Assembly (NCBI GenBank): GCA_937888715.1 | Contig: CALARU010000053.1 | Span: 1 to 42,750 of the forward strand | Length of the DNA stretch: 42,750 bases | Origin: an uncultured Planctomycetaceae bacterium | GTDB taxonomy: Bacteria; Planctomycetota; Planctomycetia; Gemmatales; Gemmataceae | Direction: 5' to 3' | Shown here: one piece after another, positions 1 through 42,750 of the stretch | Layout: each line of letters begins with the position of its first letter | How positions within the stretch are numbered: position 1 is the stretch's first letter | Program-made: the position numbers and the translations under genes | Notes under the pieces: generated by a model | Seen by the model: the letters and a program-made list of their open reading frames with translations, nothing else | What the model was told of the DNA's origin: nothing | The model's database searches: none

Positions 1-127
1 GGCTCAGGTCTTTTTTTTGCATACCACCATTCCATCTACTTCCGGTTCTGAAAGATATGTGGGTGAGGACTGCGTTCCATGGGTCTTTTGTTTTTGATTG
101 ATGAGAAGTAAAAAGAATAAGGCAAAG

Positions 128-150
128 AAGGCCCGGTGCGGGCCCTCCTT
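128..150 (-). terminator. Putative intrinsic terminator of the DUF1552 cluster
   Basis: A GC-rich hairpin with a 6-bp stem (GGCCCG / CGGGCC) and a 3-nt loop lies just past the stop of the leftward DUF1552 gene. On the minus strand it is followed by a T-rich stretch (TTCTTTGCC). The T-run is imperfect, so it may be only moderately efficient. Positions 1-127 hold no gene that I can support. Confidence 0.55.
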
Positions 151-155
151 ATTAT

Positions 156-1565
156 CTATGACATGAACCGTTTGATCGGCCCAGTTTGCTCTGCAATCAA
201 TTTGTTCAGGCCCAAATCGAGGTCGCCAAAATGTTTGATCGGGTTGCCATAGGCATTAAGGATTGTGGTGAACCAGTTGCCAATGGTCTTGTGTCCTTCC
301 GTGCCCCAATAAGGTAGTCGAATATAACGACCTGCGATGTTGAGCTTGGCGTTCTTGCCAGACATGACGAGATAGGGCCATTCAACGCCAGTGCTATGAT
401 GGGTCTCTCCGTTGTCTGCGAAATAACAGAGCATGGTATTGTCAAACATGGAGCCCGTGCCCTCGGGAACACTCTTTAACCTTTTGACGATGGTGTCAAT
501 CAAAGTCATATGGCGAATACGGATGGCTTCCCGAATCTCGTTGGCATTGAGTTTCCCGAAGCCTTTGCCGTGCCCGACATCGTGCAGGTTGATCTTTTCC
601 GTTTCGAGGCCGGGGACTCCGGTATAGAGGGTACCAAGTTCATCGACGGTGAAGGCGACGACATTGGTCATGCCCGAGATCAGTGCAGATAGAAGAATCT
701 CAGTGTGGCCGATCTGACAGTCGATGGTAGATAGATCGTCAGCAAAATACTTTGTGTCCAACTTGGGAATATTTTTGGCTATGATACCTCCCATCGCTTC
801 TAATTTTCTGTTTCTAGCGCGAATGTCTTCCATGGCATCAGCATAGTTCTTGACTTTCGCCAACTCTAGGCCAGCGAGTTCTTGACTGCGAGCTGATTGG
901 TTGGCTGCGGTGAATGCCAATAATTTCCGTTCGAGTTCGTAACGGATGCGACCGCTTTCGTTGTTGGCTATCGACTTGAACAATTCGTTGATAGCCACCT
1001 TGGGCGAACCAAAGGCATAATTGGGCTGCTGAGGGCCCCGTGCCGAGAAGCCTTTTTCAATCCCGTGAATGTTGCCTCGCGCATTGCCTCCATCAATGGG
1101 GAAGCAAGCCAGTTCGATATGTTCGAGGGGGGAAGGAAAAAGTTTGGCCAGTTCGAAATCGACCGTTGCCCACTTGATAGAGCTTAAGCGTTCATTGGCG
1201 GCATAAACGCCGAGGCATGACTGCCAAGAGTGGTGCCCGTTGGTGCACATTTTGCCCGACAATCCTTGAAGAATGGTCAAATCATTCTTGTGGGAGTTGA
1301 GCGGACTCATCCATTTGGGTAGTTCGTGTTTATCGAGATCTACTTCAAATGATTCTTTCTTGTTCTCTTTAGCCATGTCGGCGGGGCCGAGGCTAGGCGG
1401 AACCATAACACTGGGAAAAAGGCCATTACCTTTGTGCATGAAGATAAAGCGCATAGGTGGTTGGCCGGCATCCAAAGCGCTAGATGCGTTCGAAATGGAG
1501 GCAGGAAGCATCAATGCCCCGGTTCCCAAGGCGGATGATTTCAAGAAGTTTCTTCTAGTATTCAT
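156..1565 (-). CDS. DUF1552 family secreted protein (Tat signal)
   Basis: This 469-residue protein starts with a twin-arginine signal (TRRNFLKSS followed by a hydrophobic stretch to about residue 28), so export by the Tat system is expected. The body matches the planctomycete/verrucomicrobial DUF1552 family, including the conserved NGHHSWQSCLG region and a C-terminal TEGHKTIGNWFTT region. Its biochemical role is not known. The family is typically encoded beside DUF1592/1588-type cytochrome proteins, as here (gap 22 nt), and is presumed to act with them in the cell envelope. The ATG has a GAGGA ribosome site about 9 nt upstream. A hairpin terminator follows. Confidence 0.9.
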   Translation of the reverse strand: MNTRRNFLKSSALGTGALMLPASISNASSALDAGQPPMRFIFMHKGNGLFPSVMVPPSLGPADMAKENKKESFEVDLDKHELPKWMSPLNSHKNDLTILQGLSGKMCTNGHHSWQSCLGVYAANERLSSIKWATVDFELAKLFPSPLEHIELACFPIDGGNARGNIHGIEKGFSARGPQQPNYAFGSPKVAINELFKSIANNESGRIRYELERKLLAFTAANQSARSQELAGLELAKVKNYADAMEDIRARNRKLEAMGGIIAKNIPKLDTKYFADDLSTIDCQIGHTEILLSALISGMTNVVAFTVDELGTLYTGVPGLETEKINLHDVGHGKGFGKLNANEIREAIRIRHMTLIDTIVKRLKSVPEGTGSMFDNTMLCYFADNGETHHSTGVEWPYLVMSGKNAKLNIAGRYIRLPYWGTEGHKTIGNWFTTILNAYGNPIKHFGDLDLGLNKLIAEQTGPIKRFMS

Positions 1566-1587
1566 AATATTATCCTCGTCAGTTGTT

Positions 1588-4038
1588 TTACTTACGATAC
1601 ATGAATGAGTCAGATGTTAAAAGGGAAACAATGACAGCTTTGAAACTGCCACCACTTTCCACATAAGCTTTATCGGCATGGATGAGCGTCTGTGAATCAG
1701 AGAGCATTTCATTGCGCCCCATGTAATAACGGAACGCATGACGGATGATAGACTGTCGGACACGATCAGATTTAGCGAGATGGTCAATCAGTTCAAAGGC
1801 ATCCTTGACCGGCCCATCCAGCTTGGGGTCGCCTGTGCCACGGAGGTATCCATCGGTAGTCACGGGCTTGGTTTTGTAAGTGTTGAAAGCGGATTTGCCA
1901 CTGGCTGTTGTGAGCAGGTTTTCCTGATTCTCTAGGGGTTCATTAGCGCGATAGCGTCCGAAATCATCGAACTTCTCAAAAGGATAGCCTAGCGGGTTCA
2001 TGTGCTGATGGCATTTCCAACACGCAGTCTGCGCCACGCCGGTAACCGATTCTACGCGTTCCCTAAGTGTCATGTGTGGATTTTCGGGGACCTTGGCATC
2101 TACGGTGATAGGCACATCGGGAACACGGCCAGCGAGAAGTTTCTCTTGGATCCAGCGCCCGCGCCGGATGGGATCTGTGTGGAAGTTCGACGAATGGGCA
2201 ATTAGCCACGCAGGGTGGGTAAGCAGGCCCATATGATTTGGTAACTTGAAAGGCTGAACCACGGAATAATCTAGGTTGTCCTCGCCACCATATTTCCCGC
2301 CTAGGCCCGGTGTAACTGGAAGACCATAACTCTGAGAATAGTTGTATGGATTGCCGTGTGCCCATGGAAATGTCGTAAACGGTGTGTTACCTTTACCAAT
2401 CGTATAAGTAAGATGCTGCATGACTCTTGGCAAAGTATTGGAGTGAACGCCTCGCCCGGTTGAAACAAGATCAACATGGTGCTTTTTCAATAAATCCAGA
2501 TTGGCGTCCGCGACTTTTTCGGGGTTCTTGCGCCAGTCTGTGTCCTTAAGCGCTTCATAGAGTTCCTTCCAGCCAGCGATTATCTTCAAGCCCTTGTCGT
2601 TGTCGATATTATGGTAGAGAAAGAATTGGTCGGTTGTAAGCAGGTTTTCAAAGACACTTCGATCCTGTTTGACATACATATCAACAATTCTGTCAGCTTC
2701 AACAATAAGGCGTCCGGGTGTTGCACTGCTTCCGCGGCCTGGATTTTGGTAGTAACCACCGCTGCGACTATTGTCCTTGAAAACCTTCACAGCGTTTGGA
2801 TAGCCAAAAAACTCACGAAAGAAACGGACGATCTTTGGATGAGAAGTTTTATTGGAATCGTTTACCGTTGGGTCGATCACACCGCTGTAGTAAGTATCGT
2901 TTGCCAGCAATCTTGTGACTTCCCGCTTGTAATCCTCTTTGGTATTAAGCCGCCCTTCTGAGGCAGCTTTGAGAAGCAGTGAGTCCGGTCCCCAGTCACC
3001 CAGGGAATAGGAAATGGCATAGCTTGCTTCTCGGGGCGAGAGCATCTTCCTGCCATCTTCATCCGCTGCACCTGCGCCGAATTCTAGCCGATAAAGAAAC
3101 TCCGATTCCAATAAAATGGCAGCCAGCATCTGGCGCAGCCCTTCGGTATTTCCAGCAATATCAATTGCGGAGCGGGTAAGTTCTAAATACTTCGCCAACT
3201 CTGTGTCGTTGGCTGTGCGTCGGAGAACGAGGCCAAACTGTGCTTGGATGGCAGCGATGATTGCATCGTTTGTTGGTTTTGATTTGCTGAGAATGATTGC
3301 TTCAAAGTTCAGCGGTGTTAAGGGGGAGAATTTGTCTTTCGGGTTTTCAAATTCGGCAGCCTTGAGCTCACCATTCTTGACGCGGGCACTACGGATCTGC
3401 TTGTGAGAAATCCACTGCGCATTGTTGAGCATTACCAAAAGGTGTCCGCCATCGAGGGGGGTAATAGCATAATCGCGAATTCCTGAACGGTCGGGCAAAA
3501 CAAAAGGAGCGGTGATCCCATATAGATTTGTGTATTTTGAGTAAGCCTCTCCTTTGGGCATGAAGATATCGATGATCCGCCCCTGAAAAACCATCGGGCT
3601 CACCAGCCAGCGCCTACCCGGGGTGAATGGCTTGTCCTTGATTGTGCCGCTAAAAAGTTTGTCGTGATCGACGCTATTGCCGTAATCGGGGTAACGCATC
3701 TTGTCTTCGATCAACGGGGCATTCATTTTGACCAGTTCGGCCCGCACCCAATCTGCGAGCAATTTCCGCTCAGTGGTATTCGGCTGCTTCTCACTTTCTG
3801 GAGGCATCTCTTGGAAAAAGAGCTGTTCCTGAAACTTGTTCATCAAGTTAATACGAACCTTCGGTTCTTGAGTGTCGAGGTTATCCAAGCGGACCTCGCC
3901 CTTGCTCTTGTTTTCGCAGTGGCATTTGGTGCAATAAGTGCGAAGAACGCCCTCGACTTGCGGAGGAATTACTGGATTGTCTGCAGCGTGTACCAAGGTG
4001 GCGAAGAAACCGATCACGAGAGTTTGAATGTATATCAT
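1588..4038 (-). CDS. Planctomycete cytochrome c / DUF1592-DUF1588-DUF1585 secreted protein
   Basis: The protein has 816 residues. A signal peptide (about residues 1-18) is followed by a haem-type CTKCH motif at residues 36-40 in a PSCyt1-like domain. The central part resembles the DUF1587/1595/1592 blocks. Near the C-terminus a second CxxCH (CWKCHQHMNPLG) belongs to the DUF1588 block, and the last ~80 residues (from TTDGYLRGTG to the end) look like DUF1585. The architecture is typical of planctomycetes and is thought to bind haem outside the cytoplasm; no enzyme activity is established. Its ATG overlaps the stop of the upstream metallopeptidase gene by ATGA, which implies translational coupling. 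Confidence 0.92.
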   Translation of the reverse strand: MIYIQTLVIGFFATLVHAADNPVIPPQVEGVLRTYCTKCHCENKSKGEVRLDNLDTQEPKVRINLMNKFQEQLFFQEMPPESEKQPNTTERKLLADWVRAELVKMNAPLIEDKMRYPDYGNSVDHDKLFSGTIKDKPFTPGRRWLVSPMVFQGRIIDIFMPKGEAYSKYTNLYGITAPFVLPDRSGIRDYAITPLDGGHLLVMLNNAQWISHKQIRSARVKNGELKAAEFENPKDKFSPLTPLNFEAIILSKSKPTNDAIIAAIQAQFGLVLRRTANDTELAKYLELTRSAIDIAGNTEGLRQMLAAILLESEFLYRLEFGAGAADEDGRKMLSPREASYAISYSLGDWGPDSLLLKAASEGRLNTKEDYKREVTRLLANDTYYSGVIDPTVNDSNKTSHPKIVRFFREFFGYPNAVKVFKDNSRSGGYYQNPGRGSSATPGRLIVEADRIVDMYVKQDRSVFENLLTTDQFFLYHNIDNDKGLKIIAGWKELYEALKDTDWRKNPEKVADANLDLLKKHHVDLVSTGRGVHSNTLPRVMQHLTYTIGKGNTPFTTFPWAHGNPYNYSQSYGLPVTPGLGGKYGGEDNLDYSVVQPFKLPNHMGLLTHPAWLIAHSSNFHTDPIRRGRWIQEKLLAGRVPDVPITVDAKVPENPHMTLRERVESVTGVAQTACWKCHQHMNPLGYPFEKFDDFGRYRANEPLENQENLLTTASGKSAFNTYKTKPVTTDGYLRGTGDPKLDGPVKDAFELIDHLAKSDRVRQSIIRHAFRYYMGRNEMLSDSQTLIHADKAYVESGGSFKAVIVSLLTSDSFMYRK

Positions 4039-4802
4039 GGCCGCCTTTTTAATTTAGATGGAGCAAACCCAGGAAGCGGCCCCCAGATATCTTCGAGTAA
4101 CGCAAAAACTTCCGGTTCAGCCTGCTTCAGTTCTCCTGCTACGAAAGGATAAAAATCATTCGACCCGAAGTAGGACTCGGTCATTTCGGAGAAAAACTCC
4201 TTCTGATCCGTCAACCCATAATGCTCACGCATGTTGCCAGTGACATGCAGAACGGATTTGTATTTGCCGCTGGCACGAAACTTCTTCCACGCAGCGGTAA
4301 CACGGGGCTCATCAAATCCGATGGCTTGATCATGAAAACCGTGTGCGAGTTCATGGAGAACGACCCACGGCTGACCGTGAATTCCCTCCGGCTCAAGAAA
4401 ATCTGCAACATCCGGAATGTGAACGCACCTCGCTAGCTTCTCGCTGTAGCCGTTCTTCTTCAGCCACCCAGCATCGGGATGATACTGCATGGGAACGAGA
4501 TCACCATAATTTAGATCCAGCTCGATGGTGATGGTGCGCAGTTTCGCCAGTGACTTCTCCGGCACAACAAACGCAATGGCAACCAGCCGTGATTGGAGTA
4601 ATTTGATAGCTCGTTCACCCCGGGCCGCATGTTCACCTTTAAGTAGACGGTTATCCACGCGTACGGTCCAGCCTTCGATGTTCCGGTTGGAGTGTTCCTT
4701 GGGCACGGGAGTTTTCTCAGAGGCAAAAGCGGAGACGGGCAGTAGAGCGAAAAGTATGAGAATACCGAGGCTTAATCCAGCTACTATTTGTTTTGTGATC
4801 AT
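4035..4802 (-). CDS. Secreted zinc metallopeptidase-like protein (HELAH motif)
   Basis: The 255-residue protein has an N-terminal signal peptide (about residues 1-27, ending in VSAFA). The zinc-binding HELAHGFHD motif, of the gluzincin HExxH type, lies near residue 150. A downstream EFFSEMTESYFG segment could provide the third ligand, as in the ATLF-like (anthrax lethal factor-type) peptidases. The length fits a single catalytic domain. It is the middle gene of a secreted cluster and overlaps the following cytochrome-type gene by four bases, so the two products are probably made together. Family assignment beyond 'HExxH metallopeptidase' is an inference. No Shine-Dalgarno is visible before the ATG. 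Confidence 0.75.
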   Translation of the reverse strand: MITKQIVAGLSLGILILFALLPVSAFASEKTPVPKEHSNRNIEGWTVRVDNRLLKGEHAARGERAIKLLQSRLVAIAFVVPEKSLAKLRTITIELDLNYGDLVPMQYHPDAGWLKKNGYSEKLARCVHIPDVADFLEPEGIHGQPWVVLHELAHGFHDQAIGFDEPRVTAAWKKFRASGKYKSVLHVTGNMREHYGLTDQKEFFSEMTESYFGSNDFYPFVAGELKQAEPEVFALLEDIWGPLPGFAPSKLKRRP

Positions 4803-4828
4803 AATAAATGATTTTAAAGTTAGGGTAA

Positions 4829-5527
4829 TTAAATTGCGAAGATTGGCACTTCGGTTGGACCATCACCTGAGATGTAAAGCACTTTTCCCTCGGCATCTAG
4901 GACTACGACTCGTACTTTTTCGAAATGCATGCCTTCAGTTGCGGAAGCTAGGAATGATTGAAAGAACTTAAGCTTGAGGTCGACCACATTGACATCCTTA
5001 AAAGTCTTCCCATCAATTATAAATTCCTTGTGAAGCTTGATACGGGCGTGATAATCGAGACGACTTGAAGGCTCTAAATAGCGTTTATGTGCCTGTTTGC
5101 CATATTTATTCACCAAGTCTGAGTAATAGGCGACGCAGTCACCAGTGATTGCACAGGGAATCCGAATACCTAACTGCTCTTTATACCACCAAACTTTATC
5201 ACCAGCAGGCAACTTTGCCTCTTTGGGCTGATTCAAACCGAGCGGGTCGTTGCGACGGTCGCCAGCTTTCATTGCCTGAAGTAGCGCATCTTTAGAAGGT
5301 AAAGCAGCCTCGGCCGTTGCAATCATAGCAGCCTGTTGCTTATCAACAGATTCACGATGAACAGAGACGATATGTTTTGCAGGGTTGGCAGGCCAATCCT
5401 TTGGCATCGCTCCCGGTAAGACATCAGCTTTAGCGTTTAGAGTAAAGGCAATACCGGCAAATAGTGTTGCGGCCAAGCGAATTATTACGAAGGAAGTGGA
5501 GAGATAAAGCTGAGCTGGGGATTTCAT
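4829..5527 (-). CDS. Hypothetical secreted protein
   Basis: This is a 232-residue protein of unrecognised family. An N-terminal hydrophobic segment (about residues 10-33, ending ALNAKA) looks like a signal peptide. The mature part has a CAITGDC pair of cysteines near the middle, which could form a disulfide, and it ends in a beta-rich stretch (VRVVVLDAEGKVLYISGDG). It is the first gene of the leftward secreted cluster, 26 nt ahead of the metallopeptidase gene, so a role linked to the DUF1592/DUF1552 pair is plausible but unproven. The upstream 135 bp (5528-5662) probably contain the promoter. Confidence 0.7.
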   Translation of the reverse strand: MKSPAQLYLSTSFVIIRLAATLFAGIAFTLNAKADVLPGAMPKDWPANPAKHIVSVHRESVDKQQAAMIATAEAALPSKDALLQAMKAGDRRNDPLGLNQPKEAKLPAGDKVWWYKEQLGIRIPCAITGDCVAYYSDLVNKYGKQAHKRYLEPSSRLDYHARIKLHKEFIIDGKTFKDVNVVDLKLKFFQSFLASATEGMHFEKVRVVVLDAEGKVLYISGDGPTEVPIFAI

Positions 5528-5662
5528 GTTGAGCTCTAATTAAAAGATAGAATGCATCAATAATAAGACGAGTGAAGGTGCTGTTTAGATTCAAGATAAC
5601 TTAACGAAACTTAATATATCTTATGAAGCAAAGGGCGAGAGGAGATCTTTCTCTGGACGCCT

Positions 5663-6880
5663 TTACTTTGAGCCAATGCAGTAGAGGGTTGAATCCGAGC
5701 GCAGAAAAATCTTCCCATCTGAAACTGCGGGCGTGCACTGGATTGTATCTTTAATTTCGTTGGTTGCTATCAACTCGATCTTTTCGCCTAGGCTGACAAC
5801 AAAAGCAGAGCCTTCTTCGTTGATTAGATAAAGATGATTGCCCGCAATGATGGGTGACCCAGAGAATGGGCCCTTCATGCGAACCTGAGCAACTTCCTTA
5901 CCATCCTTAGCTTCAAATACATTCAGGCCGATGCTTGATAGGCCATAGACTTTTCCTTTGTGAACTAATGGGGAGGCGTAGCCACCAACAAGTTTGTTGG
6001 ATTTCCATTGTGGAACAGGAACCTTCTTGCCTGAGGATGGGGATAGGACAAGGGTTTCTTTTCCTGGTGCAAGAAGAAGGCCTTCGCCAAGTGTGGGGGA
6101 GGGAATGGTGGAAGGGCCGGAGCTTGCGAGGGACCAGTTTTCTTTGCCCGTAAGTGCATCGACGCTGAGTACGGAGCCATCGGTTTGCAGAATGACTTCT
6201 GCGGTGCCGTTGGCGTTGGGCATAATAAGCGGGGTGCTCCAGTTGATGTTTCTGGGTCGGTTGAACTTCCAGAGGTTTTTGCCCGTGTTGGCATCAATGC
6301 CCAGCACGAAGGAATCGCCAGCGTTATCCATGGGGATGACGAGCACATCTTTCCAAAGAACGGGGGAGGAAGCCATGCCTACCATGTTGGTGATATCAGG
6401 GTAGTCAAGTGCGAGGGAACGATACCAGAGGAGGTTTCCATCGCGGTCTAGTGCTGCAACATCGGCGCAGGCAAAGAGAGCAAAGATGCGCTGGCCATCG
6501 GTTGCTGGAGTAGGGGCAGCCATGTTGGTTTTGGGATGACAGTTGGTGTTGCCTGTGGCGTTGAATTGTCGTTCCCAAAGCTTGGAACCTTTATTGGGAT
6601 CGAAAGCCATCACATGAAGGCGGGATTCTTTGTAGTTGGAACTGGCGGTAAGAAAAAGTCTGCCACCAGCGATAACAGGGCTGGATAACCCGCGCCCTTG
6701 GAGTGGTGTTTTCCAGAGGAGGCCTTCGGCTGCGGACCATTTTAAAGGGAGGTTTTGTTCTTCGGAGACGGCAGAGCCGCCTGGGCCACGGAACTGGGGC
6801 CAATCAGCAGCATGAAGAATACCGGTGAGGATAAAGGCACCTAGAAAAACTCGGACGATAGTTAAATTGAGTGTGTTCAT
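5663..6880 (-). CDS. PQQ-like beta-propeller repeat protein, secreted
   Basis: The 405-residue protein starts with a signal peptide (ending ILHAADWPQFRGPGG). The WPQFRGP entry motif is the hallmark of planctomycete 'outer membrane protein assembly BamB-like' PQQ propellers. Several blades are visible with the typical G-x-x-LW pattern (GNLLWYRSL, GKNLWKFNRP, GKENWSLAS). Free-standing proteins of this type lack the dehydrogenase active site and are thought to be scaffolds or binding proteins outside the cytoplasm. The start codon overlaps the stop of the upstream gene (TAATG), so translation is coupled. Confidence 0.88.
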   Translation of the reverse strand: MNTLNLTIVRVFLGAFILTGILHAADWPQFRGPGGSAVSEEQNLPLKWSAAEGLLWKTPLQGRGLSSPVIAGGRLFLTASSNYKESRLHVMAFDPNKGSKLWERQFNATGNTNCHPKTNMAAPTPATDGQRIFALFACADVAALDRDGNLLWYRSLALDYPDITNMVGMASSPVLWKDVLVIPMDNAGDSFVLGIDANTGKNLWKFNRPRNINWSTPLIMPNANGTAEVILQTDGSVLSVDALTGKENWSLASSGPSTIPSPTLGEGLLLAPGKETLVLSPSSGKKVPVPQWKSNKLVGGYASPLVHKGKVYGLSSIGLNVFEAKDGKEVAQVRMKGPFSGSPIIAGNHLYLINEEGSAFVVSLGEKIELIATNEIKDTIQCTPAVSDGKIFLRSDSTLYCIGSK

Positions 6881-8037
6881 TACTTAGCGCTCCCTTTTTG
6901 TTTGGCGATGGTGTAAGGAATCTTGACGCCTGCGAAATCGGTAAGTCTTAGTTGGAACTCCCATTTTTGGGCCCAACTCTCGGTCTGATTATTTTGGCAG
7001 ATCTTAAGAAGAATATCGTTCACACCTTTTTTAAGGTGGATGGGAGCAGAATGTTGATCCATGGTCATGCCATGGTGATACTCATCGCGTGCAAAGATTT
7101 GTTTTCCATCATGAAAAATCTTGAGTGATGTGATGCAGCCCGCCCGAACATAAACGGTGCCCTCAGCGGGACTGTTGATGCGGGTGAAGGCATAGGCGGT
7201 GGCTTCCTTCTTCTTACCCAGCACTTTGTTAATATCGATGATGCCATAGGAATCTTCGGTGGTGAAATCGATCCATTTGATTGCGCCTTCTTTGCCTTCG
7301 TAGGAAGCATCAAGCTTGACATCTTTTTCAGGCGGGTAGGGCATGTCGAAGCCTTTGTTCTTGGTGTTGTCAAAGGGGCCGACCAGATACCAAGTGCGAA
7401 CAAAGCCGAAGTGTGCGGGAAGATCAACTGTCTCGCCTAGGCCTTTTAGCTCTTTGGCAAGTGTATCGACTTGATCTTTATCGGAAGCGCTCATGAAAGC
7501 TTTGCGGTAAGTGGCCTTGGCTTCAGAATCCTTTTTACCTTTCTTCTGGGTGGAGCCTTCTTCGATGAGAAGGGCGATTGCTTCGCGCCTGAGTTCTGCT
7601 GCGGGGTCAGTAATGAAAGATGGGATCAAGCTCTGAGCTTTATCTTTGTCTGCTGATTGCAGGATTTCAAAAGCGAGCTTGCGACCCAGGGCGGGCTTTG
7701 AAGTATCTTTTACTAAGGCGGTGATTTTTTCGAGGGGCAATGCCTTAGTGTTCCGGTTGGCTTTTTCAACAATCGCATTGATTGCAGAACGAAGCCAGTT
7801 GGAAAACACAGGTTGGCTGGCATCCATGGCTGCAATAACTTCGGGTAGTGCATCGGGTGAAAGGTTGGCAATCTGCTTCCAAGCCTTTTGAGCTTCGATA
7901 TTACCTAGGCCACTTTTTCCAACCTTGCGAATAGGTTCAAGAATTTTAGAAACATTCTCGGAAGATTCTTGCACCCACGCTAGGGCGTTGGTGCCTAAGC
8001 AAACAACCAAAGCGAGAAGAAGCGCAGTGATTCTCAT
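6880..8037 (-). CDS. Secreted HEAT-like repeat protein with C-terminal carbohydrate-binding-like domain
   Basis: I chose the ATG at 8037 (385 residues) because AGAGG lies 6 nt upstream and a signal peptide (MRITALLLALVVCLGTNALA) follows at once; an upstream in-frame TTG at 8067 is less likely. Residues ~30-190 are alpha-helical with HEAT/armadillo-like spacing. After that comes a WYLVGPFDN motif, which opens the beta-sandwich region seen in many planctomycete secreted proteins, with a later LKKGVNDILLKICQ stretch typical of such lectin-like folds. The function is unknown. It is coupled to the PQQ propeller downstream and sits 32 nt after dapB, so it may be co-transcribed with the amino acid genes. 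Confidence 0.75.
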   Translation of the reverse strand: MRITALLLALVVCLGTNALAWVQESSENVSKILEPIRKVGKSGLGNIEAQKAWKQIANLSPDALPEVIAAMDASQPVFSNWLRSAINAIVEKANRNTKALPLEKITALVKDTSKPALGRKLAFEILQSADKDKAQSLIPSFITDPAAELRREAIALLIEEGSTQKKGKKDSEAKATYRKAFMSASDKDQVDTLAKELKGLGETVDLPAHFGFVRTWYLVGPFDNTKNKGFDMPYPPEKDVKLDASYEGKEGAIKWIDFTTEDSYGIIDINKVLGKKKEATAYAFTRINSPAEGTVYVRAGCITSLKIFHDGKQIFARDEYHHGMTMDQHSAPIHLKKGVNDILLKICQNNQTESWAQKWEFQLRLTDFAGVKIPYTIAKQKGSAK

Positions 8038-8069
8038 GACAGCCTCTAATAGATGATGATAAACCAAGC

Positions 8070-8867
8070 TTAGCCGATGCCAAGCACATCATTCATAGAA
8101 TAACTGCCCGCAGGCTTGTCCGCCAGAAATTTAGCTGCAAGAAGTGCACCACGGGCATAACTATCGCGGGTATGGCCTTTGTGCACGAGTTCCATGGTTT
8201 CGCCCAGGGTGCTGAATATTACGGTGTGCTCGCCCACATTATCGCCCACACGAACGGCATGAATTCCTATTTCTGAAGGCTTTCGTTCGCCTACTAGGCC
8301 TTCGCGACCGTGCAATAATTCGGTCTGACCCTGCACTTCCTGAACGATCTTGGCAAACTGCAGCGCAGTCCCACTCGGGGAATCTTTTTTGAATCGGTGA
8401 TGCCTTTCGATAACCTCGACATCGAATCCTTTATCCGCAAGCAAGGTGGATGCAACCTTGACGAGTTCAAAAAGAACATTAACCACAAGGCTCATATTGG
8501 GTGCAAATAGAATTGCAATTTCATGGGCTGCAGATTCGAGGGCTTTCTTTTCTGCAGCGGTATGCCCAGTGGTTGCAATCACCAAGGGGATTTTTCTTTG
8601 CAGGCAGATGGGCAATACATTCATCGTGCCTTCAGGGGTGGAAAAATCGATGATGGCACTAATAACTTGATCGATGGGGATTTGGGAACGAAGTGGTACG
8701 CCTAGATGGCCGATGCCTGCGATTTCGCCTGCATCTTTTCCCATCATAGGATGGCCATGGTATTCGAGAGCGCAGACGATTTTCAACGCTGGGTCTTCTT
8801 TGCCTAATGCAACAAGCCTTTGTCCCATTCTTCCGCCCGCACCGTTAATCCCGATTGCAATCTTCAT
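8070..8867 (-). CDS. dapB: 4-hydroxy-tetrahydrodipicolinate reductase
   Basis: This cytoplasmic enzyme of the lysine/diaminopimelate pathway reduces hydroxy-tetrahydrodipicolinate with NAD(P)H. It has 265 residues, the normal family length. Diagnostic features are the N-terminal dinucleotide loop GINGAGGRMG (residues ~6-15), the ATTGHT segment, and the catalytic/substrate motif ERHHRFKKDSPSGTA with paired His and Lys. The C-terminal VGEHTVIF and HKGHTRDSYARGAL segments are also typical. A strong AAGGAAG ribosome site precedes the ATG. It lies 17 nt downstream of thrC, so two aspartate-family genes are likely co-transcribed. Confidence 0.96.
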   Translation of the reverse strand: MKIAIGINGAGGRMGQRLVALGKEDPALKIVCALEYHGHPMMGKDAGEIAGIGHLGVPLRSQIPIDQVISAIIDFSTPEGTMNVLPICLQRKIPLVIATTGHTAAEKKALESAAHEIAILFAPNMSLVVNVLFELVKVASTLLADKGFDVEVIERHHRFKKDSPSGTALQFAKIVQEVQGQTELLHGREGLVGERKPSEIGIHAVRVGDNVGEHTVIFSTLGETMELVHKGHTRDSYARGALLAAKFLADKPAGSYSMNDVLGIG

Positions 8868-8884
8868 GAAATGCTTCCTTATGC

Positions 8885-10291
8885 TTAAGCGTAAACTTCA
8901 ATGGCTTTGATGATATCATCAAGACTGTTGGGAACCTGAACTGCGCGGTTCGCAAATCCTGCCCTGCGCACGCCCCTAACCCCAAGAACTTCGTCAAAGG
9001 TTTTCTGATCAGAACTATGATAAGCGACCGTTGCGGTAGAATCTTTCATTTGATGTGCGGTAAGAATGCAGACCACTCTATCGGAAGGTGCAATAATGCC
9101 TTCTGCTCTTAATTTTTTGGCGCCCGCAACACTTGCAGCAGATGCAGGTTCGCAGCCCATACCGCCTGCTCCTACTTTTGCCTTGGCATCCATGATTTCT
9201 TGATCGTTTGCTTCTCTTACTAGGCCATTGCAAAACTCAATTGCCCGCAAACCTTTAACCAAGTTGACAGGCCGGTTGATTTCAATCGCACTTGCAATGG
9301 TTGAGGCCCTGCGGTTCTGCGTGTCCATGTCGGTAAAGAATTGATTCATCACCGGTTTATTCGGCTCACCTTGATTCCAACTAACGCTGTTCGTGTTGGT
9401 TAGAAGATTGAAGGTATTGGCACCCGCGGCGTTGATAACTGCAAGCCTAGGGATTTTGCTGATAAGGCCCAAATGCTTGAGCTCGATGAAAGCTTTGCCA
9501 AAGGCAGAGCTATTGCCGAGATTTCCACCGGGAACCACGATCCAATCGGGGGATTCCCATCGCAGAGCTTCGAGCACACGATACATTACGGTTTTCTGAC
9601 CTTCGAGCCTGAATGGGTTGATGCTGTTGACGAGGTAGATACCCATTTTTTTTGCAACTTGCTGAACGCGCTGCATTGCATCATCGAAATCGCCTGCGAT
9701 TTGGATGGTAAGTGCGCCGTGATCAAGGGCTTGTGCAAGTTTACCGTAAGATATTTTACCACTACCAATGAAAACGATGCCCCGCATAAGGCCGGTGGCA
9801 GAACAATAAACAGCAAGCGAGGCGCTGGTGTTGCCAGTGCTGGCGCAGGCGGCTCTTTTTGCACCTGTCATGTGGGCATGGGTGAAAGCAGCGGTCATGC
9901 CGTTATCTTTAAAACTTCCGGAAGGGTTCATGCCTTCGTACTGAAGGAAAAGATTGCCGTTGTTGACACCAACATATTGTGCAACATGATCAGATTGCCT
10001 AAGCAGGGTCTGCCCTTCGCCAATGGTGAGAACAGAGGATTGGGGTGCGAAAGGAAGAAGTTCGTAGAAGCGCCAAACGCCACTGAAAGGCAAAGGCTCA
10101 TGCCTAAGCGACCACTTGGCTTCGAAATCTTTTAAGGATTTGGGTACGGGGAGTTTATCCCAATCGTAAGCGACATCCATAATGCCCCCACATTTGGGGC
10201 AAGAGAAGGTGGTGTCATCGAGGGAGTTGGTACCCCCGCAATGTGGCATGACGCAGCGTTGAAAAACAAGATTGTCATTAAAGGCAGTCAT
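8885..10291 (-). CDS. thrC: Threonine synthase
   Basis: A PLP enzyme that converts O-phosphohomoserine to threonine. The ATG at 10291 gives 468 residues; a GTG two codons earlier is also in frame. The N-terminus carries a zinc-ribbon-like Cys set (CVMPHCGG and CPKCGG). The PLP lysine is in [11 protein letters not shown], and a glycine-rich phosphate loop ([13 protein letters not shown]) follows. The length and layout fit the longer class of bacterial threonine synthases. dapB follows after 17 nt. A terminator-like hairpin ends only about 30-40 nt before the start, so thrC either has its own promoter there or is expressed by read-through. Confidence 0.95.
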
Positions 10292-10317
10292 ACGCACCGG
10301 AAAGCATATGGGTAAAG

Positions 10318-10359
10318 TAAAAAATAAAGAAACCGAGACTCAATTTAGAGTTTCGGTTT
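10318..10359 (-). terminator. Intrinsic terminator between rnd and thrC
   Basis: On the minus strand a 12-position stem (AAACCGAAACTC paired with GAGTCTCGGTTT, one A-C mismatch) closes a 6-nt loop that contains the rnd stop codon, and is followed by a U-rich tail (CTTTATTTTTTAC). This is a convincing Rho-independent terminator for rnd. It overlaps the last codons of rnd and lies just upstream of thrC. Confidence 0.75.
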
Positions 10360-11529
10360 AGAGTCATCATACTCAAAAGGGGACTCGTTATCGACCCGAG
10401 CTAGCCTTAAAGATGTCTTTCCTTCTAGAAAGTCCATTAAAACCGGAAATACATGCTTCAGACGCCACCCTTTTGCAAGAGAATTATTATCGGAAAGTGA
10501 AGTGTTGTCAATTTTAGATCGGACGAGCTCGCGTAAATCGGAGGAGGTAGCGACCAAGCTAGGGACAAGGCTTTTACGATTACAGAGGTCGCCAAGCAGC
10601 CCCGCCATCACTTGGCCAATAAGGCCGACTTGGGGTGCATCCGGCTTGGTTTCATCCTGAAGGGGCAAGGTATCTAGAGGGAGTGCCCTGGCTTTTTGGA
10701 TAGCAGCCATGATTTCTTCGGAATCGCGATGCTGAACGCCCCTAAAGGCTAAAATATCTTGAGCTTTCTGAGGGTTTCGTTTGACAATATCAGCAATAAG
10801 ATCATCGCGAAGGATGGCACGGGGCGGGCGGTTGCGCTTAGCAGCAAATTCTTCGCGCCAAGCAACGATTTCGCGCACCATCGCTAATCTTTTGCGATCA
10901 AATCCCCCGGTTCCTTTAACCCTACGCCAGCGTTCGCCAATCGGTTCATCAAGGTTGGATCTGGCTTGCAGATCAGCAAATTCTTCTTCAGCCCAATCCA
11001 TTCTGTCGAGTTCGAGAAGCCTTGCAGAAATTTTCTCATGGCATTGCAAAAGATAGCGAACATCATCAAATGCGTAGGTGATCTGCTCTGCGGTAAGCGG
11101 GCGAATGCGCCAATCGGTGAGGGTTTCTTGCTTGGAAAGTCGGGTGCCTGCAAAGGTTTGCACTAATGTTCCGTAGCCTGCAGGGTAGCCGATTCCTATC
11201 AACCCCGCTGCCACCTGAATATCAAACAATCGAGCAGGAGCTTTACCGGATAAATGCTGGCAGATGCGGATTTCTTCCCTGCCTGCATGAACGATAACAT
11301 TGCGTTTTCCATCGGTTACTAAATCCCAAAATGCGCCGAGTGATCCTATAGCGATGGCATCGAAAACAAAAAGATCTTCTGGGGTTGCAACCTGAACCAG
11401 GCATAATTCAGGGCGGAAGGATTCTTCGCTTACAAACTCCGTATCAAAACCAAACACATTGCTTTTGGCAATTTGCTCGCAACTCTTAAGGAAATCAGTT
11501 TCATTAGCCACAAAATGCTCGCGCATCAT
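10345..11529 (-). CDS. rnd: Ribonuclease D-like 3'-5' exonuclease with HRDC domain
   Basis: The 394-residue protein has a DEDDy exonuclease domain. Exo I is FDTEF (D29, E31 from the chosen start) and Exo III is YAFDDVRYL (Y-x3-D). An HRDC-type helical domain follows (about residues 200-290). In RNase D this combination trims tRNA 3' ends and structured RNA. The usual Exo II acidic residue is an Asp (HAxxxD); here the motif reads HAGREE, so a Glu seems to take that place. I start at the ATG at 11529 because AGGG lies 6-7 nt upstream; the upstream TTG is unlikely. The stop codon lies in a terminator loop. Confidence 0.9.
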   Translation of the reverse strand: MMREHFVANETDFLKSCEQIAKSNVFGFDTEFVSEESFRPELCLVQVATPEDLFVFDAIAIGSLGAFWDLVTDGKRNVIVHAGREEIRICQHLSGKAPARLFDIQVAAGLIGIGYPAGYGTLVQTFAGTRLSKQETLTDWRIRPLTAEQITYAFDDVRYLLQCHEKISARLLELDRMDWAEEEFADLQARSNLDEPIGERWRRVKGTGGFDRKRLAMVREIVAWREEFAAKRNRPPRAILRDDLIADIVKRNPQKAQDILAFRGVQHRDSEEIMAAIQKARALPLDTLPLQDETKPDAPQVGLIGQVMAGLLGDLCNRKSLVPSLVATSSDLRELVRSKIDNTSLSDNNSLAKGWRLKHVFPVLMDFLEGKTSLRLARVDNESPFEYDDSKPKL

Positions 11530-11607
11530 TAAAATCCCTAGCAAAGTTGATACATCAGTACTTTCATACGAAAATGATTATGCCTCATTTATAAGCATTT
11601 TCATACC

Positions 11608-11630
11608 TTTTAATCTAGGATGGATTAAAA
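11608..11630. promoter_or_regulatory. Perfect 8-bp palindrome in the rnd / small-protein divergent promoter region
   Basis: TTTTAATC and GATTAAAA form a perfect inverted repeat with a 7-nt spacer in the AT-rich 162-bp gap between the divergent genes. The position and symmetry suit a regulator-binding site, but no particular regulator can be named. Confidence 0.3.
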
Positions 11631-11691
11631 TTAATCTTTGTATGATGAGTATTGTGATATCTAAACCAAAGCTTCCCCATGCGAGGGCCTT

Positions 11692-11955
11692 ATGATTGAA
11701 GAGTACCTGAATCAAAAAGTAGTGATAGATTTACATAGCCCTTATGTCTGCCTTGGAACCCTAAACCGCTTTGATGAGGGCTTTTTTGAAGTCGTTAATG
11801 CAGATCTTCATGACTTACGCGACACCAAAACCTCCAGAGAAAACTACATCGCAGCATCCCTTTCGACAGGCATTAAACGCAATCGCAAGAAAATTTTGGT
11901 CTCGCGCAGAGACATCGTCTCGGTTTCTCTGCTTGCAGATGTTGCGGATGAATAA
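11692..11955 (+). CDS. Conserved planctomycete hypothetical protein, possible Sm-like fold
   Basis: An 87-residue protein, with GAGG six nt before the ATG. The pattern of short strands (VVIDLHSPYVCLGTLNRFDEGFFEVVNAD) resembles the beta-barrel of Sm/LSm-like small proteins, followed by a basic KRNRKKILVSRRDIVSVSLL strand. Nothing proves RNA binding. It ends 4 nt before the stop of the convergent dipeptidase gene. I recognise the general type as a conserved planctomycete protein but not a named family. Confidence 0.8.
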   Translation: MIEEYLNQKVVIDLHSPYVCLGTLNRFDEGFFEVVNADLHDLRDTKTSRENYIAASLSTGIKRNRKKILVSRRDIVSVSLLADVADE

Positions 11956-11959
11956 GGGT

Positions 11960-13042
11960 TTATTTCTTATCCCAGGCATTGGTAAAGAATCTGATCCAGT
12001 TGCCATGCGCGATCTTTGCAATATCCGCATCGTTATAACCCCGCAGCTTTAATAAAGCAGGAAAGCCCTGTAAATCTGCAATGGTATCGATATCGCCCGG
12101 AGATTGCTCGGTACCAAACCCACCATCAAGATCGGTGCCCAAAGCCGCATGATCCGAATTTCCTGCAAGCTGGCAAACCCTGTCGATATGATCGATGACG
12201 GTGTTCATGGTGACGCCACTTTCTTTTACCGTGGTTTTACCGCGAACCCAATTTGGGTATAGCATCCAGTTGTCGAAAGCTGCACCAATGACAGCTTTTC
12301 GGGAAATAAGCTTTTTAATCTGATCATCGGTAAGTTGCCTTTGGTCAGGTACTAACGCCCTGCAATTATGATGGCTTGCAAGTACGGGCCCACCATAAAG
12401 TTCCATGGCTTCATCAAAGCATTGGTCTGAAAGATGGGTGATATCCAAAATCATGCCACAAGCCTGCATCTCTTTTAAAAGATCGGGGCCCATGGGGAAA
12501 AAGCCGCCAATGGTGCTGGTGCCATGTGCGTAGGGGCTGACGCCATAATGTGCGGGGCCGATGATTCGTAAACCCAAATCGTACCAATGATGAACCTGGC
12601 TGGGGTGAAGAACAGGGTCTGCGCCTTCCATGCTTAGGATAAAGCCCAGAGGCTCGGTTTCGGATACAGGTTCCTGCCAGCGTTGGACATGATTTTGAAG
12701 ATCTTTAGAATTCTTGATAAAGCGTAATTGCCCAGCCTCGACCATGGCTTCGTAGTAGGCGAGTTGGCCCCTACCAGCGGCATAAGAGGCAGGCATGGAT
12801 TCGTAGCGCTGCAGGGGTGGCATCATGCCTTGTCGCATGAGCCTTGCAAGGATAGTTGCGATAAAAATGCCTACTTTTCCCTTACGAAGTTCGGGAAATG
12901 AGACGGTGCCCACCCCACGGCCTTTGCCGGTCATGAGGAGTTCATTTTCCCGCTTTCTAATAAGGGAAACATCGAGTCGGAGGTCGCGATTCCAGTCGAG
13001 GGCGTTCCAGGCTAGATCCAGATGGGCATCGAAAATTAGCAT
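11960..13042 (-). CDS. Membrane dipeptidase family (peptidase M19)
   Basis: A 360-residue zinc dipeptidase of the renal dipeptidase family. The zinc and catalytic set is visible: HLD near the start (H7, D9), Glu in SMEGADP, His in DITHLSD and ASHHNCR, and Asp in ALGTDLDGG. No signal peptide is evident, so it is probably cytoplasmic. I chose the ATG at 13042 because it places the HxD motif as in the family and has GGAAAGAG upstream; an in-frame ATG at 13084 adds 14 residues without a ribosome site. It is divergent from ilvC across about 115 bp that must hold both promoters. Confidence 0.93.
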   Translation of the reverse strand: MLIFDAHLDLAWNALDWNRDLRLDVSLIRKRENELLMTGKGRGVGTVSFPELRKGKVGIFIATILARLMRQGMMPPLQRYESMPASYAAGRGQLAYYEAMVEAGQLRFIKNSKDLQNHVQRWQEPVSETEPLGFILSMEGADPVLHPSQVHHWYDLGLRIIGPAHYGVSPYAHGTSTIGGFFPMGPDLLKEMQACGMILDITHLSDQCFDEAMELYGGPVLASHHNCRALVPDQRQLTDDQIKKLISRKAVIGAAFDNWMLYPNWVRGKTTVKESGVTMNTVIDHIDRVCQLAGNSDHAALGTDLDGGFGTEQSPGDIDTIADLQGFPALLKLRGYNDADIAKIAHGNWIRFFTNAWDKK

Positions 13043-13156
13043 GTTTTTTTCTCTTTCCGGGTTTGGCAAGTAGTCATTAGGCATGTCGCAATGTACACTA
13101 ATATGGTGTCCGGGCCAATATTCCTGATTGAAAATCCTTCATTGTTGGGGAATGTC

Positions 13157-14215
13157 ATGCAAAAGATTCAGATCGACTCAGAGTCAGAAACCGTAATCGA
13201 GCGTTCAGATTATCCACCAGAAAAGATCCGCCAAATCATGGCGAATGAAATTGTAGCTGTTTTAGGCTACGGTGTGCAAGGGCGTGGCCAATCGCTCAAC
13301 ATGAAGGATAACGGCGTTAATGTCATCATCGGGCAGCGCGAAAATTCCAAATCTTGGGATCTTGCTGTTAAAGATGGCTGGGTTCCTGGCAAAACCCTCT
13401 TCCCAATGGAAGAAGCGGCTGCCAAGGGTACCATCATTCAATATCTGCTTTCTGATGCAGGCCAAAAAGAGCAATGGCCTAAACTTTTGCCCCACCTTAC
13501 CAAAGGCAAGGCGCTTTATTTCTCCCACGGGTTCAGCATTGTTTACAAAGACCAAACCCATGTGATACCTCCAGCAGATATCGATGTGATTTTGGTTGCA
13601 CCTAAGGGTTCTGGTACCTCTGTAAGAAGGTTGTTCCTTGAAGGCAAGGGTATCAACTCTAGCTATGCAATTTTCCAAGATGCAACAGGCAAGGCCTATG
13701 ACCGTGCTCGTTCGCTGGGTATTGCAATCGGCTCGGGCTACCTTTTCGAAACCACTTTCCAAAAAGAAGTGTTCAGCGATTTAACAGGCGAACGAGGCGT
13801 GCTTATGGGCGCTATCTATGGCCTTTGGCTCGCTCAATATGAAGTGCTTCGTGCAAACGGGCATTCCGCTAGCGAATCTTTCAACGAAACCGTTGAAGAA
13901 GCAACCCAAAGCCTTTATCCCTTGATTGCAGAAAACGGCATGGATTGGATGTATGCCAACTGTTCCACCACTGCACAACGAGGCGCATTGGATTGGTTCA
14001 AGAAGTTTCATGATGCTTCCAAGCCTGTTTTCGAAGAACTATACCGCAGTGTTGCAGATGGTTCTGAAACTCGCAGAACGCTTGAATCCAACAGCCATCC
14101 TGATTATCGCAAGAACCTTGAAGTTGAACTCAAGGAAATTGCAGATAGCGAAATGTGGCGTGCAGGCGCTGCTGTTCGAGCCCTCAGGCCAGAACGAGCC
14201 AACGACAAGAAGTAA
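13157..14215 (+). CDS. ilvC: Ketol-acid reductoisomerase (eukaryotic-like type)
   Basis: This is the second enzyme of valine/isoleucine synthesis; it isomerises and reduces acetohydroxy acids with NADPH and Mg2+. It has 352 residues from an ATG preceded by GGGG at 6 nt; an in-frame ATG at 13091 is unlikely. The dinucleotide loop is GYGVQGRGQSLNMKDNG. The Mg-binding region is ERGVLMG and FNETVEEATQSLYPL, and the end is KLRPE-like (ALRPERANDKK). The loop and the FNETVEEATQSLYPL / STTAQRGALDW stretches resemble the yeast Ilv5 type more than the GSQGHAHA type of most bacteria. A strong terminator follows. Confidence 0.96.
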   Translation: MQKIQIDSESETVIERSDYPPEKIRQIMANEIVAVLGYGVQGRGQSLNMKDNGVNVIIGQRENSKSWDLAVKDGWVPGKTLFPMEEAAAKGTIIQYLLSDAGQKEQWPKLLPHLTKGKALYFSHGFSIVYKDQTHVIPPADIDVILVAPKGSGTSVRRLFLEGKGINSSYAIFQDATGKAYDRARSLGIAIGSGYLFETTFQKEVFSDLTGERGVLMGAIYGLWLAQYEVLRANGHSASESFNETVEEATQSLYPLIAENGMDWMYANCSTTAQRGALDWFKKFHDASKPVFEELYRSVADGSETRRTLESNSHPDYRKNLEVELKEIADSEMWRAGAAVRALRPERANDKK

Positions 14216-14245
14216 TTTCTTCTTCTACGCATCGTAATATCAATT

Positions 14246-14280
14246 GCAAAACCCCGGGTAATCTTACCTGGGGTTTTTGC
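14246..14280 (+). terminator. Rho-independent terminator after ilvC
   Basis: The near-perfect inverted repeat GCAAAACCCCGGGTAA / TTACCTGGGGTTTTTGC, with a 2-nt loop and one mismatch, ends in a T-rich arm. It lies 31 nt after the ilvC stop. It is the clearest terminator in the window. Confidence 0.88.
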
Positions 14281-14448
14281 TTTTCCACTTTCTTTTTAGT
14301 CATCCACTTCGTTTCGACTTATGTTTATTGTTCTTTGCCACATAAGAAAAAAGCTGATTAAGCAAAAAGTTCATCAAAATATCATTGGACTTATTTCCCA
14401 GATTGCTGAAACTGGTGTGATCATTTGTTTTTTGTCAAAGGGTGCATC

Positions 14449-16950
14449 ATGAAAATAAAACTAGTTCTCTCGTTTGCAATCCTAAGTTCTATGGCGATTG
14501 GGTTTGTTATCATTGCTGATGAACCAGCAAAAAGTGTTAAGAAAGATCTGCCTGGACCACAAAGTTCGGGTGAAGTAAAACTCCCCAATGGTTGGTCATT
14601 AAAACCCGCAGGCAAGCAGATCCCTCTTGGTGATTTTCCCGTTAATATGGTGGTCCACCCCAGTGGCAAATACCTTGCAATCCTTCATGCAGGCTATGGC
14701 CCGCACGAAATTCATATTGCAGAACTTGATAAATCCGGCGCAACCATCATTAGCAAGGTTGGTATAAAGCAGACTTTTTGTGGTATTTGCTTTTCCCCCG
14801 AGGGCGATAAGCTTTATGCCAGTGCTGCAGAGTTTGCCAGCGCTTATGTTTATGATTTTAAAAATGGCTATCTCTCTAACCGGAGTGAGATAAGCGTTGC
14901 AGAGGAGAAAAGCAAATTTGTTACCACCGGGTTGGCGCTGGATTCGAGTGGTAAGAAAATCCTTGCTGCAGGCTGCTGGAGCCATTCGCTTAGCATAACT
15001 CCGCTTGATAAGCCAGAAGCCCGCAAGATGGTCGAACTTAAAGTTGATTCCTACCCATTTGGTTTTCTTCCGTTGCCTAAAAAGGAACAGGCATTGGTTA
15101 GCCTTTGGGGCGCTTCCGCTGTAGCACTCATTGATACCAAAGAAGCCAAAATTCTTGAAACATGGCCAACGGAAAGCCATCCAACTGAAATGGTTTTATC
15201 CCCCGATAACAAAACTCTTTTTGTTGCTTGCTCTAACTCCACACGCGTTAGCATTCTTGATGCCTCGCAGAATGGCAAAAGCCTGGGCACGCTTAATTGC
15301 GCACTTTATCCGAACGCACCCAATGGCAACACCCCAGGAAGCCTGACTCTTACCAATGATGGAAAGATCCTTATCGTAGCTAATGCGGATGCTAATAATC
15401 TTAGCATGTTTCAGGTGGAAGATCCGCTTAAGCCCGTGCCCATGGGTTATATTCCCGCTGGTTGGTACCCAACAAGTGTTCGATTTAATCAGATCGATGG
15501 GAAAATCTATTTCTGTAACGGTAAAGGCTTAACCTCGAGGCCCAACTCGCAGGGGCCCAATCCTCTTGTGGCCAAGGATCTTCCCATTAGGCAGTATATT
15601 GCAGGCCTTATGCAGGGTTCGTTGGGGGTTTTGGATATGCCCACACCCGAGAAAATGATTGCCTTCACCAAGGAGGCGTATTCTTGTAGCCCTCTTCAGG
15701 CGGATAATCTTCCCAAGGCCCAATGGCCCAGTAGTAATCCCATCCCCAGAAAAATCGGTGACCCCAGCCCTATTAAGTATTGCATTTATGTCATCAAGGA
15801 AAACCGCACCTATGATCAGGTGTTTGGTGATATCAAAGAAGGCAATGGCGACCCATCTCTTTGCATCTTTGATGAAAAGGTAACACCCAATCAACATAAG
15901 ATCGCAAGGGAGTATACCTTGCTCGATAACATTTATGTGGATGGAGAAGTTTCTGCAGATGGCCATCAATGGAGCATGGCTGCGTACTCTACAGACTTTG
16001 TGGAAAAGGTTTGGCCTTTGACATATAGGGGAAGTCCTCTTAAAAAACTGGCCGCTTATCCTTCGGAGGGTGCTTATGATGTTATCGCACGGCCTGCGGG
16101 TGGTTACATCTGGGATCGTTGTGCAGAAGCCAAGGTTTCTTTCCGCAGTTATGGCGAATGGATTGATAATGCTAAAAAACTTGGAGAACCATCTAAGGCC
16201 AGGGTCAAGGCACTTGAAGGCAAGTTTGATCCTTTCTATCGAGGTTATGATCTTGATTACCCTGATGTAAAAAGAACAGAGCGCTTTTTGGAGGAAGTTG
16301 CTCGCTTTGAAAAAGAGGGCGGTATGCCCCAGCTAAGTATTGTTCGACTTCCAAACGATCATACCTATGGCACCAGGCCTGATAAGCCCACTCCTACTGC
16401 GATGGTTGCAGAAAACGACCTAGCTATGGGGATGCTGGTAGAGGGCCTTTCCAAGAGTAAGTTCTGGAAAGAGACTGCGATTTTTGTGATTGAAGATGAT
16501 GCACAAAATGGTTCCGATCATGTGGATGCACATCGTACCATCTCGCTGGTGATCAGCCCTTATACGAAGCGCAAATTTGTTGATTCCACCATGTATTCAA
16601 CTTCAAGTATTTTAAGAACCATGGAACTGATTTTAGGGTTAAAGCCCATGAGCCAGTTTGATGCTGCTGCAACCCCGATGTTTCATTCCTTTCAAGCAGA
16701 ACCTGATCTGACTCCTTTCAAGCATGTTGCAGCAAAAGTAAGTCTGATGGAAAAGAACACCGAGAAATCGTGGGGGGCGAAGCAATCTTTAGCCTTTGAT
16801 CTTGATAAAGAAGATGCAGCAGATGATTTACTTTTTAATGAAGTCATTTGGAAATCGGTCAAGGGAGCCAACAGCCCCATGCCTCCACCAGTAAGGGCGG
16901 CTTTCTTCCTGCCCAAATATGCCACCAAGAAGTCCGATTCTAAAGATTAA
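14449..16950 (+). CDS. YncE-like beta-propeller / phosphoesterase (alkaline phosphatase-like) fusion, secreted
   Basis: An 833-residue two-part protein. It has a signal peptide (MKIKLVLSFAILSSMAIGFV) and then a YVTN/YncE-type propeller to about residue 420 (repeated PTEMVLSPDNKTLFVAC-like blades). The C-terminal part is a phosphoesterase of the alkaline-phosphatase/acid phosphatase superfamily: YVIKENRTYDQVFGD and NIYVDGEVSADGHQWS, followed by the metal-binding FVIEDDAQNGSDHVDAHR. It probably acts in the periplasm on an unknown phosphate ester. AAAGGG precedes the ATG. The stop is 45 nt before comEC in the same direction. Confidence 0.9.
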   Translation: MKIKLVLSFAILSSMAIGFVIIADEPAKSVKKDLPGPQSSGEVKLPNGWSLKPAGKQIPLGDFPVNMVVHPSGKYLAILHAGYGPHEIHIAELDKSGATIISKVGIKQTFCGICFSPEGDKLYASAAEFASAYVYDFKNGYLSNRSEISVAEEKSKFVTTGLALDSSGKKILAAGCWSHSLSITPLDKPEARKMVELKVDSYPFGFLPLPKKEQALVSLWGASAVALIDTKEAKILETWPTESHPTEMVLSPDNKTLFVACSNSTRVSILDASQNGKSLGTLNCALYPNAPNGNTPGSLTLTNDGKILIVANADANNLSMFQVEDPLKPVPMGYIPAGWYPTSVRFNQIDGKIYFCNGKGLTSRPNSQGPNPLVAKDLPIRQYIAGLMQGSLGVLDMPTPEKMIAFTKEAYSCSPLQADNLPKAQWPSSNPIPRKIGDPSPIKYCIYVIKENRTYDQVFGDIKEGNGDPSLCIFDEKVTPNQHKIAREYTLLDNIYVDGEVSADGHQWSMAAYSTDFVEKVWPLTYRGSPLKKLAAYPSEGAYDVIARPAGGYIWDRCAEAKVSFRSYGEWIDNAKKLGEPSKARVKALEGKFDPFYRGYDLDYPDVKRTERFLEEVARFEKEGGMPQLSIVRLPNDHTYGTRPDKPTPTAMVAENDLAMGMLVEGLSKSKFWKETAIFVIEDDAQNGSDHVDAHRTISLVISPYTKRKFVDSTMYSTSSILRTMELILGLKPMSQFDAAATPMFHSFQAEPDLTPFKHVAAKVSLMEKNTEKSWGAKQSLAFDLDKEDAADDLLFNEVIWKSVKGANSPMPPPVRAAFFLPKYATKKSDSKD

Positions 16951-16995
16951 GCTTGATGACTTTGTTTGTATCTCTAACGCCCATGGAGAATTGCA

Positions 16996-19512
16996 ATGCC
17001 TTCCGCCCAGAAGGCCGAGACCAAAGATACTTCCCCAGCTTGGTATTTCACACTCTGGAAAGTTCCATCGGTACCCGCAGCCTTGGCTATAACCCTAGGC
17101 TTCTTAATCGATATTGCATATCAACCTCCGTTGCTATTCATGATGGCGTTGGCGTTGGGCCTTCTTCTCGCTTGGTTAGTTTGCATCGTTGGGAAGAAGC
17201 TAAACCTTGCCCTGATGTATCTGCTGCTTTTCATTGTTTGTTTGGGCGCATTCAGGCACTTTATTGCTGCTCGTTTGGTTACCTCCGACGATGTCAGGCG
17301 CTCTTTGGGCGATTCGGTTTCTCTTTGCAAGTTTAAAGGTTATCTCCAAGAAGAACCAAGGCTATGGGTTGGTGAAACCAACAATCCATTGCGGACGGTT
17401 CCTGCTGCCAATCGAAGTTCCGCAATTCTTTATTTGCATGAGATGCAACAAAATGGCGTATGGAACCCGGTCAAAGGTAATTTAAGGATGGTGAGTAATG
17501 ATACCTTGGCAGAGTTTCATTTAGGGGATACGGTCGAAATAACAGGGCGGGCCAAGTTGATATCGGCTCCTACCAATCCAGGCGAATGGGACTACCGGAG
17601 TTTTCTAAATCAACAGGGTATTTATGGCGAAATCAGGATCAATGATTCTTCAGCGATTCGAATGGTTGAGGAAGGATCGTGGTTCAACTTTTCCTCTTTA
17701 TTGTGCTTCATCCGGGCGAGGGCAGCCAACCTTCTTGTCAGCAATCTGCCCACGCCTGAGGGCCCTCTTGCAGAGGCATTGCTTTTGGGCGATAGCCCTT
17801 TGTTGCACAACAGCGAATGGGATAAATTTAAAAATACCGGGGTGCTTCATGTGCTTGCGATCAGTGGGCAACACCTTGCAATATTAGGTGGAACTTTGGC
17901 ATGGTTGCTGCGTGCCTTCAGGTTCAAGCCCGCATCCATTGCATTCATGGTCACTCTTTTTCTTTTGGTTTATGCGCTGCTTACCGGGGGCAGGCCCTCT
18001 GCGATGCGTGCTGTCATCATGGTGGGATGCTTCAGTTTGGGAATTATCCTACGTAGGCCGGCGCCTGCAATTCATACTCTTACCGCTTCTTGGATCATTC
18101 TTGCGTTTGTTCAGCCTTGGGATTTATTCAGCCCCGGATGCACTCTTTCATTTCTTGCAACTGCTTGCCTAATCTGGGTGATTCCAAAGTTTTCGCAACA
18201 AGAAGAAAGCCCGCTCGAGCTTTTAACACATGAATCCAAACCTTTATGGCGCAGAATGCTTGCTGATTTTTTGAAGGCAACACGCGAACTCTTTTTTATC
18301 TCTGCCATTGTCTGGGTTTTTGTAACTCCCTTGGCAACTGCATTCACCCATGTGGTTTCACCCGTTGCACTTTTAATTGGCCCACCACTTATCATTCTTA
18401 CGACCCTTGCACTTTTAGCAGGATTCATTGGCATTGTTTTAGGAAGTTTTATCAGCCCGATTGCTGTGGTCGCAAGTTGGATTATTTTTCCATGCCTTTG
18501 GTTGTGTGGCAAACTTGTTGATCTGGCATTGCTGATCCCCATGGGCCATTTTTACCTTCCTGATCTGCCTTTCTGGTTGATACCGCTCGGGTATGTCAGT
18601 GTTTTTATTTGGCTGAATTGGCCTTTTCTTTTGCCTAAATATGCATGGTGCTGCGTTGCGATTCTTTGGGCTTATCTTTTCATCTTTCCCATTCGAATAC
18701 CGCCTAGAGATCTCTGTGTGACATTTTTGGCAGTGGGGCATGGCACCTGTGTCGTGATGGAAACTCCAGATGGAAAGGTGTTGGTGTATGATGCTGGGTC
18801 GATTTCGGGGCCTGAAGTTTCACGCAGGAAAATCGCACCATTCCTTTGGTCGAAGAAAATTACCACCATCGATAAGTTATTAATCTCTCATGCAGACCTT
18901 GATCATTTCAATGGTTTGCCTTTCCTGTTGCAAAGTTTCAATGTGCGATCGGTGGCAACAACCCCAAGCTTTTCGCAGAAACCCACGCCTGGTGTTGCCT
19001 TGGTCAACCAATTGCTTGGCAATCCCCGTGCGAATCTTGAATTGATCACCAAAGGTAAAAGCTGGAGTTCAGGCGGTGTTGATTTTGAAGTGCTTCACCC
19101 ACCTGAAGTTGGCCCCTCGGGAAATGAAAATACCCGAAGCATGGTTATAGAAGTTGGCTACAAGGGCTTTAAAATGCTTTTGACAGGCGACTTGCAAAGC
19201 CCCGGATTAGAAATGGTGCTGCAACTTCCACCTAGGGCTGTTGATGTGCTGATGGCGCCACACCATGGAAGCAAGAAATCGCTTCCCCAAGAATTTCTGC
19301 ATTGGTGTCAGCCTGCAACTCTGGTGATAGGCACGCAAGGGGATATTTATCCCTCGATACCATTGCCTGTAAACTCTTCCTCTAAATGGATGTCAACAAA
19401 GGAAGAGGGAGCAATAACTTTGCGTTTTCATAAGTCGGGAATTGCAATCGAGACATTCGTGGATTTGAAAAGAGAACCATGGCATGACAGGGGACTGCCA
19501 GGAATCCGCTAG
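16996..19512 (+). CDS. comEC: ComEC/Rec2 family DNA-uptake channel
   Basis: An 838-residue inner-membrane protein for uptake of single-stranded DNA. The N-terminus has transmembrane segments and a DUF4131-type domain. The central competence domain starts with the hallmark VLHVLAISGQHLAILGG (near residue 280) and has many membrane helices. The C-terminal metallo-beta-lactamase-like domain carries SHADLDHFNG (HxDxDH, near residue 630) and APHHGSKKS (near residue 755). All parts are present and the frame is intact, so it is probably functional. GGAG lies 7 nt before the ATG. A degraded copy of its 3' part occurs at 20914-21062. Confidence 0.95.
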   Translation: MPSAQKAETKDTSPAWYFTLWKVPSVPAALAITLGFLIDIAYQPPLLFMMALALGLLLAWLVCIVGKKLNLALMYLLLFIVCLGAFRHFIAARLVTSDDVRRSLGDSVSLCKFKGYLQEEPRLWVGETNNPLRTVPAANRSSAILYLHEMQQNGVWNPVKGNLRMVSNDTLAEFHLGDTVEITGRAKLISAPTNPGEWDYRSFLNQQGIYGEIRINDSSAIRMVEEGSWFNFSSLLCFIRARAANLLVSNLPTPEGPLAEALLLGDSPLLHNSEWDKFKNTGVLHVLAISGQHLAILGGTLAWLLRAFRFKPASIAFMVTLFLLVYALLTGGRPSAMRAVIMVGCFSLGIILRRPAPAIHTLTASWIILAFVQPWDLFSPGCTLSFLATACLIWVIPKFSQQEESPLELLTHESKPLWRRMLADFLKATRELFFISAIVWVFVTPLATAFTHVVSPVALLIGPPLIILTTLALLAGFIGIVLGSFISPIAVVASWIIFPCLWLCGKLVDLALLIPMGHFYLPDLPFWLIPLGYVSVFIWLNWPFLLPKYAWCCVAILWAYLFIFPIRIPPRDLCVTFLAVGHGTCVVMETPDGKVLVYDAGSISGPEVSRRKIAPFLWSKKITTIDKLLISHADLDHFNGLPFLLQSFNVRSVATTPSFSQKPTPGVALVNQLLGNPRANLELITKGKSWSSGGVDFEVLHPPEVGPSGNENTRSMVIEVGYKGFKMLLTGDLQSPGLEMVLQLPPRAVDVLMAPHHGSKKSLPQEFLHWCQPATLVIGTQGDIYPSIPLPVNSSSKWMSTKEEGAITLRFHKSGIAIETFVDLKREPWHDRGLPGIR

Positions 19513-19924
19513 CTTTCATTTACTTACAACATGCAAGTTCCTGATTGATATCGAAGCGATGAAAAAGGGAAGGACTGGAAATTCACATTCAGTGGCAAAG
19601 AAGTCGATGAGTCAGCAGGTTAGTAGAGGAGTTAGTAAAAAACTCCAGTGTTACCTGATGCTTTTTAGCCAACATAAGACGCCCCTTCCGCATGCCAGAT
19701 GTACGGATTATGTAATTACGAGACCCGTAATGTAAGAGAATAGCTGGAAGTTTAAGATGTTTGATTAAATAGATGTTGGATCATGCTTGAAGAGTGGTAG
19801 GTGGCTTATTAAGCTAGGAGATTGTGCGTTGTCACTTTGTCCTAGGTGTAATACTTGTAGAAAATTATTAATAATAGGTGTCGTGGTGTATTGATAAGTT
19901 CATTTAATTTAAGGAGACAAGCTA
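19513..19924. other. Intergenic region, no gene seen
   Basis: This 412-bp AT-rich stretch lies between comEC and the TPR gene. Short open frames run through it, but none has a ribosome site or protein-like composition. The last bases contain AAGGAG, the ribosome site of the TPR gene, so a promoter should lie in the final 100-200 bp. Confidence 0.5.
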
Positions 19925-20854
19925 ATGGGGACTGATTCAGGAAAGCAGTTGCTCAATGAAGAAAATAACGACCTGGAAAATCAGGATTTAAACGATGCAA
20001 TTATCTACTTTACTAAGGCTATAGAAAGCAACCCTGCGTTGGAAGAAATGTATGTGACTCGTGGGATCATTTACCTACAATTAGGTGATCATAATAAAGC
20101 CATAGCAGATTTCACCAAAGCTATCGAACTAGAACCTAAGAATGCTGCCGCCTACTTCAATCGGGGACTTGCGAATGGTGAATTAAACAAGTACCTCGAA
20201 GCCCTAGTAGATTACACCAAAGTGATTGAGCTAGAACCTAAGAATGCGAGCGCTTACAACAATCGGGGGAATGTGTATTATGAATTAAATAAGTACATCA
20301 AAGCCATAGCAGATTACACCAAAGTGATTAAACTAGATCCTAAGGATGTGAATGTCTACAACAATCGGGGTGCTGCAAATGCTAAATTAAAGAGGTGCAT
20401 CAAAGCCATAGCAGATTTCACCAAAGCGATTGAACTAGATCCTAAGGATGTGGATGCCTATAACAATCGGGGGAATGTGTATCATGAATTAAAGAAGTAC
20501 CCCGATGCCATAGCAGATTACACCGAAGCTATAGAGTTAGATCCTATGCTTGTGCTTGCCTACACCGCTCGGGGGAATGCGTATGGTGAATTAAATAGGC
20601 ACATCGAAGCCATAGCAGATTTGACCAAAGCGATTGAACTAGATCCTAAGGATGTGGATGCCTACAACAATCGGGGAGTTGCGTATGGTGAATTAAAGAA
20701 GTATCTCGAAGCCCTAGCAGATTTCACCAAAGTGATTGAACTAGATCCTAAGGATGTGAATGCCTACAACAATCGGGGCCAGGCGTATAAATCCTTAGGG
20801 GAAAAAAAAGAAGCCGATGCAGATTTCGCTAAGGCTAAGGCATTAGAGAAATAA
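19925..20854 (+). CDS. TPR repeat protein built from 102-bp DNA repeats
   Basis: A 309-residue cytoplasmic protein without a signal peptide. It consists of about eight tetratricopeptide repeats of 34 residues (KAIADFTKAIELDPKDVDAY... pattern, with the Y-N-N-R-G signature) and a C-terminal capping helix. TPR arrays bind other proteins. The repeats are also highly alike as DNA, e.g. GAACTAGATCCTAAGGATGT recurs about every 102 or 204 bp, so the array has probably expanded recently. AAGGAG precedes the ATG. The capping segment resembles that of the TPR lipoprotein at 33856-34350. It sits between comEC and a decayed comEC fragment. Confidence 0.88.
   Translation: MGTDSGKQLLNEENNDLENQDLNDAIIYFTKAIESNPALEEMYVTRGIIYLQLGDHNKAIADFTKAIELEPKNAAAYFNRGLANGELNKYLEALVDYTKVIELEPKNASAYNNRGNVYYELNKYIKAIADYTKVIKLDPKDVNVYNNRGAANAKLKRCIKAIADFTKAIELDPKDVDAYNNRGNVYHELKKYPDAIADYTEAIELDPMLVLAYTARGNAYGELNRHIEAIADLTKAIELDPKDVDAYNNRGVAYGELKKYLEALADFTKVIELDPKDVNAYNNRGQAYKSLGEKKEADADFAKAKALEK
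19968..20790 (+). repeat. Tandem 102-bp repeats encoding TPR units
   Basis: About eight 102-bp units lie in frame. Near-identical blocks such as CGATTGAACTAGATCCTAAGG followed by the ACAATCGGGG segment recur near 20430, 20635 and 20740. Such repeats can gain or lose units by slippage without breaking the frame. Confidence 0.75.
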
Positions 20855-21231
20855 GCTTACACCCGTATTCATCGCCTAAGGTGGTCATCATTGTGGGCAA
20901 CATAAGTTGGTGTTCACCAAAGGGAAAAGCTGGAGTTCAGGTGGTGTTGATTTTGAATTGCTTCACCCACCTGAAACTGCCCCCCTCTGGTAATGAAAAT
21001 ACCCGTAGCATGGTGATTGAAGTTGGTTACAAGGGATTCAAAATGCTGCTGACAGGCGACTTCCGGCTCCGTCGGCAGGGTGAAATCTCAAACCCGATCA
21101 AAGGTTCGAATCAGGATGGTGATAAAGAGTGAACAAACTCCCGATACGGCCTTAACTTAGTGTCTAAAAAACTTTGCTCAATCTGGCCGACGGTGGGATC
21201 ACGCCGCAGCATCTTCCTCTGGTCGATGGAC
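20855..21231. other. Intergenic scar region with comEC remnant
   Basis: Apart from the comEC-derived fragment listed separately, I see no gene here. Base composition changes within this stretch: the left part is like the host and the right part (from about 21130) becomes GC-rich, so it marks the left edge of the GC-rich block. Sequence from about 21130 to 21231 matches nothing I recognise. Confidence 0.5.
20914..21062 (+). pseudogene. Decayed fragment of comEC (metallo-beta-lactamase region)
   Basis: This 149-bp stretch is clearly homologous to 19046-19193 of the intact comEC, from TCACCAAAGG to GACAGGCGACTT. It carries scattered substitutions and a one-base net length difference that shifts the frame; the second half still reads NENTRSMVIEVGYKGFKMLL in one frame. 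There is no start, no partner motif and no full domain, so it is a remnant. It shows that this locus once had a second comEC copy or received a diverged comEC by recombination. Confidence 0.85.
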
Positions 21232-22524
21232 TCAATTTCGTTTCTTATACCGGTAGGCCCACACGACGCCGTTGTCGTTGCTGTCGCCGGCGACATGGCA
21301 GAAGTAGGCGTTCAACTCCCGATCGAAACAGGTGTTGGCGGCGAAGTGAAACTTGGGTCCGTCGGCCGGGAAAGGGAGCGGGTCCGCCCACGAGTTGGTT
21401 CGCGGGTCATAAGTGAAGACGCCGGGCGTTTTCCCTCGCATCTGAAGCACCACCACGAGGTCGAGGAGTGGGTCGTACTCGTAGTATGCGCCATTGGTAC
21501 TCATGGCCTCGGGGCCGTCCCCCTTGGGTTTCAGGTGGCTCCAGGTATTGCTCCCGATGTCGTAGGCCATGAGGCCCTCCCCCTTCGAACCGTCACCGTC
21601 GTTTCGGTAGATTCGATTCCGCTTGGAGTCGTAACAGCCGGGGCCGTCGTAGCCCTTGGGCGCTGGGCCTTTCGGCTTCGCATCGCTCCACTGGTTCTTG
21701 GCGGGATCGAAAATCGCGACGGTGTTGGAACCCACCGCGAAGAACTGCTTCTTTGAAGGGAGATAGTGGAACTGAGGAAAACCTCCTGCGCTCACGGCCA
21801 TCGAGTTGTTCGCCGTGGATCGCTCGAACTTGCCCGACGCCGCATCGTAGAACCACGGGGAGAAGTCTGCTTTCTTTTTGCCTTTCATCTGCTCTTCAAG
21901 CAGTTTCAACCCTTCGTCCATCAGTTTCTCGCCACCGAGGAAATATCTGGAAAGCTGATTACTCGACCAACTGATAAAGGCGAATTTCTTCCGGTCGGAA
22001 TCATACGCGAGATACCCCCAGGCGTGAACCAGCGTGTGGACCGGGATGGCCTGCCCGTCCTTGTCGCGCAACAACCCGTTATCGTCGATCAGGAATTCCT
22101 TGTCCTTGACGCGCTGCGTGAAGGTCTTCGTGTTCGTGCCGGGATGGAGGCACAGCCAGGCGTGGGCGTTAATGTCGTAGAACCACAAGTCGTCCATGCT
22201 GTGGCCATCGGGCTTGACATAGCCGTGAACGCCTTCGCCGAAGAGGAAGGCACCGCGCAGGTCTGGAGCGAGGATCAGGGCTTTGGCACCCCACGAACTG
22301 CCCCGTGCCTTGCCCCACTTCGGGTCCGCGGCGGGGGCGCCGAGATTCACCCACTGGTTGTCGCCCAGCGCCTTAATTTTGTCGAGATGCGGTCCGGGCT
22401 TGCTGGGCATTTCAGCCAGCGGCCCTTTTTTCGCCGTGTCTTGGCCGGATGCGGACCAAGCGACAATCAACATCGCAACAGCCGCCAAGAATGCCGCATG
22501 AAAAGTCCGGAAGTATTTCATCAT
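21232..22524 (-). CDS. Secreted Kelch-type beta-propeller protein
   Basis: A 430-residue protein with a signal peptide (about residues 1-27, ending WSASGQ). The body has repeated Kelch/galactose-oxidase-like blades: DLWFYDINAHAWLCL, SPWFYDAASGKFER, GLMAYDIGSNTWSHLKPKG, VFTYDPRTNSWADPLPFP. No copper or Cys-Tyr catalytic centre can be made out, so a binding role outside the cytoplasm is likelier than an enzyme role. A GAGGGA site precedes two consecutive ATG codons. It follows the larger Kelch gene by 43 nt. Its early segment (LGDNQWVNL) resembles the middle of the larger protein (LPANQWVQR), so the two are probably related. Confidence 0.85.
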   Translation of the reverse strand: MMKYFRTFHAAFLAAVAMLIVAWSASGQDTAKKGPLAEMPSKPGPHLDKIKALGDNQWVNLGAPAADPKWGKARGSSWGAKALILAPDLRGAFLFGEGVHGYVKPDGHSMDDLWFYDINAHAWLCLHPGTNTKTFTQRVKDKEFLIDDNGLLRDKDGQAIPVHTLVHAWGYLAYDSDRKKFAFISWSSNQLSRYFLGGEKLMDEGLKLLEEQMKGKKKADFSPWFYDAASGKFERSTANNSMAVSAGGFPQFHYLPSKKQFFAVGSNTVAIFDPAKNQWSDAKPKGPAPKGYDGPGCYDSKRNRIYRNDGDGSKGEGLMAYDIGSNTWSHLKPKGDGPEAMSTNGAYYEYDPLLDLVVVLQMRGKTPGVFTYDPRTNSWADPLPFPADGPKFHFAANTCFDRELNAYFCHVAGDSNDNGVVWAYRYKKRN

Positions 22525-22567
22525 TAGTCCCTCGGAAAAGGTGAAAATTGGGCCATTCGCTGCGCTA

Positions 22568-24844
22568 CTACTTTAGCTCCACCAGCTTTAAACTCTTGCT
22601 ATCCAACCGCAGCACATGGACGCGGCTATTCTGTCCCACGGCCCACACCAACTTCCGGTGCGGATCGTACATCAGGCCCATCGAGTTGTTGAATGCTCCC
22701 AATGCCTTGCCCACGGGGTCGTCACCGGCCAACTCCGCGCCGAACCAGGCATTCTTGCCGCAATCGTACAGCAGCCAGAGAAGCTTGCCGTTGAGGCTGG
22801 CCCGGGCACCCACCATCACCATGTCGAGTTCGGGCAGATAGATCGTCTCCCGCGACGGCAGCGCCGCCATCGCCTTGCCAGCAGCGTTAAGCTCTTTCGC
22901 CTTTCCGTTTTTGAAATCGTAACCCATCACCTCCCCTTTGTTCTTATCGACGCTACTGAAGAATAGGAGCCGATCGCGCTGGCTATCGTAGGCCATCCCG
23001 TGACAGTCGGGGCTTTGGGCCGGCAGCGTGCCCGTCAGTGGTAGTGCTTTCCAGATACGGCTCGCACCGTCGAGCCGCCAAAGTCCGGCGCCACCGCCGA
23101 CCTTGCTGGCCCAGAGTACGGCCCCCTCCGGCGTCGTGCAGACCGTGTCGGTATAAAAGTTCGGCCGGTGCGGACTGCGTGCCGTACTCCGTGACCACTT
23201 GCTCGCCTTTGGGTCGAAGAAGTAAGTGTATGCGTGCGGCACGAAGATCAGCGATTTCAGATGCGGATCGTACCCAGTGGATTTGTAGGTATGGCCGGTC
23301 ATCCACGGATTACCTTGGAAGCTCCATTCGCCGTTGACCTGGTCGTTGCTGTAGACATATTCCAGGGGCTGCTCGGGAGCGAAGGGGATCGAGTAGCGGT
23401 CGGTCTTGACATCGTACACCTGCGGCGCGGTGCCGCTGTAAGCCGAGTGGCCGCCGGAGAAGCGCACGATGAGATCGAGGTCGGTTGCAAAGACCGCCGA
23501 GCCCCAGTCCATGTTGGGCCGCGGCAGTTTCGGTGTCGGTCGCTGCACCCATTGATTCGCTGGCAAATCCTTGAGCTCAGCATCGACCTTCGCAGCATCG
23601 GCTGCCGGCATGCCTTGCTGGAACCAAGCCGGATCGTGCGGACCGGTGCGGCGAACCGTGGCACCTGCGGCGACACCCCACTTGGCTGCCCCGGCTTCGT
23701 TGGCTTGGCTCGCATCCACCGGGCAGATCCAGGTGCCATCGCCTAGAGCGACGACCGTGTCGCTATCGTCCACGGCAGCGCTGAGGAAGAAGTTGTGCCG
23801 ACTAGCCGGGGCATCCTTGCCCATCTCGAAACGCTTGACCAGTTCCCACTTATTGGTCGCGACATCGTAGGTCCACGCTTCCAGCGGCAGCGGCGCATAG
23901 AGACCCTCGCAGTAGCCGACCGGCGAGGCGTAGGTGTAACCGCCCAGCAGCAAGACTTTCTTCGCCTTGGGAAGCCAGAGCAGAGCATGGCCGCCACGCG
24001 GCGACGGGCTGCGCATCGGCTTCTTGTCCTCCCACTTCTGGGCGACCACATCGAAAGTCCAGGTGTCGGCAATGAGCTGGTCCAGCCGATCGCCACCGAA
24101 GAGAACGACCTTCTTGTTCACCGAGTCGTAGACTAGCCGCGCATTGGCCCGCTGAGGCGGTTGCTTGTCGAGTTTGAGTTGAGTCCAGGTGTTGGAGGAC
24201 GGAGTATAGGTCCAGGTGCCGGGGTCGCCGCGCTCGCTTTGCACATTGCCGCCGCCGAAAAGGACGAACCGCTGGTTGTGCCGATCGTAGCACATTGAAC
24301 TCCAGAGCAGGACGCCGCCCAGATCTTTCTGGGGATCGCTCTTGGGGGCCAGGTCGGTCCAAGTGCGCTCGGCGGGGTCGTAGCAAAAAGTACGGCCGCC
24401 TGCATAGAAAACAAAAGTCTTCGTGTCGGGATCGTAGTCGTATTTCTGGCCGAGAGAGAAGGTGCCGTAAACGGTCCAGTTCGGCCGGCCGTTGCCCTCG
24501 GCGTCCTTGAAGTGGAACCGTTCATCCTTCCAAGCCGGGGCCTGGCACGGCCCGAACTTCGGTCCCCAATCCTTGCCCTTGGGATAGGCGTTCTCCCACT
24601 GCCCGGCGTCCCGATCGAGCGCAAGCACATCGTAGGGCCGCGGTTTCTTGTACTCGCCCGAGTGGGTCCGGCCACCGAGAACCAAGAAACGCTTCAGGTC
24701 CGGCGAATAACCGAGCGGCACATCGAAGCGAGGTCCTTCAATGGTAGCTTTGTCCAGTTTGCTCCAGTGGTTCGGTTCTGCGCCCTGCGCGACATGGGCC
24801 AGGATGGCTATGAAGAAAAGGACTAACAGGTTGCGTACGCTCAT
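22568..24844 (-). CDS. Large secreted Kelch-repeat protein (two propeller halves)
   Basis: 758 residues from the ATG at 24844, which is followed directly by a signal peptide (MSVRNLLVLFFIAILAHVAQG). An upstream in-frame GTG at 24922 would bury the signal peptide. The first half has clear Kelch blades (RFVLFGGGN, KVVLFGGDR, KVLLLGGYTY with W-x-x-D/W-T patterns). The second half, from about residue 410, is a further propeller-like region ending in KLVWAVGQNSRVHVLRLD. A role in binding at the cell surface is likely; no catalytic motif is visible. The start overlaps the stop of a 49-codon ORF by ATGA. Confidence 0.85.
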   Translation of the reverse strand: MSVRNLLVLFFIAILAHVAQGAEPNHWSKLDKATIEGPRFDVPLGYSPDLKRFLVLGGRTHSGEYKKPRPYDVLALDRDAGQWENAYPKGKDWGPKFGPCQAPAWKDERFHFKDAEGNGRPNWTVYGTFSLGQKYDYDPDTKTFVFYAGGRTFCYDPAERTWTDLAPKSDPQKDLGGVLLWSSMCYDRHNQRFVLFGGGNVQSERGDPGTWTYTPSSNTWTQLKLDKQPPQRANARLVYDSVNKKVVLFGGDRLDQLIADTWTFDVVAQKWEDKKPMRSPSPRGGHALLWLPKAKKVLLLGGYTYASPVGYCEGLYAPLPLEAWTYDVATNKWELVKRFEMGKDAPASRHNFFLSAAVDDSDTVVALGDGTWICPVDASQANEAGAAKWGVAAGATVRRTGPHDPAWFQQGMPAADAAKVDAELKDLPANQWVQRPTPKLPRPNMDWGSAVFATDLDLIVRFSGGHSAYSGTAPQVYDVKTDRYSIPFAPEQPLEYVYSNDQVNGEWSFQGNPWMTGHTYKSTGYDPHLKSLIFVPHAYTYFFDPKASKWSRSTARSPHRPNFYTDTVCTTPEGAVLWASKVGGGAGLWRLDGASRIWKALPLTGTLPAQSPDCHGMAYDSQRDRLLFFSSVDKNKGEVMGYDFKNGKAKELNAAGKAMAALPSRETIYLPELDMVMVGARASLNGKLLWLLYDCGKNAWFGAELAGDDPVGKALGAFNNSMGLMYDPHRKLVWAVGQNSRVHVLRLDSKSLKLVELK

Positions 24845-24990
24845 GACAGTTTCTCTAAATGGGGCGGGCAAATATCGGTGCCGATCGGTGCCTTCGACAG
24901 TTCCTTGCTTCCAGCCGTACACACGATGCAGGCTGCGGTCGAGGGAGTCGCTTTGGTATCAAGGAAGAACTTTTGTTCTTCGGGGATCAT
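24841..24990 (-). CDS. Micro-ORF with CxxC motif, coupled to the Kelch gene
   Basis: A 49-codon ORF with an ATG at 24990 preceded by a purine-rich GGAGGTCGGGCGGGG. The stop overlaps the start of the large Kelch gene (ATGA), a classic coupling arrangement. The product has a CIVC pair at residues 21-24 and a third Cys at 41, followed by PPHLEKLS. There is no signal peptide or membrane segment, and I recognise no family. It might be a small redox or metal-binding protein, or a leader ORF that only couples translation. It lies 62 nt after the thioredoxin-like gene. Small size makes this call uncertain. Confidence 0.45.
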   Translation of the reverse strand: MIPEEQKFFLDTKATPSTAACIVCTAGSKELSKAPIGTDICPPHLEKLS

Positions 24991-25052
24991 ACCCCGCCCG
25001 ACCTCCAGCGTGCTCGGTTTTTTCTCCTTCGCCGCACTGGCGGGCCGTACTA

Positions 25053-26207
25053 CTACAGATACTGCGGGTTGCGGACAGCGTGGGGCAGCGTATGTGAGAG
25101 TTCTTCGCGCGGGTCGGCCAGCATGAAGCTCAGTGCCACGGGCGCAGTGGTGTCCTTCGGCAGTAATGTCAAGGCGCCTTCGAAGCCGTGCGCACCGCAA
25201 TTATTGCCTAGGCCTTTGATGACCAGATCGAAGCGGGTCACCTTGCCGTTCTTGGCTTCGACGAAACCGAGGGAGTCGGCGCGTTCGCCCTTGTCGGACC
25301 GCAAGTCGCCCGACAAGCGCCCTTCCACCAACTTCATGCCGTCGGTCTTCAGTTTGCCCGGCACGACATAACGCAGGTAGGACACCATGCGATTGCGCAG
25401 GCTGTCTGGGAAAGCTCCTTTGGCCAACGCTTCGGCTTCGTCTTTCCGCACCCAGAACCGATCAACGCCAAGCGCGTTCGAGAGGTGTTTGTCGTTGTCG
25501 GAACTCTTGGAGTTGAGCAGCTTTTCCGGTTCGAGGATTTTCCATGTCACATACAAGACCAGTCCGCCTTCGGGTGGTCGTTTCGTTTCATTCGCAGCGG
25601 CGCGGTCCGCGTCCATCTCGAAGACTGGGGCCGGTTCCTCTTTGAACTTTTCGTCGGATTGGAACTTGCTAAGCGCACCCTTGAGCATTTTCAGGTTCGG
25701 CTTGGCGTCGTACCCCCCGCCACCGCCAGCGAGGAGTTGTCCCCCGGCCGTGAAGGTACTCATGCCCTGGGTCGAGGCTGTACCTCCCAGCGGCTTGAGG
25801 AATTCGCGCTCCCTTTTTGTGGTATTCGAGTTATTTGCATTGTCGATGGCGAAGCACACGAAATGTTTCGTAAGCATCTCGACGACTTGGGGATCATTCA
25901 GGATGGCCTCACGGGCCAGCACGCCGTTGCCTCAGACGAAGCCGAGACAGTTGCCGGTGTTGACGACCATGAAGATCGGTTTCTTCTCCTTGGCGGCCTG
26001 CGCCCTCGCCTCGGGGAGGGTGTTCTTCCAGGGGATAGCCGCCCAGGGCTGGTTCTTGAGACTGAGCACTTTCTGCAGGCGGTCGAACTCGGCACGTGAC
26101 AACCCCGACTCGTCGCCCTGCACGGAGGCGGTCGAGAAGGCCAAGCTGGCAAGGCCCACGGCCAGAGCCAGGGCCAGGGCCGAAACGATTCGTTTTCGCG
26201 CAAGCAT
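25053..26207 (-). CDS. Thioredoxin-like secreted protein with in-frame TGA, candidate selenoprotein
   Basis: Read through one TGA (25932-25934, codon 92), this gene encodes 384 residues. An AGAAGGAG ribosome site precedes the ATG and residues 1-30 form a signal peptide. The KEKKPIFMVVNTGNC segment has the strand-then-Cys layout of a thioredoxin fold, giving C87-LGFV-U92. The frame then continues into REAILNDPQVVEMLTKHFV, which corresponds to the helix and strand after the redox site in planctomycete thioredoxin-like proteins, and stays open to a TAG at 25053. The TGA is the only interruption. A SECIS-like hairpin lies downstream. The alternative is a nonsense mutation that leaves a 91-residue stub (25932-26207) and a dead remainder (25053-25931). 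Confidence 0.65.
25904..25918 (-). promoter_or_regulatory. Candidate bacterial SECIS hairpin
   Basis: On the transcript, UGGCC-CGUGA-GGCCA forms a perfect 5-bp stem with a 5-nt loop. The loop begins 18 nt after the in-frame UGA and has G as its second base. The published bacterial SECIS model asks for a short stem, a loop 16-37 nt after UGA, and a G in the first two loop positions; this hairpin meets all three. In GC-rich coding DNA such hairpins also arise by chance. Confidence 0.5.
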
Positions 26208-26348
26208 GATTTCTCCTTCTTGAGGGTTTCAGAATCGGCCAGAGAACGCCGCACTACGACACGGTTCTCCTGCCCGGCCCGCTTAGTGAGCTACACATCA
26301 CGAAAAACCTGCATGCGGGTGCAGCGCATGGTTCGGCGCTACTTGACC

Positions 26349-26567
26349 TCACGCTTGGGGCGACTGATCGTCACTGTCCGGCGGCAATGGTGGGTCGTTA
26401 TGCGGATCAAGCGGACCGCCGTTCCAGATGTTGACGCCGAATAATCCCGCCACACCAAATAGCGCCAGCAAATAGCCAAAATACTGTGTTGGCACACGGT
26501 TGATTACCCAGCCTTCTAAACCCAGATAAACCAACCAGCAGGCGAAGCCATACAAAAAACTGTGCAC
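26349..26567 (-). CDS. Small membrane protein (hypothetical)
   Basis: A 72-residue ORF with a GTG start; AGGAGG lies about 12 nt upstream, which is a somewhat long spacing. Two hydrophobic segments (about residues 5-22 and 30-48) predict two membrane helices, followed by a Pro/Asp-rich tail (PLDPHNDPPLPPDSDD). I recognise no family. It lies at the right edge of the GC-rich block. The composition is protein-like, but the non-ATG start keeps confidence moderate. Confidence 0.45.
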   Translation of the reverse strand: MHSFLYGFACWLVYLGLEGWVINRVPTQYFGYLLALFGVAGLFGVNIWNGGPLDPHNDPPLPPDSDDQSPQA

Positions 26568-26687
26568 TACGCTACGCCACTGCCTCCTAACTAAGTTTTA
26601 TGCAGACCGGTCCGCATATCATGATATTGGCCACAAAGAATTTCCAATTATTAGTTTATGATCTTAGTTTAGCCTTTTCCTTGTGGT

Positions 26688-26834
26688 GTGTTATTAATCC
26701 CTGCAGGATGGCATAACAGGATCGCTACTCTTAATAATTATCATTTCAAAGTACCACCCACTAAAGATGAAGCAAGAAAAATTGTTAGCTTTTTCGATAA
26801 ACGCTTATTTAAACTAGCCTTTGAGCGTAATTAA
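26688..26834 (+). pseudogene. Short protein-like ORF, possible gene remnant
   Basis: A 48-residue reading frame from a GTG to TAA with a protein-like composition (VPPTKDEARKIVSFFDKRLF, then KLAFERN). An in-frame TAG lies shortly upstream and no ribosome site is visible. It could be the 3' end of a lost gene or chance. I recognise no family. Confidence 0.2.
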
Positions 26835-27059
26835 GCTTTCATTAAAAAGAGCATGTACAATTATTTCATTTTTAGCTTTTCATTGATTTCCGACAAACCC
26901 AAAAAGGGATAGGGGCGCAATGGCCACTTAACAACGGCGCTGCCCTTCAGGGCAGTTGCAGTCGCAATGCATTTAATCGACATTTATTATTGAGCGGCGG
27001 ATGTTAATCCGCTGGTGAGTGCCAATCATGAAAATAGCGGGTGCTCCTACTTGCTACCC

Positions 27060-27310
27060 TCGCTCACGCATCCGGCTCTAACTCCCCTTTTCTTGTCACT
27101 TAGCGTTCTTTGCGTCTTCGCGGTAAAAATGATTTGATTTGTAAAACCATACTCACTGCGAAGACGCAAAGGAAGACAAGTCAAGAAAAGAGACACCGCG
27201 CTTTTCTTCTTTTCCGTGTAATTCCGTGTTAATCCGTGGCTATGCTTCTTTTTAGCTATTCTTTTCCTGCGCACCTGCATATTACCACCGTCGCTCACGC
27301 ATCCGGCTCT
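27060..27310. repeat. Intergenic repeat unit: 20-bp direct repeats around an inverted pair
   Basis: TCGCTCACGCATCCGGCTCT occurs exactly at 27060-27079 and 27291-27310. Between them, TTTGCGTCTTCGCGGT (27109-27124) and ACTGCGAAGACGCAAA (27155-27170) form an inverted repeat with one mismatch. TTCCGTGTAATTCCGTG-type sequence follows near 27210. Sequences around TTTGCGTCTTCGCGG are widely repeated in bacterial intergenic DNA. The layout suggests a non-autonomous repeat element or several nested ones; no transposase is present. Confidence 0.6.
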
Positions 27311-27517
27311 GTAAGAAATGTGGCAATGATGCCCTGCAATTATTCAGACTTACACTAGTTCTTATGAGCTTTGTGGCAACCCTTCAGGTGGCTCCATCGA
27401 TTGGTTGCTGGCTGGGTTCGCTCAGTTCCACAACAAGACAGGATCGGGAAGGGCTGCGTCCCCATTTTTGCCCACCGGTTCCTGCCAGGCACAAGATGTG
27501 GGTGATTGAAAGACCCG

Positions 27518-27988
27518 CTAGGAAGATATAAATTCATGTTCGGGGTTTCGTAGTGAAAGCACAGGGCAGGGGGATTTTCGCACCAGGGTTTCAGCAAGGC
27601 TACCTAGAAACAAATGTTTAAGCCCCGTGTGGCCATGTGTTCCAAGAATGATGAGGTCAATATTTTCATCGGTTGCGAGGGAAATGATTTCATCAATGGG
27701 GTTGCCTTCTTGGCAGTGGGAAATCAATTCAATCCCGTGGTGTTTGTAGGGTTCGAGAAAATCAGCAAGCGATTTACCCGCAGCAAGTAGCATGGGTTCA
27801 ATGTTGGAAAGTGCAGCAGATGGATTGATGAATCCCATTTCGGGGATGAATATTGAAACATCTTGAACCACATGAAGAACATGAAGTGTAGCACCAAACT
27901 TCTTGGCGAATTCTATGCCATAGCGGATTGCACTTTGAGATTGCTTGCTAAAATCGGTTGGCACCAGAATGGATTTTAAAGTAATCAT
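27518..27988 (-). CDS. Universal stress protein (UspA family)
   Basis: 156 residues, a single Usp domain. It opens with the usual ILVPTDFS strand and has the ATP-binding signature G-x2-G-x9-G-S near the C-terminus (GTHGHTGLKHLFLGS), followed by AETLVRKSPCPVL. Proteins with this motif bind ATP and respond to stress or starvation. I use the ATG at 27988, with AGGG/GGAG upstream; the longer frame lacks support. It is the last gene of the leftward lysS-to-usp run, 56 nt after ilvE. Confidence 0.92.
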   Translation of the reverse strand: MITLKSILVPTDFSKQSQSAIRYGIEFAKKFGATLHVLHVVQDVSIFIPEMGFINPSAALSNIEPMLLAAGKSLADFLEPYKHHGIELISHCQEGNPIDEIISLATDENIDLIILGTHGHTGLKHLFLGSLAETLVRKSPCPVLSLRNPEHEFISS

Positions 27989-28044
27989 GGCCCTATCTCC
28001 GGATATTTGGTGGAAACATGAGCCAACCATGGCCTATATAGTCA

Positions 28045-28899
28045 TTATATACCAACGAATTTGCGAAATCGTTCGCGGAGCAATTTTGTCATTGCGCCCG
28101 GCACGCCATCACCTATTTTTCTCCCATCACATTTTACCACCGAGATTACTTCAGCAGCAGTGCCTGTAAGAAAACATTCATCTGCAATAAAAACATCATG
28201 CCTGGTAATTACAACTTCCTCTACCGTGATTTTTTCCGCCCTTGCAAGATCCATTACCGTATTTCGGGTGATGCCTTCGAGAATACCACATTGGGGTGCG
28301 GGAGTTTTTAGCACTCCATTCTTAACCAAGAAAATATTGTCTGCAGTGCACTCTGCAACTTCGCCCAGATGATTGAGCATGATTGCTTCGGGTACGCCAG
28401 CCCTGTTGGCTTCAAGCTTTGCAAGAATGTTGTTGAGATAATTCAGCGATTTGATTCTGGGGTTTAATGCGTTGGGGATATTTCGAATCGTTGCTGCTGT
28501 GATGATTTCCATCCCTTTTTCGTACATCTCTTCGGGATAGATGGAAATATCATCCACGATGATGATGATCTGGGGGTTCGTGGTTTTTCGTGGGTCGAGC
28601 CCGAGGTTGCCCACCCCTCTCGATACGATAAGCCTTATATAGCCATCTTTTTTTGCGTTAGCTTGTACCGTATCTTTTACCGCTTTGCACATCTCATCGA
28701 TACTTAGCGGGATGGTCAAATCAATAGACTTGGCGCTTTCGTAAAGCCTGACGATGTGTTCATGTAATTTAAATACTACAGAGTTGTAGATTCGAATGCC
28801 TTCGAAAATCCCATCGCCATAGAGGAAACCATGATCGTAAACAGAAATAACTGCATCAGCTTTTTCAACAAGCTTGCCATTCATGTAAATCTTAGACAT
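28045..28899 (-). CDS. ilvE: Branched-chain amino acid aminotransferase
   Basis: A PLP class IV aminotransferase of 284 residues that makes valine, leucine and isoleucine from their 2-oxo acids. Marker segments are FLYGDGIFEGIRIYN, RLIVSRGVGNLGLDP, the lysine-bearing RIKSLNYLNNILAK and the class IV signature region from EAIMLNHLGEVAECT to DNIFLV. D-amino acid aminotransferases are close relatives, so specificity is inferred, but the EGIRIYN form and the presence of ilvC in the window favour ilvE. It lies 30 nt after the ABC ATPase gene. Confidence 0.9.
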   Translation of the reverse strand: MSKIYMNGKLVEKADAVISVYDHGFLYGDGIFEGIRIYNSVVFKLHEHIVRLYESAKSIDLTIPLSIDEMCKAVKDTVQANAKKDGYIRLIVSRGVGNLGLDPRKTTNPQIIIIVDDISIYPEEMYEKGMEIITAATIRNIPNALNPRIKSLNYLNNILAKLEANRAGVPEAIMLNHLGEVAECTADNIFLVKNGVLKTPAPQCGILEGITRNTVMDLARAEKITVEEVVITRHDVFIADECFLTGTAAEVISVVKCDGRKIGDGVPGAMTKLLRERFRKFVGI

Positions 28900-28929
28900 T
28901 AAAAAACTCCGAAAGATGCCAGAAGATTA

Positions 28930-29742
28930 TTAAATGCCTGCAGGGCGCCTAGTTTCGTCCGGGTGATTCTCATCTTCCGGAAGATTATCAAATGATTCAG
29001 GCCTAACCACGCCAAATGCTTCAGGATGCTGTTGAAGAGGAACTTCCACATGGCCTGCAACAAGTTTAATAATTCTATGGGTTCCACGTGCAATCTCAAG
29101 ATTATGGGTGACCATGATAATGGTTACATTGTCGATTTCGTTCAATTCCCGCAGTAGTTGTACGATTTCCCGCCCAGTATCTTCGTCCAAGTTTCCTGTG
29201 GGTTCATCTGCAAAAAGAAGCGCAGGGTTACCAATCAAAGCCCTTGCGATTGCTGTTCGCTGCATTTCACCACCCGAAAGCTCTTTGGGTAAATGGTGCA
29301 TTCGATGGCCAAGCCCTACTTTTTCCATCAAAGTGATTGCCCGTTTTCTCGCTACGCTTCCATTGCCCAGCCATGAAAATACCGAGCTTCGAATCATCAA
29401 CGGGATCATTACATTTTCGAGTGCAGTCAATTCAGGAAGCAGATGATAAAACTGGAAAATGAAACCAAAATCATGATTACGAAGATGGTCTCTTTTATCT
29501 GCGGAGAGGTTGTCGATTCTTTTTTCTCGGTAATAGATTTCCCCTACATCGGGTTTGTCGAGCGAACCCAAGAGATGCATCAGGGTGCTCTTTCCTGAAC
29601 CTGATGCGCCTACCACGCTTAGAAATTCCCCCTCTGCAACTTCCATATCTACGCCCTTTAATACTGGCGTGCTGATCGCATTCTTGCGATAGATCTTGTG
29701 CAGATTTTGCGCATACATGAATGTATTTCCAGCCATGAGCAT
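28930..29742 (-). CDS. lolD: LolD/MacB-type ABC transporter ATPase
   Basis: 270 residues with Walker A GASGSGKST, signature LSGGEMQR, Walker B ALLFADEPTGNLD and the H-loop MVTHN. The DEPTGNLD form is typical of the LolD/FtsE/MacB group that pairs with FtsX-like permeases, and such a permease is encoded just upstream (16 nt). A role in releasing lipoproteins from the inner membrane is the usual assignment. A C-terminal ~40-residue tail beyond the ABC core is Pro/Glu-rich and unusual. The start is either 29742 or the ATG two codons later (29736), which has better spacing to AAGGA. Confidence 0.9.
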   Translation of the reverse strand: MLMAGNTFMYAQNLHKIYRKNAISTPVLKGVDMEVAEGEFLSVVGASGSGKSTLMHLLGSLDKPDVGEIYYREKRIDNLSADKRDHLRNHDFGFIFQFYHLLPELTALENVMIPLMIRSSVFSWLGNGSVARKRAITLMEKVGLGHRMHHLPKELSGGEMQRTAIARALIGNPALLFADEPTGNLDEDTGREIVQLLRELNEIDNVTIIMVTHNLEIARGTHRIIKLVAGHVEVPLQQHPEAFGVVRPESFDNLPEDENHPDETRRPAGI

Positions 29743-29758
29743 TTATCCTTAGTTGAAA

Positions 29759-31171
29759 TTATTCATATCGTAGCGCACGCACCGGATGCAGCATCGATGC
29801 CCTTAACGCAGGGAGTATGCTGAAAAGAACAGCAATCCCGATTGATCCCAAATTGACCAGAAACACACTGAACAAATTGATGTCGGTGGGGATCTTGTCG
29901 AAATAGTACACATCCCGTGGGAAGATATCCTGACCCGTTACATTTGCAATTAACTTCTCGATATCGTTGATATGCACCGTGATTTCTAATCCGATGATGG
30001 TGCCTAATCCCGCACCCACCAAGCCCAGTAGAAATCCATAACCAATGAATATGGTCAGGATTCCACCATTGGATGCACCCAACGCTTTTAGGATTCCTAT
30101 GTCTCTGGTTTTCTCTACGACGATCATCGAGAATATCGCTAAAATTCCAAAGCCCGCCACGGCTATGATTAAAAACAACAGTATGTTCAAAATCCCTTTT
30201 TCAACTCGGATCGCTGCAAGAACTGCACCCTGCTTCTGTTCCCAGGTTTGCACTTCCAGGGGTGCATTGGCAAATAACTCTCTCAGCCTTGCAACCACTT
30301 TCGGCGCTTTGTTGTAATCCTTCAATTTGATTTGTATGCTCGTCACACGATCTTCCATCGTGCGCAGTTTTTGAAGGTGTTCGATGGGCATGAACACGTA
30401 GTTAGAATCGTATTCACTCATCTCTGATTTAAAATAATCAGAAACCACAAAACGATCGAATACAGGCGACATCTTTGCACCACTCACTGTAGTGATCACA
30501 ACTTCATCACCCGGTTCCAAGGTTCGAACATCCTTGTTGACAAGATCTGCAGGCGCATTGCGATCGCGGTAATGGGCGATTGCATAGCCTAAAATCACGC
30601 CTTGGGGTTCGTGGGGTTTGCTAGGTGGTGGGTCGGGTGGTGGCGGTTCGTTCAGGTTGGGCGCTTCTCTGGGCCCAGGAAAATCTATGCCCCTCGATGC
30701 CCGTCTAATGATAAACCTCTCACGCGCATTTTCATCCAGATTAAAAGTGGGATTCTCATGATTCTTCGGGTTCACTAGGTGCTCTGCAAATCCACCCACG
30801 GCTTTACGGCCTTCGGGTTCTATCCCGATGATTCTTACAGGCCGGGTAAAGGGAACTTCACGAAAGTTGAACTGCAGCATCGCAAATATTTCCAGCGTTG
30901 CAGTCATCGCCTCGACTTCATTGCTTAGGAAAGGGTCGTTTCTTATGAGCGCCATTTTACTGGGTGCATCGGTAAAACCATCGTAATCGTAGGCCTCAAG
31001 CACTACATCCGAAAGCAGACCGTGCAATCTTTCCTTCAGCTTTGTGCTGAATCCGCCCATCACACTGTTTACAACAATTAGAGTTGCAACCCCCAGCATC
31101 ACGCTGACAATGCATACCATTGCGAGATATCGGGTTCGTAAATATTTCCAGCACAGCAAAAGCTTGTACAA
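29759..31171 (-). CDS. FtsX-like permease, LolC/LolE type
   Basis: About 470 residues. One N-terminal membrane helix (region MVCIVSVMLGVATLIVVNSV) is followed by a large extracytoplasmic domain and three C-terminal helices (near residues 330-350, 375-405 and 430-455), the classic FtsX layout. It should form the lipoprotein-releasing transporter with the following ATPase. No ATG is available near the N-terminus. The TTG at 31171, six nt after GAGG, gives the usual family start (MYKLLLCWKYLRTRY) and is preferred over a TTG at 31183. A Pro-rich insert (EPPPPDPPPSKP) lies in the periplasmic domain. Confidence 0.88.
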   Translation of the reverse strand: MYKLLLCWKYLRTRYLAMVCIVSVMLGVATLIVVNSVMGGFSTKLKERLHGLLSDVVLEAYDYDGFTDAPSKMALIRNDPFLSNEVEAMTATLEIFAMLQFNFREVPFTRPVRIIGIEPEGRKAVGGFAEHLVNPKNHENPTFNLDENARERFIIRRASRGIDFPGPREAPNLNEPPPPDPPPSKPHEPQGVILGYAIAHYRDRNAPADLVNKDVRTLEPGDEVVITTVSGAKMSPVFDRFVVSDYFKSEMSEYDSNYVFMPIEHLQKLRTMEDRVTSIQIKLKDYNKAPKVVARLRELFANAPLEVQTWEQKQGAVLAAIRVEKGILNILLFLIIAVAGFGILAIFSMIVVEKTRDIGILKALGASNGGILTIFIGYGFLLGLVGAGLGTIIGLEITVHINDIEKLIANVTGQDIFPRDVYYFDKIPTDINLFSVFLVNLGSIGIAVLFSILPALRASMLHPVRALRYE

Positions 31172-31216
31172 GTGCCACCTCAATCCTTGAGAACAATTTA
31201 ACCTAGGGCTTAATGC

Positions 31217-32698
31217 CTATTCTTCCTTCGAAGCCACCGCTTCTTCCCGATGCTCGGGCCTTAATAAAGGAAATAGAATCACATCTCGAATGGTTGGAGT
31301 GTTCGTAAGCAACATCACCAGCCTATCAATACCAATGCCCAAACCGCCTGCAGGGGGCATACCATACTTTAATGCTTGAACAAAATCGTCGTCCATCTTT
31401 GACATCGAATCATCTTCCTTCAAGCCACCAAGTTGTTGGCGGAAGGTTTCTTCCTGCGTGATCGGGTCGTTCAATTCGGTGTAGGCATTGGCTAGTTCCA
31501 TGCCACATACATAAAGCTCGAATCGTTCTGCGATTTCTGGGTTACCTGGTTTTCGTTTGGTCAGTGGGCAGAGTGTAGCAGGGTAATCGTAGACGAAAAT
31601 AGGGCCCATCAAGTTGTGCTCGACTTTTATCTCGAACAGTTCCTGGATGATTACATCTTTATGTTTGCCCTTGGTGTTCAAGCCCAATTCAGTTGCTTTT
31701 TGGGTGACAGCGTCCTCATCTTCCATAGCAACGCCAACATGCTCTTTGAATAATTCAGAGTAAGTCGCTCTGCGCCAGGGGGCTTTGTAATCAATTTCAT
31801 GTGCGCCAAAAGGCCGAACAGTTCCTTCGCCAAGATTCTTGATGCATGCAAGTATCAAGCCTTCGGTAAGGTCCATCATGGATTGATAATCGGCATAGGA
31901 TTGGTACAGTTCAAGCATGGTGAATTCGGGGTTGTGCTTGGGGCTGATGCCTTCATTGCGGAACACTCTGCCGATTTCATACACCTTTTCGATACCGCCC
32001 ACTAGAAGCCTTTTTAGATGCAGCTCTAAAGCGATACGAAGGTATAGTTGGAGATCCAAGGTGTTGTGATGGGTGATGAAAGGCCGGGCTGCAGCACCGC
32101 CTGCTATGTTATGTAGCGTGGGTGTTTCCACTTCCCAAAAGCCTGAATCATCAAGATGGCGCCTGATCGTGCGCACCATAAGAATTCGCTCTTGCGTGCG
32201 CTTTAAAGTTTCGGGTGTGTAGATTAAATCCAAGTAACGATGGCGTAAACGGAATTCGATATCTTGCATCCCTTGATATTTATCTGGGTGGGGCAGAAGT
32301 GATTTACCTAAGAAAGTGATCTTGGTTGCGAAGACTGTGAGCTCGCCTGTTTTTGTTTTGCCATATGAACCATCGATGCCAAGAAGGTCGCCTAGGTCGA
32401 TATGCTTTGCAATATCCCAACCCAGTTCGCCTACTTGTTTCTTGCCTATCATTACTTGAACTTGGCCAGTCCAGTCACGCAGATCGATGAAGTAAACATT
32501 GCCCATGCCCCTGCGCAGTACGATTCTTCCTGCCAGTCTGGTTTGCACTGGGTTTTCTGGATCGACGGGTAACTCGCGTACTTGCGCAATGGGAATATGA
32601 TTATCGAAGCGCTGGCCCCAAGGGTCGACTCCCAAGGCGGTCAGGGCTTTTACTTTTTCAGTTCGTACGCTTTCAAGGCTTTCAATTGGTTCTGTCAC
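31217..32698 (-). CDS. lysS: Lysyl-tRNA synthetase, class II
   Basis: 493 residues that charge tRNA-Lys. The N-terminal OB-fold (GRIVLRRGMGNVYFIDLRD) binds the anticodon. The catalytic core shows class II motif 2 (YEIGRVFRNEGISPKHNPEFT) and motif 3 (GLGIGIDRLVMLLTN). The start is a GTG at 32698; no in-frame ATG is near, and the N-terminus then fits the family. It is the first gene of a leftward run that includes the Lol-type transporter, ilvE and usp. It is divergent from the creatininase-like gene; the promoters of both lie in 32699-32996. Confidence 0.96.
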   Translation of the reverse strand: MTEPIESLESVRTEKVKALTALGVDPWGQRFDNHIPIAQVRELPVDPENPVQTRLAGRIVLRRGMGNVYFIDLRDWTGQVQVMIGKKQVGELGWDIAKHIDLGDLLGIDGSYGKTKTGELTVFATKITFLGKSLLPHPDKYQGMQDIEFRLRHRYLDLIYTPETLKRTQERILMVRTIRRHLDDSGFWEVETPTLHNIAGGAAARPFITHHNTLDLQLYLRIALELHLKRLLVGGIEKVYEIGRVFRNEGISPKHNPEFTMLELYQSYADYQSMMDLTEGLILACIKNLGEGTVRPFGAHEIDYKAPWRRATYSELFKEHVGVAMEDEDAVTQKATELGLNTKGKHKDVIIQELFEIKVEHNLMGPIFVYDYPATLCPLTKRKPGNPEIAERFELYVCGMELANAYTELNDPITQEETFRQQLGGLKEDDSMSKMDDDFVQALKYGMPPAGGLGIGIDRLVMLLTNTPTIRDVILFPLLRPEHREEAVASKEE

Positions 32699-32996
32699 AA
32701 CAATTCATCCATTTCACTATGGAACTAAAGCAGTCAAAGCACTGCGATCCATGATTTTTATGACCTGCCGGTGCGTGGATCATCTCACGCCTTGTCGCAA
32801 AACCCGATCAGGCCTACACTTTCGACTCCTAAAGCATACCCAGAACCGCTAGAACCGTACTAGATCGATCTTGGAGAAAAGCCTTTTGTGGCTTCTAACC
32901 ACAATAAAAATCTTCTCAAAACAGCTCCTTGCTTCTAAGCCTATCTTGACTTATTCTTGCTGTATTGCTTGTTTTTACGAAAAAAGAGAGGTTCAA
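32699..32996. promoter_or_regulatory. Divergent promoter region, lysS / creatininase-like gene
   Basis: This 298-bp gap separates the divergent starts. It contains no gene. No clear -10/-35 pair or riboswitch fold was recognised. AGAGAGG just before 32997 is the ribosome site of the rightward gene. Confidence 0.4.
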
Positions 32997-33755
32997 ATGA
33001 AACTTGTAGAATCCACCTGGGAAGATGTCAGCAAACTCGATAAAAACACCCCTGTTGTCATCCCCATTGCTGCAATCGAGCAGCATGGCAGACATTTGCC
33101 CGTTTCTGTGGATTCCATGCTTTGTGGCGAAGTTATCCGCAGGGTTTCTGAAACCCTTCATGGCAAAGTTTTATTCGCTCCCCTTACTTGGTTTGGTAAT
33201 TCTCATCATCACATGGATTTCGCAGGTACTCTTTCAGCGAACCCGAGGCTTTATCTCGATATGCTTAACAACCTTGCAGATAATTTTATCGATCATGGTT
33301 TTAAACGCATTGTGTTCATCAATGGTCATGGTGGGAATATCTATCCTGGCAAGCAAGCTACCTTTGAACTTAGGCAGAAATACAGGCATCGTTCTGATCT
33401 TCTTCTTTTGTTCAGCACCTACTGGGATTTAAGCCCTACGCCACAGGTTGAGCTTAAGGATTTCGTGCAGAAAAAAATGGGGCACGCATGCGAGTGGGAA
33501 ACTTCGATGATGATGAAGCTTGCTCCCAATCTTGTTAAAGGCAATGTTGTAGACCTTAAGAAAGTGGAGTTTGGATTTGCGTTTGAACCTGCTTATCGGG
33601 GTTGGATTACCAAGGATCGAACCGAGCCTGGTCACATTGGCGACCCAAAACATGCTACTGCTGAAAAGGGTGAAGTTCTCTTTTCTACTTTTGCAAAAGA
33701 TGCAGTCGCCTTTTTAGAGAAAGTCATCGCTTGGGATGGCAAATCTTGGTTTTAG
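32997..33755 (+). CDS. Creatininase family amidohydrolase
   Basis: 252 residues of the creatininase/MftE fold, a metal-dependent hydrolase of cyclic amides. The metal-ligand segments are visible: IAAIEQHGRHLPVSVDS (Glu, His, Asp), GNSHHHMDFAGTLS and FINGHGGN. A later CEWETSMM provides the last Glu. The ATG at 32997 follows AGAGAGG and gives the normal N-terminus; an upstream ATG at 32871 would add an unlikely hydrophobic extension. The exact substrate is unknown; true creatininases are only one branch of the family. Confidence 0.92.
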   Translation: MKLVESTWEDVSKLDKNTPVVIPIAAIEQHGRHLPVSVDSMLCGEVIRRVSETLHGKVLFAPLTWFGNSHHHMDFAGTLSANPRLYLDMLNNLADNFIDHGFKRIVFINGHGGNIYPGKQATFELRQKYRHRSDLLLLFSTYWDLSPTPQVELKDFVQKKMGHACEWETSMMMKLAPNLVKGNVVDLKKVEFGFAFEPAYRGWITKDRTEPGHIGDPKHATAEKGEVLFSTFAKDAVAFLEKVIAWDGKSWF

Positions 33756-33855
33756 GTGAAGAGCTTTTGAAACAGACTTTAAAAGTTGTCAACTTGATGC
33801 GAGGGATAAGGATTCTTGTGGGATTCAACTGATACTTTGGTTGACTTAAACTTCG

Positions 33856-34350
33856 CTATTTTCTTAATTCTTTACCTTTTGCAAAGTCAGCTTCTGCTTC
33901 CATGGTTTTGTCTAATGCTTTATATGTATCGCCACGATTGACATACGCATCTGCATGTTTGGGATCCAGTTCAATAGTTTTAGTGAAATCAGCAATGGCT
34001 TCGGAAAATTTCTCCTGCTTTGCGTATGCAATACCACGGTTGTAATAAGCATCTGCATACTTGGGTGCCAGGTCTATGGATTTTGTGAAATCAGCAATAG
34101 CTTCAACGTATTGTTCTTGTTTGCTAAATCCAAACCCACGGTGATTGTAAGCATTTATGTAGGTAGGGTCTAATTCAATAGCTTTGGTGAAATGAATGAT
34201 TGCAGAACTCCACTCGCTGTTTTTTGATGCAACATAACCTTTGTGGAATGCTACACCGCTTGCACCGTTGTCTGCTTTATCTTTCCCGGCACATCCGCCT
34301 AGGGCGAAAATCAGGAAAATCGTAACGAAAGTACGGGTCAATCTGCTCAT
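33856..34350 (-). CDS. TPR repeat lipoprotein
   Basis: 164 residues from the ATG at 34350. A short signal ends in a lipobox (FALGGC, Cys20), so the mature protein should be lipid-anchored. About three TPR units follow (EAIADFTKSIDLAPKYADAYYNRG pattern), plus a capping helix YKALDKTMEAEADFAKGKEL. The repeats and cap closely resemble the cytoplasmic TPR protein at 19925-20854, so the two are paralogues. Partners are unknown. It is convergent with the creatininase-like gene; no clear terminator lies between them. Confidence 0.88.
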   Translation of the reverse strand: MSRLTRTFVTIFLIFALGGCAGKDKADNGASGVAFHKGYVASKNSEWSSAIIHFTKAIELDPTYINAYNHRGFGFSKQEQYVEAIADFTKSIDLAPKYADAYYNRGIAYAKQEKFSEAIADFTKTIELDPKHADAYVNRGDTYKALDKTMEAEADFAKGKELRK

Positions 34351-34494
34351 ATTGCACCAAAAGGCCAAGTGGAACTAATCAATCTTTAGGGTATTTGGAT
34401 TAGAAGGTAAGTCTAGTTAAAACGCAAACTTTTCGACTAATCGGGCTTCAAAATTTCAGAGAATGATGGGTGATTTTAATTGGGGTGAAAGGTA

Positions 34495-35505
34495 TCAAGG
34501 AACTAGGACGAGTCTTGGAGAGTTATTTTTTCCTGCAGCGAGTTCTTCGAAAGCAATTCGAATATCTGCAAGTGGTTTTGTTTCGATTAAGACTTTGGCT
34601 TTGCCTAGATGATGATATTGCACAACTTCTTTAAGGGTGGAAATAGGGCCTACATGCGAGCCCAAAATCCGGATTCCGCGGGTGACCAGTTCAAACCAAG
34701 GCAATGACAATTCTTTATTCTTTCCTAATGCCACTAAAGCAAGCGTGCCACCATTTCTTAATGCCTTCATCGAATCTGTAACCGCACTTGGGTCTGCAGC
34801 AAATACCGCAGCAGCATCAACCAAAGGTCTGGGATTGAGAGAAAGCCATTCTTCTGGAGAATAAGTTTCTGCGCCTAAAAGTTTGGCTTGGGCAATGCGA
34901 ATTGCAGATGGATCGATTGCAATGATGCGCGTGAAAAACTCTTTAGCATACTGAATTGCAAGATGGCCTACTCCCCCAACACCCATGATTAAGAGTGTTT
35001 TATTATCATTGGATCGCAACTTTTTGACGGTTTCAAAAGCGGTAAGTCCTGCACACGCCAACGGGGCAACCTGCACAGGATCGATATCTTTTGGAAGAGG
35101 AAGGATGTAGCGAAAATCTGCAGTGGCATATTCAGCATGGGTGCCTGGGATGACATACCCTGTGTTAAATTGCCTGTCGCAATAATTTTCGTTTCCAGAA
35201 GAACAGAACGAACAAGTTCTGCAGGTTCTGCCTACCCATGGAATGAGAACTTTTTGATCGAGGCTAAAGCCTGTTACTTTCGAGCCTAAAGCCTCAATGA
35301 CTCCTACGCCCTCATGGCCTGGAATAAGCGGAAGAATAGGCTTTTTGTCCCATGAGCCGTTGATGGCATGAAGATCGGTATGGCAGATTCCTGATGCGAG
35401 GATACGAACCAGAACCTGATTGGGCTTGGGTTCTGGGATGGGCAGATCTTCCAACTGAATACCTAATGAAAAATCTCTTAATACCGCTGCCCGCATGGTT
35501 CGCAT
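34495..35505 (-). CDS. Zinc-dependent alcohol dehydrogenase
   Basis: 336 residues of the medium-chain dehydrogenase family. Catalytic zinc ligands are in GICHTDLHAI and GHEGVGVIE. The structural zinc loop is C-R-T-C-S-F-C-S-S-G-N-E-N-Y-C. The NAD-binding Rossmann motif is GVGGVGHLAIQYAK. The layout matches the AdhA/AdhP group that oxidises primary alcohols or reduces aldehydes, but the substrate cannot be fixed. It follows the agmatine deiminase gene by 15 nt, so they form a two-gene operon; an aldehyde-related step in polyamine catabolism is possible but speculative. Confidence 0.93.
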   Translation of the reverse strand: MRTMRAAVLRDFSLGIQLEDLPIPEPKPNQVLVRILASGICHTDLHAINGSWDKKPILPLIPGHEGVGVIEALGSKVTGFSLDQKVLIPWVGRTCRTCSFCSSGNENYCDRQFNTGYVIPGTHAEYATADFRYILPLPKDIDPVQVAPLACAGLTAFETVKKLRSNDNKTLLIMGVGGVGHLAIQYAKEFFTRIIAIDPSAIRIAQAKLLGAETYSPEEWLSLNPRPLVDAAAVFAADPSAVTDSMKALRNGGTLALVALGKNKELSLPWFELVTRGIRILGSHVGPISTLKEVVQYHHLGKAKVLIETKPLADIRIAFEELAAGKNNSPRLVLVP

Positions 35506-35520
35506 GAGCTAGTTTTTCCT

Positions 35521-36582
35521 TTAAGCGGGTTGCTGTTGGCTGAGGCAGTGCAGCGTGCCAAGCCCTAGCACTAGATCCACGCAATGGATACCGACAATCT
35601 TACGAGTCGGGAACAATTGGGAAAGCAGGTTTAATGCAATGCGATCATTTGCAGCGTTGAATGTTGGGACTAGCACGATGCCATTGGCAATATAAAAGTT
35701 GGCATAACTTGCAGGCAGGCGTTGGCCTGCAAACATAACAGGTGCGGGCATGGGAAGTTCGAATACTTGCAACTTGTTTCCTTGGGCATCTGTCATGGAT
35801 TTAAGCCTTGAAAGATTATCCTTCAGGGGTTCATGGTTGATATCTGATTTATTTTCTTCGATCATGGTGATGACTTTTCCGGGTGCGATAAATCTTGCAA
35901 GGTCATCCACATGGCCATGCGTGTCGTCTCCTGCGATGCCATTGCCTAGCCAGAGAACTTTTTTAACCCCTAGATAGTTAGCGAAGAAAGTTTCATAATC
36001 TTGTTTGGAGAACCCTGGGTTTCGTTCTTGGGTTTTGGAAAGCAGGCATTCTTCGGTGGTGAGAAGGGTGCCTTGGCCATCAACATCGATACTGCCTCCT
36101 TCGAGGATGGGCTGGATGTTGTTATGTTTGGGTTCCCAGACAGGGCAATTGATATTGGAAGAGACCAACTTGGGGATATCATCATCGAAATTAAAGTTGT
36201 CGTACTTGGCCCAGGCATTGAAGCGTAAATTGAGGATGGTTTTATTGGAATGTTTGTCTTTGAGGAACAGAGGGCCGTAGTCGCGAATCCAAGAGCGATT
36301 GGTGGGTGCGTGAATAAAAGTAATGTTATCGAGGTTGGCGCCAGCTTCGAAAAGGATATGAGAGATTGCATCTGCAGAATGCTGATTTGGAACAATAAGT
36401 TTGACCAGTTCGAGGGAGGCAAGATTTTTAATGATTTCGGAATAGACAAAAGGGATGGCGGGGAATTTTCCGGGCCAGTCGCTTGGTTCGTGAGGCCAGG
36501 AAAGCCAAGTTGCGGCATGATCTTCCCACTCCGCAGGCAATCTAAATCCTAATCCTGTAAGCTCTTCCGTTGATTTTCCCAT
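35521..36582 (-). CDS. aguA: Agmatine deiminase / peptidyl-arginine deiminase family
   Basis: 353 residues of the guanidine-modifying fold. Agmatine deiminase converts agmatine to N-carbamoylputrescine plus ammonia. Family landmarks are the N-terminal PAEWEDHAATWLSWPH, the active-site RSWIRDYGPLFL, GDDTHGHVDDLARF with the catalytic His, and the C-terminal nucleophile in LGTLHCLSQQQPA. Typical agmatine deiminases read GNIHC at this place, so GTLHC is a small variation. A GGAG ribosome site precedes the ATG. No carbamoylputrescine hydrolase gene is adjacent. Confidence 0.9.
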   Translation of the reverse strand: MGKSTEELTGLGFRLPAEWEDHAATWLSWPHEPSDWPGKFPAIPFVYSEIIKNLASLELVKLIVPNQHSADAISHILFEAGANLDNITFIHAPTNRSWIRDYGPLFLKDKHSNKTILNLRFNAWAKYDNFNFDDDIPKLVSSNINCPVWEPKHNNIQPILEGGSIDVDGQGTLLTTEECLLSKTQERNPGFSKQDYETFFANYLGVKKVLWLGNGIAGDDTHGHVDDLARFIAPGKVITMIEENKSDINHEPLKDNLSRLKSMTDAQGNKLQVFELPMPAPVMFAGQRLPASYANFYIANGIVLVPTFNAANDRIALNLLSQLFPTRKIVGIHCVDLVLGLGTLHCLSQQQPA

Positions 36583-36711
36583 AAAGCCTAACTCCTTTAA
36601 TTTTGATGCTTCTCAAAAAGAATAAAGTTCTTGGGAACATTTAGGTTCGATATTAAGATATTTTCCTATAAACTATTAGATCGTTGGGATTATTTGTTGC
36701 AAGGGTTAATT

Positions 36712-37716
36712 ATGTATTTGGATAAGAAGAACGAATTGGCAAAAGCCAGCTTCTCTTTAAATGATGAATTCCGACCTTTTTCTTTGATGGGCAACCGCCA
36801 TCTTCAGACCTTGTTAGGATCCCTATCGGATAGTTCCCCCCCAGAATTCCCCTCGAAGGAAGTGGTTCTGCCTGTAAGCGATGGCGATTCAATTCTAGTA
36901 TTGGATAGTAAGCCCGTTTCTTGGGTACCCGGCAAGCCGATTGCGATTTTAGTGCATGGTTTGACTGGAAGCCATAGATCCAGCCATGTGGTACGGGTGG
37001 GCGATCGGTTGTATAGGCGCGGTTGCAGGGTGATCCGGATGAATCAGCGTGGTGCTGGTCCCGGTTTGCATCTTGCGCGGTGGTCATATCACGCAGGTCG
37101 TTCAGAAGATATCCGCAAGGTGATGGAATACTTTCAAAGCGTGGTAGATCCTTCGCCTTTATTTCTTGTTGGTTTCTCCTTGGGTGGGAATCTGATATTA
37201 AAAACTGCAGGGGAAAGCGGCGATTTACACGGCCTTGCAGGGGTTGCAGCGATGGCGCCCCCCATCAATCTTATGCAGTGTTCCGAATTGATCGGGAAGC
37301 AGGAAAACCGGATCTATGAAAAGCATTTTTTATCTTACCTGATGCTGGAAGCCAAAAAACGCCAACGGTATTTCCCAGAGTTGCCACCGTTAAAATTTCC
37401 ATCCAACATGTCGATTCGATTGTTTGATGAGCACTACACTGCACCTAGGGCAGGATACGACTGCGCAGAACATTATTATCAGGAATGCTCATCTGAAAGA
37501 TTCATCAAAAACATCACTGTGCCAACCTTGATACTTACTTCGCGGGATGATCCCTTCATATCTGTTGGGCCGTTTGAAAAGCTCAATGCCCCGGATTGTG
37601 TTTCGATTTCGATACAAAATCGTGGGGGGCATCTTGGGTTCCTTGGATCTGATGGTAGGGGTGGAATTCGCTGGGGCGAAACAAAATTGATTCAATGGAT
37701 AGATCAGCATTTATAA
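36712..37716 (+). CDS. YheT-type alpha/beta hydrolase
   Basis: 334 residues of the YheT/EMB8 family of alpha/beta hydrolases. It opens with the family's FRPFSLMGNRHLQTLLGSL segment, which is conserved before the hydrolase core. The oxyanion strand is ILVHGLTGS, the nucleophile elbow is GFSLGG, the acid is in ILTSRDDPFI and the His is in NRGGHLGFLG. Physiological substrates are not well established; esterase activity is presumed. The ATG at 36712 has AAGGG about six nt upstream; longer starts lack support. It is convergent with pckA, with only 9 bp between the stops. Confidence 0.92.
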   Translation: MYLDKKNELAKASFSLNDEFRPFSLMGNRHLQTLLGSLSDSSPPEFPSKEVVLPVSDGDSILVLDSKPVSWVPGKPIAILVHGLTGSHRSSHVVRVGDRLYRRGCRVIRMNQRGAGPGLHLARWSYHAGRSEDIRKVMEYFQSVVDPSPLFLVGFSLGGNLILKTAGESGDLHGLAGVAAMAPPINLMQCSELIGKQENRIYEKHFLSYLMLEAKKRQRYFPELPPLKFPSNMSIRLFDEHYTAPRAGYDCAEHYYQECSSERFIKNITVPTLILTSRDDPFISVGPFEKLNAPDCVSISIQNRGGHLGFLGSDGRGGIRWGETKLIQWIDQHL

Positions 37717-37725
37717 TCGTTGTTT

Positions 37726-39264
37726 TTATGATGGTTTGGGGCCCGCATTACAAACATCCAGCGCAACCTTTCCTGCAAACTTTTTAAAATTCGCTTCAAA
37801 CAAGCTAGAAAGCTTGCTGGCACTTGCCTGGTAATCTTCATGGTTATGCCAAGCCAGTATGGGATTGAGCATTTCTTTTTCCACTCCGGGGCATAAGGTG
37901 GGAACTTCCAGCCCAAAATAAGAATCTTTCTTGAATGCAATGGAATCGAAGTTCCCATGCAATACACCTGATAATAATGCCCTAGTTACCTGAATTGGGT
38001 AACGGTGCCCCACGCCTGGTTTACCCCCCCTCCAACCAGTGTTAATTAGCCAAACTTTGCAATGATGAGATTGCAACTTCTTTTGTAGTAGGCCTGCATA
38101 AACGGAAGAATGCCTGGGCATGAATGGCGCACCAAAGCAGGAACTGAATGTGGCGGAGGGTTCGGTGACCCCCTGCTCAGTGCCTGCAACCTTGGCGGTG
38201 TATCCTGAAAGGAAATGATACATGGCTTGAAATTCGTTGAGCCTGCTAAGTGGCGGAAGAACGCCAAAGGCATCACAGGTAAGGAAAAAGATATTTTTTG
38301 GATGCCCGCCCATGGAATCTGGGCAGATATCGCGAACCAAATCAAGAGGGTATGCAGCACGGGTGTTTTCAGTTAAAGAGCTATCAAAGAAATCAGGGAC
38401 GTGCGTTTTTTCATCGAGTGGAACATTTTCAAGTACCGACCCAAATTGAAGCGCATTAAAAATATGCGGCTCTGCTTTAGGCGAAAGCTTGATGGTCTTG
38501 GCATAGCACCCGCCCTCGAAATTGAAAATCCCCGTTTCCGACCAACCATGCTCATCATCGCCAATAAGAAGGCGATCTGGGTCTGCAGAGAGCGTGGTTT
38601 TGCCCGTGCCAGATAAACCAAATAACAATGCGACATCGCCTTCCCTACCCATGGTGGAAGCACAATGCATCGGAAATACTTGCTGTTCGGGTAGGATGAA
38701 ATTAAGGAAGCTGAAAACAGCTTTCTTGATCTCTCCTGCGTAGGAAGTGCCTGAAATAATCACCAGATTTTTGGTGAGATTGAGCACAATATTGGTTTTT
38801 GCTGCATGCGTATCAACGAGGATGGTTAGAGTTTTCCCATTGAAGTTTTTGATTGGTTTACGAAACATGCAGCGGGCGAATAAATTGTGCCATGCTAAAT
38901 CTGCGATCACCTTTACCCCGATGGTGTGTTTATTATCTGCGCATGCAGAGCCCGACATTATAAATGTTTCTTTTGAAGCAAGCGCTTTTATGGTCGCAGA
39001 AAATAGCAAATCAAAATCGGTGGGGCTCATGGGTTGATTGACCGCCCCCCATTCGATGGCTGCACTTATCGATGGTTCATCAACCAAATAACGGTCTTTG
39101 GGTGATCTTCCTGTGTGGGTTCCTGTTTTTACAGAAAAGGAGCCTCGATCGCTAAGTTGCCCTTCGTTGCGTTGAAGTGCTAGTTCGATAAGGCCTGCAT
39201 TGCTGTTTAAAGATTTGCAATTTGGTAACTTTACCAGAGTTTCGATCATTTCTTGGTGATTCAT
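37726..39264 (-). CDS. pckA: Phosphoenolpyruvate carboxykinase (ATP)
   Basis: 512 residues that convert oxaloacetate and ATP to phosphoenolpyruvate, the first committed step of gluconeogenesis. The ATP-type family is shown by the GRSPKDRY segment, the kinase-1a P-loop GLSGTGKTTL and the kinase-2 / metal motif LIGDDEHGW followed by FNFEGGCYAK. The GYTAKVAGTE segment is also typical. AAGGAG lies 10 nt before the ATG. The promoter should be in the AT-rich 39265-39399 gap shared with the divergent TPR membrane protein. Confidence 0.97.
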   Translation of the reverse strand: MNHQEMIETLVKLPNCKSLNSNAGLIELALQRNEGQLSDRGSFSVKTGTHTGRSPKDRYLVDEPSISAAIEWGAVNQPMSPTDFDLLFSATIKALASKETFIMSGSACADNKHTIGVKVIADLAWHNLFARCMFRKPIKNFNGKTLTILVDTHAAKTNIVLNLTKNLVIISGTSYAGEIKKAVFSFLNFILPEQQVFPMHCASTMGREGDVALLFGLSGTGKTTLSADPDRLLIGDDEHGWSETGIFNFEGGCYAKTIKLSPKAEPHIFNALQFGSVLENVPLDEKTHVPDFFDSSLTENTRAAYPLDLVRDICPDSMGGHPKNIFFLTCDAFGVLPPLSRLNEFQAMYHFLSGYTAKVAGTEQGVTEPSATFSSCFGAPFMPRHSSVYAGLLQKKLQSHHCKVWLINTGWRGGKPGVGHRYPIQVTRALLSGVLHGNFDSIAFKKDSYFGLEVPTLCPGVEKEMLNPILAWHNHEDYQASASKLSSLFEANFKKFAGKVALDVCNAGPKPS

Positions 39265-39399
39265 TAAAATAAACTCCTTTTATCAGGCGCAGTAAGGTAA
39301 AAATAATGATGTGAATAATAAAGTACTAATAGTAATATCACTGTAATTATATTAGGGAAACATGAATAATAAAACCTTTTCTTTGTGGGTAGCAGCATA

Positions 39400-41838
39400 A
39401 TGCAAGCGCATGTACTTGAATACTTTTTAAAGGGTATATTTCTTGGGCTGGCGATTTATGGCTCTCTCCAAGCTGGAAGGCTGGAAACCCCCACCTATTC
39501 AACATTCCTTACATTAAACGGGTTAGCCTGGGCTGGCTTGTTTGTTGCATTTATCGCAGGAGTGATATCTCAACGATCCCAGCTAAAAGTCGGGCTCAAA
39601 AATCCCGCAGCTTTCATTCTTTTTCTCATTCTCGAAAATTCCAGCAAGATATTTGATGGCATATTGCTAGGCACGGTCCTTGGGGTATTTGTTGCTGTAC
39701 CTTCAGATTCTAAATTGTTGATTTCCTGCGTGGGGCTGGGTGGAGCTTTGGGCCTTAGCTTCTTCAGTATTCGAAAAGTAAAAGTATCAAACATTCGGCT
39801 GGGGATTATTTTTGCTGTCGCAGCAGGCTTATGTGCTGCGATCGCTTATTTCCTTGGTGCTACACCTTGGAATGAAAACCCGTTAATTCTACCACATCCA
39901 CATTTGTTTTCATTCCAATTGATCGCCTTTCTTCCTTTGTTTTACATTTTGACTTTTTGTGGCCTTGCGGAAGAATCAGAAGTTGAAATTGGTGCTTTCA
40001 GCTCGTTACTGGGCATTGCACTTGGTATCCTAACCATGGAACATGTTCCTTTACGAACCTTGGGGTTCCTTGCACCGATAGTTTTATTTTTTGTCTACAC
40101 CATGCGAATACTACCAGCCTTAAGAATTTTGAAGCATGTTTTTCGAGGCATGAGCTTTGCCAAGCTTGGTCAGCAAAAAAATGCACTAATGGCTTTCAAA
40201 AGGGCTTTGCAACTAGATCCGCAAAATAATCTAGCACGCAATAACTATTGGAAACTTCATGCAGATCTTGATCCTATTAAACTCGAAACCGATCCCGAAA
40301 CCATGGCTCTGGTTGATTGCGACCTCTGCCTCGACCGTGTTGAATCCCTTTTGGTTTCAGGCAAACCCAGTGATGATAAAGTTGCTGAAGCTTTAAGGCT
40401 GCTTTCTTTGGTCGAAAAACTAAAGCCTTTGCTTAATGATGGCACTCGTTATTGGAGGGCTGTGCTTGCCCTACATGATAAAAACTTTGTAGGCGCTGCT
40501 GCAATCCTACTTAAAAACCTGAATAATTATCATGTTTCGGAAGAGCAATTGGCGGGGAAGTATCTGTATGCTTCATGGTCTTTGGCGTTGGCAGGGCACC
40601 CCGAAATGAAATCCCGGGTTGGCTTTCCCCTGCTTGCAGATGCCGCTATCAAAATGAATGCCATTGCTGCTGTTGAAAGGCATATTGCCCATGAAAAGGA
40701 TGATCAGGCGGCATGGGGTATCAAGCGATTCTTATACACGGACATGACAAGTACCATCTTTTTTCAAAACCCGCCCCGCAGTATGGCAGACTTCGACTTT
40801 ATGTTTGTCAAAGACCTTGGGCTTGCACTTTTGGAACAACAAAAAGAACTGGTACGGGGTGCGGAGTATTTGGATATTGCTGTAACGGGCCTGCCCCAGC
40901 ATGCACCGTTTTTAATGGTGCAAGTAGGCAAGGCGTTTGCCCAGCAGGGCCAAGAAGCAGAAGCTGAAAGCTACTTTGAAAAAGCTGTTGCGATGGGTCG
41001 TAAAAGTGGTCACAAAAACTTGCAGGATCAAGATCGGTTGGCTTATTTCTCGGCATTGAAGTTTCTTGCTGATTCTTACTTGCATCGCAAAGATAACGAT
41101 AAAGCCATTGAATATTATCATTTGTTTGCACAGTTTGAACGCAGTGGTGTTGAAACATTGCGCACGCTTGCAACCCTGCATGAAGAAAAAGGCGAGGCCC
41201 TTGCGGCCCTGCGTGCCGTCGAACAAGCCCTCATCTATCAAGCCGATGATAAAGATCTTATCGCACGCAAAGATCGATACCTTTATTCCATCACCGTGGA
41301 AGAACTTACTGCAAATAAAGAACTTCTTGCCAAGGGCTTTGACGTTGATTATTGCATGAAAAGGGCTAAAGGCATTCTTGAAAGCAAGCTCGATGGCCCT
41401 GATTGGATTGATGTTGCAAGGCACCTTTCCAACTTGGCGATGGTATTTGCTCCTGAAAGTATTCAGGCCAGAACTTTATATGCCAAGGCACTTCTAAGGC
41501 ACGGCGATCGTACTGAAGCGAAAGAAATTCTTGAACATGTGCGGGAGCCAAAGCCCGGAAGTTTTTCGAGCAGTGATGATGAGGATTCCTGGTATGGCTC
41601 ATGCCAGGTGCTTGGGGATATTTACATGGAGCTTGATGAATTCGAGAAAGCGGTGGCATGTTTTCAGGATTTCAAAAAGAGCCCAAAGAGTGGCGCCAGG
41701 ACTTGGCTTAAATTGGGCATTGCCCTAGAGAAATTAAACGACACGAAAAAGGCCATTGCTTGTTATGAACAGGCCACGGCCTACGAAGGCAACCCCTTTG
41801 CCAGAGAAGCACAAGAAGCCCTGTACCGGTTAAAGTAA
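39400..41838 (+). CDS. Large membrane protein with C-terminal TPR array
   Basis: 812 residues. The first ~250 form about seven to eight hydrophobic segments (e.g. FLKGIFLGLAIYGSL, GLAWAGLFVAFIAGVIS, LIAFLPLFYILTFCGL), so the protein sits in the cytoplasmic membrane. The rest is a long alpha-helical TPR region (e.g. LGQQKNALMAFKRALQLDPQNN, LGIALEKLNDTKKAIACYEQA). The family is not one I can name; the arrangement suggests a scaffold in the membrane. I start at the ATG at 39400; an upstream GTG at 39385 is also in frame. A strong inverted repeat overlaps the 3' end. Confidence 0.85.
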   Translation: MQAHVLEYFLKGIFLGLAIYGSLQAGRLETPTYSTFLTLNGLAWAGLFVAFIAGVISQRSQLKVGLKNPAAFILFLILENSSKIFDGILLGTVLGVFVAVPSDSKLLISCVGLGGALGLSFFSIRKVKVSNIRLGIIFAVAAGLCAAIAYFLGATPWNENPLILPHPHLFSFQLIAFLPLFYILTFCGLAEESEVEIGAFSSLLGIALGILTMEHVPLRTLGFLAPIVLFFVYTMRILPALRILKHVFRGMSFAKLGQQKNALMAFKRALQLDPQNNLARNNYWKLHADLDPIKLETDPETMALVDCDLCLDRVESLLVSGKPSDDKVAEALRLLSLVEKLKPLLNDGTRYWRAVLALHDKNFVGAAAILLKNLNNYHVSEEQLAGKYLYASWSLALAGHPEMKSRVGFPLLADAAIKMNAIAAVERHIAHEKDDQAAWGIKRFLYTDMTSTIFFQNPPRSMADFDFMFVKDLGLALLEQQKELVRGAEYLDIAVTGLPQHAPFLMVQVGKAFAQQGQEAEAESYFEKAVAMGRKSGHKNLQDQDRLAYFSALKFLADSYLHRKDNDKAIEYYHLFAQFERSGVETLRTLATLHEEKGEALAALRAVEQALIYQADDKDLIARKDRYLYSITVEELTANKELLAKGFDVDYCMKRAKGILESKLDGPDWIDVARHLSNLAMVFAPESIQARTLYAKALLRHGDRTEAKEILEHVREPKPGSFSSSDDEDSWYGSCQVLGDIYMELDEFEKAVACFQDFKKSPKSGARTWLKLGIALEKLNDTKKAIACYEQATAYEGNPFAREAQEALYRLK

Positions 41839-41849
41839 GGGCTTCTTGT
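41811..41849. terminator. Inverted repeat at a convergent gene end
   Basis: ACAAGAAGCCC and GGGCTTCTTGT are perfectly complementary over 11 bp with a 17-nt spacer that contains the stop codon of the TPR membrane gene. The convergent glycosylase gene stops 20 bp further on. There is no obvious T-run on the plus side, so it may act as a bidirectional transcription barrier or an mRNA 3'-end stabiliser. Confidence 0.5.
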
Positions 41850-41868
41850 TAGTGGTTCAAAAATAAGA

Positions 41869-42585
41869 TTACTTGGTTTTCTTAATGGCAACCGCAGGTT
41901 TCTTGCTGGCAGGTTTGGCATTTTCGGTAGCAAATTGGCATTCCTTGGCAAGCGGGCAGGCAGCGCAGTTGGGTTTATTTTCGTGGCAAAACTGTACGCC
42001 TAAAGTGCTGATAAGGTCGGTAAATTCAACCCCTTTTGCCTTGGGGATCAGATGTTCGAGGGTGTTGCGGATTTCCACCACTTGCTCTTGGGTCTTTTCA
42101 ATCAACCCGAGCCTTTTGGATACGCGAAGTGTTGGCGGATCGATGGGGATCGCATGACCACCTAAAGCCCGTTGGGTTACCCAAGCACCTAGATAATCAT
42201 TTGAAACCTGATAGCGGGAAAGATGCTTGGTGGCTTGCTTTAAGCCTTTTTTGTGCAGAAATTCCAGCTCGAAGGAATAGGTTGTTTCGAATAGTTCCTG
42301 AAGAAAACCAATCACCCTGTTGGCTCGATCAACCGGCCTAGTCATACCCCTGAAGCATTCCTCAAGCTCGCGTACCGAGCTTACCCGGAGCTCGTTCCAA
42401 TCGAAGAATTGGTTAGTAAGTTTCTGATACACTTCGTCGGCCTGTTCTTTGCTCGAACCTTCCCTGCAAATGGAATAAATCACTTGTTCCATTACGGGAA
42501 GTTCTTGTTGCTCTTGTGAGACAACTCTCTTCATCTTCGAAAAAAGTACCGTAACAATTTTCTGCTTGTTGACTGTCGTCGCCAT
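41869..42585 (-). CDS. nth: Endonuclease III-like HhH-GPD DNA glycosylase with Fe-S cluster, atypical active site
   Basis: 238 residues. The helical HhH-GPD fold and the C-terminal iron-sulfur loop C-x6-C-x2-C-x5-C (CHENKPNCAACPLAKEC) identify the endonuclease III/MutY superfamily of base-excision repair. The catalytic Asp is kept (IPIDPPTLRV), but 18 residues before it, where endonuclease III has its Schiff-base Lys, there is Tyr, and the GVGRK hairpin is replaced by a non-glycine VSNDY segment. This predicts a glycosylase without beta-lyase activity, so the gene symbol is only a family label. The Lys-rich tail (KPASKKPAVAIKKTK) could bind DNA. The ATG at 42585 has GGAG 11 nt upstream. Confidence 0.82.
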   Translation of the reverse strand: MATTVNKQKIVTVLFSKMKRVVSQEQQELPVMEQVIYSICREGSSKEQADEVYQKLTNQFFDWNELRVSSVRELEECFRGMTRPVDRANRVIGFLQELFETTYSFELEFLHKKGLKQATKHLSRYQVSNDYLGAWVTQRALGGHAIPIDPPTLRVSKRLGLIEKTQEQVVEIRNTLEHLIPKAKGVEFTDLISTLGVQFCHENKPNCAACPLAKECQFATENAKPASKKPAVAIKKTK

Positions 42586-42658
42586 ATCTTTCACAACTCC
42601 ATGAATGAGTCAGGCGTAAGAGTCAGGAAACCAATTTTCCTGTCTCTCTGTCCGGGAT

Positions 42659-42750
42659 CTATTCTTCCTTGATTACCGCTGATGGATCGCCATCAGAATC
42701 CTCTTGCTCAACATCATCATCAGTTTCGTCTTCTTCTTCGTCTTCGTCTT
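42659..42750 (-). CDS. 3' end of a truncated gene with acidic C-terminus
   Basis: The reading frame enters from the window edge and ends at a TAG (42659-42661). The visible ~30 residues are almost all Asp and Glu (DEDEEEDETDDDVEQEDSDG), then DPSAVIKEE. Such tails occur on DNA/RNA-binding or nucleic-acid-mimicking proteins and on chaperones, so the function cannot be given. It lies 73 nt upstream of the glycosylase gene in the same direction and may be in its operon. Confidence 0.55.
   Translation of the reverse strand, partial: DEDEEEDETDDDVEQEDSDGDPSAVIKEE

Follow-up and report, generated by a model that had tools for sequence, protein, structure and literature searches.

A family of predicted thioredoxin-fold selenoproteins in planctomycete-type bacteria, with a covarying SECIS hairpin and a shifted candidate partner cysteine

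Introduction

A gene of an uncultured Gemmataceae bacterium carries a TGA in the middle of an otherwise open reading frame, which raises the question of whether this codon ends a broken gene or encodes selenocysteine (Sec). The gene lies in a 42,750-nucleotide stretch, analyzed in full and called the window here. A sequence-only reading had proposed Sec insertion at codon 92 of a secreted thioredoxin-like protein. In this study, we examined the gene, its relatives in the class and phylum, the putative SECIS hairpin, the Sec machinery of the source genome, and a predicted structure of the product.

Results

The reading frame is on the minus strand and runs from an ATG at 26207, with a Shine-Dalgarno-like AAGGAG ahead of it (26213–26218), to a TAG at 25053–25055. 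The TGA at 25932–25934 is its sole interruption. According to the sequence and the family alignment, the gene (25053–26207) encodes 384 residues including Sec92. The first reading had placed the TGA five residues past Cys87 (25947–25949) with 292 codons beyond it, and this was correct to the base; the surrounding residues are TGNCLGFV-U-GNGVLAREAIL. The closest relative, L016, is 54% identical overall, with 57% identity before the TGA and 53% after it, and the differences between the two genes are concentrated at third codon positions.

When the protein was searched against 397 genomes of the class, 176 of them contained matches. Each of the best 41 matches contains exactly one in-frame TGA; together with its shared alignment column and the similar identity to L016 on both sides, this places the TGA far beyond chance. 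Many of the weaker matches have no stop and probably represent generic thioredoxin-like proteins. When a family profile was used on a sample of the phylum, exactly one TGA was present in 49 of the best 50 matches listed, and the exception begins past the Sec position, at a contig end. In the alignment of 74 members, the Sec column contains 58 TGA, 3 Cys, 6 Ser, 2 Asp, 1 Pro, and 4 gaps; these counts are not frequencies, because stop-free members were fetched on purpose for the alignment. The members with Ser, Asp, or Pro are divergent paralogues that were included for being stop-free. The homologues have TGA or Cys, rather than Trp or Arg, at the position of codon 92, an outcome that the first reading had named as support for Sec. 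The three Cys forms stand at separate places in the tree, which indicates independent replacement of Sec by Cys. One of them, from a Gemmatimonadaceae MAG, was the single locus found by a scan of named genomes with one pattern in which Cys codons replaced TGA, a design that could return Cys forms only. Searches of plasmid and phage collections with the window protein found no match.

The genome of the window has three more TGA-bearing paralogues: contig 173 carries one of them, and contig 242 carries the other two as a tandem. The tandem pair (L116, 4928–7794) has Cys directly before Sec (CU motif), forms a separate branch of the family, and is located downstream of a DUF4838 gene. At another locus (L020, 372–2580), the frame extends upstream to include a hydrolase-like N-terminal part, for a total of 735 amino acids, suggesting a domain fusion.

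The putative SECIS hairpin is located at 25904–25918 (minus strand), with the stem UGGCC/GGCCA and the loop CGUGA. Counting UGA as positions 1–3, stem positions 17–21 pair with 27–31 around loop positions 22–26. The geometry described at the outset, with 18 nt between UGA and loop and G as the second loop base, was reproduced. The downstream regions of 37 sequences align on an invariant CCGUG, and among them the stem 16–21 with 27–32 is 89.7% paired. Two-sided changes occur in five of the six stem pairs, amounting to 25 such cells versus 5.5 ± 1.9 in shuffles (0 of 500 reached this value), and the signal is destroyed when the partner is slid by 1–3 bases. A covariance model trained on 30 relatives, with the clade of the window left out, ranked the hairpin first in the window (match 25899–25934, 26.4 bits, E 4.7e-5), the next-best site scoring 9.9 bits. 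In the whole genome it ranked third, behind two paralogues, and neither of two further weak matches is in a long open frame. An Rfam search of the hairpin region returned nothing relevant. The aligned sequences indicate that the hairpin is maintained by compensatory change.

The source genome, of which the window is contig 53, comprises 4.56 Mb in 414 contigs and is 99.6% complete. The first reading had called for a search for selA, selB, selC, and selD, and all four are present. The tRNA-Sec (selC) has a TCA (UCA) anticodon, and its score of 68.8 bits exceeds the cut-off of 47. On contig 287, selB and selA are adjacent, both above their cut-offs with scores of 405.5 and 542 bits. The selD gene (349.7 bits), on contig 312, has its own in-frame TGA in SCAG-U-AGK. 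At a threshold of E below 1e-8, 65 of the 397 genomes of the class have a TGA member. selA was found in 58 of these 65 genomes versus 157 of the 332 others (Fisher p 6e-11), a value that is only a guide because related genomes are not independent. Seven genomes with a TGA member have no detected selA; of these, selB scores over cut-off in four, and tRNA-Sec is present in another two. In G153, which is 88% complete and has a TGA member, no selA, selB, or tRNA-Sec was found, and this counts against the Sec reading. The Cys forms speak on both sides. The genome of one (G255, 99% complete) is without selA, selB over cut-off, and tRNA-Sec, which counts for Sec; G256 contains selB and tRNA-Sec, and selA occurs in the Gemmatimonadaceae MAG, so that two of the three Cys homologues are in genomes still with Sec genes, which we counted against it. 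At two loci in separate genomes (L117 and L109), the family gene adjoins selA and a gene for a pyridine-nucleotide oxidoreductase/SelD fusion.

An AlphaFold2 model was built with 24 family sequences (mean pLDDT 84, pTM 0.82). Residues 1–31 (26115–26207) consist of MLARKR and a hydrophobic run, a likely export signal that the model forms as a helix at residues 2–27; this hydrophobic N terminus suggests export of the product. Residues 51–189 (25641–26057) form a confidently modeled thioredoxin fold of the DsbD-gamma/AGR type, for which the nearest structure is 3f9u (Z 14.4, rmsd 2.6 across 125 residues), followed by AGR3 (Z 12.6), DsbH (Z 12.1), and DsbD-gamma (Z 10.7). In thioredoxins, the attacking cysteine sits at the start of the active-site helix. 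The model puts position 92 directly ahead of helix 93–102, in keeping with the original proposal of a thioredoxin-like fold with Sec where the redox residue is expected. The motif is C-x4-U in the window protein and mostly CxU or CU in the family, and is neither CxxC nor a Sec version of it (UxxC, CxxU). The C-terminal domain (residues 208–384, 25056–25586) gave a pLDDT of 85.5 when modeled alone, and a structure search with it returned no clear match (best Z 4.8). The near-invariant residues of the family are W60, P77, G85, G89, Sec92, R99, D249, W252, E257, and R273.

The gene is located on a high-GC island (21150–26550; GC 0.56–0.63 versus about 0.46 in the window), which holds, on one strand, the selenoprotein gene and two genes for Kelch-repeat proteins identified by Pfam (22568–24844 and 21232–22524, minus strand). 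GC3 is 0.75–0.76 across the selenoprotein gene and the two downstream Kelch genes, with 0.76 in each of the latter, versus 0.44–0.53 in five other genes of the window. Because GC3 is raised and the nearest relative of the gene belongs to another family of the class, the island was probably acquired horizontally. The locus of this relative is without Kelch neighbors. A degraded copy of the 3′ part of a ComEC-like gene (20911–21062, 88% identical over 152 bp to 19043–19193) directly adjoins the island. Between the selenoprotein gene and the first Kelch gene is an ORF for 49 residues that contains cysteines (24841–24990; TAACIVCTAG...DICPPH), whose stop overlaps the Kelch start (ATGA); no homologue of it was found among the fetched loci. 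The neighborhoods of 21 family loci contained no recurrent functional partner; protein kinases (5) and DUF1501 genes (4) were the commonest among 50 neighbors, and DUF1501, DUF1552, and PSD1 genes occur in and around family loci, gene families that suggest Planctomycetota.

Discussion

We propose that the gene very probably encodes an exported thioredoxin-fold selenoprotein. UGA codon 92 would be decoded as Sec by tRNA-Sec and SelB, guided by the hairpin with the conserved CCGUG apex just downstream of the UGA. The Sec reading, the central claim of the earlier work, is strongly supported by the machinery in the genome, the TGA column, the replacement by Cys, the covarying SECIS hairpin, the conservation on both sides of the TGA, and the co-occurrence with selA. 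In the model, the thioredoxin-fold domain resembles the DsbD reductase domain and the Sec would be at the start of the active-site helix. Outside the cytoplasm, the product most likely works as a thiol/selenol oxidoreductase or a peroxidase-like enzyme, and a role in binding a partner or substrate is probable for the C-terminal domain. Sec would attack the substrate, and a nearby Cys would resolve the intermediate. In most family members this Cys would be the one at –2, and in the window protein perhaps Cys87 at –5.

The position of the resolving cysteine is the part of this scheme with the strongest competitor. Among 56 Sec members in the tree, the Cys is at –2 in 49, at –1 in five, and at –5 in two, the window protein and L016, which form a 100/100 clade nested among –2 forms. 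In nearly all other members, the –5 position is Pro. These two proteins also share Cys118, where Pro is the commonest residue in the family. A degenerate C-x4-U site pattern run on 396 genomes of the class matched only a known relative, G114. The chances are evenly balanced that Sec92 is inserted but works by itself or together with an external thiol, Cys87 being either a chance cysteine or a partner of Cys118. In the Cys homologue L049, none of the positions –1, –2, and –5 is a Cys, which shows that the family can do without a close partner, and the presence of Cys118 in L016 as well offers Cys87 another possible partner. However, the predominance of Cys at –2 and –1 argues for a nearby partner, and both proteins without it share the new Cys at –5. 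A Cys87–Sec92 redox pair of the C-x4-U type is therefore plausible, and relocation of the resolving cysteine to –5 in these two proteins is a reasonable reading of the alignment. The fuller scenario is more tentative, possible but somewhat doubtful: the resolving Cys would have moved from –2 to –5 (Pro87 to Cys), with Cys118 shared, giving a Sec-centered C-x4-U redox relay within a family of exported selenoproteins that is multi-copy and largely confined to the phylum.

It is very unlikely that the TGA is read as another amino acid, such as Trp, through reassignment or near-cognate readthrough. An open frame alone cannot separate Sec from such readings, but the replacement residue is Cys, not Trp or Arg, the genome has tRNA-Sec, selA, selB, and selD, the SECIS hairpin covaries, and family genes in related genomes themselves stop at TGA; L016, L021, and L029 end in this codon, so TGA has not simply been reassigned. 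A broken gene, whether by a nonsense mutation, a sequencing error, or division into two genes (a 91-residue fragment and the 289-amino-acid ORF from GTG 25922 that table-11 gene calling yields), is improbable in the extreme, since the same TGA stands in the same column in dozens of genomes, which excludes a sequencing error, and protein conservation continues across it.

The protein was also compared with known families. The NCBIfam and Pfam databases contain no model that covers the family. Thioredoxin_7 (PF13899) gave 26.1 bits against a gathering cut-off of 27, and 2 of 24 family members match it at E 0.001. The Trx7/PDZ (seleno)protein model NF041199 also describes a Thioredoxin_7-like domain with Sec and gave 16.3 bits over residues 59–128, far below its cut-off of 300; it has a CxxU motif (PMC13188914 Table 1) in contrast to CxU or C-x4-U in the new family, and no PDZ match was found in the window protein. 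The VPGUxxT thioredoxin-like (seleno)protein type 2 model NF041383 gave 16.7 bits over residues 57–131, below its cut-off of 275, and the window protein is without the VPGUxxT motif. Thioredoxin-like selenoprotein Sec.1 and other families in PMC13188914 Table 1 share CxU with most members of the new family, but have other domain models (PF13192 for Sec.1), none of which matches the window protein. PMC13188914 (2026) tables 119 prokaryotic selenoprotein families and subfamilies; none is recognizable by the domain and motif of this family, and C-x4-U is unlisted. The initial impression that no described family has this arrangement therefore holds for NCBIfam, Pfam, and this table. A study of planctomycete genomes (PMC4807772) gives selenoprotein candidates in its supplement, where single members may have been noticed earlier.

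The DsbD C-terminal (gamma) domain, DsbH, and AGR2/AGR3 share the thioredoxin-fold domain (Z 10 to 14, including 3f9u), but their identity to it is 14–20% and they are without the C-terminal domain. To our knowledge, they are not selenoproteins.

As judged from sequence comparison, this is a new family of a known kind, the thioredoxin-fold bacterial selenoproteins, and the product would be an exported selenol/thiol oxidoreductase. The family is large in the class and phylum of the window, many planctomycete-type bacteria carry members, and some genomes have several copies. The 119 prokaryotic selenoprotein families and subfamilies tabulated in 2026 are thereby extended by a widespread one. Its genes would be truncated or split by gene callers that use no Sec-aware model. 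The members with TGA, with Cys, and with the shifted partner cysteine form a natural series for testing what maintains Sec and by what route a resolving cysteine can change position.
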